Positions 1 through 64,000 of a DNA stretch of 64,000 bases are shown here, in pieces. The position numbers and the translations under genes are program-made. The notes below the pieces were generated by a model that worked only from the letters and a program-made list of their open reading frames with translations, had not been told where the DNA came from and ran no database searches. Source of the DNA: Pseudobdellovibrionaceae bacterium (GTDB lineage: Bacteria; Bdellovibrionota; Bdellovibrionia; Bdellovibrionales; UBA1609); the NCBI GenBank assembly GCA_023954155.1, contig JAMLIO010000006.1:124001-188000 (forward strand), given 5' to 3'. Every line of letters begins with the position of its first letter. Position 1 is the first letter of the stretch.

Positions 1-537
1 CTTGGATCGTCTAATAAAGTAAAAGAGATTTCGACCAAGGACCTTGCTTCCTTAGGAGACAAAGACTCTAACGTGCTCTTTAAAGGAGCGGAAAAGAAAT
101 TGATCGTAAGAAGTAATCCTCCTGGCGCGCAAATTTTTGTCAATGGCAAAAACACAGGTCGTGTCACACCAGGAAGAATTGATGTTCCTGCTAATGGCGA
201 ATACCAATTGGAAGTCAAAAAACAAGGGTTCATTGACTATGCTCGCCCTATGCCTAATGGATCTAAAGAGACTGAAGTGTTTGCCACTTTACAAAAGAAC
301 CCCATCGGTTACTTAGATGTCAGTGTGGTCAATCCTAATAATGATCCCATCATGCTTTATATCAATAACGTCTCTATCCCCGATCAACTTCCGATCAGGA
401 TGTATCGTGTGCCTTCTGGTAAAATTGTGGTTCGCGCTGTCAATCAACGCTTAGGACTGTTTGCCGAAGAGACTGTCGAGTTGAAAGTCGATCAACGTCT
501 ACAAATTCGATTAAATCCACGCTCACAAATGCGTTAA
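1..537 (+). CDS. PEGA-domain protein, C-terminal part (5' end outside window)
   Basis: The frame is open from base 1, so the gene begins upstream; a GTG at 73 is an internal possibility only. The visible residues hold a PEGA-type segment (IVRSNPPGAQIFVNGK, then TPGRIDVPANG), a small beta domain usually found in surface or periplasmic proteins and at the ends of bacterial kinases. A second beta-rich segment follows. No membrane segment is seen in this part. The stop at 535-537 is followed after 40 bases by a convergent gene. Family membership is fairly sure; the whole protein's role cannot be judged without the missing N-terminus. Confidence 0.75.
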   Translation, partial: LGSSNKVKEISTKDLASLGDKDSNVLFKGAEKKLIVRSNPPGAQIFVNGKNTGRVTPGRIDVPANGEYQLEVKKQGFIDYARPMPNGSKETEVFATLQKNPIGYLDVSVVNPNNDPIMLYINNVSIPDQLPIRMYRVPSGKIVVRAVNQRLGLFAEETVELKVDQRLQIRLNPRSQMR

Positions 538-576
538 TACTTTCTGCCTCATTAAAAATCTGACACTTCTAGCATC

Positions 577-1836
577 TTAAATGGAATTAAATCCAAACTT
601 TGTGACATCTGATACTTCAGATGTCCCTTCATCTAGAGTAGGTGTTGTTTTCGCTGACTTGGTTTGCTCCCATTCGTTTAAATACATGGGGTGGACCTCT
701 GGTTTTTTGATCTCTTCAGGTCGTGGGTTGATGTACTTCTCTTGCACCCCATCCCAACCTTTAAAGTGATGCGCCTCCTCTGTCACCTGTGTGATGAAAT
801 CGGGCACTAGATAGGCCTTCCCCCCTCCACTAGGTATATCTACAGACAAATTCGGCATGCTTAAGCCCGACATGTGCCCCCATAGCTCGCGTTGAATGGC
901 TAAGGAGTCTTGGATGGACGTGCGCAAATGATCTGTGCCCTCTGAAGGATCACACTGAAACATATAGTAGGGTTTGACTCGGTAATACAGCAATCGACGA
1001 TTTAAGGCTTGCACAAGAGCAGGATGATTGTTCACACCATTTAGCAATACCATCTGATTCATGATGGGGAAACCTGCATCCACTAAGCGAGTCAACGCTT
1101 GGACACTTTGAACCGTCAACTCATCGGGATGATTAAAGTGGGTCATCAGGTATATAGGGTGGTACATTTTTAACATTTGAACCAGTGATTCTGAAATGCG
1201 CATGGGCATAATGACAGGCATGCGTGTTCCTATACGAATGATCTCAATGTGATCTATAGATCTTAAATCTGAAAGGATCTTTTCCAAACGTGAATCTGAA
1301 AGTGTTAAAGGATCACCACCTGATAGAATGACTTCCCGAATCCCTTTATGCTGCTTGATATAATCTAACGCCAGAGAATACTCTTGGGCCTTAGGGAAAG
1401 CTTGGTCCTTCCCCGTAAAATGTTTACGCGTGCAGTACCGACAGTACACACTGCAAAAGTCCGTCACTAAAAATAATACTCGATCTGAATAACGATGAAT
1501 GATTCTTGGAGCAGGGTTATTTTGATTTTCCCCAAGTGGATCAAATTGAGACTGCGTACCTGCACTGAACTCCTTCTGGGTGCCTAAAAAAATTTGTCGA
1601 AGAGGATGTTGCGGCCCCAAGTGTTTTAAAAAGGCCACTGTATAGGGGTTCATACGAAATTTAAAATGCGTGGACTGTTGATTTTGAAAAAACTGATGTT
1701 CGCTGACGTTTAAATCTAGATGCTGTAACACTTGCTCGTAAGACGAAATGGAGTTTTTGACCTGCCAAGTCCAACTGTCCCAATCTGTGTGAGAGACTCC
1801 CTGATAAGGCTGAATGTCTACGGGCTTAAACTTCAT
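577..1836 (-). CDS. Lysine 2,3-aminomutase family radical SAM enzyme
   Basis: A 419-residue radical S-adenosylmethionine, PLP-dependent enzyme of the KamA family, which moves an amino group between alpha and beta carbons, classically of L-lysine. The iron-sulfur motif CxxxCxxC is at Cys128, Cys132 and Cys135 (CSVYCRYC). LSGGDPL follows, and the PLP lysine is probably Lys340 in PSGGGK. The length matches KamA better than the shorter EpmB type. The substrate could be lysine, glutamate or another amino acid; no catabolic partner gene lies next to it. It stands alone, divergent from the M48 gene. Confidence 0.85.
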   Translation of the reverse strand: MKFKPVDIQPYQGVSHTDWDSWTWQVKNSISSYEQVLQHLDLNVSEHQFFQNQQSTHFKFRMNPYTVAFLKHLGPQHPLRQIFLGTQKEFSAGTQSQFDPLGENQNNPAPRIIHRYSDRVLFLVTDFCSVYCRYCTRKHFTGKDQAFPKAQEYSLALDYIKQHKGIREVILSGGDPLTLSDSRLEKILSDLRSIDHIEIIRIGTRMPVIMPMRISESLVQMLKMYHPIYLMTHFNHPDELTVQSVQALTRLVDAGFPIMNQMVLLNGVNNHPALVQALNRRLLYYRVKPYYMFQCDPSEGTDHLRTSIQDSLAIQRELWGHMSGLSMPNLSVDIPSGGGKAYLVPDFITQVTEEAHHFKGWDGVQEKYINPRPEEIKKPEVHPMYLNEWEQTKSAKTTPTLDEGTSEVSDVTKFGFNSI

Positions 1837-1944
1837 GGCCCAACCCTAAAACAGCCCCCTGTCTTTGGCAAAGAGATTTCTGCTTGTACTGCACACGGAC
1901 CTGCCGTAGAATTTTTGCTCAGGAAACACTGATAGAGGTAAGAT

Positions 1945-2760
1945 ATGTCTCAGTCATTTTTTACAAAACATCTATGCTCTAAAGCTCTTTTAATACTAGC
2001 CGTCTTAGTCCTTAGTAACTCTTGCGCCACATCCCCTTCTGGACGTAAACAACTGATTCTTCTTCCTGCATCTCAATTAGACCAAATGGGAGCCACATCT
2101 TTCACTCAACTCAAAGAACAGAAGTCCACTACTAAAGATACCAAAGCTGTGGCTTATGTCACTTGCATCACCCACCGTTTATTAGTGGCTATGGGAGAAA
2201 AACCTGAAAGCTGGCAGATTGAAGTTTTTAACGATGACTCCCCTAACGCTTTCGCCCTCCCTGGCAGAAAGATGGGCATTCATACAGGCATGTTAAAACT
2301 AGCGCATAACCAAGATCAAATTGCTGCCGTGATTGGACACGAGATTGGGCACGTGTTAGCCCAACATGGAAATGAGCGTATGTCTCAAGGCTTAGTCTCC
2401 CAACTTGGCTTACAAGCTACAGCCATCACTTTAGGACAAGACCGATTGCAAGATCAGCTCATCGTGGGCGCTTTAGGAATTGGCCTGCAAGTGGGAGTTT
2501 TATTACCCTTTAGCCGCACGCACGAAACCGAAGCCGATCGCCTAGGCTTAAAATATATGGCTGAAGCAGGGTTTGATCCTAGACAGGCCTCTGAGCTTTG
2601 GAAGCTGATGGACCAAGCCGCAGGGGGTTCTGCACCCCCTGAATTTTTATCCACTCACCCCTCTTCAAAGTCTCGCATTAAAGACCTAGAAAAACGCGCC
2701 CAAAAGCACATGGCCGCCTTTGAAGCCGTCCCCCAAAAACCCCAATGTAAACGCTCTTAG
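1945..2760 (+). CDS. M48-family metallopeptidase, lipoprotein
   Basis: A 271-residue lipoprotein with a signal peptide and lipobox LSNSC (lipidated Cys27). The zinc motif HEIGH is at 132-136, and HETEAD about 60 residues later provides the third ligand, as in the LoiP/YcaL/BepA type of M48 peptidases. These act in the periplasm on misfolded or misassembled outer-membrane proteins. Unlike BepA it lacks a long C-terminal TPR domain. Start ATG at 1945 follows GAGGTAAG. It is monocistronic, and its stop is 6 bases before a 78-bp inverted repeat. Confidence 0.88.
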   Translation: MSQSFFTKHLCSKALLILAVLVLSNSCATSPSGRKQLILLPASQLDQMGATSFTQLKEQKSTTKDTKAVAYVTCITHRLLVAMGEKPESWQIEVFNDDSPNAFALPGRKMGIHTGMLKLAHNQDQIAAVIGHEIGHVLAQHGNERMSQGLVSQLGLQATAITLGQDRLQDQLIVGALGIGLQVGVLLPFSRTHETEADRLGLKYMAEAGFDPRQASELWKLMDQAAGGSAPPEFLSTHPSSKSRIKDLEKRAQKHMAAFEAVPQKPQCKRS

Positions 2761-2766
2761 ACAATC

Positions 2767-3001
2767 CCCATAGAGTTCAGGTCTTATTATTTTATAGCTT
2801 CTTAAACTTTAAGAGTTTTGAATTTAAGTCTTTTATTTATATATACTCAAAATGCTCAAACAGTGACGTTTGGCATGCCTTTGCGTTCGCAAAAGCACGC
2901 CAAGCCGAACTCGCATTTCGACCATATATAAATAAAAGACTTAAATTCAAAACTCTTAAAGTTTAAGAAGCTATAAAATAATAAGACCTGAACTCTATGG
3001 G
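2767..3001. repeat. 78-bp perfect inverted repeat with structured centre
   Basis: Left arm 2767-2844 and right arm 2924-3001 are perfect reverse complements over 78 bases, checked base by base. The 79-base centre also folds partly on itself: TCAAAATGC against GCATTTCGA, GTTTGGC against GCCAAGC, and TTTGC/GCAAA around GTTC near 2886. The arms are AT-rich and the centre is richer in G+C. The element fills most of the gap between the M48 gene and the next gene. No transposase or target-site duplication is seen. It could work as a large terminator or as a structured RNA. Confidence 0.95.
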
Positions 3002-3109
3002 AATGCCCACAGGTGTCTAATCTGTTGACAGTTTGAACGAGCTAGCTCCCCTTTAATTCGATTTGGGTTGGCAAGAAATTTGTATTTATTGCTGGTATTG
3101 GGAGATGTT

Positions 3110-4339
3110 ATGAAAAAGTTTATCCTTAATTATAAGTTACAGGTTTTAGCTGTGGGTGTTTTAGCCCTAGCTCAAGTCACTGCCTTTGTGCCTTACCACA
3201 TTGACCGCCAAGTCGCTGAGGTAGCCACAGGTGATAAACCTGCGGGCACGGTCATCACACCAGCAGTGTCTAGCGATCGTGAATCACAAATTATTGATGC
3301 CTATAAGAAGTATCAAGATAAAGCCAAAGAGTGTTTGGTTCGTGTGAAAGACGAAGATTCACTGAAGAGTTTATTTAGAAACTATCGTTTAGATTCTTCT
3401 GAAAGTAATCTTTTAGCTTTAGACGCTAAACTTGTAGATATGGGTTTTCTATCTTCAAACACCTCGTCTTCATCCTCTTCAGACTTCCGCAGTAAATTGC
3501 TCAGTCTTGAATCTTCTGATGACTCTTCAAGTTCTGGTAAGGCTGTTTTAGATCCTGACAATAAATCAGATTTAAAAGAGATTGCTAAATGTCACGAAAG
3601 ACGTATCCAAGATTTGGATACACAAGCTGAAAAACGTGCTTACTTTAAAAAGATTGAATCGAAATTTGCTGATATGTTAGCCGAGTCTGACTCTAAAGAG
3701 ATTTCTGAATTGGCTAAAGAATTCCAAAAGGCTGCAAAAGCGGCTGACCCTACCAATGCACTTGGTTTACAAACACAAGCCCAAATGCATTCTGATTATG
3801 CTATGATTCTAGCGAACGGTTTAGCTGAGATTCGTTTATTAGAAAAACAATTAGCTTTAAATCCTACAGATACTTTACTGCAATCCAGATTACAACTTGC
3901 AAGACAAAACTTAGATAGCAGCTTTTCACAACTGCAAACTCGTTATATGTCACAAATCAATCCACAAGATCCTAAGGCTTTAGAGCAAATGACAGCTATC
4001 CAAACCATCACCAGTCATTGGACCAACCAAAAGACAAGTGCACTAAGTGGTGTTGCGGGGACTTCATTCGCAAATACTGTGAACTCTGCGGGTATCACTG
4101 GTGACCCTCTGATCAATAGTGGTCTGACAGGAACTTCTACTTTACCTTCAACAACCAACTTGTTGACCATTCCTCAAATTGTACAGGTTCCTTCAGCTAA
4201 CTTAATGGCAGTAAGAACAGATCAAAGTCGTTTGAACTTAAACGCAGCAGATTTGAGTTTCTTCCAAAATCCTGCTAACAAAGTTCCTAATACGGCCAAA
4301 GCGGTTCCTATGTTAGGAATGCCTGGTAGTCCTCAATAA
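3110..4339 (+). CDS. Exported helical protein of unknown function
   Basis: About 409 residues, starting at the ATG at 3110, which has GGGAG just upstream; a GTG at 3068 in the same frame would add 14 residues and is less likely. The N-terminus has a hydrophobic stretch (ILNYKLQVLAVGVLALAQV) that looks like a signal peptide or anchor. Two serine-rich linkers lie near residues 120-150 and 160-170, and the rest is charged and helical, ending in a Thr/Pro/Ser-rich tail. I do not recognise the family. A rho-independent terminator follows directly. Confidence 0.7.
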   Translation: MKKFILNYKLQVLAVGVLALAQVTAFVPYHIDRQVAEVATGDKPAGTVITPAVSSDRESQIIDAYKKYQDKAKECLVRVKDEDSLKSLFRNYRLDSSESNLLALDAKLVDMGFLSSNTSSSSSSDFRSKLLSLESSDDSSSSGKAVLDPDNKSDLKEIAKCHERRIQDLDTQAEKRAYFKKIESKFADMLAESDSKEISELAKEFQKAAKAADPTNALGLQTQAQMHSDYAMILANGLAEIRLLEKQLALNPTDTLLQSRLQLARQNLDSSFSQLQTRYMSQINPQDPKALEQMTAIQTITSHWTNQKTSALSGVAGTSFANTVNSAGITGDPLINSGLTGTSTLPSTTNLLTIPQIVQVPSANLMAVRTDQSRLNLNAADLSFFQNPANKVPNTAKAVPMLGMPGSPQ

Positions 4340-4368
4340 GATTTTATTTTAAAAGACTCTCAATAAAA

Positions 4369-4400
4369 AAGTGTGGCTGAAATTCAGTCACACTTTTTTT
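4369..4400 (+). terminator. Rho-independent terminator
   Basis: AAGTGTGGCTGAA (4369-4381) pairs with TTCAGTCACACTT (4383-4395) with one mismatch, and a run of T follows. It closes the plus-strand gene ending at 4339. Confidence 0.85.
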
Positions 4401-4505
4401 ATTTTATTGGTTTAATGCTGTAGAATTGAACCTGTTGTTTAAGATACGCCAGGCCCTAATCTCACGCGCACCCAAGTAAGTGGCAACGCTTATTTGATTC
4501 ATGAC

Positions 4506-5954
4506 TTAGTCTAAGCGAATAGACACTCTAGAGGCTCCACCAAAAATGGTCTTGGTGTCGTAGTTATTGGCTCCACCCTTGAAGGCATCACCCGCAAATA
4601 AGATTCCTATGGTTGTGTCCCATGTGACTTTTTCAAATGGCTTATAAATAAAAGAAATGTCCCATTCAAAGCCTAAGGCCTTATCTACATTTAATGCAGG
4701 ATCAACTGTGGCGTACAAAACGGAATTGACCACATCTTTATCTAATTGCGCCCATATCCATTTACTTTTTAAACTCCAAGAGGCTCCACCCTGGTAGGCC
4801 ACATAAGGAGCTGCAAACATGACGTTTGACACTGTTTCTGTATCAATGCTGTTTTGCACTTTATAATTGCCACCACCGTAGTAAGCCCCTTGTTTACCAT
4901 AAGGAGTCGTACCAAAAAGATCGAGATCAGGATGGCCTACGGGATGATTAAACATAATCACGCCCAAGTCATAATTTCTATCAAAGGCAAAAGACGAATA
5001 CCCGTCGTCTTTAGAACCATCTTGTCCACCTGCAAAACCTGCTTGCAGACCAAGACTCAGTCCTCTCAGAGGCGTTTCATAATCGACTTCAGCCACAAAT
5101 CCAAAACCATCATAACTGATTTTATCACCTGTGCCGTTGCGACCTAAGTTCCCACCATTCAGACCCAGCTCAAAAGCATATCGGAATGAACTGCCTGGAG
5201 TTTGTCTTTCAAAGTACGCCCCATATCTTTGGGTGGACGCCGCTCCTGATGTGGCCAGTTGGCCTTGGTTGATCGAACCAGGCGTATGACGAGCCATATA
5301 GAGGGCTCCCATTTCTAAACCATTTTCAGGTTTGGAAAACTTTAACATCACACCATATTCTGAAGCCGAATCACCGTCTGTATTAAAACCATCAGTGATA
5401 CGTGCCACATAAGGCTGAAAGGATAAAGAGCCCATGTAAACACTGTAGGCCACCATATCACGGTTATCAAACCAGTGATCAAAGTCCCCATCACCCGCAT
5501 TGAGGTTCATCCCCAACCCAAAGTGCAAAGGAGCACGTCCCACAATCAATTCCCCACCCGTGTGACTGAATTTTAAAAAGAGTTCTCTGATGTTAAGGTC
5601 TCTGACTTTATTGATCTGATGGTCTACTAATGCTGGTGCCCCATCCGCTCCGTAGAAGGCTCCAGTAGGCGGAGTGAAACCCGCACCAAAACTTTGCCCT
5701 GCTTGCGAACCCGCAGCCGAAAAGTCGCCTTGGTTAAAAACATCTACGGCACCTACAAGTTCAAACCCATCTAAAAGTACAATTTTAGGAGAAAGCACTA
5801 AGTGGTGAAGAGCATATTCCTTTCCTGTACCTTTGGTGAAACCTAAATTTTTAAAATAATTGCCCTCTACACGATATAAACCTTTCCAAGTTACATCCGC
5901 TAGAGCAGTCTGAGTCGTCAACAATAAGATCAACGCGCCTAACACAGCTTTCAT
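4506..5954 (-). CDS. Porin-like outer-membrane beta-barrel protein
   Basis: About 482 residues from the ATG at 5954. The TAA stop of the upstream DUF507 gene overlaps this ATG by one base (TAATG), which suggests translational coupling. The signal peptide is MKAVLGALILLLTTQTALA. The mature part has alternating strands with many Gly, Tyr and Phe, and phrases such as FGLGMNLNAGDGDFDHWFDNRD resemble long porin-type barrels. It ends near an aromatic-poor VSIRLD. An upstream in-frame start at 6014 lies inside the DUF507 gene and would hide the signal peptide. Substrate unknown. Confidence 0.75.
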   Translation of the reverse strand: MKAVLGALILLLTTQTALADVTWKGLYRVEGNYFKNLGFTKGTGKEYALHHLVLSPKIVLLDGFELVGAVDVFNQGDFSAAGSQAGQSFGAGFTPPTGAFYGADGAPALVDHQINKVRDLNIRELFLKFSHTGGELIVGRAPLHFGLGMNLNAGDGDFDHWFDNRDMVAYSVYMGSLSFQPYVARITDGFNTDGDSASEYGVMLKFSKPENGLEMGALYMARHTPGSINQGQLATSGAASTQRYGAYFERQTPGSSFRYAFELGLNGGNLGRNGTGDKISYDGFGFVAEVDYETPLRGLSLGLQAGFAGGQDGSKDDGYSSFAFDRNYDLGVIMFNHPVGHPDLDLFGTTPYGKQGAYYGGGNYKVQNSIDTETVSNVMFAAPYVAYQGGASWSLKSKWIWAQLDKDVVNSVLYATVDPALNVDKALGFEWDISFIYKPFEKVTWDTTIGILFAGDAFKGGANNYDTKTIFGGASRVSIRLD

Positions 5955-6226
5955 TAGTCTATCCCTTTTCTTTTCATCTCTTGTTCGTAGTATTTGCTGT
6001 AAAGAGTTTCCCATTCTGAAGAACCAGGCACGATGGCACGGCTTTGCGAAGAGATCATGCTTTTGGCTTTTTGGTCTACCTCTTCATGGTCTTTGACAAA
6101 AAGATTGATGGCCTTTTTGATGTCTCTTAGAGCGGCGGCCTCGTCACTGTAATCCACAAGATCGTCACCCCAAATCTTCTCATAGACCAAATGTCCAAGG
6201 TGAGACTGTCTGTTTTCAGAAATCAT
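5954..6226 (-). CDS. DUF507-family protein (second of a pair)
   Basis: A 90-residue charged, helical protein of the DUF507 type, which often occurs as adjacent paralogue pairs in delta-like proteobacteria. It starts inside the stop of the upstream DUF507 gene (ATGA, overlap 6223-6226) and ends inside the start of the porin gene, so all three are probably co-translated. There is no signal peptide, so it is cytoplasmic. The function of the family is not established. Confidence 0.75.
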   Translation of the reverse strand: MISENRQSHLGHLVYEKIWGDDLVDYSDEAAALRDIKKAINLFVKDHEEVDQKAKSMISSQSRAIVPGSSEWETLYSKYYEQEMKRKGID

Positions 6227-6501
6227 AAAACGAATCCTTTTTGCTCTGCGAGTTTCTTTTTTAAAAGAGGGTACATTTTGTATCTTTCAAAACCACCTGG
6301 ATTTTGTCTTTCCAATTGCCCCATCATGGCTTCCACTTCTTTATCGAGCTGAGCCTCTTCTTCAAGGTTTTGTTTTAAGACGGCAATGACGGTCTTCTCG
6401 ATCACCTCATCGTCAACTTTGGACTCAATAGCAGGTGAAGCATGCACTTGCTTTACGACTAAACGGGCAATTCTTAAAAGTTGGTTTTGACTTAATCTCA
6501 T
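6223..6501 (-). CDS. DUF507-family protein (first of a pair)
   Basis: A 92-residue helical protein that opens with MRLSQNQLLRIARLVVKQ, the usual N-terminal pattern of DUF507. It heads a three-gene overlapping set with the second DUF507 gene and a porin-like gene. It is divergent from the penicillin-binding protein gene, with 60 bases between the two starts. No catalytic motif is visible. Confidence 0.78.
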   Translation of the reverse strand: MRLSQNQLLRIARLVVKQVHASPAIESKVDDEVIEKTVIAVLKQNLEEEAQLDKEVEAMMGQLERQNPGGFERYKMYPLLKKKLAEQKGFVL

Positions 6502-6561
6502 GACAAACTACTAAACGAGCCTAAGCGAAATCTGTCAAGCTGAGTCTTAAAAGGAGGGGCC

Positions 6562-8805
6562 ATGAAAAAACTATTGAGTGTCGCCATGATCGGCACATTT
6601 TTGGCTTTTTGCATCATCTTTGGATGGGGCTGTCAGTTGAAAAACGACATCCAAGATAGCCTTGAAAGCGGTTGGTTTATGCCCCCCACTCAGATTTACA
6701 CTGGCGACATTAAGCTGCGCTTAAAACAGCACATCAGCTCTACCCGCCTGTCTAATACTCTCGAGTCCGCAGGCTGGAAAGAACGTGGGATGGACCAGTC
6801 CATCCTGGATAATGAATTCACTCTTCTTCCTTACGAAACCTGTCAGGAAAAAATTGACACCCAGCTTCCTGAAGAGGCTCATGAGTGCCTTGTTTTTAAG
6901 AACGAAAGGCAGGAAGGGGTTGTGGTTTTAGGACCCGATCAAATCTTAGATATTTTGCTTTTCCGTGAAGGCCTGATTGTCACGTCTCCCAGTTTAACTA
7001 TTGGCTCTACACTGTTTGCCCAGTTTATTGATGATAAGCCCATACGACAGAACTACACCTCCATCTCGGTGTTTCCCACGCAATGTTTGGATGCCATTGT
7101 GGCCATCGAAGACGATCGCTTTTTAGAGCACAAGGGCATCAGCCCACGCGCCATCTTTAGAGCCTTCTTTAGAAATATCAAATCAGGGCGACTGGCCGAA
7201 GGGGGCAGCACCATCACTCAGCAGCTGATCAAAAATAAATTTTTGAGCAGCGAAAAGACTCTCTTAAGAAAAATTCGCGAAGCCATGCGCGCCATCGTTT
7301 TAGAGATTGCTGTTGATAAAAATAAGATTTTAGAAAGTTACCTAAACATCACCTATATGGGACAAGATGGCCCCTTTGAGGTCAGAGGCTTTCCTGCTGC
7401 AGCGGAGTTTTATTTTAACAAAAGCATCTCTGATCTCAGTCTAAGAGAGTGTGCGTCCCTAGCGGGTTCAGTCAAAGGCCCAGGGATTTATGGTCCTCAT
7501 CGCGAAAAAAACCAAGAGCGCACGGATGTGGTGTTAAAGCGCATGCACGAGCTGACATGGATCAGCGATGACGATCTTGCAGGGGCTCTGAAACAAACTC
7601 TTAAAGTGCGTACAAAAAATAAAGATGACTTCTTGGCACATTATTTTATCAATGCCGTGAACGACTTTATCAATAAGGCCAAGATAGATCGTAGCAAAGG
7701 TTTAAAAATCTACACCACTCTGTCTGATGAACATCAAAAGGCCGCTGAAAAGAGCGCAAAAGTTCGATTAGAACGTCTGAAAGAGACCTCAGAAAACCCT
7801 AAACTTTTAGAAGGACTTATTGTGTCTGCTGACCCTCGCACTGGTGAAGTGCTGGCCCTTGTGGGTGGGTCGGATTTTAAAACCAGTCCCTATAACCGCG
7901 CCATTCACAATTACCGACAGATTGGTTCATTGATGAAGCCCTTTGTGTACCTATCAGCTTTACTGCAAGACGACACTTTGACTCCCACTAGCCTGATCAG
8001 CAATGCCTCTTATACGTTTAACGATCGTGGGAAAAAGTGGTCACCTTTGAACTATGATAAAAAAGCTGTAGGCGGTGAGGCTCTCTTGTTTCAAAGTTTA
8101 ATGATGTCCCTCAATATCCCCTCAGCCAGAGTGGGAATGGAGCACACCTCTCCCGCTCATATTGTCGAAACCGTAGAAGCACTGGGTGGACCAAAGAAGC
8201 GTCTGCAACCCTACCCCTCTGTCATTCTAGGTTCATTTGAGTTTTATCCTCTGGAAGTCTTACAGGTCTTTGCCACCTTATCACAAATGGGAACTTACAA
8301 TAAAATTCACTTTATAAAATCGATCACCAACTTAGACGATGACGTCTTGTGGACTCACGAAGACAGCGCGCCCCAACAGACTTTGTCACAGACAGGGAAA
8401 TTAGCCGAAGTCATTGGCATGCTTAAAAATACCCTTAAGCATGGTACAGCCAAATCCAGTCGCGCATGGCAAACAAAGGGTGTTTATGCAGGAAAAACAG
8501 GAACCACTTCTTTTCATAAAGATGCTTGGTTTGCGGGGTTTTCAAAAGAGCACGTGGCTATTGCTTGGGTGGGCTACGATAAAGAACAGGGCAGTCGCTT
8601 AACAGGCGCAGGCTCAGCCCTTCCCTTATGGATGGATTACATCCGCGAGCGTGAACGCTCTGGGTACATTCCAGAGGATTTTGATTGGCCAGATCATGTG
8701 CGTTCAGAGTGGTTCAGTGCCAGTGATCTTCAAGATTTATCCAGCGACTTGCACTTCCCACCCCCCGAAGAAGGTGTAGAGCTAGTTGTAGATCGTGGTT
8801 TTTAA
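6562..8805 (+). CDS. Class A penicillin-binding protein (transglycosylase/transpeptidase)
   Basis: A 747-residue bifunctional peptidoglycan synthase of the PBP1 group. An N-terminal membrane anchor (LSVAMIGTFLAFCIIFGWG) comes first. The GT51 glycosyltransferase follows with its catalytic Glu183 in EDDRF and GGSTITQQLIKN. The transpeptidase has its nucleophile Ser456 in SLMK, the SxN motif at 516-518 (SLN) and KTG at 645-647. The region between anchor and GT51 resembles the PBP1B type. The start follows AAGGAGG. All catalytic motifs are intact. Confidence 0.92.
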   Translation: MKKLLSVAMIGTFLAFCIIFGWGCQLKNDIQDSLESGWFMPPTQIYTGDIKLRLKQHISSTRLSNTLESAGWKERGMDQSILDNEFTLLPYETCQEKIDTQLPEEAHECLVFKNERQEGVVVLGPDQILDILLFREGLIVTSPSLTIGSTLFAQFIDDKPIRQNYTSISVFPTQCLDAIVAIEDDRFLEHKGISPRAIFRAFFRNIKSGRLAEGGSTITQQLIKNKFLSSEKTLLRKIREAMRAIVLEIAVDKNKILESYLNITYMGQDGPFEVRGFPAAAEFYFNKSISDLSLRECASLAGSVKGPGIYGPHREKNQERTDVVLKRMHELTWISDDDLAGALKQTLKVRTKNKDDFLAHYFINAVNDFINKAKIDRSKGLKIYTTLSDEHQKAAEKSAKVRLERLKETSENPKLLEGLIVSADPRTGEVLALVGGSDFKTSPYNRAIHNYRQIGSLMKPFVYLSALLQDDTLTPTSLISNASYTFNDRGKKWSPLNYDKKAVGGEALLFQSLMMSLNIPSARVGMEHTSPAHIVETVEALGGPKKRLQPYPSVILGSFEFYPLEVLQVFATLSQMGTYNKIHFIKSITNLDDDVLWTHEDSAPQQTLSQTGKLAEVIGMLKNTLKHGTAKSSRAWQTKGVYAGKTGTTSFHKDAWFAGFSKEHVAIAWVGYDKEQGSRLTGAGSALPLWMDYIRERERSGYIPEDFDWPDHVRSEWFSASDLQDLSSDLHFPPPEEGVELVVDRGF

Positions 8806-8952
8806 CCACCACTCAACCCACCACTTCTTCAGCCCCGTATCTCTGCGCCTATGGGGGTCTTCTGAGTGGGACGCAGAAGCGATCATAAACGTCAGTCTTA
8901 AACCGAGCTTTTAAATGTCATTTATTTCATGGCCCTTTGTCGTCTTTACCTA

Positions 8953-8980
8953 TTGCTATCTCTCAGAGATTTGATTAAAT
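8953..8980 (+). promoter_or_regulatory. Possible promoter of rnpB
   Basis: TTGCTA (8953-8958), a 16-base spacer and TTAAAT (8975-8980) would place a start near 8987, which is where the first helix of RNase P RNA should begin. Both boxes are weak matches to the sigma-70 consensus. Confidence 0.35.
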
Positions 8981-8985
8981 TGGGC

Positions 8986-9348
8986 ACAAGTTTTGAAAGG
9001 TTGTCGCTGTCAGAGTCTAACCATTCTGGCAGAGGAAAGTCCGGACTTCATAGAGCAGCACAAAGGGTAACGCCCTTCCACCGCAAGGTGAGGAACAGTG
9101 GAACAGAGAGAAGGTCCAAGGCAGTGACTTCAGCGTCGGGAACGGGAGACGCTTTACGAGCCGTTGGAGTGAAAGCAGCTAAACTCTGTGCGAAGCAAGA
9201 CCAAATAGGAAAACATATAGCGTGGCTCGCGTTTGTTTTCGGGTGGGTCGCTTGAGGTTTTTGGTAACAAAGATCCCAGAGGAATGACAGCCCTCCTTAA
9301 AAAGAGCGATTTTTAAGGAGACAGAATCCGGCTTATTGAAAAACTTAA
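8986..9348 (+). ncRNA. rnpB: RNase P RNA, bacterial type A
   Basis: The catalytic RNA of RNase P, which trims the 5' ends of tRNA precursors. GAGGAAAGTCCGGACT (about 9032-9047) is the conserved P4/CR-I region, and ACAGAATCCGGCTTA (about 9321-9335) is the conserved 3' partner. P1 can form between AAGTTTT (8988-8994) and AAAACTT (9340-9346), which fixes the ends to within a few bases. Length of about 360 is normal. A strong terminator follows at 9356. The open frames on it are chance. Confidence 0.95.
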
Positions 9349-9355
9349 CGCTCAC

Positions 9356-9387
9356 GGGGGCCCGAAAAGGGCCCCCATCCTATTTTG
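9356..9387 (+). terminator. Rho-independent terminator of rnpB
   Basis: GGGGGCCC (9356-9363) and GGGCCCCC (9369-9376) form an 8-bp all-GC stem around a five-base loop, followed by ATCCTATTTT. Confidence 0.9.
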
Positions 9388-9397
9388 AAGGAAAAAG

Positions 9398-10582
9398 ATG
9401 CTGAGAATCACTGCACACCACCTCTTACTGATCCTCAAAGTCCTTATAGGTTTGATTGTGCTTTATGGTACTTCCGCACAAGCCGCAAACCAATGCCGTG
9501 GATATCTCAGTGACGCTCCTCTGCCTCGACTTTCTCAAACCCAACCTGTTTTTGAAAGAACTTGGAACCGCTATCAAGACACAGCCAAAGACCGCAAACT
9601 TTTACGCGACCACATCCAAGCCACAACAGATCATCTCAAGGCACACGGGATAGAGCACTCTATGTCTAATAACAAGATTGTGATCCTTCCCACACAGGCC
9701 ACAGAGATCAACCGATTTGCTGAGCGGGTTTTTAATCGCCATCAAGTCCTTACATTTTATGATCCCAGACAACTGGCGCAAAGAGGCTGTGAGGCTTGTG
9801 TCGAGTACAGTGCCCTGTCTTTGACTCCGAATTATTTGGGCATCTCCCACGAAGCCCTGCGCACAGGACGTCTGACCCCTGCTGAGTATCATGAGTGGCG
9901 ACACCTTGTTGAAATTGCGAAGTACACCCAAGACCGCACAACTCCCCTTCTGTCTGGAGAACTTAGAACTGTCACTCGACAGGCAGGTAAACGCAAATTC
10001 ATTCAAAATTTCAGCTTCGAAGAGTTCTTCACTTACTATACTGAATCCAGTGCGACGATGGCTCTCTACCGACAAGGTAAGGTTGGCAAACGCGCTACAC
10101 TTTTACGCTTAGAGGATAACTTTGAATTTTTGCACGCCTACGCTGCTGAAATTTTAGATCCCCTAGGCATAGCACAAAGCACGATTTACCGAAGCTTTAA
10201 ACATAATGGCGCACCCAAAATGTTTCAAAATCTCAACTTCGATGCCGATCACCTTATTGCTTTTAAAGGGAATATCGGATTTGATTTCACCCCAATTGCC
10301 AATGATAAATATCGAGTTCGTTTACGCTTAAGTACAAATAATTTTAGTTTTACTATGATGCTCAAAGAGCCTATGGCCTTTGCTACCACTGGTCGTAATG
10401 GCATCCCACTTCTGACACTTGCCGAGTTTGAAACTCTGACACAAAAAGCCTACTCTCAAATTTTAGATGCCAATATGGCCATTTTAAATCTCTACGATCT
10501 GACAAGCCAGCCACGCAAAACCATTGAGGACTACCAAAACCTTTTAAACGACTACAGATTGACCATTCAGCCTTACCAATAA
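9398..10582 (+). CDS. Exported protein with HEXXH motif, possible metallopeptidase
   Basis: A 394-residue protein with a signal peptide (LLLILKVLIGLIVLYGTSAQA). HEWRH at 165-169 matches the zinc-binding HEXXH pattern, and Glu208, Glu209 and Glu216 in FEEFFTYYTE could give a third ligand as in gluzincins. A CxxC (CEAC, 131-134) lies before it. I do not recognise a named family, and one HEXXH can occur by chance, though its helical setting and the downstream glutamates fit. It starts ten bases after the rnpB terminator and is likely monocistronic. Confidence 0.7.
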   Translation: MLRITAHHLLLILKVLIGLIVLYGTSAQAANQCRGYLSDAPLPRLSQTQPVFERTWNRYQDTAKDRKLLRDHIQATTDHLKAHGIEHSMSNNKIVILPTQATEINRFAERVFNRHQVLTFYDPRQLAQRGCEACVEYSALSLTPNYLGISHEALRTGRLTPAEYHEWRHLVEIAKYTQDRTTPLLSGELRTVTRQAGKRKFIQNFSFEEFFTYYTESSATMALYRQGKVGKRATLLRLEDNFEFLHAYAAEILDPLGIAQSTIYRSFKHNGAPKMFQNLNFDADHLIAFKGNIGFDFTPIANDKYRVRLRLSTNNFSFTMMLKEPMAFATTGRNGIPLLTLAEFETLTQKAYSQILDANMAILNLYDLTSQPRKTIEDYQNLLNDYRLTIQPYQ

Positions 10583-10792
10583 AAAACCACCAAGAAAACG
10601 ACACAAGCTTCTTAATACTGTTCGACGGTACGGTTGCGTGCGCTTCAAAACACATTAGAGTTCTTGCCGCCTAGGCTTTTGAATACAATGAATTTAGGAT
10701 CCAAGCGTATGACGCTGATAGCACCACAATGGGATTTGACTACCGCCCTCTTTGTTCGCTAGTTTAACAGCACTCTTACTGAAAGGCTTTTT

Positions 10793-11488
10793 ATGTTGAT
10801 TCTTGGACTAGATTTAGAAACCTCTGGGCTTGATTGGCAAAAAGATCAAATCATCGAAGTGGGTGCCGTGCTTTGGGATACAGAAACCCAATCCCCTAAA
10901 AAGATCATCAATGAATTGATCTATCACGACCGTCTAGAGCTTCCCCAAGAAGTGCAAAATATCACAGGAATCAAAAGCTCCGACCTTAAAGAGTACGGCG
11001 TGCCTTTAAGTGATGCGCTTAAAGCCGTCAGTAAATTAGAAGAAAAAGCTCAGTTCTTGGTGGGACACAACGCTGTCAACTTTGACTCTTTATTTTTAAA
11101 TCAAGCCTTTCAAGAGTATCAAATGCCGAAATTGAAAAAACCATGGATTGATACGCTAACAGATGTGCCCTACCAGCAAGAGATCAAAACGCGCAAGCTC
11201 ACTTATCTGGCTTCAGAACATGGATTTGTAAACCCTTTCTCCCATAGAGCCTTATTTGACGTGCTCACTATGCTTAAGCTTCTTGCGCATTACTCTATAG
11301 AAGAGATTGTAGTGCTGCAGAACTCACCTTTGGTGAAAGTTTTAGCCCATGTGTCTTATGACGATCGCGACAAAGCTCGGCGCCTTGGCTTTCGCTGGGA
11401 CCCACAACAACGTCACTGGTACACCGAAGTGAAAGAGGCCATGTTACCAAGGTTAGATTATCCTTTCGAATACTCTATTGAAGATTAA
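10793..11488 (+). CDS. DnaQ-like 3'-5' exonuclease with C-terminal DUF5710-like segment
   Basis: A 231-residue DEDDh exonuclease related to the epsilon subunit of DNA polymerase III. Asp7 and Glu9 (LGLDLETSGLD), then HNAVNFDS and HRALFDV supply the catalytic acidic residues and the histidine. The last 45 residues (VSYDDRDKARRLGFRWD, then HWYTEV) match the small DUF5710 pattern, often seen at the ends of DNA-processing proteins. No polymerase gene is near, so a repair or RNA-turnover role is as likely as replication proofreading. Confidence 0.82.
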   Translation: MLILGLDLETSGLDWQKDQIIEVGAVLWDTETQSPKKIINELIYHDRLELPQEVQNITGIKSSDLKEYGVPLSDALKAVSKLEEKAQFLVGHNAVNFDSLFLNQAFQEYQMPKLKKPWIDTLTDVPYQQEIKTRKLTYLASEHGFVNPFSHRALFDVLTMLKLLAHYSIEEIVVLQNSPLVKVLAHVSYDDRDKARRLGFRWDPQQRHWYTEVKEAMLPRLDYPFEYSIED

Positions 11489-11518
11489 AACAAAACCCTA
11501 TTCTTTTTAGGAATAGGG
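11486..11518 (-). terminator. Terminator hairpin between convergent genes
   Basis: CCCTATTC (11496-11503) pairs perfectly with GAATAGGG (11511-11518). Read on the minus strand the stem is followed by TTTTGTTTT, so it best suits the minus-strand gene ending at 11615, but it can also slow readthrough from the exonuclease gene. Confidence 0.65.
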
Positions 11519-11614
11519 CTTAAGAACTGAGTTTCTATGAAAACACGGGTTACCAAGAGACACTGGGCCAACCCACGAATAAGGTTGGGTTCTCGGGCCG
11601 ATTACTGAATAAGT

Positions 11615-12346
11615 TTAAGAGCTGAACTTCTCTTGTGAACCTTTGATGGTTTCGTACTCAAAGCATCGGATAAAATCTTTAGCTTCGTACTCTTTTAATA
11701 AAGAGTCGCCTCTTTTGATTTGCAAACGATCTTTAAAATAGTCATCGGTCTCTTCTACAGAGAAGGTCAGATCATCGGTCTTAGCTTCATAAGACTTACC
11801 TGAGATTTCAAGTTTTTTATCTTTTATCAATCCTGCAAATAATTTTCCCGTCTCGTCTTTACCAATTACCGTTTTATCCTTTTGAGCTTTAGCACAATCA
11901 AATTGAATTTCGCTCTTATTGATTTCGATCTTTTTAGGAAACTCACAGGTTGCTTCGGCTACCAAAGAGAGTTTTTGTTGGGGCTTGTGATAAAGATGCA
12001 CTTGCGCCGCACTCTCATCCTTGTTCTTCTGCGCACTCGTACCAATCAAAAGATACTCATCATTGAAATTGTGAATAAAACTGGGTTCACGTCTGACATA
12101 GTCCTTTTCCAATGGATGACTGATCCAATGGATGGTCTTGTCTTTCACAGTCAATTCAATAAGGCAGTAACGCGCAAAAGTGCTACCGTCACTGACCGCA
12201 AATACACCCTTGCTAGGGCTGCTGGCCGTCACTGATCCAAACTCGGCCAAAGCAGCCTGAGCCTGGTGGCCAATATGTATCATTGTGAAACAGATTACTA
12301 GGGCGGAAAATATCCTTGCCGACTTGCGGTTTATGATCTTTGCCAT
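11615..12346 (-). CDS. Exported protein of unknown function
   Basis: 243 residues with a signal peptide (SARIFSALVICFTMIHIGHQAQA). The mature protein is mostly beta strands with a few cysteines (YCLIEL, ATCEFP, FDCAKA, IRCFEY) that could form disulfides in the periplasm. It has no motif I recognise. It stands 74 bases from the start-side neighbour, the DUF1338 gene, and may share its transcript. Confidence 0.65.
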   Translation of the reverse strand: MAKIINRKSARIFSALVICFTMIHIGHQAQAALAEFGSVTASSPSKGVFAVSDGSTFARYCLIELTVKDKTIHWISHPLEKDYVRREPSFIHNFNDEYLLIGTSAQKNKDESAAQVHLYHKPQQKLSLVAEATCEFPKKIEINKSEIQFDCAKAQKDKTVIGKDETGKLFAGLIKDKKLEISGKSYEAKTDDLTFSVEETDDYFKDRLQIKRGDSLLKEYEAKDFIRCFEYETIKGSQEKFSS

Positions 12347-12420
12347 GTCATTCTCCTTGAGCTACATACGTTCAATTTTAGTAACAAACCCAAGGCTTGG
12401 GGAGTCTCCTAGACCCCAAA

Positions 12421-13221
12421 TTACGACCTTTGATTTGTACTCTCAAAGATCTTATCGGCAGATTTAGCCACAAACCCTTGGTATAATTTGCCATTTTCTA
12501 GCGGGTAACGTTTGGCAAACTCATAGTAGCAAGATGGGACAGTAAAATGTCCATCTGAAAAGTCCATTTCTTTTTGAAAGGCCATGGTGGAGCTTTGCTC
12601 TAAATAGTCCTGAGGCGTTCCCTTTACTAGACCTCCACTGTCGTTCATCTGAAAGCCCTTATCCATTAAGAACTGGTTCAGCTCTACAACCTCATCAAAT
12701 GACTTTAAAGTATTCAGATTTACAGTGAAGTGATTCGCACAGAATCCATAGGCATAAAACCAAGCGGCATATTCGCTCTCTTTATATAACCTTTGATATG
12801 TGGCATGCGAAGCTTCCCAACGTCGCCCTGCTGTACAGTACTCTTCGCCCTCTAATTTATCGTGAGGAACTTGCAACACTAGTTTGTTCATCTCATCTTG
12901 AAGCTCTTTAGAAAACTCCTCTAAGAGCAATTCGCTGATAAAAATTTTGGGTTGTGTGGGGTTGTGTTCGTTTTCTAGGTGAATTGCGAAAAGTTTTTTT
13001 GCCTCAAAACGATACTCCCCTTTGGGTTCGTAACCGTAAGCTTTGAAAATTTTAGCCAACTTTTCAATACCCATGTCTGGGTGATTCAATGTGCGGTAGG
13101 CGATATGATCATTCTCAACGACTTCACCGTTTTCTTCTAGTAGGCTATGAATTCTAAAGGCATCTGGATTGAGTTCTGTGTACTGCTTCCAAATTCTATT
13201 AAATAAATTTTCAAGACTCAT
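12421..13221 (-). CDS. DUF1338 protein, 2-oxoadipate dioxygenase/decarboxylase-like
   Basis: About 266 residues of the DUF1338 family. The characterised member HglS is an Fe(II) enzyme of the VOC fold that turns 2-oxoadipate into D-2-hydroxyglutarate in lysine breakdown. DHIAYRTLN near the N-terminus and NHFTVNLN in the middle carry candidate metal-binding histidines. The start at 13221 has GGAG nine bases upstream; an upstream ATG at 13254 lacks this. A lysine 2,3-aminomutase-like gene in the same window hints at amino-acid breakdown, but the two genes are 11 kb apart. Its substrate is uncertain. Confidence 0.78.
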   Translation of the reverse strand: MSLENLFNRIWKQYTELNPDAFRIHSLLEENGEVVENDHIAYRTLNHPDMGIEKLAKIFKAYGYEPKGEYRFEAKKLFAIHLENEHNPTQPKIFISELLLEEFSKELQDEMNKLVLQVPHDKLEGEEYCTAGRRWEASHATYQRLYKESEYAAWFYAYGFCANHFTVNLNTLKSFDEVVELNQFLMDKGFQMNDSGGLVKGTPQDYLEQSSTMAFQKEMDFSDGHFTVPSCYYEFAKRYPLENGKLYQGFVAKSADKIFESTNQRS

Positions 13222-13373
13222 ACTTAAAAGCTCCATGCGTTGGTTTACCTGCATTTTATCGCGGATTCCCTCAATTAAGAATCAATATCGCTATGAGCTA
13301 TGGAATGAGCCAAAATCTTTGAGCCCTCTTCGTCCAGCCTCCCAAAAAGGTGGCTTCATCGTAAATTTTGGAA

Positions 13374-13478
13374 TAGTACGGGTAAAACGGCCAGCATGTT
13401 ATGGAATGAGTTCAATCCGCCGCGAGTTCAATGTTCTAGTAGTACGGGTAAGACGGTCAGCATGTTATGGAATGAGTT
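13374..13478. repeat. Two 39-bp direct repeats overlapping a gene's 3' end
   Basis: 13374-13412 and 13440-13478 are 39-base copies with two differences, spaced 66 bases apart. The core TATGGAATGAG occurs a third time at 13299-13309. On the minus strand each core reads as the end of the FMN reductase gene, Leu-Ile-Pro-stop. The gene's 3' end therefore appears to have been copied downstream. Confidence 0.9.
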
Positions 13479-14019
13479 TGGAGTCCTTTAAAGCCTTGAT
13501 AAAGATGCAATATCTTTCAATTTGGAGTGACCAAAGAGCATCTATCGTCTCGTCAGTAAAAACTTCTCCATCCAAACGGTCCGTGATATTCGGCACAAAA
13601 ATACGTTCAGGATAAATAAAGGCATTTCTGTAACCGAAGACTTGTTGCAAATGCTCCACAGGTCGTAATCCCGCAAAACGAAAGCCCAAACCTAAAAAGG
13701 CCACTGGTCTAAATTCAAATGACTTTGGATACTCCCAAAAATCAATAAAGTACTTTAAAGCCCCAGGCATGGAGCCATTGTACTCGGGACACACAATATA
13801 TAAACCCTTAGCTTTATTCACCTTATCTATCATATCTTCTAAACATTTAGGACGATCCTTGGCCCCATACAAAGCCCCTGAAAGTTTTGAGTAATCTAAG
13901 TCTGCAAGATCAAGAATTTCCACCTTCTCACCGCAGTCTTTGAATTTTTTGGCCGCCACTTTGGCCATAATTTTTGATCTTGAGTTGGGACGGTTTGTGC
14001 CAGAAATAATACAGATCAT
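13465..14019 (-). CDS. NADPH-dependent FMN reductase family protein
   Basis: A 184-residue flavodoxin-like oxidoreductase of the FMN_red family. It opens with ICIISGTNRPNSRS, the loop that binds the FMN phosphate, and CPEYNGSMPGALK is the second signature. These reduce quinones, azo dyes, chromate or FMN using NAD(P)H. The last codons and the stop lie in a short repeat that is present twice more downstream. It is separated by 133 bases from the exported-protein gene on its start side. Confidence 0.85.
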   Translation of the reverse strand: MICIISGTNRPNSRSKIMAKVAAKKFKDCGEKVEILDLADLDYSKLSGALYGAKDRPKCLEDMIDKVNKAKGLYIVCPEYNGSMPGALKYFIDFWEYPKSFEFRPVAFLGLGFRFAGLRPVEHLQQVFGYRNAFIYPERIFVPNITDRLDGEVFTDETIDALWSLQIERYCIFIKALKDSKLIP

Positions 14020-14101
14020 GGGGTTCCTTTTGCTTTTTTCCGTTTTATACTTTTAGCTTTTCATTTGAGTTTCAATTCTGAAATCAAAAGAGTGCTAAAT
14101 C

Positions 14102-14130
14102 CTAATCTAATCTAATCTAATCTAATCTAA
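14102..14130. repeat. CTAAT microsatellite, about 5.8 copies
   Basis: An exact run of the five-base unit CTAAT, 29 bases long, lies in the gap between the FMN reductase start (14019) and the stop of the exported-protein gene (14153). It is in the reductase's upstream region and ends about 80 bases from its start codon. Confidence 0.95.
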
Positions 14131-14152
14131 CTTTATTATTTGCTCTTCATTT

Positions 14153-14707
14153 TTATATTTCAAATGAGATATAAACCATATTCTCATTTTCATAATCCTT
14201 ATCCTTAAGTTCATGAAAAAATAACTTATATCCTACACGAAAGCCAAAAAGATCAAGATGCCTGAACGACAGTGAAAAATCCAAATACGGCGCATCCATA
14301 TCATTGCTGGCCCATCTGTACCCTGGCCCCAAACGAGTACCAATCAAAGACCTTTGCGTCACCTGAAACCAGCGTTGTATTTGCAAGGAAAAGTCTGCTC
14401 CAGAAAAATTATCTCCTCCATCCACGTACCGATGAAACCCTGTAGTCTCAAATCTTAGAAACTGATCTTGCATAGAAAATATCGCGCCCGCACGCATTTC
14501 AGTATAAGAGGCACCTTGATACTTACCTGCAGAGGCCCCAATGGTGGGTTCAAAAAAAATCTCAGCGTAGGCACTTAGACTCGCTAAGCTCACCATCAAT
14601 ACACAGATCGCACTAAAGACACACCCTCTGGCTCTTTCCCAAAAGCCGTACACTTTTACTCCCTCACACAGATGGTCAGACTTGTTGTGGCTCTTCATAA
14701 ATTTCAT
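14153..14707 (-). CDS. Exported beta-rich protein, probable small outer-membrane barrel
   Basis: 184 residues with a long N-terminal region before the hydrophobic core (CVFSAICVLMVSLASLSAYA). The mature part of about 145 residues alternates polar and hydrophobic residues and ends VYISFEI, typical of small outer-membrane barrels. Its ATG at 14707 touches the stop of the HIT gene without a gap; a second ATG at 14698 is possible. It is probably the last gene of the ung-aro-HIT transcript. Confidence 0.65.
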   Translation of the reverse strand: MKFMKSHNKSDHLCEGVKVYGFWERARGCVFSAICVLMVSLASLSAYAEIFFEPTIGASAGKYQGASYTEMRAGAIFSMQDQFLRFETTGFHRYVDGGDNFSGADFSLQIQRWFQVTQRSLIGTRLGPGYRWASNDMDAPYLDFSLSFRHLDLFGFRVGYKLFFHELKDKDYENENMVYISFEI

Positions 14708-15106
14708 CTAATCTTGTCCTAGTTCTTTTCTAAGAGCCTCACACACCTTACGCATCTCTTCTGCTGGTCGCTCTTTTTGTAAAGCTAAATTAAACTCGGT
14801 AGGAGAGTTGGCAGGAATTAAATGATGATGGACATGTGGCACTTCAAAACCTTGAAACATACTGCACACGCGTGCAGCTCCAGTGACTTTTTTAATCGCA
14901 CGCGCCACCTTCTGTGAGGTCAACATCAAATCTGTATAGTCGGCGTCTGACATTTCATAAAACGCATTCACTTCTTTTTTGGGAATCACCAAAGAGTGTC
15001 CCAACTGAACCTGATGTAAAGCCAAAATAGCAATGGTCTTATCGTCCTCATAAATTTTATAGCTGGGAAGTTCACCTTCGATAATTTTTGTAAAAATGCT
15101 GGCCAT
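14708..15106 (-). CDS. HIT-family nucleotide hydrolase
   Basis: A 132-residue histidine triad protein. The motif HVHHHLIP near residues 91-98 carries the HxHxHxx pattern whose middle histidine attacks the nucleotide phosphate. HIT proteins hydrolyse adenosine phosphoramidates or dinucleotides in the cytosol. N-terminal FTKIIEGELPSYKIYEDD is the standard opening. It follows the PhoD-like gene by 9 bases and precedes an exported-protein gene with no gap. Confidence 0.9.
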   Translation of the reverse strand: MASIFTKIIEGELPSYKIYEDDKTIAILALHQVQLGHSLVIPKKEVNAFYEMSDADYTDLMLTSQKVARAIKKVTGAARVCSMFQGFEVPHVHHHLIPANSPTEFNLALQKERPAEEMRKVCEALRKELGQD

Positions 15107-15115
15107 TCTGATCTC

Positions 15116-16456
15116 CTATCTCTTTTGTATTTTGTCCATCTGCACATCTTGTTTATATAACACTTCCATGTCAGGGCCAAAAGCTTCTACAGTAATGTCC
15201 CACTTTTCACCCATACGACTGTCTATCAAAGAGTAATTCATCGTTCCCGAACGGCCGTGCATTTGCCTTGGGTTGGGGCGCTCTTTCCACGAGTCAGGAT
15301 ACACTCTAGCATGAATAGCGCTAGAAGTGATCTCGTAGGTTTCGTATCCCAAAATTTCTTTTTCAATTCGCATCATCTCTGATAAATGTCGATCGCCGCT
15401 GACAAAAAATACCTGCGAAGGACTTTGCTTAAGTAGGCTTAAAACATTTTTGAAGTCCTGAGGTCGTCCCCCTTCAAAGGATTCAAATCTATGGTAACCC
15501 CCAAAGAACTGATCCCCTTGAATCAACCATGTAGGCTTTGCCACTTGTAAAGCTTTGATCACTTTGTCGGTTTGGCCTTTTCCCCATTGAGTTTCAACTT
15601 CTCCAAAACGCATCTTCTCTGGGGAACGAAAAGTTCTTGCATCTACAAACACAAATCTTTGTGAGGGCATTTCAAAAATAAATCCAGCACCCTCTAACTG
15701 TTTCACCACTTGGGTTTCTGCTAAGGGATAAAAGCTTCTAAAAACTTTTAAGCTCACCTCTTTATAAGGGAAATTTCTGTCCCCATTGTTGATGCCATAA
15801 TCATGATCATCCCATATCGCCAAAGTAGGAGTCAGTTCTGAGGATCTATAAAATAAAAGTTTATTCCAGGTTTCAATATAACGACGCCATAACATGGCCT
15901 CATGAGCTAGTGCTTTATCTTTAAGATGATTTTCTTTAGACATCCCGTAATCTGCATACACATTGTCCCCAATAAGGAAAGTGTAATCAGGCAGTTGTGT
16001 AAGGTAATTGCTCCACATTTTGAACTGCTCCAAAACATAAGCATCATTCATACAGGAGACCACACCAAATTTGATGTCTTTTTTAGTCAAGTCTATGGTT
16101 TTGAATACCCTTTGATCCACCACTTTGCCATTTTTTAAAACCTGAAGTGTGTAACGTTCTGTGGGATTAAGTTTCGTGTATTTAAGTTGATGTATGACGT
16201 AGGCGTTTCTTGCTGTTTGTACGTCGGTGCGCTCTACAAAAGTGTGATCTTGTTCATTAGCGTTTAAAACTTTAAAATCTAAGCTGTCATCTTTGGGGGA
16301 TAACACTGTGATCACAGAAAGCGTATCTGTTGTAAGGCCCTGCATGATAGGATAGGGTTGTAAATCCAATTCTTTTTTATACTCTACCAAATCTTTAGGT
16401 ATATGTTGGCAGCCCCAAATCAAAACCATCATGATCAGATACACCAAACTTCTCAT
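15116..16456 (-). CDS. PhoD-like metallophosphatase, lipoprotein
   Basis: About 446 residues with a short signal peptide ending in the lipobox-like LIWGC. The metallophosphatase set is visible: FGVVSCMND, FLIGDNVYADYG, IWDDHDYG, WLIQGDQFF and SGDRHLSE supply the metal-binding Asp, Asn and His residues of the PhoD/alkaline phosphatase D group. It probably removes phosphate from phosphodiesters or monoesters at the cell surface. The start at 16456 has GGAG nine bases upstream; an earlier ATG at 16480 overlaps the aroC stop as ATGA but has no such site. Confidence 0.82.
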   Translation of the reverse strand: MRSLVYLIMMVLIWGCQHIPKDLVEYKKELDLQPYPIMQGLTTDTLSVITVLSPKDDSLDFKVLNANEQDHTFVERTDVQTARNAYVIHQLKYTKLNPTERYTLQVLKNGKVVDQRVFKTIDLTKKDIKFGVVSCMNDAYVLEQFKMWSNYLTQLPDYTFLIGDNVYADYGMSKENHLKDKALAHEAMLWRRYIETWNKLLFYRSSELTPTLAIWDDHDYGINNGDRNFPYKEVSLKVFRSFYPLAETQVVKQLEGAGFIFEMPSQRFVFVDARTFRSPEKMRFGEVETQWGKGQTDKVIKALQVAKPTWLIQGDQFFGGYHRFESFEGGRPQDFKNVLSLLKQSPSQVFFVSGDRHLSEMMRIEKEILGYETYEITSSAIHARVYPDSWKERPNPRQMHGRSGTMNYSLIDSRMGEKWDITVEAFGPDMEVLYKQDVQMDKIQKR

Positions 16457-16476
16457 TCTAAAGTTCTCCTGCAATT

Positions 16477-17502
16477 TCATCGGACTTTAATGTTGTCCAT
16501 TCTTTTTAATAAATAATGATCCGCTAACACCAACGCCAACATAGATTCCACCACCACAACTGCTCTAGGTAAAATGCACGGATCATGACGCCCTTGCTTT
16601 GCCACGTCCAAAATGCTGGATGTGGGTTTAAACAGCACACTCATAGTAACATCTTCCCCTGAGCTGATTCCGCCCTGGACGCCTCCATAAGCCGATTTCT
16701 GTGCATGATAAAGGGTTCCTTTTTGAAAGACATCTTCGTCACCCAAGCTCACAGAGTTGACAGCCCCGATTGAAAATAAGGCTGCGGCCATATCAGCTTT
16801 AAGTTTACTAAACACAGGCTGTCCTAAACCTGCCTCTAAGCCTGAAATACGAATTTGGATTTTTCCTCCGTAACTCTCTCCCGTCTCTTTGGCTTGCGCC
16901 AATCTTTCTTTAAGAACAGAGACTTGGTGAGCATCTGGGAAAGACAACTCCTCTTTGAGTCCTTCATGCTTATCAAAGCGAGTTTCAAAGTCAGAATAGT
17001 TCAGAGTATTGACAATATCTCCCACCTGCTGCACCCAAACCTGAATTTGAAGTTGAGGATTTAAAATGTCTAAAAGATTTCTGGCAATGGCTCCACCTGC
17101 CACACGGCTTATGGTTTCGCGCCCTGAAGACCTACCACCTCCACGTAAATCCACGTGGGAAAATTTCTCGGTCCATGTTTGATCTGCATGTCCCTGACGA
17201 GGTTTTAAGTTTTGATAGTCTTCTGATTTTTGATTGTGGTTGCGAAAAAGTATCGCAATAGGTGTTCCTAATGTTTTCCCTTCTAAAATTCCACTTAAAA
17301 TTTCAAACTCGTCCGCTTCATTTCTAGAAGTGACAAAGGCATTTTGGCCTGGACGTCGGCGCGCCATATAGGTGTGAAGCCATTTTTCATCAATCTCTAG
17401 CCCTGCAGGACAACCTTCAACAACAACACCCAATCCCACCCCATGGCTTTCACCAAAACTGTGAATTTGAAAAACATGTCCAAACGTATTTTTAAATGTC
17501 AT
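16477..17502 (-). CDS. aroC: Chorismate synthase
   Basis: A 341-residue flavin-dependent enzyme for the last shikimate step, from 5-enolpyruvylshikimate 3-phosphate to chorismate. GESHGVGLG near the start, RPGQNA, GHADQTWTEK, and the RGGGRSSGRET stretch match the family signatures. Its start overlaps the end of the aroK-aroD-aroE gene by 11 bases. The length is slightly short of the usual 350-390 residues but the signatures are present. Confidence 0.95.
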   Translation of the reverse strand: MTFKNTFGHVFQIHSFGESHGVGLGVVVEGCPAGLEIDEKWLHTYMARRRPGQNAFVTSRNEADEFEILSGILEGKTLGTPIAILFRNHNQKSEDYQNLKPRQGHADQTWTEKFSHVDLRGGGRSSGRETISRVAGGAIARNLLDILNPQLQIQVWVQQVGDIVNTLNYSDFETRFDKHEGLKEELSFPDAHQVSVLKERLAQAKETGESYGGKIQIRISGLEAGLGQPVFSKLKADMAAALFSIGAVNSVSLGDEDVFQKGTLYHAQKSAYGGVQGGISSGEDVTMSVLFKPTSSILDVAKQGRHDPCILPRAVVVVESMLALVLADHYLLKRMDNIKVR

Positions 17503-19318
17503 ACTGACTCCAAAATTTTTGCTGTTCTAAGCCTTGGTGCTTGAAAAAATCCAACCCACTGACATAGGGTATAGCTTGGCCTGTTTGTTTGTGAGTGGCA
17601 TACACCCAACGTTTGGCTTTTGAGTTAGATCTATAATCCAGATCAAGAACTTTTTTAACAGTAAAATTCCATTGCGGCCAAAGTCCCTTTTCACCAGCAG
17701 CCCAGATCACCTGAGCTTGCGTGAGATGATGAAAGTCGGCTTCATGCTGTAATGCTGTGGCTCCTGCTTCTGGTTCTCTTAATCTGTTGGTTCGTGCTGC
17801 CAGAAAAAAAGCATCTGGCAATAGATCCTGAAGCATCTTAAGCAAACTCCCTCCCCCAAACACCACTGTAGGTAAATGTGGGTCTAAATGCTGTTCAAAA
17901 AATAATTTAAGTCCTAAGTGATCCGTGTTTGTAAACTGTTTCACAGTTTTGCCAAGATAGGCCGTGTTTACACTTTCAAACGTCTGCACGCTGCTGTCTT
18001 TTACATCTATATCCTGATAGATAAGGTTTTTATAAGGGGACGTTACAGCAAGGTATCTCACCCCTAAATCACGAAGTTGATTCAAAAACCCTTCTTTGAT
18101 GTGTGAAGCAGGTACGGAAATCCTCACAGGATGCACAGCTTTATCCCCAAAAAAATCTCTGTGCATGTCAGGGGTTAAGCTATGAGAGACCTTTTCACCT
18201 AAAATACCATAAAAGGCTTTGGGTGCATTTCCCTTAATGTCATACCACAAGGGCTGTTCTTGAGCAGAACCTTCTGAAAATCTAAAAAAGTTGATCTCAT
18301 TGTCTTTAGCTAAAACCATGCGCAACCACGAAAGGTCTAAATTTCCACTTCGTGGTAAAAAGGCAGAAAAAGGAAATTCTGTTTTTAAAAGTGTATATAG
18401 CTCTAATACTTCATCAAGGTCTTTCATTTCAGGGGCAAACTTATAAATAAAAACATTGTGGTAGTTCTGCTTCCAAGACATTAACTCTTGAATATCATTT
18501 CTGTGTTCAGAGATGATATCTCCAGGTCTGAGATTTGGAAGGTTGGGATTTTGTTGCGCCAAAATAATATCCCAATCTATTTTAAGGTTAGGATACTTGT
18601 AGCGTTCTAAGTTTTTTAAAAAGTCTATCGTTAAAGGATTGAGTTGTCTTACTGCTAAGATGATCTTTCTCTGGAAAGAGACTTGTTTTAAAATTTTATG
18701 GATGTCGAGTTCACTCCAAATGTCATTGCGAAGCTCTATGCCAAAGCTTCCTCTTAAACACGCCCCAATGTTTTCTTTTGGTAAGAGAGTGCAATAAAAA
18801 TTTTCTGGCACTACAGTACGTTCAAATAAATATTGTCCTAACAGATCTTTATTATACTCAACTCTTTCGGGGATGATCATTTGGGCTTGAGCTGTTTTTT
18901 TATATATAAGCTCGCGTTGCACAAACTTCTGCTCCCACTCTTCTAGAGGATCAGTCTGATCTGTCAGTGCGGGCCGTTCTGCATCTAGAAAAATACGCCC
19001 CAAGCCATCAGTCTCCCTACGCACCCAAAGCACTAGACTGTCCGATGGAAATTGGAATTGGTCGAGCATAAAACCTGCACCCAGTGCAACAACAAAGGGG
19101 CCGCGCTCTTGGCATATCTTACGTAAAGTTTCAATTTCACGCTCGCGAAACAGACCCTCCTCGGACTTTTGAAAATACTCTGCAATAGGTGTTTTGAATT
19201 GCCAAACCACTTCTTGATCTAAATCGTAGACTTGGTACTGCGAGTTTGCTTTTTTGAAAGCCTTTAATAAACTTGTTTTCCCTACACCTCTATGACCAAT
19301 AAGAAACACTTTATCCAT
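17492..19318 (-). CDS. aroKDE: Trifunctional shikimate kinase / 3-dehydroquinate dehydratase (type I) / shikimate dehydrogenase
   Basis: 608 residues in three enzyme domains. Residues 1-160 are shikimate kinase: Walker A GHRGVGKTS (8-16), Asp32 and Asp34, Arg58 in FRE, and ERP (114-116). Residues about 170-362 resemble type I dehydroquinase: ELRND (195-199), His272 in SEHRND, the Schiff-base Lys293 in YKFAPEMKD, and SAQEQ (351-355). Residues about 365-608 are shikimate dehydrogenase: KVSHS (376-380), Lys430 in SPYK, VNT (450-452), NTD (464-466) and a GGG nucleotide-binding turn (488-490). The order equals the C-terminal three domains of fungal AROM. It overlaps aroA by 8 bases and aroC by 11. 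The symbol is descriptive, not standard. The dehydratase domain is the most divergent of the three. Confidence 0.85.
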   Translation of the reverse strand: MDKVFLIGHRGVGKTSLLKAFKKANSQYQVYDLDQEVVWQFKTPIAEYFQKSEEGLFREREIETLRKICQERGPFVVALGAGFMLDQFQFPSDSLVLWVRRETDGLGRIFLDAERPALTDQTDPLEEWEQKFVQRELIYKKTAQAQMIIPERVEYNKDLLGQYLFERTVVPENFYCTLLPKENIGACLRGSFGIELRNDIWSELDIHKILKQVSFQRKIILAVRQLNPLTIDFLKNLERYKYPNLKIDWDIILAQQNPNLPNLRPGDIISEHRNDIQELMSWKQNYHNVFIYKFAPEMKDLDEVLELYTLLKTEFPFSAFLPRSGNLDLSWLRMVLAKDNEINFFRFSEGSAQEQPLWYDIKGNAPKAFYGILGEKVSHSLTPDMHRDFFGDKAVHPVRISVPASHIKEGFLNQLRDLGVRYLAVTSPYKNLIYQDIDVKDSSVQTFESVNTAYLGKTVKQFTNTDHLGLKLFFEQHLDPHLPTVVFGGGSLLKMLQDLLPDAFFLAARTNRLREPEAGATALQHEADFHHLTQAQVIWAAGEKGLWPQWNFTVKKVLDLDYRSNSKAKRWVYATHKQTGQAIPYVSGLDFFKHQGLEQQKFWSQYDI

Positions 19319-20510
19319 GAATGATCTCCATGAATTCTGGGAAGCTTTTACGGTAACTGCTAAAATCTTGCAGTTTCAAGCCCCAACCAGCGTGTTTGAG
19401 AAACATGGCACTCATAAACATTCTATGGTCCATAGCCGTGTCAAAATCGGTTTGAATCTCTTGAGGACGATCTGACCCTTGTCTCACGTTCAAAGTTTCT
19501 GAATCTAGAAATGTAAACTCGAGTTGTGACAGTTTGAAAAACTCTAAGGATTTAGTTAAACGATCTGACTCTTTAAGTTTCAGTTGCCAAGGAAATTGCA
19601 ACGTCACTTCTTGATCTGTTTTTAAACCCCAAGCTAACAAGGCACAAAACCCAGGAAACAAATCAGGATTTTTTCTAAAGTCGAAATGAGTTTTGCGCAA
19701 TTCAAAATCTGACGGCTTGATTGTAAGTTCATTGTGTCCCAAACCAAAATTAAGACCACACTCAGAAAGAATTTGCAGTCCCTCTCGATCAGGTTCGGGT
19801 GACTCCATATCTATATTGGTGATTTTGATCTCTGCATCCAAAAATGCAAATAAGGAGAGATAAAATATCGAAGACCAATCCGCACCCACGGTCATCTCTT
19901 CTGCGATAGGGTCGACAGGAGGAATAATTTTGTATTGCTCTTCGTCTTCTGATAGCTCTTCTTTTTCTATCTGAAAGTTCAATCTTTGCAACAAACGCGT
20001 GGTGATGTCCTCATATCCCGAAGACTGGGAAAGTCCGTGAACGTGAACCCGAAATGATCTTTTCAGCGTGGTAGCAGCAAGCAAAAACCCTGTTAAAAAT
20101 TGTGTGGATTGAGCAAGATCAATATTGATAACCTTATGTAGATTCCACCGCCCTCCAGTGATTTCTAATAAGTTGGGCGTTTGAAACTGAGCCTGAATGC
20201 CCACTTGCTTAAATACATCTAAAATCCCGTCGTGCGGTCGCCTAGCTAACTGTTCACCTAAGTGCAGCTTCCAGACTCCTTCCTTCATAGAGATCCAAAA
20301 GCAAAAAAATCTAAATGTGGTTCCACCATCACCAATAAAAAACTCTGTCTTGCCTTGATTATAATCCTCAAACAGTTGTTCTAAATTTTTCACGTCATCA
20401 GAGGAAGACTCGTACTGCACATGAAGTTCAGAAAAATTCTGTCTTAAGATCAACAGCCGATTGACCAGAGATTTAGAAGAATGAATCTTTCCAGAAAAAT
20501 TAAAACTCAT
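19311..20510 (-). CDS. aroA: 5-Enolpyruvylshikimate-3-phosphate synthase
   Basis: A 399-residue enzyme that adds the enolpyruvyl group of PEP to shikimate 3-phosphate. KSLVNRLLIL binds shikimate and PEP. GDGGTTFR replaces the usual GNAGT-MR loop, so Asn is changed to Asp there. RRPHDG, STQFLTG, LKLKESDRL, DHRMFMS and KSFPEF are all in place. It is more divergent than most bacterial AroA and about 25 residues shorter, but the catalytic set is preserved. It overlaps aroB by 4 bases and the fusion gene by 8. Confidence 0.88.
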   Translation of the reverse strand: MSFNFSGKIHSSKSLVNRLLILRQNFSELHVQYESSSDDVKNLEQLFEDYNQGKTEFFIGDGGTTFRFFCFWISMKEGVWKLHLGEQLARRPHDGILDVFKQVGIQAQFQTPNLLEITGGRWNLHKVINIDLAQSTQFLTGFLLAATTLKRSFRVHVHGLSQSSGYEDITTRLLQRLNFQIEKEELSEDEEQYKIIPPVDPIAEEMTVGADWSSIFYLSLFAFLDAEIKITNIDMESPEPDREGLQILSECGLNFGLGHNELTIKPSDFELRKTHFDFRKNPDLFPGFCALLAWGLKTDQEVTLQFPWQLKLKESDRLTKSLEFFKLSQLEFTFLDSETLNVRQGSDRPQEIQTDFDTAMDHRMFMSAMFLKHAGWGLKLQDFSSYRKSFPEFMEIIHG

Positions 20511-21538
20511 GGGGCCACAAATCCTTGCTTTGCAAGTTGTCCAATGATGTTACCTATCGTCACAGGTTCAATAATGGCCTTATCTTTCTGGTAAAGGACA
20601 AAATGCAAATTATGTGAACGTCGTTTTTTATCTTTCACTAAAGCAGACATATATTCTACTTTGCTAAACTTTGGCATAGCCGATAAGTCAAATCCATGTC
20701 TGTAAAGTAAATCGTAGACCTGCTCTAAAAGCTTGGATGATATATATTTTTTGCTTACACTCCATCTTAAAGAAAAGAGCAGTCCCCACAACACACTGTC
20801 TGAATGGGATAAACCTGTAAGATTTTCTACTGCGTGGCCCACTGTGTGACCAAAGTTAAGCACAAATCTTTCACCTGACTTTTCATAAGGGTCTTTTTTA
20901 ACAATCTCATTTTTAATCTTAATGAACTCAGGAAGATGCTCCCACAACCACTTGCCTGTAATGGAAGTTTGAGCTTCTAGTACTGAACGAAGTCCAGATT
21001 GAGGAGGCGACAGTAAAATGGTTTTTAAAACCTCTCCCATTGCTGTTTCTACGGCCAAATCTTTCAGTAGACTTTTTGCGATTAAAATTTGCGAGGCAGG
21101 ATAAAATGTACCGATTTGATTTTTAATATAATCCACATTCAAAGCATTTTTACCGCCATGAGCAGAATCCACCGCCGCCAGCCAAGTTGTTGGACACTGA
21201 ATGAACTTCACTCCCCGATGATAAACGCTAGATAGAAATCCACAGAAGTCACCCATGGTTCCTCCACCAATCGCCACAAATACATAGGGTGGTTTTAAAT
21301 CTTTGGTTCTGTGCTGCACTTCCAAAAGGACTCGTTGCATACTGGCCAAACTTTTAAGCTCTTCGCCTGCCTCTAGATAAATCACCGAACCTTTTTGCTC
21401 TATGCTTTTTAAAGCAGGATGATGCTTTAGATTTTCATCTACAAAAAATAAAGTATGAGGAAGCTCAAAGAATTTCAAAGACAGGTTCTGAGTTAAAATG
21501 ATCTTTTCATTAAACGGGCCTTTTAATTCTTTATCCAT
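20507..21538 (-). CDS. aroB: 3-Dehydroquinate synthase
   Basis: A 343-residue NAD- and metal-dependent enzyme that cyclises DAHP to 3-dehydroquinate. GGGTMGDFCGF binds NAD. TTWLAAVDSAHGGKNALN, GEVLK (metal glutamate), NFGHTVGHAVE and LSHSD (metal histidines) match the family. It begins 3 bases after ung and overlaps aroA by 4 bases. No DAHP synthase is in the window, so only the first step of the pathway is missing here. Confidence 0.93.
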   Translation of the reverse strand: MDKELKGPFNEKIILTQNLSLKFFELPHTLFFVDENLKHHPALKSIEQKGSVIYLEAGEELKSLASMQRVLLEVQHRTKDLKPPYVFVAIGGGTMGDFCGFLSSVYHRGVKFIQCPTTWLAAVDSAHGGKNALNVDYIKNQIGTFYPASQILIAKSLLKDLAVETAMGEVLKTILLSPPQSGLRSVLEAQTSITGKWLWEHLPEFIKIKNEIVKKDPYEKSGERFVLNFGHTVGHAVENLTGLSHSDSVLWGLLFSLRWSVSKKYISSKLLEQVYDLLYRHGFDLSAMPKFSKVEYMSALVKDKKRRSHNLHFVLYQKDKAIIEPVTIGNIIGQLAKQGFVAP

Positions 21539-21541
21539 GTA

Positions 21542-22231
21542 CTAATCCAAACTCCAATCAATAGGAGTCTGTCCCGTTGCCATCAAAAACTCATTCACTC
21601 TTGAAAAGGGTTTATGGCCAAAGAAGCCACGATGTGCTGAGAGCGGTGAGGGGTGCACCGCTTTGATCACTAAATGTTTTTTAGAATCTAGGAACTCGCC
21701 TTTTTTCTGTGCGGACGATCCCCAGAGAATAAAGGCTTTCGGTGTGTGGGATTCATTGACAATTTTTAGGGCCGCATCCGTGAACTCCTCCCAACCTTTT
21801 TTTTGATGAGAAGCCGCTTTAGCTCTTTCCACCGTAAGAGTAGCGTTGAGCAACAAGACTCCTTGCTTCGCCCAGGCCGTAAGATGACCATGTTTAGGAA
21901 TTTGTACATCGGGGATGTCGTTTTTCAGTTCTTTATAAATATTTTGTAGTGATGGGGGAATAGCAATGTCTTTTTGTACAGAAAAACATAGACCATGTGC
22001 CTGCAAGGGTCCGTGATAAGGGTCTTGTCCTAAAATGACCACTTTGACTTGATCAAGTGGAGTCTGATTGAAGGCTTCAAAGTATTCATGAGGTCTAGGA
22101 TAAATCACCTTACCCTTTTGGATTTCGCTTTGTAAAAAGCCTTTGAGTTTGGCCATATAGGGTTTCTGGAACTCATTTAAAAGTTCCTTTTTCCAACTGG
22201 GTTCAAGCTTAATCTTGTCTTCTGACTGCAT
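21542..22231 (-). CDS. ung: Uracil-DNA glycosylase, family 1
   Basis: A 229-residue enzyme that removes uracil from DNA for base-excision repair. GQDPYHGP carries the catalytic Asp, and [13 protein letters not shown] is the minor-groove loop with the second catalytic His. Length is normal for Ung. It is the first gene of the run that continues with aroB three bases later, which makes it the likely promoter-proximal gene of the shikimate operon. Confidence 0.96.
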
Positions 22232-22259
22232 GCTGTCTGTTGTAACACTTCACTCTCAG

Positions 22260-22400
22260 CATGGCAAAAAGAGGATCAGGCACCATCATTTGGCTTACCC
22301 ATGAAAGAAGATGGCATTAGAGGTGCGGCGCATGGCAAAATGGTCCAGACCTCATCTTGCTTGCTCATAAAAGAAGGTGGCACTGCTGAGGATGATATTG
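22260..22400. repeat. Two imperfect copies of a 71-bp direct repeat
   Basis: CATGGCAAAA occurs at 22260 and again at 22331. In both copies it is followed by a matched downstream stretch, CATGAAAGAAGATGGCAT and CATAAAAGAAGGTGGCAC. The copies differ in their middle parts. They lie between the divergent ung and lexA genes. I see no gene in this gap. Confidence 0.6.
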
Positions 22401-22477
22401 TGCAGCAAAGTGGCTGAAGCTAGGTTGCCCTGCCCACCCAAGGTCGGTTTTTTTAAAATCACCCCTTTTTGAGCTTT

Positions 22478-22521
22478 ACTTATACATAACTTACACGTAA
22501 TGTATAAGTTGTGTGTAAGTT
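22478..22521 (+). promoter_or_regulatory. Interleaved palindromes upstream of lexA, likely autoregulatory operator
   Basis: ACTTATACAT (22478-22487) is perfectly inverted at 22500-22509, and AACTTACAC (22488-22496) is perfectly inverted at 22513-22521, so two palindromes interlock. TTAC-AC-GTAA lies at 22491-22500; the motif I recall for Bdellovibrio LexA is TTAC-N3-GTAA, so this is near but not identical. The site ends 20 bases before the lexA start, where a repressor would block transcription. LexA as the ligand is inference. Confidence 0.65.
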
Positions 22522-22540
22522 GCAAGGGAGGCCCGTTGCT

Positions 22541-23224
22541 ATGACTACAAACCCCATGAATCTAAATCAAAAAACCACCTGCTCATTGACCCAAAAGGAA
22601 AAGATGATCCTTGAGTTTCTTGAAAGCTTCATCAAGCAAGAAGGGATCTCCCCTGCTTACACCGAAATTCAAAGCCACTTTGGCTTTGCTTCGATTCATT
22701 CTGTTCAACGTTATATTCAACAGCTTGAACAGAAGGGCTACATCCAAAAGGGCGAACCCAATCAAAAGCGCTCTTTGATCCTGCTTAAAGCGTCTCATGA
22801 CTTTGCCAATGAACTCTATGACCCCGCCACCTACGGTTCTGCGGTTCGCCTTCCTCTCCTAGGGAAGGTGGCCGCAGGGCTGCCCCTTGAGGCCAAAACT
22901 TATGATGAGCAGATGGATGTCCCCCTAGCTCTTGTCCCTCGCCCCACTGAAAGTTTTGTCTTACGCGTTCAAGGTGAGTCCATGATTGATGAAGGTATTT
23001 TTGACGGAGACTTGATCATCATTGAAAAGCGCAACTTTGCCCATTCTGGCAGTTTAGTGGTGGTCGCAACAGAAGATGAGTCTGCGACGGTTAAACGCAT
23101 CTTTTATAAAGAGGGCTTAGTGGAACTGCGTCCTGCTAATGCTCAGATGCAGTCTTTTTGGTATGAACCACATAAAATCAGCATCCAGGGCTTAGTGGTG
23201 GGGCTGATCCGCCAATACCTTTAA
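22541..23224 (+). CDS. lexA: LexA repressor
   Basis: A 227-residue repressor of the SOS response. A winged-helix DNA-binding part (KMILEFLESFIKQ, then SPAYTEIQSHFGF) is followed by an S24 self-cleaving domain. The cleavage site is Ala112-Gly113 (VAAGLPL), the nucleophile Ser147 is in QGESMIDEG and the general base Lys185 is in TVKRI. The ATG at 22541 has GGGAGG upstream, whereas a GTG at 22511 lies inside the operator. The recognition helix region differs from E. coli LexA, so the operator should differ too. Confidence 0.93.
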   Translation: MTTNPMNLNQKTTCSLTQKEKMILEFLESFIKQEGISPAYTEIQSHFGFASIHSVQRYIQQLEQKGYIQKGEPNQKRSLILLKASHDFANELYDPATYGSAVRLPLLGKVAAGLPLEAKTYDEQMDVPLALVPRPTESFVLRVQGESMIDEGIFDGDLIIIEKRNFAHSGSLVVVATEDESATVKRIFYKEGLVELRPANAQMQSFWYEPHKISIQGLVVGLIRQYL

Positions 23225-23321
23225 ACTGCCTGACATAATTGAGACAAAATCCCAATCTTACTAAAATTTGATTTTTAAAATTCTTCTTGGTACGTTTTTG
23301 TAACGACGTAGAGGGAGGATC

Positions 23322-23759
23322 ATGAAAAGGTGGCTGATATTGTGGATTTTGATATCTTCCCACAGCGCTTTTGCAGGAGAACTGCACTGCTCTACCAGCA
23401 ATAAGATTCATGGTTGGAATTTGCAGAATACCTATGAACGTCTTTTCTTATACAGCTATGTGACAGAAGATGGATTACTGTTCTCGCCCTATCTTTCTGG
23501 GGCGTACTTTGCTTCTCGATCTGCAGCTTACAAGCTTGACCCCTCTTACACTTCGGGACGTAGGCACTACGTAGGCTTTGAAGCCTACGAGCCACTTGAA
23601 GACACCTGGTTCTGGTTTTATCCTTTTTTACCTAAAAACTTTCAGCATCGCAAAAATCGATTTGCTGCCTACATCCAAATCATAGACGAGATCGGGTTGG
23701 TGGAAACCGTCGGGCTCAGCTGTCGTATCTATCCCTCAACCCAATACATTCAAATTTAA
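23322..23759 (+). CDS. Small exported protein of unknown function
   Basis: 145 residues with signal peptide MKRWLILWILISSHSAFA. The mature 127 residues are rich in Tyr and Phe and beta strands, with two cysteines (LHCST, LSCRI) that could pair. The start follows GAGGGAGG. No family recognised. The stop codon touches the stop of the convergent next gene with no base between them. Confidence 0.7.
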   Translation: MKRWLILWILISSHSAFAGELHCSTSNKIHGWNLQNTYERLFLYSYVTEDGLLFSPYLSGAYFASRSAAYKLDPSYTSGRRHYVGFEAYEPLEDTWFWFYPFLPKNFQHRKNRFAAYIQIIDEIGLVETVGLSCRIYPSTQYIQI

Positions 23760-24500
23760 TTATTGCGTATCACCAATATAGATACGCAAAGTTTCTGGGT
23801 CTAGATTTAAGGTGTTCAAAAACCATTTTTCATCTAAGAGCTTCATGTCATAGGCATAACATAAAGTTTCAAAGCCCATCTGACATTGCTTCCATTCTGG
23901 TTTTTGTCTTTTGTTAGACATTCTTTCTAAAGTAGAACACAGAGACTGTCTGAACTTGTCCATCTCTGTGGAATGACTTAAGTTTTTCCACACAGATTTT
24001 GGAACATCTTTAAATAACATCAATAAGGTTTGGTGATCTTCGCTGTAGGTGGGAGAAGGTGCATGATTTGATTTAGAACTTTCTGAAGTGGGATGGGACT
24101 TAGGGCTTCCCTGATTCTGATCCGCAGGCTTCCATGCTTGTGCACTAGAAGAACTGGATTTTCCATTCTTATAGACCAATTGTACATTTTTAAGTCCGTT
24201 CTTATCTGGAGCCCCTTTAAGCACTAAGTCTCCTTGCGACTGTAGATGCTCTACCGCTGAATGAATCTCCTGCTTAAGAGCTTTGGTCAAATTAGCCTCA
24301 CCGCTCATATTCGCCACTTTCTGGTACAAAGATTTTCCTCTGATATTCGGGAACGACTCTAGCACCTGTATCACCATATCTTGGGCTGACATTTCTTCTT
24401 TCTTAAAAAATTTCTTGAAAGACGCACTTTGGTTTTGCACCAATGACAGTTTATTTTTAGGCTTTTCAAATACGGTTCGTAATTTTCGAGCTGTGTTCAT
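23760..24500 (-). CDS. Cytoplasmic helical protein of unknown function
   Basis: About 246 residues with no signal peptide. The N-terminal 110 residues are basic and helical and could fold as a winged-helix-like domain (DMVIQVLESFPNIRGKSLY, later HLQSQGDLVLKG). A serine/proline/asparagine-rich linker follows, then a helical C-terminal domain of about 90 residues. The ATG at 24500 has AAAGG six bases upstream; the ATG at 24506 is too close to it. Function unknown. Confidence 0.65.
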   Translation of the reverse strand: MNTARKLRTVFEKPKNKLSLVQNQSASFKKFFKKEEMSAQDMVIQVLESFPNIRGKSLYQKVANMSGEANLTKALKQEIHSAVEHLQSQGDLVLKGAPDKNGLKNVQLVYKNGKSSSSSAQAWKPADQNQGSPKSHPTSESSKSNHAPSPTYSEDHQTLLMLFKDVPKSVWKNLSHSTEMDKFRQSLCSTLERMSNKRQKPEWKQCQMGFETLCYAYDMKLLDEKWFLNTLNLDPETLRIYIGDTQ

Positions 24501-24597
24501 GGACATCCTTTCTTTATAGATCTTTGTCTAGGTCTTACTCATCGGAACAAGGTCCAGCAAAAATAACGGCCCCCATGTATCAAAAAGACACTTGTAG

Positions 24598-24629
24598 AAA
24601 AATAAATATTTCTAAAATATTTTTATTTT
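24598..24629 (-). terminator. Weak AT-rich hairpin after the yggS gene
   Basis: AAATATTT (24604-24611) and AAATATTT (24615-24622) form an 8-bp AT stem with loop CTA, and the minus-strand side continues ATTTTT. It lies 63 bases beyond the stop of the minus-strand YggS gene. The stem is all A-T, so termination is only possible. Confidence 0.3.
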
Positions 24630-24691
24630 GAATTGGAATCTAAACACGAAGAAGGCTCACAAATTAGGAGTCTCATTTTTTTACAGTGGTT

Positions 24692-25423
24692 TTATGATTT
24701 ATTTTCAGGCCAGTAATAGGAGTCGGAATACTTTCTTTCACCAAAAATCGCAGTGCCCACACGAACAAGCGTAGACCCTTCTTCGATAGCAATCTTATAA
24801 TCCGAAGACATCCCCATAGACAGTTCATCCATGCTCACACCAGGAATATCTGCGGCACGAATAGTTTCTGCTAATTGTTTTAAGAGCTTAAAGCAAGGTC
24901 GAACTTCCTCTTCTTGAGAAGAAAACTTGGCCAGTGTCATAAGGCCTTTAATATTTAAAGTGGTTAATGGTGCCACCTCTTTGACAAGACTTAATGCAGA
25001 CTCTGGAGAGACACCAAACTTACTCTCCTCTGCAGAGGTGTTGACTTGAATAAGAATATCCATGGTCTTATTTAATTTTTTAAGCTGTTTATCCAACTCT
25101 TCTGCCAGTGACATTCGATCTACAGAATGGATCAGACTTGCAGCCTCTAAACACTTTTTGACCTTGTTGGTTTGCAAATGACCAATAAAATGAAATTCGA
25201 CGTTGGGATCGGGAAGTTGCGCCCGCTTTTCTGTTAGTTCTTGCACTTTATTTTCGCCAAAAAGTCGATGCCCCAGATCAATGGTCTCTTGAATGCGATC
25301 TACGGGAACGGTTTTGCTCACTAACATCAGTTTGACATCTTTGGGGTTGCGCCCACATGACTGACATATTTTTACAATCTCTTGCTGAACACTGGTGTAA
25401 TTCTCTTTTAATATTTCACTCAC
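24692..25423 (-). CDS. yggS: YggS family pyridoxal 5'-phosphate homeostasis protein
   Basis: A cytosolic PLP-binding protein that stores and hands on PLP and has no known catalytic reaction of its own. LMLVSKTV carries the PLP lysine. FGENKVQEL, HFIGHLQTNK, VNTSAEESKFG and LSMGMSSD are family signatures. A GTG at 25423 has AGGAG eight bases upstream; an earlier GTG at 25432 overlaps that site. A decayed copy of the segment around the PLP lysine is found about 320 bases upstream (25611-25673). Confidence 0.92.
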   Translation of the reverse strand: MSEILKENYTSVQQEIVKICQSCGRNPKDVKLMLVSKTVPVDRIQETIDLGHRLFGENKVQELTEKRAQLPDPNVEFHFIGHLQTNKVKKCLEAASLIHSVDRMSLAEELDKQLKKLNKTMDILIQVNTSAEESKFGVSPESALSLVKEVAPLTTLNIKGLMTLAKFSSQEEEVRPCFKLLKQLAETIRAADIPGVSMDELSMGMSSDYKIAIEEGSTLVRVGTAIFGERKYSDSYYWPENKS

Positions 25424-25478
25424 AACACGCACTCCTAGATTAACATCCTTTTACTTTAGCCAAGGGTTGGGGACAAGG

Positions 25479-25580
25479 TCACCGTTCATATTTGGGTTGT
25501 GGCGTTGATGCGCTACAAGCAGACCCCAATAGGACGAAAAAAGTGAGCATCAGAAAGAAACGAATTTGAACTTTTGGCAT
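25479..25580 (-). CDS. Possible 33-residue small lipoprotein
   Basis: ATG at 25580 opens a 33-codon frame with a basic start (MPKVQIRF), a hydrophobic core (FLMLTFFVLLGSAC) and a lipobox-like GSAC, then a short tail ASTPQPKYER. This is the pattern of very small bacterial lipoproteins. It lies 55 bases before yggS on the same strand. Its first codons share a 19-base identity, inverted, with the start of the acetyltransferase gene, so it may be a product of that duplication. Confidence 0.5.
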   Translation of the reverse strand: MPKVQIRFFLMLTFFVLLGSACSASTPQPKYER

Positions 25581-25716
25581 TTTTATATCATAGATTAAGA
25601 AAGCATGTGTTTAGACTGTTACACCAACGGTTTTGCTCACAAACCGCAGCCTGACCTCTTTGGGCTGCGCCCCATAGGATATAAAATATGACCGCTTCAA
25701 AAGTTCAAATTCGTTT
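25558..25716. repeat. Inverted repeat spanning two divergent gene starts
   Basis: 25558-25576 and 25698-25716 are perfect reverse complements over 19 bases. Inside them TTTTATATC (25581-25589) pairs with GATATAAAA (25678-25686). Each 19-base arm encodes the start of a gene reading outward, Lys-Val-Gln-Ile-Arg-Phe in both. Confidence 0.85.
25611..25673 (-). pseudogene. Relic of a yggS-like gene (PLP-lysine segment)
   Basis: The minus-strand frame reads GAQPKEVRLRFVSKTVGV and then hits a stop. It aligns with GRNPKDVKLMLVSKTVPV of the intact YggS with 11 of 18 identities. At the DNA level, 25626-25673 matches 25307-25355 with several substitutions and one lost base. There is no start codon and nothing longer than this fragment remains. 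Confidence 0.65.
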
Positions 25717-26185
25717 TGCCCAACGCCAAGATTGTAAATTGATCTTAGACTTTATCACTCAGCTTGCGATTTATGAAAAACTTGAACATGAAGTGAGCGC
25801 CACAGTAGAAGCCTTACAAAATACACTTTTTGGCGAAAAACCACATGCGGAAGTGGTGATTTTGGAAGAGCAACAACGCCCCGTAGGTTTTGCTTTATTT
25901 TTTCATAACTATTCTACCTTTTTAGCCCAACCAGGATTGTATCTGGAGGACCTTTTTGTGCTTCCAGAATATCGAGGCAAGGGGTACGGTACACTTCTGT
26001 TGAGCTTTCTTGCCGACCTGGCCGTTCAACGCGATTGTGGGCGCTTTGAATGGTCCGTTTTAGATTGGAATACTCCTGCTCTACGTGTCTATGAACGTTT
26101 AGGAGCCCTACCTATGAGCGAATGGACCTCACAGCGTCTAACTGGTGAGGCTTTGCAAAAGCTAGCGGAATCCTACAGAAAATAA
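25688..26185 (+). CDS. GNAT N-acetyltransferase, diamine/spermidine type
   Basis: A 165-residue acetyltransferase of the spermidine/spermine N1-acetyltransferase-like group. LYLEDLFVLPEYRGKGYG is the acetyl-CoA loop, and FEWSVLDWNTPALRVYERLG is the characteristic C-terminal block. The substrate is likely a polyamine or a lysine analogue such as thialysine. The cytosolic enzyme is encoded alone, divergent from the small lipoprotein and yggS. Confidence 0.85.
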   Translation: MTASKVQIRFAQRQDCKLILDFITQLAIYEKLEHEVSATVEALQNTLFGEKPHAEVVILEEQQRPVGFALFFHNYSTFLAQPGLYLEDLFVLPEYRGKGYGTLLLSFLADLAVQRDCGRFEWSVLDWNTPALRVYERLGALPMSEWTSQRLTGEALQKLAESYRK

Positions 26186-26386
26186 AATTTATGACGGCGG
26201 CCAAGAGCTGATTAACGTCACAGAGTTTGTCAAAATTACCTGACCTTTTTGGTCCCTTGGATTGTAATTTCTTTTTACCCCACTAACTCCCTGATACGGC
26301 TTGGAAAATCTTAATATTTTGGTGTTGTCAATTTCTCGGTTTGTAGCACGAATTTCGCTGTAATTCTGGTACTCGGGAGGCGAGAT

Positions 26387-27025
26387 ATGAACACCACAAA
26401 AAGGAACAGCATGTTTTATGCTTTAATTCTAACAGCGTCTTTTTTATTAAGTCCTGTTGCCTATGCGGGAACAGATGGCGCAGGACTTGTGCTTTTTACG
26501 GCAATACAAAGAAGCAAAGTGAAACAACCCTCAAAACTTACTTTTGCTTGCGAGACAGGACGCGGTAAACATGAGCTGTATGCGTTTGATTTTTACGCTC
26601 ATTCACCCCACAGCCCTTTTGGTACGGCAAAGATTGACGAAAAGGGCTTAACCTGTGACCCCATCACTCTACAGACTTTTATTACAAGACATTCCACATC
26701 CTGTTTAGACAGACAAGTGCATTGGGCACATGAACAGATTCAAAAAACTTTAAGTGCCTTACCTAAAGACGGCCCTTATAGAGTGAAAATGTCAGTGCAC
26801 AGTCAAATTGGTGATACTCATTGGAGTAACGATTGGGGTTCTTATTTGGTTGGACTTTTTAGTTTTGTCAGCGAGAGTCACGCCAATGAAGTAGAATGTG
26901 ATTTAAAGATCAGCCTAGAATTGCACGAACGCACTGAAGATCATAATTTTATCGTACTTGATAAAATCAGTTACTCATTCAACTCACCTACGTCGCTTAC
27001 AGCTCCAGAACAAGATCAGGATTAA
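26387..27025 (+). CDS. Exported protein of unknown function
   Basis: 212 residues with signal peptide SMFYALILTASFLLSPVAYA. The mature region has five cysteines (FACETG, LTCDP, TSCLDR, VECDLK) and beta-rich sequence. I do not recognise a family. The start follows GGAGGCGAG. It lies between the acetyltransferase and EEP genes on the same strand, each separated by more than 130 bases, so it is probably transcribed alone. Confidence 0.65.
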   Translation: MNTTKRNSMFYALILTASFLLSPVAYAGTDGAGLVLFTAIQRSKVKQPSKLTFACETGRGKHELYAFDFYAHSPHSPFGTAKIDEKGLTCDPITLQTFITRHSTSCLDRQVHWAHEQIQKTLSALPKDGPYRVKMSVHSQIGDTHWSNDWGSYLVGLFSFVSESHANEVECDLKISLELHERTEDHNFIVLDKISYSFNSPTSLTAPEQDQD

Positions 27026-27164
27026 AATAACTTTAATTACAAAGCCATTTCCATGGCCCTGATACAAAAAAAGAGACCTATGGCGAAGGTTTATAATATA
27101 AAACACTCATGTCATTGGATCAAAAAGTCTTGCACTATAGCGTTGTCCTCTCTATTTTAAATCC

Positions 27165-27941
27165 ATGAGTAAGCTCACACTAACCTCTTTTAATATTCGT
27201 TGCTTTGGTTTTAATGGTGATTACTTCGCGCCCGCAAAGTCCGAATTGCGCGTTCCCTTTCTGAAAAAATTTGTGTTTGATCACTTTTCCAATACTGATG
27301 TTTTTATTCTACAAGAGATCATGGACCCTAGTTTACTTCCAAATCTTCTCCCTCAAGGATTTAAGTTTTACACTTATGAACACACTTACCCACGACACAT
27401 GTATATTGCTCTTTGTTGTCGTCAAGGGCTAGACTTTGTGGAAACACAAATCATCCCCGATACAGCTATTGACAGCACCTCATCAAGACCCGCATTTTAT
27501 GGAGTGCTCACCCAAGGAAAAACACCTCTAGCTCAGATCGTTGGTGTGCATCTTAAATCCGATTACAACAACACAGACAATCGCATTAAGCAGGCTCTTG
27601 CCATCTGTGAATTTTTAAACCAAAAGCAAGACCCATTACCTGTAGTCCTTGCTGGGGACTTTAACAGCCATCTCAATTCCAAAACCAAAAAGAACCGTGA
27701 TGACCTGTTTTATCTGAATGATCTTTTCGAAAAACAAGGACTAAAACGTGCAGAGCTTTTTGACTTTACTTACATCACGTCCTTTGAGCGTGCCCATCTG
27801 GATCATATTTGGACCTCGGCTCAAATTCTAGAAACTCGCACCTATAATTATACATCTTATGCCCCTGCAGCAGAGGCATTAAAAAAATATTTTGATGAAA
27901 TTTCAGATCACTTGCCTGTCTCTGCAACTCTGGCTTTATAA
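27165..27941 (+). CDS. Endonuclease/exonuclease/phosphatase family protein
   Basis: A 258-residue EEP-fold metal-dependent hydrolase. LTSFNIRCFGFNG holds the metal-binding Asn. ILQEIMD holds the Glu. VVLAGDFNSH and the final SDHLPV hold the Asp, Asn and His pair of the active site. It has no signal peptide, so it is cytosolic. The fold acts on DNA, RNA or inositol phosphates and the sequence does not decide which. Confidence 0.85.
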   Translation: MSKLTLTSFNIRCFGFNGDYFAPAKSELRVPFLKKFVFDHFSNTDVFILQEIMDPSLLPNLLPQGFKFYTYEHTYPRHMYIALCCRQGLDFVETQIIPDTAIDSTSSRPAFYGVLTQGKTPLAQIVGVHLKSDYNNTDNRIKQALAICEFLNQKQDPLPVVLAGDFNSHLNSKTKKNRDDLFYLNDLFEKQGLKRAELFDFTYITSFERAHLDHIWTSAQILETRTYNYTSYAPAAEALKKYFDEISDHLPVSATLAL

Positions 27942-28016
27942 ACGAATCGACCACAAATCCGTCAAATGCTCATCAGCATCTGGTCCCAAATTTCTTTCTA
28001 TAAAATACAAGAACGC

Positions 28017-29858
28017 TTATTTTAAATACTCACCCATACGATATAGGATTTTAGGTAATTTTGATTTTCTGCTGTCCGTAAAACCCTTAGCCTTGGCAAT
28101 CACATCATACTTCAGGTCACGAAACTCAACCTTATAAGAACTATGTGATTTAATACCAAAAACCACGAAGCCTTCTGCATCCAAATAAGCACAATCACTC
28201 CAGCTACAAGCTATAATATCCCTAGGGGAATCATCAAATAAAGACTGGCCATGAGAGTAGTCCTTTGAGGGACTGTTCACTCCTAAAAAGGGCATGAGAG
28301 TGGGAATCAGATCATGATGGGACGTAATATGTGTATATTCCTGTGGCTTTTTACCAGGGATATACACCAACATTGGAACCTGCACTTGATATGGTGTAAA
28401 CGCGTTAGCATGGCCAATATGACCATTCTCCAAAAACTCTTCTCCGTGGTCACCCGTGATCACTATAATTGTATTCTTCAAAACATTCTGTTTTTCTAAC
28501 GTTTCTAGCAGTCTGCCTATAAGAACATCTATATAGTATAAGCTGTTATGGTAACAATTTTTAATCTCTAATTTAATCTCCTCGTCACTAAGGGACATAT
28601 AGCTCACTTGATCCACTATGGGTTCAAATTTCACATGATCATCTGGAAACGAATAAGGCGCATGGGTGCTGTCCAATAAACTATATACAAAGAAAGGCTT
28701 CTTTTCAGAAATAGAGAAATTTGTCAGATCCTCTAAGGCCTCTGCATTTTTAATATGCGCAGGTGCTATGCCATACTCGTCTTTTACATGTTCGAGCATA
28801 TTTACAAAGAGTGTTTTTCTGAATTCAGGAAAGGTCTGCGGAGACGGCGAATACACTTGCATTTGGTAATTAAGCTCTTGCAAGCGATCTAAGAAAACAG
28901 GAGATCGATTCTTTCTTAAAAACTGATCCCAATAAGAAGAGTAGATGCCATAAAACAAAGAAAACACCCCGTTACGCGTTCCATTTCCACCACTATAATG
29001 CAGAGTAAAGTTTTGTGATTTTTTAGCAAAATCAAACAAATGAGGTGTGATTTCTGGAGTGAATGACTGCGCCCTAAAGCTGTCTATCACTAAAAATATA
29101 AAATTATATTGCGTATCTGTTTTTTTAAATTTTAAATCTTTGAGAGGGTAATGCAGTTCCGATTTAACTTGTTCCACAACTTCCATATCAGGCGTAGGTA
29201 AATAGCCAAACACCTTCTTGAATGTTCTTTTTACCGTTAAAGGTTGATAACCTGGCACCACATTATAAACCTTGGTGATTTCATATATATCGTACAAATC
29301 CCCATAAGCATAAAGACTGGAACCCACTAGATATAAACCTAAAAGTCCACTACATAGGAGTTTTGTCCTGAGCAAAGGGATAGATAATTTTCTTTGGCAA
29401 AAAATATAAAGCAGATATTGAGCTACAGTAAAGCTCAGTGCAATAAAAATGATAATATAAATATCCCACGTTTTAATCCCTAAGGACTCCCATCCTCCTG
29501 GTGTGATTAAGACATTCCAAACCAATGAATTAAAATGAAATTTCAAAAAATAATATATCTGTGTATCTGCAAACAAAAAAAGTCCCAAGACAGAGTACAC
29601 CAGAGGCATCACCAAATTTTGTAGCGGTTTCGGCAAGAAACCAAACGCCAGATAAATCAGAGAATAGATGACCCCAATCTGAACAACCAAACTTACGGTG
29701 ATATAAGTCAGAGAAAAAATGCCTGTATAGGGCGTGCTTGCAAAGTAAAGCAGAGAAATTAAACTACCAATAAGAATATTAAATAATAAAAAATGGGTAT
29801 TTTTTAAACCCCAAAAATTACTTTTAAAAAAATCCACTACTGCTGCAAGCACTTCCAA
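28017..29858 (-). CDS. Inner-membrane sulfatase-fold protein, PbgA/YejM or LTA-synthase-like
   Basis: 613 residues with about five N-terminal membrane segments (residues 1-190) and a large periplasmic domain of the alkaline phosphatase/sulfatase fold. FLVIDSFRAQ, GGNGTRNGVFSLFYG, SLLDSTHAPYSF, VITGDHGEEF and HIGHANAFTP are family positions. In the first, Asp is followed by Ser rather than the usual metal-binding pattern. In NGTRNG, Thr sits where the catalytic Thr or Ser is expected. It may transfer lipid head groups or, like PbgA, control lipopolysaccharide. No partner gene is near. Confidence 0.8.
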   Translation of the reverse strand: MEVLAAVVDFFKSNFWGLKNTHFLLFNILIGSLISLLYFASTPYTGIFSLTYITVSLVVQIGVIYSLIYLAFGFLPKPLQNLVMPLVYSVLGLFLFADTQIYYFLKFHFNSLVWNVLITPGGWESLGIKTWDIYIIIFIALSFTVAQYLLYIFCQRKLSIPLLRTKLLCSGLLGLYLVGSSLYAYGDLYDIYEITKVYNVVPGYQPLTVKRTFKKVFGYLPTPDMEVVEQVKSELHYPLKDLKFKKTDTQYNFIFLVIDSFRAQSFTPEITPHLFDFAKKSQNFTLHYSGGNGTRNGVFSLFYGIYSSYWDQFLRKNRSPVFLDRLQELNYQMQVYSPSPQTFPEFRKTLFVNMLEHVKDEYGIAPAHIKNAEALEDLTNFSISEKKPFFVYSLLDSTHAPYSFPDDHVKFEPIVDQVSYMSLSDEEIKLEIKNCYHNSLYYIDVLIGRLLETLEKQNVLKNTIIVITGDHGEEFLENGHIGHANAFTPYQVQVPMLVYIPGKKPQEYTHITSHHDLIPTLMPFLGVNSPSKDYSHGQSLFDDSPRDIIACSWSDCAYLDAEGFVVFGIKSHSSYKVEFRDLKYDVIAKAKGFTDSRKSKLPKILYRMGEYLK

Positions 29859-29975
29859 CCTCTGATGACTGCCTACGAATTGAATACGTATCCTAAAAAA
29901 CGATATTCATTCCGATTCAGATGGGAAGTCAAATAAATATATATACCTTTCTTATTTGTAATAAATGCCGAAACT

Positions 29976-30093
29976 TCCCCTCACGCCTTACCCCACCAGA
30001 GGGGAATAAAACATGTCCTTTCAAGCCTTATCCAGTCAGAGGAGTTAAATCATTCCCTCTCAAGCCTTATCCAGCCAGAGGGTATAGAACATG
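29976..30093. repeat. Three tandem 39-40-bp repeats
   Basis: Units at 29976-30015, 30016-30054 and 30055-30093 share GCCTTA-CC--CAGAGG with only local changes, and each can fold through CCCTC and GAGGG. They occupy part of the 450-base gap between the sulfatase-fold gene and the next gene. The plus-strand frame makes a 13-residue repeat, but I see no real gene there. Confidence 0.88.
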
Positions 30094-30308
30094 TCTTTTA
30101 AACATCTTATTTTCAATTAGGGTCAAAATGCGCAAATGGGCGTAATATTAAAGAATAGAGGCTTTGGGCGTCTTGGTTTGCTCCTTGTGGATTGACCTCT
30201 AAAATGATTATTACTTAGAATAAGGAGGGTTCATTCTATCTGTTTTGCAACTGTGTCCAAATGAACCCAATTAAACTCAACTCATTCTCTTTTTAGCAAG
30301 GAGTTTTT

Positions 30309-30776
30309 ATGTTTAAATCCTCACTAACAATTCTTGTGGCTTTTTTACTACTCGCAAATTGCACCTCCTACCATAAAGGGATCGCCTCCTATGAAGAAGT
30401 GTACTCAGCCAACGACCCTTCCACGTTTGAGTTTTCACATTTTAAATACTTCGGAAGCAACAATGTGCTCATCATCAATGAAGATAGAAGAATCAAAAGA
30501 GACCTAGCCGAACTGTGCAGTGATTTTGAAATGAGTTGCATTCGTTACAATTTAGATATCGAATCTGAAAAAGCTACAAGTCAGATGGATGACATCCTAA
30601 AGCAGATTTATAAGTACAAAGGGGAAACCTTTTTGTTGGTTTCCGATCATGCCGACATCACTTCAGCCATTGTCGCCAAATATGCTAAGTTAAGATATAA
30701 AGACCAAAACTATGAAAAAATCTTTAAGACCTTTAAAGCCGAAAATGTCGACGCTTTACTGCCACTCGTTAAATAG
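30309..30776 (+). CDS. Small lipoprotein of unknown function
   Basis: 155 residues with a signal peptide and lipobox LLANC (Cys18). The rest is charged and of mixed helix and strand, with two cysteines (ELCSDFEMSC). The segment VLIINEDRRIKRDLAELC followed by FLLVSDHADITSAIV hints at a Rossmann-like beta-alpha pattern. I cannot name the family. Its stop is 3 bases from the convergent cytochrome gene's stop. Confidence 0.7.
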   Translation: MFKSSLTILVAFLLLANCTSYHKGIASYEEVYSANDPSTFEFSHFKYFGSNNVLIINEDRRIKRDLAELCSDFEMSCIRYNLDIESEKATSQMDDILKQIYKYKGETFLLVSDHADITSAIVAKYAKLRYKDQNYEKIFKTFKAENVDALLPLVK

Positions 30777-30779
30777 AAC

Positions 30780-31139
30780 TTAAGGAAGGATCTGCAAAAT
30801 CCAGTTATACAGAATGTCTCTTTCGTTTGCAGGAATGGTACCGATGGTGGGCATGGTTTTGGGACCCATGGGACCTAAGCTGTTTTGAATTCTATAGTAA
30901 AGCGGCGAAGCCTCTGGGTCACCTGGTATGATATATCCCTCATCCACAAACCAGTCTTCACTAGCTAAAGCCCAACCTACATGATGACACATATTACATC
31001 TGTTTGCGATCACACGATTAGCAGCCTCAAACATTTCGCTACCATCGGGTGCCAAACCATCTCCTGCACTGGAGTTCTCAGTTTGCAGACACCCACTCGA
31101 TAAAGCTACACAGAAAAAAATCAAAATGTACTTCATCAT
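30780..31139 (-). CDS. Small c-type cytochrome lipoprotein
   Basis: About 119 residues with lipobox LSSGC (Cys17) and one haem-binding motif CNMCH at 48-52. MPTIGTI carries a candidate Met for the sixth haem ligand. The protein should sit in the periplasm, anchored to a membrane, and carry electrons. The ATG at 31139 has AAGG seven bases upstream. Other CxxCH proteins are encoded at 31859 and 37157. Confidence 0.75.
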   Translation of the reverse strand: MMKYILIFFCVALSSGCLQTENSSAGDGLAPDGSEMFEAANRVIANRCNMCHHVGWALASEDWFVDEGYIIPGDPEASPLYYRIQNSLGPMGPKTMPTIGTIPANERDILYNWILQILP

Positions 31140-31254
31140 CAATTAACCTTTTACCCTATAATCGCCATACTTTTTATTTTACAATAAAACTATGATTTAG
31201 TCTAAAATACTGAATCTACAGTTTTTTGATCCCAACCTTTGTCTCTTTTTAAGA

Positions 31255-31797
31255 CTATTTGGATTTACTTCCTTTCCTTGCATCCACAGCCGCCCGTGCT
31301 TTTGGCATTGGAACTTGCTCAACGGGAACTGTCACTCTCACAGTCACTTCATCTTTAACTCCCACACCCATGTACTTCACATCTTTAATACCCAAAGAAG
31401 CTAAATTCATTGTAAAACTAGATGTTAAAAACTTTCCCTTAGTGGTGTATGTGGTGTTGATCTGATGTTGCTTTCCCATCAAAGAGATCACGGCCTTGGC
31501 TTTTCCATCCGTGCCTTTGGCTTTCACCAGCTTGGCTGTTGGAAATTTATCCGTCAGCAGTCTCTGTTTCAAATGTTTATCTCGCAATGCAATTCCTGTC
31601 TTCAAACTGTTCAGATCCACAACAACTTGATTAGAAATGACAACGTTGCCGCGCTGTTTAACCAAACCTTTCGCAGTGCCTTTCGCTTTGAAACTTCCTG
31701 CAGGACTCAGTTGTACATCAACTTCCACACCAGCACTTGCGTTTGCAATGTGTGAAACAAAAAGAACACTCACAAGCACAGTAAGAAAATGACTCAT
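31255..31797 (-). CDS. YceI-family periplasmic lipocalin-like protein
   Basis: A 180-residue protein with a signal peptide (LTVLVSVLFVSHIANA). The mature part shows the YceI pattern: GSFKAKGTAKGL, VVDLNSLKTGIALRDKHLKQR, LLTDKFPTAKLV and FTMNLASLGIKD. YceI proteins form a beta barrel that binds isoprenoid or quinone-type lipids. It is divergent from the CxxCH/barrel gene with 61 bases between starts, which hints at joint regulation in a redox setting. Confidence 0.85.
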   Translation of the reverse strand: MSHFLTVLVSVLFVSHIANASAGVEVDVQLSPAGSFKAKGTAKGLVKQRGNVVISNQVVVDLNSLKTGIALRDKHLKQRLLTDKFPTAKLVKAKGTDGKAKAVISLMGKQHQINTTYTTKGKFLTSSFTMNLASLGIKDVKYMGVGVKDEVTVRVTVPVEQVPMPKARAAVDARKGSKSK

Positions 31798-31858
31798 AAT
31801 TAGCTCCTGATTTTAGCCAGATAAACATTTGTCACACAGGTAAAATTTTAGCTATGAT

Positions 31859-33022
31859 ATGTGTTATATGTCACGCCTTCTGTTTTTTTTTGGACTTCTT
31901 ATACCATTGCCCACTTGGGCTTATCCGCAATTCATCGGATACAAGTATTCCTCGTGCATCACATGTCACTACAACAGCCAAGGTAATGGACCCATCAATG
32001 ATTATGGACGCGCTCTATGGGCGACAGAGATCGCAGGACGCATGGGTGCAGAAAACAAGACAGACGATCAGCTCGGAGAAGCCTCTGGAGTTTTGGGAAA
32101 GAAAAATCTACCTTATTGGATCAGACCTGGATTTAAGCTAAGACAGCTCTGGGCAAATTCAAATCCAGGAACAGACATCTCTACGTCTCGAGAAATTTTA
32201 ATGCAAGCCGAAGGAAGTTTGGCCTTATTCTTAGATCAGAGTCAGAAGTATGCTGTTGTCGGGTCCTTTGGTTATGTGCCCGAGCCCCTTCGTCTTCAAG
32301 GTCGGGGCATGAGTGTTGACACTTGGATTTCAAGAGAACACTACGTCAGAGCCCAAGCCATGGAAGATTTGTGGGTCTATGCAGGCATGACCGACAAGGT
32401 CTATGGCATACGTCATGCCAACCATACAGCCTTTAGTCGGTCCAGAACAGGTTTAGCCCAAAACGACCAAGCTCATGGTGTTGTCGCCCACTATATCAAA
32501 CCCAATTGGGAGTTAGCTGCGAATGCCTTTGTAGGAAATTTATATCAAGATGCTCCTTATCGCCAACAAGGTCTGTCACTTTGGTTTGAATACGAGATCA
32601 AAGAAAATTGGCGGCTGGGAACTTCTATACTTAAATCAAAAAATGATTTTGTAAATAATTTAAGATTAGGATTTATGTCTCGTGTAGGATATGGAAGCGG
32701 TACAGCTGTTTTATTTGAGTCAGGTTTGATTAAAGACAGTCCTACCACAGGCAATGGCTCTAGAACTGGTTATTATGTATATTCCGAAGCACATCAACGA
32801 GTGGCCCGAGGCTACCATGTTTTTGTTACTGGTCAGGCCTACAAAGCTGACATCACAGGCGCTCATTCAGATAGCGTCACTCTGGGATTTGGGCTTCTGG
32901 CTTTCCCAATGCAAAGAGTGGAACTCCGAATTGAAGCCGAGAATTCCCAATCATTTTCTTCTGACCCAGAGATACAAAGGTACTTTTGGAACGCATTAGG
33001 ACAACTTCACATTTCACTTTAG
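31859..33022 (+). CDS. Exported protein with N-terminal CxxCH and C-terminal barrel-like region
   Basis: 387 residues. Signal peptide (LLFFFGLLIPLPTWA) is followed by one haem motif CITCH at 33-37, then a long region of alternating strands with Trp and Tyr rich turns that ends in LGQLHISL, as in outer-membrane barrels. This would attach a haem to the periplasmic plug of an outer-membrane protein, but the fold is a prediction. An ATG at 31868 is a second possible start. It is 9 bases before the next gene, which it may be co-transcribed with. Confidence 0.7.
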   Translation: MCYMSRLLFFFGLLIPLPTWAYPQFIGYKYSSCITCHYNSQGNGPINDYGRALWATEIAGRMGAENKTDDQLGEASGVLGKKNLPYWIRPGFKLRQLWANSNPGTDISTSREILMQAEGSLALFLDQSQKYAVVGSFGYVPEPLRLQGRGMSVDTWISREHYVRAQAMEDLWVYAGMTDKVYGIRHANHTAFSRSRTGLAQNDQAHGVVAHYIKPNWELAANAFVGNLYQDAPYRQQGLSLWFEYEIKENWRLGTSILKSKNDFVNNLRLGFMSRVGYGSGTAVLFESGLIKDSPTTGNGSRTGYYVYSEAHQRVARGYHVFVTGQAYKADITGAHSDSVTLGFGLLAFPMQRVELRIEAENSQSFSSDPEIQRYFWNALGQLHISL

Positions 33023-33031
33023 AGGATAGCA

Positions 33032-33712
33032 GTGAGATTTATTAAAATCATTTTTAGTCTTTTTATCATCACAAGCAGCTATCACTCTGCTGTCTTTGCG
33101 CAGAGTAAAGCTCCAGCACGTGCTCCTAAAAGACCTATTCAGACTAAAGCCGCAGCAAAGCCCGTACCTGAAAAAAGTTTTGCTCAACGTAACTACAAAG
33201 AACTACACTTTGGCCTCAATCTGATCACCAATCGCTTCACCCTAGATGTGGGGGGCTCCAAAGCAGCTATGCGCACACAACTGCAAGGCTTAAGCTTTAC
33301 TTATACCCTATACCGTCCAAGTCAAAATATTATGTGGCTATACAGCTATGGATTTGGCGCGACAGTCGGTGTTGCGAAAGCTTCTCCCGATCCCTTTCAT
33401 GCCCCTTTTGATGGTTATGAGGTGAAAAATAAAACTTGGTTTATGGGGTCTTTCTTGCCTGGCATAGACTTCCGACGCTCTCAACGGGCTCGGGTTGGGA
33501 TTTTTACACCCGTCGTATTTAGAATTTTAGACTTTGGGTATGACGAAAATGTGGCCAAAGTCTTTGATGATGATCCCTTCTCTGTGGGCGTAGGATTTCG
33601 GTATATCAACGCCCTCTCCGTCCGTGATTCTGTTTCTATTTCATTTACTCATCAAATCATCTGGGCGGCTTCAACTTGGGAATTAGTATGGCAACGTCGT
33701 CTTGGTTTATAA
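33032..33712 (+). CDS. Exported protein, probable outer-membrane barrel
   Basis: 226 residues starting with GTG at 33032. Signal peptide IFSLFIITSSYHSAVFA is followed by a Lys/Pro/Ala-rich linker of about 30 residues, then a barrel-like domain (LHFGLNLITNRF, FTYTLYRPS, ISFTHQIIWAAS) ending in WQRRLGL. It follows the CxxCH/barrel gene by 9 bases. The role is unknown. Confidence 0.65.
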   Translation: MRFIKIIFSLFIITSSYHSAVFAQSKAPARAPKRPIQTKAAAKPVPEKSFAQRNYKELHFGLNLITNRFTLDVGGSKAAMRTQLQGLSFTYTLYRPSQNIMWLYSYGFGATVGVAKASPDPFHAPFDGYEVKNKTWFMGSFLPGIDFRRSQRARVGIFTPVVFRILDFGYDENVAKVFDDDPFSVGVGFRYINALSVRDSVSISFTHQIIWAASTWELVWQRRLGL

Positions 33713-33794
33713 ACCTTTGTTCCTGCACCTTTGTGTTCATCAACGCAAAAGCGCAAGGCTTCACTTTACCTATCTATTCAGGAGCCCTTAAGAT

Positions 33795-34694
33795 ATGAAC
33801 TTCTTTTTAAAATTTATCTTGGCGTTTATTTTTATTGTTGGTTCTGGGGCTTTGAACTTCGCTTTGGCCGCACAAGTGGTTGCCGTCAAAGGCAAACAGG
33901 TTTTAGTGAGAGGAAAAAACCTTAAGACCAATGGCCTTTACTATGTGGTAGCCCAAGGTAAAAGGCGTGGTGTCGTGAGAATTAAAAAGGTACAGGGCAC
34001 TAAGGCCCTTGCTGTGCTATTAAAAGGTAACGTGAATAAAGGCCATAGTTTAATTTATAGATCACCAAAACCAAAATCAGCCACACAAGCCAAAGCGCCG
34101 AAAACGCAAAGACCTTCTTCTGCAAAAACAAAACCTAGAACTAAAAAAAGTTCCAGTCTCCCCTCTCCTGGGTTTTACGGGATCGGTGGTGCCTTAGCTT
34201 ATCACCAAAACAAAGCGAGTATAAAATTCAACAACGGTGATTCCGATTCTCTTTCTGGCTCTGGCATTAGCTTTAAGGCTTTTGGTGACTATATGTTTGC
34301 CGAACGCATTCACCTTAGAGGCGAAGTCGGTACGGTTGCTTTTAAATCCAAAGGGGCCGACAAATGCTTTGGCGAACAATGTCGTTTGAATATTAACTAC
34401 TTAGGAGCTACTGTAATGGCTCGCTATATGTTTAATCCCCACAACAGTCTCACTCGTTACTGGGGTGGTGCTGGGGCAAGCTTGGTCTTTCCACTCAGCA
34501 AAGGAAACACCAACGCCGTACAAGTAGACGATGTAGGAAGCACGATGACCTTTCATATTGGCGGCGGCTTAGACTATCAACTTAACGACAAATATTTCAT
34601 CCCCGTCACGGCAGAATATATTTTATTTCCACCTAGTGACGATGTCTCCTCAAACATGATGATGCTTAAGGTGGGTTTTGGAATGCGATTATAG
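33795..34694 (+). CDS. Outer-membrane barrel with basic N-terminal domain
   Basis: 299 residues. A signal peptide (FILAFIFIVGSGALNFALA) precedes a small basic beta domain (VVAVKGKQVLVRGKNL, GVVRIKKVQGTKALAVL) with a lysine-rich linker. From about residue 130 an eight-stranded-type barrel is likely (GFYGIGGALAYHQN, VTAEYILF, MMMLKVGFGMRL). The terminal residue is not Phe. Its cationic linker could touch peptidoglycan or lipopolysaccharide. Confidence 0.68.
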   Translation: MNFFLKFILAFIFIVGSGALNFALAAQVVAVKGKQVLVRGKNLKTNGLYYVVAQGKRRGVVRIKKVQGTKALAVLLKGNVNKGHSLIYRSPKPKSATQAKAPKTQRPSSAKTKPRTKKSSSLPSPGFYGIGGALAYHQNKASIKFNNGDSDSLSGSGISFKAFGDYMFAERIHLRGEVGTVAFKSKGADKCFGEQCRLNINYLGATVMARYMFNPHNSLTRYWGGAGASLVFPLSKGNTNAVQVDDVGSTMTFHIGGGLDYQLNDKYFIPVTAEYILFPPSDDVSSNMMMLKVGFGMRL

Positions 34695-34707
34695 TTATAT
34701 AGAAATC

Positions 34708-35454
34708 CTAAGGAACTTCCCAGCCTGTAGACACACATAAACCCAAGCCGACATGACGTAAGCCTTCATCTGTAGCACTGCCTTGCTCTTGCGCGCGTTC
34801 ATATAAGTCGTCTAATGATGCCAGAGTTCGTTGACGTGGCATTTGACCCAAATAAAATAACTGATGAGCATTAAATAGCATATCGTCAGAGGTGTTAAGC
34901 ATCGCTCCTACTTTTTTAATATTGGCTTCAAAGTTTTTTAACACATTGTCATTTTGTAACAGTCGATCACAGGCTTGCTGTTTTAAGCTGGCTCTGAATA
35001 CACTGCTCACTGGTGCCAGTTGCAAAGAAGCATGAGCCACATTTCGTCCATTGCAACCATATTCCTGAATAGTATAAAAGCAGGGTCCACCAAAATCCAT
35101 AAAGTTTTTCTGAACCACATCATCAATCAAGGTCTTAATAGCTCTATGAGGATTTGCTGTCCAAGTGGACTGGTCTGGCGGCAAAAAGGCACGATAAAGA
35201 ACCGTCGCCACATAATTTCTTTCTGTATTACGTGCTGTGGTTGTGACTCTTTGCTCAATCCCCACCCACTCACCGTCTTTTACGGTTAAACCATGGACAG
35301 GTTTCCATGCGTCCTTATGGGGATCTTCTGCTGCCAAACGATAATAGTCCATAGACGACATCGACCCAATATAAGAGCAGTTCTGAAAAGAGAACAGAAA
35401 AAATCCAAGAAGAGCCACAAATGCAAAGGCGGCTTTAAAGTGTCGTTTTGTCAT
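34708..35454 (-). CDS. Exported protein of a three-gene CxxCH/Tat set
   Basis: 248 residues. The N-terminus (FKAAFAFVALLGFFLFSFQNC) is a signal peptide or lipoprotein signal, though FQNC is not a standard lipobox. The rest is of mixed structure with six cysteines (FYTIQEYGCNG, KQQACDRL, LGLCVS). Its start is 1 base from the stop of the Tat-exported protein gene, so the two are certainly co-transcribed. No family recognised. Confidence 0.65.
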   Translation of the reverse strand: MTKRHFKAAFAFVALLGFFLFSFQNCSYIGSMSSMDYYRLAAEDPHKDAWKPVHGLTVKDGEWVGIEQRVTTTARNTERNYVATVLYRAFLPPDQSTWTANPHRAIKTLIDDVVQKNFMDFGGPCFYTIQEYGCNGRNVAHASLQLAPVSSVFRASLKQQACDRLLQNDNVLKNFEANIKKVGAMLNTSDDMLFNAHQLFYLGQMPRQRTLASLDDLYERAQEQGSATDEGLRHVGLGLCVSTGWEVP

Positions 35455-35455
35455 A

Positions 35456-37153
35456 CTAACCCACCACCTTTAATTTAATATCTTCATTGGCATGAGTACT
35501 TTGACGAGCTTTTCCACCAATGACTTGCAATAGACCCACGTTATTATTAGCTGGCGTTGGAATCCCTAATAATTCACACACTGTGGAATGCACATGCCCA
35601 GGCGTTAAGGTCACTGGCCCTTGTTCAATGTTAAGTGGTGCACCAATACCCCAGCTGCCTTTATAGTTTGTGCCCACTAGACTTAATCCTGGAGCCGTAC
35701 CATCTTTATAAATACGCCCAATCACTTTCGGAGTTTGCGCATCAATTGTTCCTGAGAACAGCGTGCAGACTTGAGCTTGGAAACCATGATCCGATCCTGT
35801 GCCATCTATACGAGGCGATCTATTAAATTCACCTGAAAGTTTAATGACCATGTCATTAAAACTATAACCTTTTCCAGAGGTCTTTCTGTTGTTAATAAAT
35901 TCATATAAGCAAGAGCTTAGTGCTCTATACATCAAAGAGTTTGTCATTGTAGACACCGCAGCACCCACATTATGCTGGTCATGAGTCACTCCACGAGCAG
36001 CTGGTGAACTACCTGCTGCAATTGTCATATTGGCAGTCATGTTTCCTACGCGCCCCAATAAACTGGAAGATAATTTGTTTTCAGCTAAAAATTCAGCCAC
36101 GGCAAACAACTGAGACATTTGATTATGCATTCCCGCAAACGCCAAATCTCTTAAATCTGGATTGAGAGCTCTTATAGTTGCAGAGCCACTTTGATATAGC
36201 AGACCTCTACTGTTAACTGGTGCGCCGACTTTTTTGTCTAAATAGCCTTTGAATTGACTTCTGTCTGTGAAAGATTTTTCGACTAAAGCTTTATATTTAG
36301 AATGCTTTTCATTCCAAATGGTATTTAAATTTCCGATGGAAGAGTTGATCAACTCCAGCGCACCTTCGTGAGTCTTCTTAATATTGATTGTTGCTGGGTT
36401 TCTAACACCTGTATCGTAATTCAAGTTATCTAAAACATTTTGATAAGATTGACGTAGATTTCCATCTAAAGACTTATAAATTTGTAAGTTATTAGAGCTG
36501 AACTTACTCATTAAAGAGCTGACGATATTTGTTGTAGCATTACCAAAAGTCGCTATCGTAGTTCCTTGTCCCCCCTTTGAAATAAAGGGATAACCTGATT
36601 GCAAGTCGACACCATTAAAAGGAGACTTCACAGCGTCTGATAAAAATCCAGCTACGGTGTAACCATTTGCCTGCTCCATTCTTACTGTCGAGTCTGGATG
36701 TCCAGGGGCTTCGGTGTTTACACCTTGAATGATCACCATGTGTTCCATTAAATCCGAGATATTTACAAAACCTCCGCCCACTGCAGGCATCTTTTGTCCC
36801 CACATCCATGGAGCCGTAAGGCCATATTTATCTATTTTTACAGTCTTATACACAGGTTCCATGTAAGCTGAACTGTTCACATTATCAAAACAGTTCATTA
36901 CTCCACCGTTAGTGATCACGTTTTTATTAGAGTTGCCATAAGGATCTAAAAATAAATCATAGGACCAACGCGGAGGGGCTCCAGGAAATGTAATTGCAAA
37001 ATAAAATTTTTCTGGCCCCAAAGTATTAGCATAGGCAGTATGAAGACTCTTATATATGGCCGCCTCGATGATCGTTTGCAAAGGACTGCTGGCAATACCA
37101 AGAGCGGAACTTCCTAATAGAAATTTTAAAAAATCACGACGATCAGTACTCAT
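35456..37153 (-). CDS. Tat-exported DUF1501/DUF1552-like protein
   Basis: 565 residues with a twin-arginine signal (DRRDFLKFLLGSSALG). The body resembles exported sulfatase-fold relatives of the DUF1501 and DUF1552 type, which often sit beside haem proteins. GAPPRWSYDLFL, MVIIQGVNTEAPGHPDSTVRM and DHGFQAQVCTLFSGTID are suggestive positions. It is 4 bases downstream of the CxxCH protein gene and 1 base before a third exported-protein gene. The exact family is uncertain and no enzyme function is known to me. Confidence 0.65.
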   Translation of the reverse strand: MSTDRRDFLKFLLGSSALGIASSPLQTIIEAAIYKSLHTAYANTLGPEKFYFAITFPGAPPRWSYDLFLDPYGNSNKNVITNGGVMNCFDNVNSSAYMEPVYKTVKIDKYGLTAPWMWGQKMPAVGGGFVNISDLMEHMVIIQGVNTEAPGHPDSTVRMEQANGYTVAGFLSDAVKSPFNGVDLQSGYPFISKGGQGTTIATFGNATTNIVSSLMSKFSSNNLQIYKSLDGNLRQSYQNVLDNLNYDTGVRNPATINIKKTHEGALELINSSIGNLNTIWNEKHSKYKALVEKSFTDRSQFKGYLDKKVGAPVNSRGLLYQSGSATIRALNPDLRDLAFAGMHNQMSQLFAVAEFLAENKLSSSLLGRVGNMTANMTIAAGSSPAARGVTHDQHNVGAAVSTMTNSLMYRALSSCLYEFINNRKTSGKGYSFNDMVIKLSGEFNRSPRIDGTGSDHGFQAQVCTLFSGTIDAQTPKVIGRIYKDGTAPGLSLVGTNYKGSWGIGAPLNIEQGPVTLTPGHVHSTVCELLGIPTPANNNVGLLQVIGGKARQSTHANEDIKLKVVG

Positions 37154-37156
37154 GGC

Positions 37157-38641
37157 TTACTCCCCTGCTCCAAAGCTTGCATGACGATAAATATCTGAGG
37201 TTATTATAGACTCTAAGGTTTTCATTGGATCTTGATGGTTTTTCAATTCAGACGCTAACTGTCTGATGAAAATCGCGTTCTGGTCGTTTTGATAAAGCGG
37301 ACTTTTGATCAATTCGACTGGATAATCCATATTTGTAAAGTGTTTGAAATATCTTGTGGCTGCACATAAGTAAGTGTCATCGAGTTGTTTGAAGATATTA
37401 CCTAGAGCATTAAAATCGTTCACTGGCTTTTCAATATACACACCATCTAAAGTTCTATAAGCAAAAACCCCTCTGGCTGTTTTTTTATAATAATCAGGAT
37501 CACGAACAGTAGGCCATGTATAGGCTGATGAAATCGTGGCAGGACGATCCACTTCGATTCTTCCTATATTTGTACCTGCGCGGTTAATGCCCACAACGGT
37601 AGTACTGTAGGCTCTAAGTAAACCCACAACTTGGTCCATACTCACATGACATCCTACACAACCACGATTGGTTCTAAATGGAATGTCTTTGGCATTAGGG
37701 TCAACGTAGGGAGCTGAATCAGAGCCTAAGTTCACAACAGGCAAATCACGACATGTGAAGTCTTTAAAAATAGCACGACCAAAACGACGAGGCATAATCA
37801 AGCCTCCATCTGAATTGACAGAACTTAAATTCACTGTGCGCATCACATAGTCACGGTTACCTAAAATCCCACCACCTTTAGAACCATTAAAGACTCTGGG
37901 TGTATTCGGCGCACCTGCGGTTCCAGGAACCATCAATTCAGGCTCATCTCTAAAACCGATCAGGTCTCCATGAGGTTTAAATCTTACCCCCGACCAAGGT
38001 CGACCTGTTGTGCGATAGGTATCAGGAACATTGGGATCGTTAGAACGGATCACATCATGACGTCCATAAATGTACACAGGATAATTGTAGTTATTGTTAT
38101 TCGGGTCTGTGCTGATCATCACTGAAGCTAAACGACGACTAGAGTCTACATCATTCCTTCCATCTAAATTAGTACTTCCTTCACGAATAGCTTCGTAACT
38201 TTTAGCGCCGTCAAAGATATCTTGATATTTAAACTTAGGATCAAAGAGAGCTTTTGATAAATAAACGCTTCCTGTGCTTGGATCAACCAATCCTGAGTTA
38301 TTGATAGCAGCAACACCTACTAACGTGCTATCCATAAACCAATGACTATGAAGCGCATAAAAGGTGTTCAAAACATCTTTTGCAACACGGTCATTTTTAT
38401 TGCGAAGTATCCCATTCGATTGAAGTTGTGCACTTTTCAAAACAGAAACACAGGCGTTCTCGGCAGAGATTTGACCCGCGATAATTTTTGTCAATAAAGG
38501 GTCATTGAGTGCTGGGGTTTTTGTAGTCAAATGACTAAAGCATCTATTATAGAAAGCCAGATCAGATAACTGCAGATCGGCTGCCGCAGATATTGAAGTT
38601 GAGAAAAAAACAATACAATAAAAGAACATGGTTTTTTTCAT
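37157..38641 (-). CDS. Exported CxxCH protein, partner of the Tat-exported protein
   Basis: 494 residues with a signal peptide (MFFYCIVFFSTSISAAA) and a single haem motif CVGCHVS at 328-332. The remainder is mixed, with many Asn and Arg. Pairs of a CxxCH protein with a Tat-exported DUF1501-like protein are common in Planctomycetes and some predatory or environmental bacteria; this gene and its neighbour follow that layout. It begins the three-gene run, and the 15-base palindrome at 38720-38734 lies about 80 bases upstream. Confidence 0.68.
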   Translation of the reverse strand: MKKTMFFYCIVFFSTSISAAADLQLSDLAFYNRCFSHLTTKTPALNDPLLTKIIAGQISAENACVSVLKSAQLQSNGILRNKNDRVAKDVLNTFYALHSHWFMDSTLVGVAAINNSGLVDPSTGSVYLSKALFDPKFKYQDIFDGAKSYEAIREGSTNLDGRNDVDSSRRLASVMISTDPNNNNYNYPVYIYGRHDVIRSNDPNVPDTYRTTGRPWSGVRFKPHGDLIGFRDEPELMVPGTAGAPNTPRVFNGSKGGGILGNRDYVMRTVNLSSVNSDGGLIMPRRFGRAIFKDFTCRDLPVVNLGSDSAPYVDPNAKDIPFRTNRGCVGCHVSMDQVVGLLRAYSTTVVGINRAGTNIGRIEVDRPATISSAYTWPTVRDPDYYKKTARGVFAYRTLDGVYIEKPVNDFNALGNIFKQLDDTYLCAATRYFKHFTNMDYPVELIKSPLYQNDQNAIFIRQLASELKNHQDPMKTLESIITSDIYRHASFGAGE

Positions 38642-38719
38642 ATAACTCCTTAAAACTCAAAGTGATTTATATCTTTATCGGTACCTTGGAAGTGAATTTT
38701 AGAATATCTCCCCCTATGT

Positions 38720-38734
38720 GTCTTAATTTAAGAC
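38720..38734. promoter_or_regulatory. 15-bp palindrome upstream of the CxxCH gene set
   Basis: GTCTTAA (38720-38726) is perfectly inverted at 38728-38734 with one base between. It lies 79-93 bases upstream of the start at 38641, where an operator could sit. No regulator can be assigned. Confidence 0.3.
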
Positions 38735-38817
38735 TTATATGGATAGTGTTTCGCAAATGTTTTCCTAATGTGATGTTATCATTTTAATACAGTTGCATTG
38801 ATAAAAATTATAAAATA

Positions 38818-40503
38818 CTAAAGTTTACAGCTACCATAAGATTTAAATTCTGACTTGTACGCCAACCCATAGTTTAGGGCTATATCCCTTAGAGCCTCTA
38901 AAACAGAAGGGTCAAGAGCTTCCATCAAAGAAGGCTCCTCTTTGGCTTCACACTCAAATACGACATATAAAAGCTGGTGCAGATAATAATGGGACAGAGG
39001 TGTAAGCTGCCCCTCATCATTGATCAGCCATTTTATCTGTTGCTCTGTGGGGAGATGTTTTTCAATCACGCTTTGCTCGATCAACAACGGTAAGAGATCA
39101 AACAGAGCCTTTTCCAAAAAGAGATTCAAATTTTGAATTCCCGTAGGAGGCAAAGATAGTGCTTCCATATTAGTCACAAGAGCGGCTATTGCGGCAGTAA
39201 TGGCTACTGACCTATTAGAAGAAAGATCTATCCCTTCTTTTCTTAAATCTTGGAACTCATTTTGTCTGTGTTGGTGCTGTGCACGTAAACCTGAACTTAT
39301 AAGTAAGGTAAAGTTCCTTGATACGGTTCCCGACGCATTTCCAGCTCTATCAACCTGAGATAAGGTGACCGCTTTTGTTCCATTTCCTGCGGTGAGCGTG
39401 ATGACCCTTGAAAAAATACCACTACTATTACAAGTTGCTGTAAAAGTCCCACTCACTCCCGCACCCGCAATTCCTACTGTAGCACTCGCCTCACAGGTAC
39501 CCGCCACGGTTTGATTTGTTGAAGTGACAATCTGACCATTTGTAGCAGGTGTTGTAAACGCTGGGTTTGCTGGTGATGTTGTATCTAAAATAAAGTTTCT
39601 CGATGCTGTTCCTGATATATTTCCTGCTCTATCCACTTGGGTGATACTTACAGTTTTAGTCCCTTCACCCGCAGTGAGAGTTAAAGCACGAGTAAAAGTA
39701 CCGCCAGCACTACAAGTCACTTCTAGAGGTAAAGGATTAGCAGGTATATCTACAACACCACTTCCTGTGATCAATACTGTCGCACTGGCCTCGCATGTCC
39801 CCACAACTGTTTGACTTACATTGTTGACGTAAAAATTGTTTGTTGCGGGTGTAGTAAAAGCAGGATTCGCTGGCGAAGCCGTGTCAATAGTGATGGTGCG
39901 GCTCACCGTTGAAGACGCGTTTCCTGCTCGATCTACTTGCCTCACAGTAAAGGTTTTAGCTCCATCATTGTTCGTGAATGTCACGCCAATAGAGTAACTC
40001 CCACCAAGACATGTCTCAGTGACTGGCGGTGAAAGCACGTTGCCCGTGATCTGAACTGTGGCATCTGTTTCACATGCACCACTTACCGATTGGGAGGCTT
40101 GATTAAAATGAGCATTAGCAATAGGTGATGTGATCGTTGGTACCGCTGGAGCCGCCGTGTCTAGAGTGACACTCAACTCCACAGGCTCAGATGTTGTGCT
40201 TCCTGCTCGTTGTACAACAGTTAAGTTTTTTAAACCTTGGCCTGCTGTCAAATTCGCAACCAGAGTGAACTCAGAGTTAAGGCAAGACGCTTCTACTGGC
40301 GGAGTGAGTACATCCCCAGACACCGCAATGGTTGTACCGCTTCTACATTCTCCAGACACAGTAAGGGCTGCTGTATTCACGTAAGCTTCATCCACAGGAG
40401 CAAGTACATTTAACCCATCAAATGAAGATTGGGGTCTAAGGTTTGAACAGGAAACCAGTGTCAGAACTGGGATTAACGTGAGTAACTTTACAAACACAGT
40501 CAT
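38818..40503 (-). CDS. Lipoprotein with four Ig-like repeats
   Basis: 561 residues with lipobox LVSC (Cys19). Four related repeats of about 85-95 residues occupy roughly 35-400. Each has a -QVDRAGN- or similar turn, and most have a paired Cys at GTCEA and a second Cys before the -FTR- or -FSR- strand. They resemble bacterial Ig-like adhesin domains. A helical C-terminal domain of about 160 residues (LRAQHQHRQNEFQDLRKEG onward) is unrelated to the repeats. It is likely exposed at the surface. The giant lipoprotein at 54624 has repeats with the same Cys pattern. Confidence 0.75.
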   Translation of the reverse strand: MTVFVKLLTLIPVLTLVSCSNLRPQSSFDGLNVLAPVDEAYVNTAALTVSGECRSGTTIAVSGDVLTPPVEASCLNSEFTLVANLTAGQGLKNLTVVQRAGSTTSEPVELSVTLDTAAPAVPTITSPIANAHFNQASQSVSGACETDATVQITGNVLSPPVTETCLGGSYSIGVTFTNNDGAKTFTVRQVDRAGNASSTVSRTITIDTASPANPAFTTPATNNFYVNNVSQTVVGTCEASATVLITGSGVVDIPANPLPLEVTCSAGGTFTRALTLTAGEGTKTVSITQVDRAGNISGTASRNFILDTTSPANPAFTTPATNGQIVTSTNQTVAGTCEASATVGIAGAGVSGTFTATCNSSGIFSRVITLTAGNGTKAVTLSQVDRAGNASGTVSRNFTLLISSGLRAQHQHRQNEFQDLRKEGIDLSSNRSVAITAAIAALVTNMEALSLPPTGIQNLNLFLEKALFDLLPLLIEQSVIEKHLPTEQQIKWLINDEGQLTPLSHYYLHQLLYVVFECEAKEEPSLMEALDPSVLEALRDIALNYGLAYKSEFKSYGSCKL

Positions 40504-40630
40504 CCCTAGATTTTAACAGGGTTTCAGCGACTTAAAAACCCGCCTGTTTCAAAACAAGACTTATGAATATGTTTTGCGCTTACCAATAAATAGCGATAGA
40601 GTGAGGGTATAGAAAAATGGCGAAGACGCC

Positions 40631-40684
40631 CCTGACGAGGAGAACCGTACCAGGATAGCAAAGACGGCTCTTTCAACAAAGGAG
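40631..40684 (+). promoter_or_regulatory. Guanidine-III riboswitch (ykkC-III) with Shine-Dalgarno region
   Basis: The sequence CCTGACGAGG, then ACCGTACCAGG, then AAAGACGGCTC matches the ykkC-III consensus. P1 is CCTG (40631-40634) with CAGG (40651-40654). P2 is GAACCGT (40642-40648) with ACGGCTC (40664-40670), one mismatch. Alternatively ACGGCTCTTT (40664-40673) pairs with AAGGAGTCGT around the ribosome-binding site, using two G-T pairs. Guanidine would hold P2 and free the site, turning translation on. It sits directly before the guanidinium exporter gene. Confidence 0.85.
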
Positions 40685-40689
40685 TCGTT

Positions 40690-41019
40690 ATGTCAGCAAC
40701 TTGGTCTTGGATTATTCTTATTATCGCAGGTCTTTTTGAAGTCTGTTGGGCCATCGGCCTTAAATATACAGATGGTTTTACTAAACTTATACCCAGCATT
40801 TTCACTCTTGTTACTTTGGCCATCAGCATGTTTTTACTAGCTCGCGCAAGTCAGGCTCTACCTATTGGGACCGCTTATGGTGTGTGGGTCGGCATTGGAG
40901 CCTTAGGGGCGGCTTTGCTTGGAATCTTTTTATTCAAAGAACCCGCCACAATGTCTCGTCTGTTTTTTCTTGGTTTATTGCTTGTGTCCATTATCGGTTT
41001 GAAAATCACAAGCAGCTAG
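40690..41019 (+). CDS. gdx: Guanidinium exporter, SMR family (SugE/Gdx)
   Basis: A 109-residue small multidrug resistance protein with four membrane helices. FEVCWAIGLKYTDGF carries the proton/substrate Glu17 and matches the Gdx subtype rather than EmrE. These dimers export guanidinium in exchange for protons across the inner membrane. The guanidine-III riboswitch just upstream fits this. SD AAGGAG lies 6 bases before the ATG. No urea carboxylase or guanidine hydrolase gene is near. Confidence 0.93.
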   Translation: MSATWSWIILIIAGLFEVCWAIGLKYTDGFTKLIPSIFTLVTLAISMFLLARASQALPIGTAYGVWVGIGALGAALLGIFLFKEPATMSRLFFLGLLLVSIIGLKITSS

Positions 41020-41153
41020 ATATTCAATAAATGTGTGGGACTGCAATGGTTTTTAGTAGAAATTTGCTTCCCGATGGGATGATGAAAGTTGAACAGCAAG
41101 GGCGGCATGAACACTCTTGCAATAAATAACCATCTCAAGTAGTTAAATGACTT

Positions 41154-41948
41154 ATGCCTGAACTTCCAGAAGTTGAAAATGTCCGCTTGGGACTGAATCA
41201 GTATTTAACAAAAAAACCGCTCACAAAGGTGACCCTTTTACGCAAAGACTTGCGGTTTCCTTTGCCACGCAAAGAACTTTTGTCTCTGAAGAATCATTGT
41301 CTTTTAAATCTTGAACGACGAGGTAAATTTTTGATCTTTAATTTTGATCATCTTTCTTTATTTTCACATCTGGGTATGACGGGGCACTGGCGCGTGGAAA
41401 AGATCCATCGCCCCATAAAACACGACCACCTGATTTTATCGTGGAAGGATCAAAATTGGATTTACAACGATCCCAGAAGGTTTGGTTACATAGGACTTCA
41501 CACAGGCCAACTATTAAAAAAATTTGGTCCCGACCCTATTTTAGATGACATCAAATCCAATGACCTTTGGCTTAAAGCCCAAGGCAAAAAACAACCCATT
41601 AAAACCTGGCTGATGGACCAAAAAAATATTTTGGGCATCGGTAATATTTATGCCTCAGAAGTTTTATTTGCCTGTGGGCTCCACCCCCTACGACCAGTCC
41701 ATAAAGTCACTGAAACTCAATGGAAACAGATCTTACAACACACTAAAAGAATTCTTAAAAAATCCATTCGATTAGGTGGAAGCACCATTAAAGATTATCG
41801 CACAGTCGACGGCGAAAAAGGTGGGTTTCAAAATACATGGGCAGTCTATGATAAAGAAGGTCTGTCGTGCAAGACATGTAAGCATCCAATTTTTCACCTT
41901 AAACTTTCAGGACGAGCCACTTACTTTTGTAAGTCTTGTCAAAAATAA
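41154..41948 (+). CDS. mutM: Formamidopyrimidine-DNA glycosylase
   Basis: A 264-residue bifunctional repair enzyme that removes 8-oxoguanine and formamidopyrimidines and nicks the strand. MPELPEVE supplies Pro2 and Glu3. LGMTGHW, GIGNIYASEVLF and the C-terminal zinc finger with CKTC and CKSC are in place. It lies 134 bases downstream of gdx on the same strand. Stop at 41946-41948 is two bases before the convergent phosphatase gene. Confidence 0.95.
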   Translation: MPELPEVENVRLGLNQYLTKKPLTKVTLLRKDLRFPLPRKELLSLKNHCLLNLERRGKFLIFNFDHLSLFSHLGMTGHWRVEKIHRPIKHDHLILSWKDQNWIYNDPRRFGYIGLHTGQLLKKFGPDPILDDIKSNDLWLKAQGKKQPIKTWLMDQKNILGIGNIYASEVLFACGLHPLRPVHKVTETQWKQILQHTKRILKKSIRLGGSTIKDYRTVDGEKGGFQNTWAVYDKEGLSCKTCKHPIFHLKLSGRATYFCKSCQK

Positions 41949-41950
41949 GC

Positions 41951-42439
41951 TTATAAGCGTTTTTTATTTTTTTGGTCTTCTATGACTTTGCACAAAAGCC
42001 CCTCACTGGCATCTTCGATGATATCTAGAACCAATTCAAAGCCTTCGTCTCCGCGATGGTAGGGGTCTGGGACTTTGTCTACATTATGAATGGTGCAAAA
42101 ATCTGTAAACTTATGCACCTTAGCCTTGTAAATGGGGTTGTCTCTCGCCATACGCATAACATCAAAGTAATTATTATCATCCATGACCAGAATCATATCA
42201 AACTCTGCAAAATCAGATTCACGCAGAGGACGAGATAAACTGGTCAGATCATAACCTCGAAGCGCAGCGTGCTCTCTAGAGCGGGCATCTGCTGGTTCAC
42301 CCTCATGATGAGCGCTAGTCCCAGCAGAATCACACTTCATAAGATCATGTAAGTCTTTTTCTTTCAGCTTGGCACGAAATACGGCCTCAGCGGTGGGAGA
42401 TCGACAAATGTTTCCTAAACATACAAATAAAAAACGCAT
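41951..42439 (-). CDS. Low-molecular-weight protein tyrosine phosphatase
   Basis: 162 residues with the P-loop CLGNICRS (nucleophile Cys7, Arg13) at the N-terminus and the acid Asp in VPDPYHRG. It removes phosphate from tyrosine, and in several bacteria its relatives act on capsule kinases. There is no kinase gene next to it. It lies 41 bases downstream of purT, so co-transcription is possible. Confidence 0.9.
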   Translation of the reverse strand: MRFLFVCLGNICRSPTAEAVFRAKLKEKDLHDLMKCDSAGTSAHHEGEPADARSREHAALRGYDLTSLSRPLRESDFAEFDMILVMDDNNYFDVMRMARDNPIYKAKVHKFTDFCTIHNVDKVPDPYHRGDEGFELVLDIIEDASEGLLCKVIEDQKNKKRL

Positions 42440-42480
42440 CCTAGATATTTTAAGTATGTCCTTCTGAGTCTGTCTAGAAC

Positions 42481-43662
42481 TTATTTTACCTTAATGGCTT
42501 GAGCGGCTTTCAACGCACGTTTACGTGCCTCTTTGATATTCTTGCCTTGCGCTAAAGCCACACCCAAACGCCTATATTGGTGGGCTTCTGGTTTACCAAA
42601 TAGGCGAATATCAGCCGTAGGCACCTTTAACGCTTTGTCCGCACCTTCAAATTCAGGATCTTTTTGAGTGCTTGTTCCCAAAATCACCGCAGAAGCAGAC
42701 GGTCCATAAGTTTTAAGTTGATCAAAGGGCAAACCCAGAATCGCACGCAGATGCAGTTCAAACTCATTTAAATTTTGCGAAATCATAGTCACCATACCCG
42801 TATCATGAGGACGCGGTGACAGTTCAGAGAAGTACACTTCTTTTTTTGTTAAAAAGAATTCGACTCCAAAAATTCCAGCTCCCCCTAACGCATCAGTCAC
42901 TTTCTTTGCCATCGTTTGAGCTTTCTTAAGTTTCGCAGGACTGATTTTGGCAGGCATCCATGACTCTTGATAATCTCCACGTTCTTGACGATGACCAATG
43001 GGGGCACAGAACTTTGTAGGTCCCTTAATCTGCTTGATGGTGAGCAAAGTAATTTCAGATTCAAACTCGATGAACTCTTCAAGAATCACCTTTTCTTGAT
43101 CACCGCGCATGCCTTGCAATGCAAAACTCCAGGCCTTTTCTAAATCCGCAGCCTTCTTGACCACGCTTTGACCTTTACCACTAGAAGACATCACAGGCTT
43201 AAGTACACACGGAAAACCAATCTCTTTAGATATGGTTTTTAATTCTTCTAAACTTGTAGCATAAACAAACTTTGGTGTTTTAACTTTAAGGGTTCGAGCC
43301 GCAAGGTCTCGAATAGCATCTCGATTCATCGTTAAGTTAGTGGCTTTAGCCGAGGGAATGATGTTGTATCCTTTGGATTCAAGCTCTAAAAGCTTACTTG
43401 TGCGAATAGCCTCAATCTCTGGAACTATATAATCTGGCTTTTCTTGATCGACAGTCTTTTCTAAGGCATTCCCATCAAGCATATCGATCACATAAAACCG
43501 ATCAGCCACTTGCATTGCGGGAGCCCCTTCATATTTATCTACCGCGATCACAGTAAGACCCAACCTCTGAGCGGCAATAGTGAATTCTTTGCCTAGCTCG
43601 CCTGAACCCAACAACATAATTTTAAGAGACTTTTTTAAGGATTTGATCTTTTGTTTTGCCAT
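42481..43662 (-). CDS. purT: Formate-dependent phosphoribosylglycinamide formyltransferase
   Basis: About 393 residues of the ATP-grasp superfamily, making formylglycinamide ribonucleotide from GAR, formate and ATP in purine synthesis. [18 protein letters not shown] is the N-terminal GAR-binding part. [10 protein letters not shown] is the ATP-binding loop, and [11 protein letters not shown] and [12 protein letters not shown] follow. The ATG at 43662 has GGTGG five bases upstream; a GTG at 43671 has none. Confidence 0.93.
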
Positions 43663-43826
43663 AGTAGCCACCGTTTAACGTGATCCCCTGTGTTTAGCAA
43701 GACAAGTATTTGTAAAGACCCAAACCCAATTGAGAACACAAAGCCTATTCAGGGATTTATGTTAAGTCCCTTAAATTTCAGTGACTTTTAATTGCTAATT
43801 CAAGGATTTCTCGCTAACACCTAGGA

Positions 43827-44840
43827 ATGAGTACACCCCCTTCTTTTATCACTGCAAATGAAGCGGTTAACGCCTTGAAAAATGGCGAACTTGTCGCTCT
43901 TCCGACAGAAACCGTCTACGGACTTGCGGCCCCTATCGACAATCCCCAAGCTTTGGAACATATTTTTAAACTTAAAGAGCGTCCTCTATACGATCCCCTG
44001 ATCGTCCATATCAGTGACTTAGGTATGCTACATCAAGTGGCCCAAACTCAAAACTCTCCAGCACTGGTCACTTTAGCTGAACACTTTTGGCCTGGCCCTC
44101 TGACTTTGGTCTTTCCAAAAAATCCACAAGCTGTTTCAGACTTGATCACTTCAGGGCAAGATACTGTGGCTGTCAGAATGCCTCGTCATAGTGCTGCCCT
44201 TGAGGTGATTGCTAGGCTTGGTACTCCACTTGCCGCTCCCAGCGCAAACCCTTTTAAAAAAACCAGCCCTACAACAGCCGCTTTGGTGCAGCAGTACTTC
44301 CCTGACCTTAAAGTTTTAGACGGTGGCGAATGCCAAGTGGGGATTGAGTCCACTATCGTACGCCAGATCGACCCTCATACCGTAGAAATTTTACGTCCAG
44401 GAATGATCACAGCCGAAGATATGCGCGGCATCCCTCACTGGAACTTTGAAATCACCACCAACTTTAATGCCCAAGGCCCTGGGTCCATGAAAGAGCATTA
44501 TCAGCCACAAAAACCTTTATTTTTGATTCGGGGCTCTGGTGATTTACCACCACACTTGCGTTTACAGGCTTTGCAAAAAAATTTAGAAATCTCTTTTCTA
44601 CAAAAATACAAACTCAACGAGCGACTGCATAAACTCAACATCCACGAGATTGCCCTTCACAATGATCCGCTGCTGGCAGCTAGATACATCTATCGACAGC
44701 TTCTGGAAGAAGGGGAGCAGGCCGACATTCTTTACATTTATTGGGATCAGACACAAAAAAACACCGAAGCTTGGCAAAGTATTTTAAATCGTCTCGAAAA
44801 AGCCGCAGTCAAAACTATTCTAGCCGAACAGCCGAATTAG
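43827..44840 (+). CDS. L-threonylcarbamoyladenylate synthase, Sua5 type
   Basis: A 337-residue enzyme of the YrdC/Sua5 family, which makes the threonylcarbamoyl-AMP used for t6A in tRNAs. PTETVYGLAA, KERP, WPGPLTLV, AVRMPRH, APSANPF and VGIESTIV are conserved. Beyond about residue 210 is a Sua5 C-terminal domain, unlike the shorter TsaC. The stop TAG lies inside the first units of a GAATTA microsatellite, so copy changes by whole units keep the stop. Confidence 0.9.
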   Translation: MSTPPSFITANEAVNALKNGELVALPTETVYGLAAPIDNPQALEHIFKLKERPLYDPLIVHISDLGMLHQVAQTQNSPALVTLAEHFWPGPLTLVFPKNPQAVSDLITSGQDTVAVRMPRHSAALEVIARLGTPLAAPSANPFKKTSPTTAALVQQYFPDLKVLDGGECQVGIESTIVRQIDPHTVEILRPGMITAEDMRGIPHWNFEITTNFNAQGPGSMKEHYQPQKPLFLIRGSGDLPPHLRLQALQKNLEISFLQKYKLNERLHKLNIHEIALHNDPLLAARYIYRQLLEEGEQADILYIYWDQTQKNTEAWQSILNRLEKAAVKTILAEQPN

Positions 44841-44971
44841 AATTAGAATTAGAATTAGAATTAGAATTAGAATTAGAATTAGAATTAGAATTAGAATTAG
44901 AATTAGAATTAGAATTAGAATTAGAATTAGAATTAGAATTAGAATTAGAATTAGAATTAGAATTAGAATTA
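44834..44971. repeat. GAATTA microsatellite, 23 perfect copies
   Basis: A run of 138 bases made of 23 exact copies of a six-base unit. The first copy holds the stop codon of the Sua5 gene. In other frames it reads as a Glu-Leu repeat on the plus strand or an Asn-Ser repeat on the minus strand, both chance. Confidence 0.98.
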
Positions 44972-44978
44972 TTGTGAC

Positions 44979-45033
44979 GTGAAATAGTGAAATAGTGAAA
45001 TAGTGAAATAGTGAAATAGTGAAATAGTGAAAT
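44979..45033. repeat. GTGAAATA tandem repeat, about 6.9 copies
   Basis: Six exact eight-base copies (44979-45026) and a partial seventh. It starts seven bases after the GAATTA run and ends 10 bases before the start codon of the esterase gene, so unit loss or gain changes the leader length and any upstream reading frame. Confidence 0.97.
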
Positions 45034-45043
45034 TAAGGTAAGC

Positions 45044-45730
45044 ATGAAGTATTTAAAAGAGTCAAAATCAGATTTAAATTATATTGAGTTTTTTAATGAT
45101 GTGGACTACCCCACCGTAGTTTTACTTCATGGCTATGGTGCTAATGCCAGAGACCTTGCAGGAATTGCACAAATCGCAGAATTTGAAGCTCTAAATTTGA
45201 ATTGGATTTTTATTGAAGCCCCACTCAGTCCACCAGAGCTTGCCATGATCAATGGTCGAGCATGGTTTGACGTGAACATTGCGCATTTTCAAAATTTGAT
45301 TTTGCAAAATAAATTTGAAGAGTACTATAGCCGCACACCAGAAAATATTGATTATTTACAAGATACATTGGAAATCTTTTTTCAGGAAAAGTACCTTAAT
45401 GAAAACAATATGATCCTCGGAGGCTTTAGCCAAGGTGCCATGGTTGCTACAGACCATCTGTATGAGAAAAAACTAAGACCCTTAGCCCTACTCTACCTTT
45501 CTGGTACCGTCATTCGCGAAGGCCTATGGAAAACTCAAACTCTAGAAAACCTAAAAATCTTCCAAAGCCACGGCCGCTTTGATGACGTCCTACCCGTCCA
45601 AGGAGCCCTGCACTTTAAAGACATCGCCAAATCCAACCACCACAAAATTCACATCTTTGACGGCGGCCACGAAATCCCACCCAATATTCTTTTTGAACTG
45701 TACAACTTCTTAAAAGAACTCCAAGGCTAG
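45044..45730 (+). CDS. Alpha/beta-hydrolase, carboxylesterase/phospholipase type
   Basis: A 228-residue hydrolase. The oxyanion-hole HGYGANARD, nucleophile elbow GFSQG, the Asp in GRFDDV and the His in GGHEIP give the usual catalytic triad. It resembles the YpfH/lysophospholipase group. It has no signal peptide, so it is likely cytosolic. SD AAGG is close to the ATG, right after the octamer repeat. Substrate unknown. Confidence 0.85.
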   Translation: MKYLKESKSDLNYIEFFNDVDYPTVVLLHGYGANARDLAGIAQIAEFEALNLNWIFIEAPLSPPELAMINGRAWFDVNIAHFQNLILQNKFEEYYSRTPENIDYLQDTLEIFFQEKYLNENNMILGGFSQGAMVATDHLYEKKLRPLALLYLSGTVIREGLWKTQTLENLKIFQSHGRFDDVLPVQGALHFKDIAKSNHHKIHIFDGGHEIPPNILFELYNFLKELQG

Positions 45731-45734
45731 ATGC

Positions 45735-45946
45735 CTTAAAGTCCGTTACGAGTTTTAACTTTAAGATTCTCTATACCCTTCGATGCCGACGCAGCAGAGC
45801 GGGTGCAAAGCGTCTTCGGCACGCGTTACCCTCTGTGACCTTCGGTCCCACAGGCCAACGCGCGTCGGATACGCATTGCTCGCCTCTGAGGTCGACATCG
45901 AAGGGTATAGAGAATCTTAAAGTTAAAACTCGTAACGGACTTTAAG
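45735..45946. repeat. 51-bp perfect inverted repeat between convergent genes
   Basis: 45735-45785 and 45896-45946 are perfect reverse complements over 51 bases, and pairing continues for about four more bases with one mismatch. The centre also folds on itself: GCGTT/AACGC and CTGTG/CACAG around TTC (near 45841). The right arm includes the last 24 bases of the reductase gene, stop included. The left arm begins 4 bases after the esterase stop. Either strand's transcript would form a long hairpin. Confidence 0.95.
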
Positions 45947-46996
45947 ACGCTTGGTGATGGGGATCGCCTGGCAGGACAAAGTTTTCCCGTCTTTATAGTC
46001 TTCGGGCATCAACATCCCCGTGTCAGGCTGCCGAATGGCCCCCTCTAAAACTGTGCACTGACAAGAAATACAAGTGCCCTCAAGACAAGAGTAGGGAGGA
46101 TCAAAGCCTTCTCTAAGTAAAGCCTCTAAGACAGTTTCGTTTTCGTTGGGAGTGACTTCCACATCTGTAAAATCAATTTCAGCTTCGATCTTTTCACAAG
46201 GTCCCAGCTCTTGGCCTTCGGTTTTTCCGACGATGACATCATCTGTGTTTTCTAAATCTAAAGAGGCACTGGTCACAAAACTTTCTTTGCGGATCTGTGA
46301 ATGATCATAACCTTTTTGTCCCAAGAAAGCTTCAATGGCTTCCATAAAACCTTCGGGACCACACATATAAAAAATAGGGTCTTCAGGGCTTTGCCATAAA
46401 AGGTAAAGTCTTTCTAAAATGGTGGTTCCAAGTCTTCCCGAAGAGACATTCTCCCAATCTGGAGTCTGCCCCGTAAACACCCACTTCACGCTGAAACGCG
46501 GACAGGTCTCTTCTAATTGTTTTAATGTGGACTTAAAAATAACTGAAGCTTCGTCTTTGTTGGAATAAATCAAAGTGACTCGTGGTGCTCCTTGCTTAAG
46601 CAAAGAACGAATCATGGAATATATGGGGGTAATTCCACTTCCTGCTGCAAATAAAATATGATGACGATCTAAAGATCCTGGCGTAAACATCCCCACTGGC
46701 GGGGTTACAATCAAGCTCTCTCCCTCTTGGACTTGATCTACAAGGTATGTGGACATCTTACCCTGTGGGACCTTTTTTAAAGTCACCGACAAGGTGTCAT
46801 CCACCTCTGGTGATGAACTTAAGGAATAACTGCGCACCACTTTTTCACCATTGATGTCAGCTTGAATACCCACAAACTGACCGGCCTTATATTTTAAAAA
46901 CTTTTCGCGAGCGTCTGACGGAATTTCAAAATACAAAGATACAGCATCTGTTGCTTCAATCACTTTTTTACTTATTTTTAGTTTATACTCTGCCAC
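45923..46996 (-). CDS. Ferredoxin-NADP reductase-like protein with C-terminal 2Fe-2S domain
   Basis: A 357-residue flavin oxidoreductase like PaaE and Hcr. RSYSLSS binds FAD, GSGITPI and FYMCGPEGFM are in the NAD(P)H domain, and the C-terminal plant-type ferredoxin has CLEGTCISCQC and a fourth Cys in LSCQ. It passes electrons from NAD(P)H to an oxygenase or another partner. It is the last gene of the four-gene run with dapF. Its final eight codons lie in the inverted repeat. Confidence 0.87.
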   Translation of the reverse strand: MAEYKLKISKKVIEATDAVSLYFEIPSDAREKFLKYKAGQFVGIQADINGEKVVRSYSLSSSPEVDDTLSVTLKKVPQGKMSTYLVDQVQEGESLIVTPPVGMFTPGSLDRHHILFAAGSGITPIYSMIRSLLKQGAPRVTLIYSNKDEASVIFKSTLKQLEETCPRFSVKWVFTGQTPDWENVSSGRLGTTILERLYLLWQSPEDPIFYMCGPEGFMEAIEAFLGQKGYDHSQIRKESFVTSASLDLENTDDVIVGKTEGQELGPCEKIEAEIDFTDVEVTPNENETVLEALLREGFDPPYSCLEGTCISCQCTVLEGAIRQPDTGMLMPEDYKDGKTLSCQAIPITKRLKVRYEF

Positions 46997-47036
46997 GTCT
47001 CTTCCTCATTCACAGCTTAGGCCCATTTAGACGCTT

Positions 47037-47975
47037 TTACCAAAATTCAGCAAGGTCTATTTGTTTTTTTTGTATTATTCGTGCAGGACCACTCAAAATG
47101 GTACTTTCTGTCATGTCATTTACATTTAAAACGCCACCAGGCATACGCACTTCGATAGGGAAAGCAAACCCCATCTGTTCATGGGCGTAATAGGCTGCGG
47201 CCATAGCTCCCGTACCACACGCCATGGTCCAATTCTCTACACCTCTTTCAAAGGTCACCGCTCCCACTTTTTGTACACTGGGCGTAGGCCAGACCAGAGT
47301 GACATTGGCCCCTTTTTCATTCCACTCTTTGGGAAATCTTAAGTTCTTCGCGAGGTCCTTCCAGCTCTGGCTGTCTTCAAAATGAATTTCACCTTCAGAA
47401 TAAATTTCAGGATTATCAGGAATGAACACCACCAGATGGGGAACACCTGAATTGTAAAGATAATGCCCTGTGGATGTTTTCCCTAAAGATTCCACTCGAC
47501 GCAGGCTCACACTCACTTGTTCTTCACTCAAGATGTGCGCCTTGATAGGAATTTCTGAAGCCAAGAAAGCAATCTGTGGTTTCGACTCAATGTGTTTGTA
47601 AAACCACCAACTGACCGCCCGCGCCGCATTCCCGCACATCTCGGCAGGACTGCCATCAGAGTTAAAAAACTTCCATGTAAAATCATAGGGGTAAGCCTCA
47701 TCATTTTTTGCAGTAGCTCGGCCCATTAAATCCATATCTGACGTACTCTCGTTTGAAATTGCCTCTGGCCTTGAAAGAGGTGATCCTACATGCACCTCTT
47801 CTGGCAGCAAGAGGATCACGCCATCAACGGGGTGACCCAAGGCCGTGGCACTGAGGTTTTGAATGAACTTTGCAGAAAGAATAAGAGCTTTGTTCTTCTC
47901 AAACAGTTCTTTTTCAGATTTAAACGAAAGCAGAGCAAAGGTGTTCTTTGCCCCGTCAATTTCAAAGATTTCCAT
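47037..47975 (-). CDS. dapF: Diaminopimelate epimerase
   Basis: A 312-residue enzyme that converts LL- to meso-diaminopimelate for lysine and peptidoglycan. The two catalytic cysteines are in SPAEMCGNAARA and TMACGTGAMAAA. NSDG and the C-terminal GPARII are normal. It is 24 bases downstream of the coiled-coil gene and 40 bases before the reductase gene, on the same strand. Confidence 0.94.
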   Translation of the reverse strand: MEIFEIDGAKNTFALLSFKSEKELFEKNKALILSAKFIQNLSATALGHPVDGVILLLPEEVHVGSPLSRPEAISNESTSDMDLMGRATAKNDEAYPYDFTWKFFNSDGSPAEMCGNAARAVSWWFYKHIESKPQIAFLASEIPIKAHILSEEQVSVSLRRVESLGKTSTGHYLYNSGVPHLVVFIPDNPEIYSEGEIHFEDSQSWKDLAKNLRFPKEWNEKGANVTLVWPTPSVQKVGAVTFERGVENWTMACGTGAMAAAYYAHEQMGFAFPIEVRMPGGVLNVNDMTESTILSGPARIIQKKQIDLAEFW

Positions 47976-47999
47976 GGGTTACTTTTACTGCACCTTCGG

Positions 48000-50507
48000 C
48001 TAAACTTCAACCGTAACGGGAGTCTCTTTTGGTGCGTCCTCCTGGTTTTTGTTTATGGCCTGATCCTTAGGTGGCAGTGGTGGAGCCTCCCAGAAGTCCT
48101 GATGCTGTAAGGCCATCTCTAGCTTCTGCGTGTTCACTTCCACTTCTTGGCTATAAGAACTTAGGAGTTTCTCGCTGACCTGTCTTTGCTCATCTAACTT
48201 AGTTCGTAGCTCTTCATAATGGGCACGAATCGAACCGAAAACATTGGGACTTGCCAGAAGTTCATCCAACTTACTGATCTCAGCATTTAAACTTTTTAAA
48301 AACTCGGTCATAGGATTCAAATTAAGAGTCTGACGGATCACTCCCATGCACTCTTCCACTTGCTCGGCAATGAAACCTTTATTGGCATCTAACCAACTTC
48401 TGTAATCCACCAATTTACTTTCTCTGGCCATGTATTCTTTTTCACGTTGCAAGTACTCTTTCACCTTCATTGCAACTTCTTTGGCCATAGATTGTGCAGC
48501 TCTTGCAGAATGGTTTGCCGTTTCCACATCTGCCTTTAAGATATGATTCTCAGCTAAAATCTTCTTCTTATCTTCGTCAAAATGAGCCACCTTAGCCTGC
48601 AAAGCCACAAGCTCTTTTTCTAATTTCCGACTCTTCATCTGTTCAGCAGAAAGTTCTTTTTGCATTTCAGCCAAACTTTGGCTCGCACGACTTCCTACAT
48701 CTTTAAGGTGTTCCACCTTGGTTTCAAGATGTTCAGCACGTTTTTCAAGAGTTTGTTTTTCTCTCACAGCATCCTTATGCGCAAGCTTTAACTCTTCAAA
48801 ATTATAGTTTAGTTCCTGCTCTATTTTTTTAAGCTTGGTCACCTGATGGGTAAGGTCTTCTTTTGTGCCCTTAAGCTCAGCAAGTTCAAGAATGTGCTGT
48901 TCAATGGTTTGTTTTTGCTCTTGGATCTGCTCGGCATTGTCAGCCAAGGTCTGTTCCACTTCAACCATGTTTTCCTGATAGGACTTCATGGTGGCGGTCT
49001 CGTGCTTTAAGTTTTCTTCTAAGAGTACAATCTTATGCTGCTGTGTTTTACGGCTATCACTGAGCTTCTGGACATGCTCTTTTAGTCTCTCAATCAAGGC
49101 CAGTGCTTGAGCCTTCTCGTCCACTTCTTTTTGGATCGCCAGTTGGGCGTTGTCTAATTCGGACTTCTGTTGATAGATGGTCTCGGTCAAGGTCTCGTTG
49201 GCATTGTTTAAAAATACAATCTGCTTGGTCTTTTCATCAAATTGAATCTCTAAATCCTGAAGGCGTTTCACCACCTCAGTGTACATTCTGATTCTTTCTT
49301 GAATCTCTGTGTTTTTCTGAGCCACAGTCTGCATGAGTTGCTCTTCAAGTTCCTGCTTGGCAGCCGTCATGGATTTTAGCTCTTTTTCCAGAGTAAAAAC
49401 TCTTTGCAGATGACGTTCGATTTCTTTTTTATTCTTAGCCACTTCAGCGTTTAAAGCATCAATCTTTTGAATGAACTTCACTTCGCCCGCAATACGGTCT
49501 TTTTGTTTTTCGATGACGGTTTTACACTCTTTTAAAACTCTTTGTAACTCATCGTTTTGAGTCTTAAAGGAAGCCAACTCTCGTCTCTGTTCATCAAAAT
49601 TTGTAGTTAAAGTTTTATTTTGCTCTCGTAAAACCAAGTGTTTTTGATGAAGCTCTGCACCTTCAGTGGCTTTAGTTTTAAGCTCAGTCCCAAGCTTAAC
49701 CAAACTTTGCTTTTGCTCTTCGATCAGTCGAAGTTGCTCAGAGTGCTTCTTTTGTAATCCCCTCACCTCATCCACATACGACTGTTTATGGGCGGCGATC
49801 TGCTTGATCTCTTCAGATAAGTTTTTAGTTAAGACCGTAAGACGATCGTTTTCAGCCTTGATCTTTTGACTTTGATCTTTCACCGCAAGACCTTCTTGTT
49901 CCATCTGCGCTAAAGTCTTTTTAATCTTTTCTTCTTGATGCTTGAGACGGAAGTTTTCTGCTTTGTACTGGTCATTGATCTTTTTAAGTTTTTGAACAAT
50001 ATCGTTTACGGCCTGAGTCTTTTTGGTGTCAGCGCTGCTTTTAGAGTTTAACTCTGTCACTAGTTTTTGAATCTGTTGAGCTTTGCTCTGAAGCTCTTGT
50101 TCTTGTTTTCTATAGCTACGGAAAAGACGAGTGTATTCTTCTAACATCTTGGCGTTTTTATTCTGTAAAAGAACGTTCTGTCTTTCTAACTGTGCATTCA
50201 TGGGTCCTACTCCTACAGATCCTGCGCGCGCGGGAACGCGTTGTGAATTTTGAGAAACGGCCTGAGACTGGGCGTAATGCGAGTCTCGAGAAACAGTCTG
50301 TGGTGAGGTATGACGTGAGTCCAAAGTCCCTGCGCGCGACTGTCTGTAGTGAGATGTCTCAGCATAGATTGGTGGCGCTGAAGCAGCTCGTGAATGTGCA
50401 GCTGGCCTCGCCCCAGCCATGTCAAACTCTAGGTCAGATACGGTCAGTGTATCGCTTAGCTCATCTAACAGGTCTAAAAAATCGTCTTTTTGATATCCTT
50501 GCTTCAT
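48000..50507 (-). CDS. Large coiled-coil protein, possible cytoskeletal or scaffold filament
   Basis: 835 residues with no signal peptide. After a short acidic N-terminus (DDFLDLLDELSDTLT) and a low-complexity segment, about residues 110-780 are nearly continuous heptads with Leu, Glu, Lys and Gln, interrupted only by short kinks. This is what intermediate-filament-like and scaffold proteins look like. Its ATGA start overlaps the stop of the GYF-like gene, so the two are produced together. Confidence 0.75.
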   Translation of the reverse strand: MKQGYQKDDFLDLLDELSDTLTVSDLEFDMAGARPAAHSRAASAPPIYAETSHYRQSRAGTLDSRHTSPQTVSRDSHYAQSQAVSQNSQRVPARAGSVGVGPMNAQLERQNVLLQNKNAKMLEEYTRLFRSYRKQEQELQSKAQQIQKLVTELNSKSSADTKKTQAVNDIVQKLKKINDQYKAENFRLKHQEEKIKKTLAQMEQEGLAVKDQSQKIKAENDRLTVLTKNLSEEIKQIAAHKQSYVDEVRGLQKKHSEQLRLIEEQKQSLVKLGTELKTKATEGAELHQKHLVLREQNKTLTTNFDEQRRELASFKTQNDELQRVLKECKTVIEKQKDRIAGEVKFIQKIDALNAEVAKNKKEIERHLQRVFTLEKELKSMTAAKQELEEQLMQTVAQKNTEIQERIRMYTEVVKRLQDLEIQFDEKTKQIVFLNNANETLTETIYQQKSELDNAQLAIQKEVDEKAQALALIERLKEHVQKLSDSRKTQQHKIVLLEENLKHETATMKSYQENMVEVEQTLADNAEQIQEQKQTIEQHILELAELKGTKEDLTHQVTKLKKIEQELNYNFEELKLAHKDAVREKQTLEKRAEHLETKVEHLKDVGSRASQSLAEMQKELSAEQMKSRKLEKELVALQAKVAHFDEDKKKILAENHILKADVETANHSARAAQSMAKEVAMKVKEYLQREKEYMARESKLVDYRSWLDANKGFIAEQVEECMGVIRQTLNLNPMTEFLKSLNAEISKLDELLASPNVFGSIRAHYEELRTKLDEQRQVSEKLLSSYSQEVEVNTQKLEMALQHQDFWEAPPLPPKDQAINKNQEDAPKETPVTVEV

Positions 50508-51001
50508 ACTTTTTCCGTTTTCGCTTTTTTATTAAGGTCTATACGCTCGCCTTCCATATCCGTAATGTCATCTTTGATTCTGAAGTTTAACTTTGACTTG
50601 ATGGACTCATACAAATCCGTCACGCCTGTAAGTCGGGCCTTAGATTCTGCCTGCTCTGAATGGGCTTGGGATTGATGTTGTTTATAAAAATCTGTCAGAT
50701 GCTCTCGCTTTATGCCTGAAATTTGCACAAATTCCTCATCCGACATTTTAAGAGCTTCCTCGGCGATAGGGACATTGAACACTTCCATGTCTGCAATCTT
50801 TGACCACGTCGACTGCCCTTGCTGCCATACATGGTGATCTTTAGAGAGAAAGCCCCTTCTTAAGAAGATCAGAACACTATTAGTAGTGAAAGGACCAAAA
50901 TGTTTTTGTTCTCGAAAGACAAACCAGCTGTCAGCCTTCGATCTGGCTGTTGGGCTGGAGTTGGTTTTTTTTTCTGGACATTGTGACTCTTCACTGTTCA
51001 T
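50504..51001 (-). CDS. GYF_2/DUF4339-like protein
   Basis: 165 residues, cytosolic. Residues about 25-75 (WFVFREQKHFGPF, VLIFLRRGFLSKDHHVWQQG, WSKIADM) match the GYF_2 (DUF4339) fold, which in bacteria is a small adaptor. The rest is charged and helical. It overlaps the coiled-coil gene by 4 bases. It may bind a proline-rich partner, but none is identified here. Confidence 0.75.
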   Translation of the reverse strand: MNSEESQCPEKKTNSSPTARSKADSWFVFREQKHFGPFTTNSVLIFLRRGFLSKDHHVWQQGQSTWSKIADMEVFNVPIAEEALKMSDEEFVQISGIKREHLTDFYKQHQSQAHSEQAESKARLTGVTDLYESIKSKLNFRIKDDITDMEGERIDLNKKAKTEKV

Positions 51002-51186
51002 GTCTAAATGCTAAAACATAATCTAACTTATGGCTATATGTAGAGATCGCATTCTTGTAATTTTCAACGCGGACCCACTTTTTTTAAGGCTCCAACTGGT
51101 CAGCTCCATTTAAAGAGCCTTTTATATACAAAAATGCCTGTATTTTTAGACGAGACTATGGTCTAGAAAAGCCCTGAAATCCGCTC

Positions 51187-51837
51187 CTAAAGCCGAAAGT
51201 GGAAGCCCACCAATAAACCCATTTCATTCATAGAAGCAGGAACCGTTGAGTCGCTCATGATCGTGGTATTGTAAAACAATTCGGGCCTAAGAATCAGATT
51301 CGACTTCCATTGCCAGTCGACTCCAAAGTGAGCACCAAAATACACCCCTGAAGAAGAGATAGTTTTAACCACTTCACCTTCACGACTGGCACTCCCGTGC
51401 GCCACACCTGTACCAAACCCTGCAAAAGGAGCCCAACCTCGCACAACAAAAGAGGTCGACATGTCTTTGTGAGGAATGAAAGGCGCTGGATTCTTAAAAT
51501 ATCTTCTGACAGTAAAGCCCGAAAAACCCATTCCCATTGAGAATGGTCCCATGCGCCCACCTCGACGATGCCCTAAGGCCACACTCCACTTTTCGTGAAT
51601 GAAAGTTTCAATGCTGATCCCCAACATCAAAGGCCCTTCAGTCCTTGATAAAGAGTACACATCCCCCGCTACAGTGACATCTTTGTTCAGCGTCTGATTA
51701 CCAAATCCAGCAGATATCCCATAAATAAAATCAGGTTTAAATTTAAAGCCCGCATGGGCTTCTTCAAAGCCCAAACCCACAAAAATGAGAACTACAGATA
51801 ATAGCCAACGTGAATTATGCAGCAACTTGACCCTCAC
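51187..51837 (-). CDS. Outer-membrane beta-barrel protein
   Basis: About 216 residues starting at a GTG at 51837; the longer frame begins at an ATG at 51867, which has GGAAG too close to it. From the GTG a signal peptide (WLLSVVLIFVGLGFEEAHA) stands at the right place. The mature protein has glycine-rich alternating strands (IYGISAGFGNQ, MLGISIETFI, GYFG-like stretches) and ends FHFRL, a typical barrel C-terminus. It overlaps the 3' end of the FliG-like gene and may be co-translated. Confidence 0.7.
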   Translation of the reverse strand: MRVKLLHNSRWLLSVVLIFVGLGFEEAHAGFKFKPDFIYGISAGFGNQTLNKDVTVAGDVYSLSRTEGPLMLGISIETFIHEKWSVALGHRRGGRMGPFSMGMGFSGFTVRRYFKNPAPFIPHKDMSTSFVVRGWAPFAGFGTGVAHGSASREGEVVKTISSSGVYFGAHFGVDWQWKSNLILRPELFYNTTIMSDSTVPASMNEMGLLVGFHFRL

Positions 51838-53689
51838 TGTCTTCTGCTTGAGCTTTAGGCAGAACATCTTCCAATATCACTTCGCCTCGTTTAACTAAAT
51901 TTTCCAACTTCTTATTTAACAAGGCCAACTGCTTTTCTTTCTCTGCTACTGACATAGTGTCGGGCTGACTAAGATCGTCTGAAACTACTTTTTTAGCTAA
52001 AGGCGACAAAGAGGCCAATACTTTGTCCATGATCTCTGGTATCACTCTGACCAAAGCCGTGATCTCTTGGTTGTTTGCACGTCTAAATAAAATTTCCGCA
52101 CTTGTTCCCTGCCACTGTCCAATAAAAGCAATATGTGCGTGGGTGCGTTTATAGTTTTCCACCACCACACCTGTAATTTGCGGTAAGGTCTGACACGCAT
52201 CCAATATACTCATCACACTCACAATTTTATCAAACGCAGAGGACATAGACACAGCCGATTCATCCATTTTTGTTTCAAAATAAGGAGCAATGTCTTTTTC
52301 GATCTGTTGTAAGTTATTTTTACTGATCGAATCCATTTGCGCTGCTGTTTTAAGAACATCCAACTTGGCTTCGGCATCTAATTTATCAAAATAACTTTTA
52401 CGCATTACATCTGGCATATAGGTCGAAACCACGGCCTGAATGTCAGCACTGTTTTGTAATAACACTTTGCTAACCGTACTGAATGAAGAGCTTCCCACAA
52501 AAGAGAAGGGGCGATGCAAGGTCTCTGAACCTAAGTTCACTACCGCAACCATATCCCAATATGTTTTACTCATCACATTGTGCTTTTCTTGATCACTCAT
52601 ATCGTGCATTTTGGCAAAGATCTCACCCATCTGTTCACGGTGCTCTTTGGGAATCGGTAAGGTTCCCAATACACTTCCAGATATTTCTGCAAAACATGCC
52701 AATTGCAAGTACCCACTCTCTCCGCGTTCACACCATTGGGTGACAAGGTTCTGTAAATCCGAAGTCACTTTTGGTGCTAACTCTTTAATTTGTGAAGTCA
52801 AATGAGCATTCTTTTCTACATAAAGTGCGACTTCATCCTTAGAGGTGGTTTGTGCCACAGCTTCACTACCTTGAGTTGCTCCACCGTTTTCAGTTTTATT
52901 TTCAATGTTGATCTCTGTAGATGGACCTTCTGCGCTTTGGCTAGAAGCTCCATTGCCCATCAAGATTCTCCACAAGAATATTCCCATTAAAATAGCAAAA
53001 GCTAAAACCAAATTGCCCGCTAAGCTTTGCATCTCTTTAAGTTTTTCCATAAAGCTTTTTTGCTTCTTGGACTTAGCACTGCTTTTACTTGCCAGACTGG
53101 CCACACCCGATTCAGGTTTTGCCCCATCGGGCTGGTTAAGGATTTCCTCTGCAGAGTCTGCGTCCTGAATAAATTGTACTTGTGACTTTCCAATAGTACC
53201 AAACTCTTCTTGCACACGAGCCTGTAACCACTCTGACACAATCTGCTTGATCCCATCACCCATGTCAGGTACAAGCCCCACCATAAATTCAATTTTACTT
53301 ACAGAAAATTTTTCTAGAGGATTTTTGAGATTTGATGACCCAAAATTAGCGTAACTTGCAAATAACGTGTCAGCGTCCAAATACCCAAGATCAAGCTCAG
53401 TATAAAGATCAGAATTTGCATTTTTATTATTGGCTCCAACAAGAGCTTCGTTAATAGTTAGATCTAGGCGAGCACCCATACTAAAATTTTCATGACTGAT
53501 AATAGACGAAAGCTCCTGAGAGTACCTGCGTACTAACATGTCTTCTAAGGCAGCTTTGGCACCAATAACTTCAGCGCTTTTTAAAGATCCTCCAGCAGGT
53601 CTTTCTTGCGCCAAAGCTGACAGGCTTAAAAACATGAAGCACATGTATGTAAAGATTGATAAGGAACGCAACAACTTTTGTCTCGGCAT
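51815..53689 (-). CDS. Membrane protein with FliF-like periplasmic part and FliG-like cytoplasmic part
   Basis: 624 residues from the ATG at 53689, one base past the upstream stop. A signal-like N-terminus (to about 28) is followed by a periplasmic region 40-175 that looks like a ring-building domain of FliF (AALEDMLVRRYSQELSSII, VSKIEFMVGLV). The single membrane span is at 223-243. After a linker, residues 409-470 resemble FliG middle (NSADIQAVVSTYMPDVM, LDAEAKLDVLKTAAQM, QIEKDI) and 530-605 FliG C-terminal (SLSPLAKKVVSDDL, KKLENLVKRGEVILED). These are pattern matches. No flagellar gene is near. A rotor- or scaffold-like role in an envelope complex is inference. Confidence 0.6.
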   Translation of the reverse strand: MPRQKLLRSLSIFTYMCFMFLSLSALAQERPAGGSLKSAEVIGAKAALEDMLVRRYSQELSSIISHENFSMGARLDLTINEALVGANNKNANSDLYTELDLGYLDADTLFASYANFGSSNLKNPLEKFSVSKIEFMVGLVPDMGDGIKQIVSEWLQARVQEEFGTIGKSQVQFIQDADSAEEILNQPDGAKPESGVASLASKSSAKSKKQKSFMEKLKEMQSLAGNLVLAFAILMGIFLWRILMGNGASSQSAEGPSTEINIENKTENGGATQGSEAVAQTTSKDEVALYVEKNAHLTSQIKELAPKVTSDLQNLVTQWCERGESGYLQLACFAEISGSVLGTLPIPKEHREQMGEIFAKMHDMSDQEKHNVMSKTYWDMVAVVNLGSETLHRPFSFVGSSSFSTVSKVLLQNSADIQAVVSTYMPDVMRKSYFDKLDAEAKLDVLKTAAQMDSISKNNLQQIEKDIAPYFETKMDESAVSMSSAFDKIVSVMSILDACQTLPQITGVVVENYKRTHAHIAFIGQWQGTSAEILFRRANNQEITALVRVIPEIMDKVLASLSPLAKKVVSDDLSQPDTMSVAEKEKQLALLNKKLENLVKRGEVILEDVLPKAQAEDSEGQVAA

Positions 53690-53690
53690 T

Positions 53691-54365
53691 TTACTGTCCA
53701 CCAGCACTTGGCTTATTATTCGATGTTGGTACTCGGGTTGGAATTTTTAATGTTTCACGTACTTTACCTGCCATATCCACAGCAGTTTTAAGTTCAGGAT
53801 TTACCGCTAATGCGCTTTCATACCACTTCAAACTTTCCTCAAACTCACCACGCGCATAATGAATTGCCGCTTTCATAGAAAGAGCACGATCAAACTGAGG
53901 GTATGCCGCAAGAACTTTATCTATCTCAATCAAAGCACGCTCAAATTGTTTGGTGTTAGCAAACTGTTGAGACAAAAATAATCCATCAACAAGATCTTTT
54001 GCTGTTTTCATTTCAACTTCTTTATCAGAAGGATCAAGCTTAAGAACAATCTCTGCACCTAGGCTGCCTGCTGCCTGTACTGGAACCCAAATGTCTTTAG
54101 TTTTAAATCCTTCCTTTTTGATAATGATATTTACCAAACCACCAGGATGATTTTGCCCTTTTAGATGCTCATCTAATTCTTCACCACTTTTACTTAGAGG
54201 AGTCATTCCTATGGTTTTAGGTTCATTTGTGCCTGAATCAACTATAAATACTTCTGCTTGATCTGGCTCTGTGACAACTTTAAATGAAAAAGAGGCACAT
54301 CCATAGAGACTTAGAGTTACTGCGGCTAAAACTAATACTTTTATTTTAAACAATTGGTTTTCCAT
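53691..54365 (-). CDS. Lipoprotein with PEGA-like and TPR domains
   Basis: 224 residues, lipobox LYGC (Cys23). A PEGA-like beta domain (VVTEPDQAEVFIVDSG, GLVNIIIKKEGFKTKDIWVPV) spans about 30-110. Two or three TPR motifs follow (FERALIEIDKVLAAYPQFDRAL, FEESLKWYESALAVNPELK), suited to protein binding. It starts the run of three envelope genes with the FliG-like protein and a barrel, with one base between its stop and the next ATG. Confidence 0.78.
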   Translation of the reverse strand: MENQLFKIKVLVLAAVTLSLYGCASFSFKVVTEPDQAEVFIVDSGTNEPKTIGMTPLSKSGEELDEHLKGQNHPGGLVNIIIKKEGFKTKDIWVPVQAAGSLGAEIVLKLDPSDKEVEMKTAKDLVDGLFLSQQFANTKQFERALIEIDKVLAAYPQFDRALSMKAAIHYARGEFEESLKWYESALAVNPELKTAVDMAGKVRETLKIPTRVPTSNNKPSAGGQ

Positions 54366-54623
54366 ATATGATGAATATCGTAAATATTGTAGACAACCTT
54401 TATATTGCCTTGAAACAATCTTTACTTAGGTCTTACATCAGTTTTCACTTTATCAAAGGCCGCACCAAAGTCCTGCTTCTGATCATAGTAAATTTTTAAA
54501 TTTTTGGGACTAAGGTTTTAAGAAATTAAAATTTATATTTACTTTTGCAATTTTTCCTGTGTCAAAACAGGCAGGCATATCATTTGTTAGATTCGCGTTC
54601 CTATAAAAGCAAACCTCTCAACC

Positions 54624-57600
54624 TTATGGATTTACATTCACCTTTAAGAACGAACCCCTAAATCTTGTGGCACCAGCAGTAGGAGTGATTCTGGTCATAT
54701 ATCTTCCTTGTGCCCCCAGAGTCAGAGCAGGCGACACACGCATTTGCATCACTTGCGAGTTCACCGTAAAGGTTCCCCCAGACACCACACTCATATTAGC
54801 TGTGCCAGAATCATCTGTGCTGACCAGCAACGAGATATCGGATTGGTCCCCAAGAGACTCCGTTCTTGCTAACGTATGAAAGTAAACCTGTGGACTTGTA
54901 AAACTATCTAAGTCTAAGAAAGCCCGTTCTTGCGTTAAAGACGCCTGTGTTGTAATTCCTTCCGCATAAGAGTTCATTCTAAATACAGACTGAGCCTTTT
55001 TCAGGTTTTTCAGCTTCACCCACAGACCTGCTTTATACAAACTTACACTTCCATCATCGCAGTTCAGTTCGCAACGAATCACTGCACGATAAAATTGGTT
55101 TTCATTAGGCACACCAAAATATGTTGCTCCTTCATTAAAGGGAATCGACGCCATGGCGATATTAGGACTTACAAATCGTGTCTCTGTCATAGGCACCAGC
55201 GCATTGGTGTTGATGTTCTGTAACCCTAATAACCCTTGTGATGTACCCTGAGTGGCCACTAAAGCTTCTAACTCCCAAGCGTTGTACTCTTCGATCTTAT
55301 AAAGAGATTGAGCCTGACGTTGGAACCATAATGACTGATCGTATTCAGAGTAGTTGGTACTCGACGTTGTGTAAACCGATTGCAAAGCATCCTCAGTTGA
55401 ATTTCCATCTAATGCCAATAACGGATAATACAACTTAGTTTTGGTGGCATTCACTTGATTGACCAAAATTCGAGCCGCAAAAACATTTAAATCTGAATTG
55501 TAGGTGGTGCCTGACAACAGAACACGGTACACATCACGACCTGCATTTAAAACCACTGTCGTTCTTAAGCGAAGAGCTTCATTTTGATTTGCAGGAACAA
55601 TGATACTTCCTACAATATTGTCACTGCTATCTACAATAGAAACAGCTCGCGATACGGTATCAAAATTACTGGCAATAATTTCAAACTCATAATTTTGAAC
55701 CCCATCATAGTCAGTAGAATCAAAGGACACCTGCGATCTTGCAAAAACCAAATCTTCAAGACCTGAAGAGGCTAATGCAATGTCTAGCATTTCTATTGGG
55801 ACTTGCAGTTTAATATGTCCGCTGGTCACAAGTGAGGCTTCATTCGATACGATAGCACTCCCTGCTCCTGACATAACGGCTTCAACAACATAAAAATACT
55901 GCTTACTCGACTCTACATGTTCATCAACAAAGCTGTCTACCGTCACATTTCCAATAGGTCCGTAAGGTCCACCAGAAATTTCACTACGAAGAATTCTGTA
56001 AGAATCTGCTCCAGCCACTAGGTTCCAGCTTAAATTGACTCCTGTAGGCACATTCGCTGCAACTAAGTTAAATGTCGGTGCCACTATCGTGACTGCAGCA
56101 ACATCAGAATCTAGCGAAGGAACACCAGATGAGTTAATGGCTGTGATTTTATAATAATAAGTCTGTGACGAAGATACAGTGGCATCAACATAGGTGTCTA
56201 CAAGACCAGTAACTTGAGCTATTTCGGCAAATGGTCCACTTGGATTTGTAGATCGCCAAACCTTGTATCCTACAACATTAGGAACAACAATCCATTGCAA
56301 GTGCACAGAAGATAAAGTCAATGCTTGTGCGAAAAATCCTTCTGGTTTTAATGGAGCTGATCCTGCACTGACAGCATCAGACACTGCGGATTGTGACATC
56401 TTAATTCCACTGGACCTAATGCCTTGATATTTATAGTAGTAGGTTTGCAATGGATCTATACTGCTGTCTGTATAACTTGTTGAAGAGTGGTTAGGAACAA
56501 GCACAGAAAAGTCGACACCATTATCCGATCTCCATATAGTATACCCTACAGCAGAAGGAACACTCGCCCATGTTACAGAAATAGAATTTGTAAGAGGAAG
56601 AGCCTCTGCTAAGGGCTTAGGTGGCTGCGCTTGTACATACAGAGTTGCTTCATTAGACGCCGCACTTTCTACGCTTCCATTTACGGCTTTAACTATAAAA
56701 TAATAGTTGGTGTTTGCGGATAGTCCACTAACAGTCACTCCATTAGTACTACTTGTTGTTAAGTGAATAGAAGAATACATCCCTGAACTTGTGGAAACAT
56801 AAACATTATATCTATTTCCACCTCGAGTTCCAATCCACGATAAGACCGCTTCAGTTCCTGTACCATTATTTTCAACCACTAAGTTTGAAGGGGCCAAAGG
56901 CGTTAGACCAGGAGTCACACCCGTGGTCATCGGTGTGAACATTTCTAGCACTCCATAGTCCACTTCCAAACGATAAAAATAAATTTGACCATTGCTGACT
57001 GTGGTGTCTACGTAGCTTGACGAGGTATAACCCGCCACTAGAGTAGTAAAGCTCACACCATCTAAAGATCGCTGAATCTTTACACTGGTGGCCCCCGCTG
57101 GCAACGACCAGCTCAATTCAATCTGTCCATCACCCTGAATTGTGGCAGGAGCTTGTGATGGGGCTTGGTAAGTCCAAATTGACACGGCGGCGGATTCATA
57201 TCGATTCTCGCCAATGTTAGCCGCCACTTTGATAAACACCTCTGTCGCTGGAGTAAATCCAGAAACATTGGCACTGGTGGCAGCAGTAGTCTGCCTTAAA
57301 GTATAAGGTCCTGCAGCATTTGTGGCTGAATATAAAGTATAATTCGTTGCAGTTGCTACTCTTGGCCACTCTGCACGTACTGTTGTGGAATTCACAAGAG
57401 ACAACGACACATTTGAGGGCATAATTGCCAAAGTGCTTATCCCAGAGACCACGGCCGATCTTGTGCCCATATCATTATTGTCAAAGTTAAACCTAGCTGC
57501 CACTCGATAGTAATAGCCCTTGTTCGGATCAATAGATGAGTCCGTGTAAGATGACAAAGTTGTATTATCAATAGCAACAAAACCACCATTGGCATTTTCT

Positions 57601-60600
57601 GACCTATAAACAATATAATCGGATGCCCCAGCCACATTATTCCAACTTAAATCTAAATGGTCATCGTATGCCGTTAACCCCAAACCTAAAATAGGCGAAT
57701 TTCTGTACATCACCACATTGCTTTCTGCAGATTCAGTATCTCCCCAATTTGCCGTTACTTTGTAATAATTAGTTCCCGCCACTGTGGCTGGATTTTGTAC
57801 ATAGGCATTAGTATATGTACCTGGAAGTTTAGTAAAAGGACCCGATGGGTTTGTTGCCCTATAGAGATTAAATCCATTATAATAATGAGGTGGCGTCCAC
57901 GACAGCAACACATCTCCTGTCTCGCCAGTGGTTAATGTCAAATTCATAGGACCTGCAGGAGATGCGGCCGCTGTGGCCCCTTTAATATCTGAATTGTGCC
58001 CTATGAAAACTTTAATCGGATTTCCTTCAACGATCTCTGTAACGTAAGCTTGCAAATAATAATAAGCCCCACTGCCATTAGGAATAGAATCCACATAACT
58101 ATTGGTGGTGAGTCCCGTTGCAATTTTCACGTAATCCCCATCATACCTGTCAGACCTAAAAAGATCGTAGTATGTGGTATAGGAACTTAACCTTGATGGT
58201 TTAGACAAAGTATTCCAAGACATGATGATTTTATTATCACCACCCTCAACCGTCAGAGTAGAAGGACTTGAAGTAGGATAAACACCAATAAAATTGGCAG
58301 GAACAGAAATGTCATCACCCCACGCTGTTGTCACTGTAAAATAATGGATCCTACCGTCATAGTTATTGTAACATCTCACAGCTTTAGTATCTGTGGTTGA
58401 GGCTACTACTGTGGCGATCGCTGGATTATTTTCAGCATCATAAATATTAAATCTTTCATAATGGGAAGGGGCTGTCCAAGACATCTCTACCCCACCACCA
58501 CTACAACTACCGATATCTTTAGGCACTAATGAAAAGTTTAGTGGCGCATCAGGAACCTGTCTTGGAACCGCAGACGCTACATTTGATTGCAAACTAACTC
58601 CTGATGGATTTTGAGCTGTCACAATATAGTAATACGTCTGTCCATCTGTAAGACCATAATCTGTGTAGGTTGTTGTTGTGATCGAAACACCTAAATCTAC
58701 AAATGGACCTGCGTACTGTGTAGATCGTCCAATTTTATAAACCATGTTTTGTGGGAAACCACTCCACGCCAGACGCACTCTTTGACTTGTAGCATGTGCC
58801 GTTAAATTCGCCGCTTGAATAGGTGGAGGAGCACTGGTGGTCACAGATGCCACATCTGAGTTTTGGCTTCGTCCCGTATTGTTACTTGCAAAAACACGGT
58901 AATAGTAAGTGGTGTTGTCACTCACATGAATGTCTCTATACAGATTTGATAATAGCCCTGTAGTCACAATAGTAAAAGGTCCGTCCGCATATAGAGATCG
59001 TTCTACTGTATACGTAGGAACAGGTCTCGAAGTTGTATCTGGAATCCATTGAAAAGAAACAGATCCATCCGAATTATTAAAAGCTCCCATAACTTGTGGA
59101 GCTTGATCGTAATGCACATAAGTGATCAACTCTGCACAGTTTGAAAGTGTTCCCACTTCATTCACTGTTTGCCCATATAAAGTGGTGCTTGCATTTTCTG
59201 GAACTTCCACAGCGAATCCGCTTCCCATAAATGCTGTCGGCGAACCCGTTGCCAATAAGTCTGTACACGTTGCATTGGTATACACCGACATACTCACTTT
59301 ATTCATAAAATCATGGGAAAATGTAAAATTACCTGAAATAAGAATTTTATTATTATAAGATGGGGGCTCAGGTGTCACAGAATAAAAAACTGGAGCACCT
59401 GGAACCAACGCATTATGGGTGTAATCTGTTAGGAAAGTACATGCCGTTGCATTCCCCGCAGCATCAAATGATCGAGCATAAATATTAGAAATATTGTTGG
59501 GAGGAAGATTTAATAAAATTCCCGTTGTTGAAAACTCTTCTGGGGTTCCCTCTCCAATATTATTAGAACACATACTGCTATCATAAAGCACCACACGATT
59601 AGGCACTAATTGACTGGCCATATTATGTAAAGCCTGTCCAAAAATAAGAGGTTCATAAGACTGATTATTGGGAGACAACGGCGTTGTGCTGGTATAGGTC
59701 GGATCAATAGGAGGGACAGTGTTATGAATATACTGAGTGATCAATACACATTGTGATGGGTTTCCATAAACGTCTACGGCTCTTCCATAAATATCTGTGG
59801 TTGAATTTGCAGACAAGGTCACTTGCACACCTGATGCTGTAAATCGACCTCTGGTTCCTGACCCTAAAAGCGAGGTGCATGACATATCTGAATATAAAGA
59901 CACTGTGGCAATACTACTGTCAGCTGTACCTATAATGCTGGGAGTGGTACTGGCATTAGAAGGTGATGTAGGAAAACTTCCATAAAATCCTGGAGCTGGA
60001 GCCTCAACCGTAGAATGATCATAGGTCGCAAAGAATGTACACTCAGAAATGTTTCCTTCCAAATCTGAAGCCTGCACATAAATTGCCGTGATGGCGTTAT
60101 CATCGACAGACACTTCTATGCCCAGACCAGGATCGACTAATTCATCTGCTGTCCCCGACCCGATCACTACTAAACATTCTGAATCTTTGTACATCACTAA
60201 ATTCGTAGTGCGAGGCTCAACGGTTCCAAAAAGATGAGGTGTCGTACTGGAATTATTAGGAGAGGCAGGAAAAGAGTGGGTGAATGCAGGTGGATCAGGA
60301 GGAATAATATTATACATGTATTGGGTCAGAAGCAGACAAGGTGATCCATTATTAGCATGATCAAAAGCCTTCACATAGATGGACGTCTCTTCGTTGGTCT
60401 TCACACCCACTGCCACACCCAAGCCTTCAAATTCGGCTTTAGTGCCCATACCAATCATATTATTACAAATGTGAGAATCATAAAATTCCAGTCTCGTAGT
60501 ATCTGCCGAACTAAAACCTTTCATTCTCGGTAGTGGAGTCACATTACTCGGTGATGTGGGGTCAGCTGAACTAAACGTGGGATTTACAGGAGCAATATTA

Positions 60601-61577
60601 TCATGGGTGTATTGGCTTAAGAGCACACACACCGAAGGATTGTTCATATCATCAAAAGACTGAGCGTAAAGTGATGTTGTAGAGTTTGCCGTCAACTCCA
60701 CTTGAAAGCCTGTTGTGGCAAATTCTGTAGGACTTCCCTCTACAAGCAAGTTAGAACATGCAGGGTTTCTATAAACTCTGATCACTTCTGAGTCTACCCC
60801 ACCTTGAATACGTAACGTTGGACTCACGACTTGGTTACTTGGAGACAAAGGCACAATAGATAAAAGTTGTGGTGGGTCCGACAGGGCATCAGAGTGTTTA
60901 AATTCTGTAAGCCTTGTACACGCTGAATACTGATCTAAGTTGTCTTTAGTGCGCGCATAAATTTCTGTAGTTGTATTGGGTGTCAAAGTTAAAACAATAC
61001 CTGTGCTTGAAAATGCACTTCTTGCTCCTACCGCTAATGGGTCCGTACATGCTATATCACTGAAGAACTCAATGGTTGAAGTCAAAGGAAATGCTGTTCC
61101 TGAAAGTATAGGTGAAAATGTGTCTCTGGATGGAGACGCTGGAATCATACCTGAAAGCACAGGCACATCAGGCTCTAAAACAGGGACTTCGTAAGCCACA
61201 ACAAGATCACAACTGGCTTGGGTTTGAACACTGACATAAATATCAACCGTAGGGTCTCTGGGCAGTACCAAGTCTATACCCTGGGCTCTAAACGCATTGA
61301 TTGTCATCTGTCCCAAAGGCACACCCATGCAGTCTGAATTGCTATAAAAGTGTAAGAGGTCTAAACCTAAATGCCCCGATCCCACCATACTGCCATCTGC
61401 ATGTACGTTAAGAGTATGAAGATTATAATCCGTAACACTGATGGTACTAAAAAGAACAGGAGATTCGCTTGATGGTTTTTCTGCTAGCTTTCCGTCGCGA
61501 CACGAAGATAGGCCTAAACTTACTGAAAGCAGCAAGAAAAGCCAGTGTAATTTTAGGTCACGTACCAGAACTAACAT
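54624..61577 (-). CDS. Giant lipoprotein with Ig-like and fibronectin type III repeats
   Basis: 2317 residues with lipobox LSSC (Cys26). The first part has about eight related units of 85-95 residues, most with a SPSN turn, a first Cys in the strand and a second Cys near the end (one disulfide each expected). About twelve fibronectin type III-like repeats of 90-100 residues follow, each with a -YYYRV- or similar strand. The last 330 residues form a separate domain, with no sorting signal seen. It is a likely surface adhesin. It begins 14 bases after the FG-GAP/VCBS gene and is co-transcribed with it. Confidence 0.85.
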   Translation of the reverse strand: MLVLVRDLKLHWLFLLLSVSLGLSSCRDGKLAEKPSSESPVLFSTISVTDYNLHTLNVHADGSMVGSGHLGLDLLHFYSNSDCMGVPLGQMTINAFRAQGIDLVLPRDPTVDIYVSVQTQASCDLVVAYEVPVLEPDVPVLSGMIPASPSRDTFSPILSGTAFPLTSTIEFFSDIACTDPLAVGARSAFSSTGIVLTLTPNTTTEIYARTKDNLDQYSACTRLTEFKHSDALSDPPQLLSIVPLSPSNQVVSPTLRIQGGVDSEVIRVYRNPACSNLLVEGSPTEFATTGFQVELTANSTTSLYAQSFDDMNNPSVCVLLSQYTHDNIAPVNPTFSSADPTSPSNVTPLPRMKGFSSADTTRLEFYDSHICNNMIGMGTKAEFEGLGVAVGVKTNEETSIYVKAFDHANNGSPCLLLTQYMYNIIPPDPPAFTHSFPASPNNSSTTPHLFGTVEPRTTNLVMYKDSECLVVIGSGTADELVDPGLGIEVSVDDNAITAIYVQASDLEGNISECTFFATYDHSTVEAPAPGFYGSFPTSPSNASTTPSIIGTADSSIATVSLYSDMSCTSLLGSGTRGRFTASGVQVTLSANSTTDIYGRAVDVYGNPSQCVLITQYIHNTVPPIDPTYTSTTPLSPNNQSYEPLIFGQALHNMASQLVPNRVVLYDSSMCSNNIGEGTPEEFSTTGILLNLPPNNISNIYARSFDAAGNATACTFLTDYTHNALVPGAPVFYSVTPEPPSYNNKILISGNFTFSHDFMNKVSMSVYTNATCTDLLATGSPTAFMGSGFAVEVPENASTTLYGQTVNEVGTLSNCAELITYVHYDQAPQVMGAFNNSDGSVSFQWIPDTTSRPVPTYTVERSLYADGPFTIVTTGLLSNLYRDIHVSDNTTYYYRVFASNNTGRSQNSDVASVTTSAPPPIQAANLTAHATSQRVRLAWSGFPQNMVYKIGRSTQYAGPFVDLGVSITTTTYTDYGLTDGQTYYYIVTAQNPSGVSLQSNVASAVPRQVPDAPLNFSLVPKDIGSCSGGGVEMSWTAPSHYERFNIYDAENNPAIATVVASTTDTKAVRCYNNYDGRIHYFTVTTAWGDDISVPANFIGVYPTSSPSTLTVEGGDNKIIMSWNTLSKPSRLSSYTTYYDLFRSDRYDGDYVKIATGLTTNSYVDSIPNGSGAYYYLQAYVTEIVEGNPIKVFIGHNSDIKGATAAASPAGPMNLTLTTGETGDVLLSWTPPHYYNGFNLYRATNPSGPFTKLPGTYTNAYVQNPATVAGTNYYKVTANWGDTESAESNVVMYRNSPILGLGLTAYDDHLDLSWNNVAGASDYIVYRSENANGGFVAIDNTTLSSYTDSSIDPNKGYYYRVAARFNFDNNDMGTRSAVVSGISTLAIMPSNVSLSLVNSTTVRAEWPRVATATNYTLYSATNAAGPYTLRQTTAATSANVSGFTPATEVFIKVAANIGENRYESAAVSIWTYQAPSQAPATIQGDGQIELSWSLPAGATSVKIQRSLDGVSFTTLVAGYTSSSYVDTTVSNGQIYFYRLEVDYGVLEMFTPMTTGVTPGLTPLAPSNLVVENNGTGTEAVLSWIGTRGGNRYNVYVSTSSGMYSSIHLTTSSTNGVTVSGLSANTNYYFIVKAVNGSVESAASNEATLYVQAQPPKPLAEALPLTNSISVTWASVPSAVGYTIWRSDNGVDFSVLVPNHSSTSYTDSSIDPLQTYYYKYQGIRSSGIKMSQSAVSDAVSAGSAPLKPEGFFAQALTLSSVHLQWIVVPNVVGYKVWRSTNPSGPFAEIAQVTGLVDTYVDATVSSSQTYYYKITAINSSGVPSLDSDVAAVTIVAPTFNLVAANVPTGVNLSWNLVAGADSYRILRSEISGGPYGPIGNVTVDSFVDEHVESSKQYFYVVEAVMSGAGSAIVSNEASLVTSGHIKLQVPIEMLDIALASSGLEDLVFARSQVSFDSTDYDGVQNYEFEIIASNFDTVSRAVSIVDSSDNIVGSIIVPANQNEALRLRTTVVLNAGRDVYRVLLSGTTYNSDLNVFAARILVNQVNATKTKLYYPLLALDGNSTEDALQSVYTTSSTNYSEYDQSLWFQRQAQSLYKIEEYNAWELEALVATQGTSQGLLGLQNINTNALVPMTETRFVSPNIAMASIPFNEGATYFGVPNENQFYRAVIRCELNCDDGSVSLYKAGLWVKLKNLKKAQSVFRMNSYAEGITTQASLTQERAFLDLDSFTSPQVYFHTLARTESLGDQSDISLLVSTDDSGTANMSVVSGGTFTVNSQVMQMRVSPALTLGAQGRYMTRITPTAGATRFRGSFLKVNVNP

Positions 61578-61591
61578 TTGTTTATTAACCC

Positions 61592-64000
61592 CTATAATCC
61601 CAATAAGGTATGCAATTCCCCACTGGAGTTATCCAATACCAATATATCCAAAGTTCCATCTTTATTGACGTCTCTGATATACACCTTATCTGCAGACGCA
61701 TTGACGGGAATGGTTTTTGTCGTGCTATAAGTACCCGTTGCAGTACCGTAAAGAATAGTCAGTTCACGCTCAGGACCATTACTCACAATAATATCTTCTG
61801 TCCCATTATTATTAAAATCACCCTTTGCCATACTGGTAGGTTGAATTCCTGCCGTGAAATCTTGTTTAGGCTGGAAGGTGCCGTTACCATTACCTTTTAA
61901 AATACTCACCGTTGAGTCCATTGAATTTGACACAGCTAAATCTACAAAAGCATTATTATCAAAGAAGCCCGCAAGAATCGCATTAGGACTTGCACCCACA
62001 GCGATAGGAGTTGCAGGTAAAAATGTCCCATTACCATTGGCGATCAGAATACTTATGCTATCCCCTGACTGATTATTCACAGCAAGGTCTAAGTGCATAT
62101 CTGAATTGAAGTCCGCAGCCACAATACCCATAGGCTGTGCCCCGACTGGTAAGTCCGAACGCACAGGATAACCTGTGTCTTGAGCCAAGAAAATAGAAAT
62201 AGAATTACTACCACTATTGGTGGTCACGATATCTAATCGACCATCATGATTTAAGTCCTCGATAAGCAGAGCAGAAGGAGCAAGTTGAGTCGGATAAGAT
62301 TGTGGAGACTGGAACGTTCCATTGCCATTGCCTAAATAAATTCTAAAGGCATTTAAATTTGAAAGAGTAAGCACCACATCTAAATGTCCATCCTGATTCA
62401 AGTCCACAACCACAAGGTCAGAAGGGCTTCCACCCAATGCCACGCTTCCCAAAGAAGAGTACATTCCGTTTCCAAGTCCTTTTAAAATCAAAAGTGCATT
62501 TGCAGAAGCATCCGCAACAATTAAATCTAAAATTCCATCTTCATCAAAATCGCCACTGGCCAGTACAGCAGGGGCTGACCCTACACTCATTTTATATCCA
62601 AACTCGGCATTTTGATTAGGTAAGACTTGTACTTTGGATTCTGAATTTGAAGACAGAATCAAATCAGGCGTACCATCTCCATTTAAATCTTCTAAACTTA
62701 ACGCTAACACGCTAGGCATGGTTTCAAACATACTACTTAAATCAAAAGCTCCATTGCCAAAACCAATGAAAACAGAAATTGTGGCTTCATCGGCGTTAGA
62801 CACCACAAGGTCTAAAATTCCATCCGAATCTATGTCTCCTGTAGCCATGGCTAAAGGCATAAGACCTGTCGAAGCTGTGATGGCCCCATTAAAAAATCCA
62901 TTTTGATCATTGATATGAACAGCAACTTGATTATCTATACTGTTCAGAACAGCCACATCTAGGTAACCATCCAGATCAAAGTCGGCGGCTAAGATATCCG
63001 CAGGCGCTGTACCCACAGGCATTGTGCCATTAGAGATAAGTTCTCCCGAAGCATCACTAAGAAGCACGGTGAAATTGTCATCCGACGCATCTAAAACAAC
63101 TAGGTCATCCCCATACAATTGATCAAAATTTCCCACTGCTGCTTTGATAGGGAATGATCCCACACCACGAAATGCAGGGGCCGAGAACCCACCCATACCA
63201 TCACCAAGCCGTACCGTTACAAGACCCGAAGAAGAAAAGATAAAAGCTAAATCTTTATATCCATCACCGTTAAAGTCCCCAGCTACACCAGATGTGATGG
63301 CTCCCTCAAGGCCATCTAACGCACGGTAAGATACAGGTGCAAAGGTCCCATTACCAATTCCCTCTAAGAATCCATATTGACCCACACCATTACAGGTTAC
63401 GATGATATCTTTATCACCATCACCATTAAAATCTTCTAAAATAAAATCACTGACACCCAAGCATAGACTTACAATCTTATAAGTGAATCTAAACAATCCA
63501 TTGCCCGCACCGAGCATCACACTGATAGAGCGTTCGTTGGCATTTAAAACCAAAACATCTTTATGGCCGTCTCCATCCAGATCAGAATCACTGATGATTT
63601 TTCCAGCACCACTTCCCGCAGTAAAAATGCTATCAAAATTATTGGTGTTCTTATTGATAGATCGAACCTGAAAGTTCAGTTTTGGCCTTCCACTCCCTGC
63701 CACATCAGGCAAGTCTCCTAAAACAGGTTTAACCGCCACATACGAACGCACCGAAGAAACACCTTGGCGCACATTCATCTGTACAAAACCCTGCGCATCT
63801 GTACGTTGTACGATAGAGTCTAGCAACTCAACTTGCCCAGCTACAGTTTGAAAGGTCACATCCACGTTAGACACTGGGTTTTCGTATCTGTCCACAAGCT
63901 GAGCCATCAGAGGAGTGAGCAACTCTAAGCCGATTTGTCTTTGTTGGTTGTCACCACTCACTGGAGCAAAAACAAAATGATCTGGAGCATCAGCGATCAC
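61592..64000 (-). CDS. FG-GAP/VCBS repeat surface protein (N-terminus outside window)
   Basis: At least 802 residues; the frame runs to the window edge, so the start is outside. A first visible part (FQTVAGQVELL, DAQGFVQMNVRQG) looks like an invasin-type Ig domain. From about residue 130 about fourteen repeats carry FG-GAP/VCBS loops such as DSDLDGDGHKD, DFNGDGDKD and DFDEDGILD, each able to bind calcium, as in integrin-type beta propellers; two propellers would fit. It is probably secreted and sits next to the giant lipoprotein. Confidence 0.85.
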   Translation of the reverse strand: MIADAPDHFVFAPVSGDNQQRQIGLELLTPLMAQLVDRYENPVSNVDVTFQTVAGQVELLDSIVQRTDAQGFVQMNVRQGVSSVRSYVAVKPVLGDLPDVAGSGRPKLNFQVRSINKNTNNFDSIFTAGSGAGKIISDSDLDGDGHKDVLVLNANERSISVMLGAGNGLFRFTYKIVSLCLGVSDFILEDFNGDGDKDIIVTCNGVGQYGFLEGIGNGTFAPVSYRALDGLEGAITSGVAGDFNGDGYKDLAFIFSSSGLVTVRLGDGMGGFSAPAFRGVGSFPIKAAVGNFDQLYGDDLVVLDASDDNFTVLLSDASGELISNGTMPVGTAPADILAADFDLDGYLDVAVLNSIDNQVAVHINDQNGFFNGAITASTGLMPLAMATGDIDSDGILDLVVSNADEATISVFIGFGNGAFDLSSMFETMPSVLALSLEDLNGDGTPDLILSSNSESKVQVLPNQNAEFGYKMSVGSAPAVLASGDFDEDGILDLIVADASANALLILKGLGNGMYSSLGSVALGGSPSDLVVVDLNQDGHLDVVLTLSNLNAFRIYLGNGNGTFQSPQSYPTQLAPSALLIEDLNHDGRLDIVTTNSGSNSISIFLAQDTGYPVRSDLPVGAQPMGIVAADFNSDMHLDLAVNNQSGDSISILIANGNGTFLPATPIAVGASPNAILAGFFDNNAFVDLAVSNSMDSTVSILKGNGNGTFQPKQDFTAGIQPTSMAKGDFNNNGTEDIIVSNGPERELTILYGTATGTYSTTKTIPVNASADKVYIRDVNKDGTLDILVLDNSSGELHTLLGL

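Follow-up and report, generated by a model that had tools for sequence, protein, structure and literature searches.

The genes at positions 51,187 to 54,365 of the window (the whole 64,000-nucleotide stretch of DNA analysed) are interpreted as the core of a non-flagellar rotary motor of the cell envelope, driven by MotAB stators and moving surface adhesins, perhaps for gliding, a reading to which we assign a probability of roughly 0.7. It is based on gene content and linkage, domain homology, co-conservation and independence from the flagellum, from which we infer the ring, its rotation, the path of the force and the output.

The three genes were confirmed as open reading frames on the minus strand, in the order PEGA/TPR lipoprotein (53691..54365), FliF(RBM3)-TM-FliG hybrid (51815..53689; 624 aa), which is the proposed one-polypeptide rotor subunit, and predicted outer-membrane β-barrel (51187..51867). 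The ATG of the hybrid gene is one base past the stop codon of the lipoprotein gene and the start of the barrel gene overlaps the end of the hybrid gene, indicating that the three genes are read as one operon. The lipoprotein is predicted to be anchored in the outer membrane; its assignment in the first-pass annotation was borne out by a lipobox (LYGC) in the sequence and a TPR_2 match (E=1.6e-7), whereas the PEGA part of the name, given in that annotation, had no Pfam match. Homologues of this lipoprotein are present in almost all complete hybrid loci. Structure prediction also agreed with the barrel that had been proposed, giving 8 strands (pLDDT 81) with OmpA/NspA-like folds as the best matches.

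The unit had been taken to comprise three genes and proved much larger, with giant lipoproteins and MotAB in the same block. A giant fibronectin-III (FN3) repeat lipoprotein of 2317 aa, a proposed surface adhesin, is encoded at 54624..61577, followed by an FG-GAP/VCBS-repeat giant lipoprotein (61592..64000) that runs past the window edge. On the other side of the three genes, a GYF-domain protein (50504..51001), paralogous to a 474-aa GYF protein that the same locus encodes next to motAB, is probably associated with the module, and an 835-aa coiled-coil protein (48000..50507), resembling a 1116-aa coiled-coil protein beside motAB, is tentatively placed with it; all four genes are on the minus strand. 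Beyond the window on the same contig (G000:C6), genes encoding LysM-lipoprotein, coiled-coil and GYF-domain proteins are followed by a MotA-MotB pair (C6:202,899-204,376, MotB truncated by the contig end), 27 kb from the hybrid gene in the same gene block. In the loci of relatives, the three genes are accompanied by genes for an NHL/FN3 protein and for two lipoproteins, one with FN3 repeats (~2300 aa) and one of the FG-GAP type; Ig-like and VWA domains are encoded in module loci as well. The two GYF-plus-coiled-coil gene pairs flank the window-genome locus (48000-51001 and L077:9751-14545), as if duplicated.

The hybrid had been described as joining a periplasmic ring-building-like domain, one membrane span and FliG-like middle and C-terminal domains, and profile searches and structure prediction agree on this architecture. 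With the lone sequence the FliG similarity was weak (Pfam FliG_M, E=0.001; phmmer against T. maritima FliG 1lkv, E=0.004, residues 393-606), and a search of the genome contigs with the single sequence gave no match. With a family profile made from an alignment of 14 hybrid homologues (A1, 14 rows), the FliG structure 1lkv was found in the PDB at E=1.2e-19, and genuine flagellar FliG was found in the genomes of relatives down to E=4e-18. In hhalign, the cytoplasmic part was aligned with FliG of the same phylum over FliG residues 18-340, covering N, M and C (probability 98.5, E=2.6e-15), the negative controls staying at background level, and chance is excluded as the source of the similarity. 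Pfam searches of the individual members gave FliG_C in 12, FliG_M in 8 and FliG_N in 3 of the 14, and the invariant PF of the hybrids (P394 F395) aligns to the PFSF of the FliG linker. Compared with the PDB, residues 394-606 of the AlphaFold model match FliG M+C at Z 11-12, the M domain alone superposing at 1.8 Å over 79 residues. The FliG-like region (residues 284-609; 51863..52840, minus strand) was thus recognised correctly for M and C, and its scope was drawn too narrowly, since the N domain is probably included too. An MgtE_N identity of the helical part was rejected, with weak MgtE_N matches in 4/14 members against FliG_C in 12/14, and the PDB profile search found FliG and no MgtE. The hybrid profile also matches open reading frames of 230-320 aa over FliG_M/C only (e.g., G048:C1:851417 and G061:C1:828453), in some genomes at a distance of a few kb from the fliG of the flagellar cluster, and these are possibly MgtE_N-like flagellar proteins.

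The AlphaFold2 model of the hybrid (11 sequences; mean pLDDT 69, lower in the linkers) shows a signal peptide (~residues 1-28; 53606..53689), seen as a hydrophobic N-terminus with helix 3-23, a periplasmic domain of alpha-beta-beta-alpha-beta topology (residues 35-177; 53159..53587), a membrane helix (residues 213-243; 52961..53053), a disordered linker and a cytoplasmic part that is helical throughout, all on the minus strand. Residues 35-177 match the FliF RBM3 domain in many PDB entries (Z 8.5-10.5; rmsd mostly 2.6-3.0 Å over ~95-100 residues). With OsmC/Ohr folds ranking next (Z 7-8), the RBM assignment draws on topology, the consistent ranking of FliF and the adjacency to the membrane helix. 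Because Pfam YscJ_FliF does not match this N-terminal domain and its hhalign alignment with FliF is weak (probability 8%, E=0.004, at the start of RBM3), the FliF claim is founded on the predicted fold, from which the domain is predicted to be a ring-building domain of the FliF RBM3 type. Exactly one membrane segment follows the N-terminus in 55/57 hybrids; the full FliF plan of RBM1, RBM2, RBM3 and two membrane helices is absent, one RBM3-like domain and one TM being present.

The linked stator genes are of the flagellar type. Searched against the PDB, the profile of the linked MotA matched PomA/MotA structures (E=4e-51) and gave no ExbB/TolQ match at 1e-5; with PomA/MotA the only matches at that threshold, an ExbB/TolQ-type energiser identity of the MotA component was ruled out. 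The linked MotB retains the channel Asp and has a peptidoglycan domain of the OmpA type, and the pair therefore does not match TolQ/ExbB- and TolR/ExbD-type subunits. When 46 MotAs from the genomes compared here were placed in a tree with E. coli MotA as outgroup, all 38 module-linked MotAs fell into one clade of 41 rows (support 96/69) together with three unlinked MotAs, and five stand-alone MotAs, presumably flagellar, fell outside it; the root of this tree is uncertain because the E. coli branch is long.

Residues for torque generation are largely kept on both sides. The torque helix equivalent (51968..52003, minus strand) carries the acidic pair D571-D572, aligned with E. coli FliG D288-D289; D or E occupies the D289 position in 54/57 hybrids and the D288 position in 34/57, and R or K occupies the position of E. 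coli MotA R90 in 42/49 linked MotAs (numbering from an E. coli MotA sequence verified at the four named residues only). A second charge pair, E98/R281, is only partly kept, and the FliM-binding motif EHPQ is intact in 0/57 hybrids. The kept torque residues together with the lost EHPQ suggest that the hybrid is driven by stators without the flagellar switch, and the rotor-stator pairing of the hybrid with the linked MotAB is well supported.

Hybrid and stator genes also occur together. Dozens of loci have either the contiguous order PEGA-hybrid-barrel-MotA-MotB or all of these genes gathered in a single locus, and in most relatives motA-motB directly adjoin the genes for the lipoprotein, hybrid and barrel. 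Among 140 genomes of the order, 41 carry the hybrid with a linked MotA, 2 the hybrid only, 1 the MotA only and 96 neither; the two thus occur together in 41/44 genomes with either (p=8.6e-32, a value that overstates independence because the 140 genomes are related). Divergent hybrids turned up in the MotA-only exception (G064) in a later search. The set of genes, sought in other Bdellovibrionota, was found across the phylum: a scan detected the hybrid in 58/369 genomes (E<=1e-20), three families of other classes carry it with the same companions, and homologues in named records are from Bdellovibrionia/Bdellovibrionota MAGs. The module is patchy inside the genus Bdellovibrio. An iterative profile search gave 55 hybrids, including those of divergent modules, several per genome. 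Divergent PEGA-MotA-MotB modules (L171-L176, L179, L181, L184, L186, L189 and L190) mostly contain a hybrid-like protein of 550-700 aa and some a barrel; a single genome can harbour two to three distinct modules, and G064 has three linked MotAs.

The first-pass annotation had suggested an envelope-spanning machine with a rotor-type part, and the linked MotAB, the conservation across the phylum and the missing flagellar markers support this. In the proposed mechanism, the hybrid would be a natural FliF-FliG fusion reduced to essentials and would serve as the rotor of an ion-driven machine spanning the envelope. Ring assembly would fall to the RBM3 domain in the periplasm, and the single helix would cross the inner membrane to connect with the N-M-C part of FliG, which would form the torque ring beneath it. 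This torque ring would be turned by a dedicated stator, MotA5-MotB2, held on the peptidoglycan through the OmpA-type domain of MotB and acting through the acidic torque-helix residues of FliG (D288/D289) and the conserved Arg of MotA (R90), both in E. coli numbering. Since there is no dedicated FliM/FliN and EHPQ is lost, rotation would probably be in one direction. The PEGA/TPR lipoprotein and the small outer-membrane barrel may take up the motion of the periplasmic ring and hand it on to the giant FN3/FG-GAP/NHL surface lipoproteins, the likeliest use being movement of surface adhesins, that is, gliding or travel along surfaces and prey.

The output is where an alternative fares best. The rotor and stator may be correctly identified and the lipoproteins moved for prey attachment, invasion or the assembly of a surface layer or polymer, a real possibility that we hold at clearly less than even odds. 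The FG-GAP, NHL, FN3, Ig-like and VWA domains of the loci suit adhesion, and the sharing of one genome by several different modules agrees with this. The GYF and coiled-coil companions, for their part, favour gliding, as they are reminiscent of the proteins GltJ and AglZ, with which myxobacteria glide. In B. bacteriovorus HD100, several Agl/Glt-type gliding clusters are found at other loci than the module (PMC12546842), so gliding need not use the hybrid machine; it is nonetheless an attractive output because a 2026 review lists the machinery and motor of Bdellovibrio gliding as unidentified and a major open challenge (PMC13104615).

An accessory role in the flagellum, with the hybrid as an extra ring or alternative rotor and MotAB2 as one flagellar stator of several, is unlikely. 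The module lies outside any flagellar locus, as had been noted at first reading: the loci carry genes for outer-membrane and surface proteins, and flagellar genes are absent from them. No flagellar FliG, FliF or FlhA was found in the window genome (G000, 99% complete) or in a second module-bearing genome (G021, 97%), and FliM/FliN (FliMN_C) gave nothing above the cut-off in these two genomes and was found in flagellated relatives; the flagellar-marker searches gave strong matches in control genomes and flagellated relatives. The single MotA of the window genome at E<=1e-20 is the module-linked one; because a further, divergent PEGA-MotA-MotB module (L181) is present in G021, the argument from a lone MotA holds cleanly for the window genome only. 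The lost FliM motif EHPQ likewise argues against a flagellar role. In its favour, the majority of module-bearing genomes are flagellated, and a 2011 paper on HD100 (cited in PMC11323537) reportedly credits each of the three MotAB pairs with a part in swimming by the single flagellum. One of the genomes with the module (G061) is almost certainly that of HD100, and there the module is bordered on one side by purF, confirmed as such and designated Bd3009 (PMC12546842), and on the other by a MotB-MotA pair whose place in the gene count corresponds to Bd3020-Bd3021, named MotB2/MotA2 (PMC11323537). Expression of MotA2/MotB2 was strongly altered on deletion of fliL bd1076, which would fit a flagellar stator, whereas FliL Bd1076 interacts with MotB3 and not with MotA2 or MotB2 (PMC11323537). 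A flagellar remnant was ruled out by the conservation across classes, the stator clade of its own and the surface partners.

A non-rotary energiser, in which MotAB and the hybrid exert a pull on proteins of the outer membrane like TolQR-TolA or ExbBD-TonB, serving transport or the stability of the envelope, would suit the outer-membrane lipoprotein and barrel partners and a protein that crosses the membrane once and extends into the periplasm next to a proton channel, and is quite improbable given PomA/MotA-type stators without an ExbB/TolQ match at 1e-5 and a partner with FliG and RBM3 folds, which in the flagellum make up a driven ring and not a pulled linker.

To our knowledge, the machine as a whole matches no known system, its engine parts being homologous to those of the flagellar motor. 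It shares with that motor the FliG N-M-C homology, the RBM3-type domain, the PomA/MotA and MotB homologues, the torque-helix acids and the MotA arginine. It differs in that the FliF and FliG parts are in one polypeptide with one RBM and, past the signal peptide, one membrane helix, that no FliM/FliN, export apparatus or FlhA is needed (these being absent in the window genome), and that the partners are outer-membrane and surface lipoproteins. The Agl-Glt/Nfs systems of Myxococcus, with homologous clusters in Bdellovibrio, also combine a proton-channel motor with an envelope-spanning complex containing outer-membrane proteins, and the GYF and coiled-coil companions are presumably a further likeness. 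Their genes and loci are different, and the module has a FliG-like rotor and a PomA/MotA-type stator with a peptidoglycan-binding MotB; the linked MotA, of PomA/MotA type at 1e-5, does not match the TolQ/ExbB-type motor protein AglR of Agl-Glt. Engineered FliF-FliG fusions in Salmonella and Vibrio have the same domain order (RBM3, membrane helix, FliG), but are laboratory-made, act inside the flagellum and retain the full FliF (RBM1-RBM3) with two membrane helices. Rotation, in the CW direction, persists in a Salmonella FliF-FliG fusion-deletion mutant whose C-ring is smaller (review, PMC9389320). The GldLM motor of type IX secretion and gliding in Bacteroidota is likewise a rotary motor powered by ions and is described as moving surface adhesins, but resembles MotAB without being homologous, and no FliG-like rotor is named for it (PMC13104615).

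A 2025 survey of MotAB and its non-flagellar homologues names FliG solely as the flagellar rotor (PMC12505986), and the open-licence literature searched holds no account of a non-flagellar FliF-FliG hybrid with MotAB, in line with the earlier statement that no described example was known. We put at about even odds the wider proposal that hybrid-MotAB is an undescribed class of envelope-spanning rotary motor, widespread in Bdellovibrionota, driving giant surface adhesins without a flagellum as a gliding or prey-engagement motor of these predators, or one of several, with MotAB2 of HD100 belonging to it and not to the flagellum. If the reading is true, torque generation of the flagellar type is not confined to flagella, and a stripped-down rotor with its own stators powers another machine; this would be a minimal rotor-stator pair, possibly turning in one direction, without switch, export gate or axle. 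It would offer a testable motor candidate for surface movement or prey contact in Bdellovibrio and a system for studies of torque generation and of the origin and re-use of the flagellar motor, and the motAB2 genes of a model predator would be read differently.

Two further groups of genes were observed. A VWA-domain family and a 390-aa partner adjoin Bdellovibrio-type modules (L070:17108-18514, L068:18228-19637, L120:17792-19153 and others) and are probably further components of the module. At three loci (L177, L178 and L182, in G118, G011 and G099), MotA-MotB pairs of the module-linked clade have no PEGA, hybrid or barrel gene nearby; their MotBs are large (377-529 aa), and these pairs may represent a further non-flagellar MotAB system.
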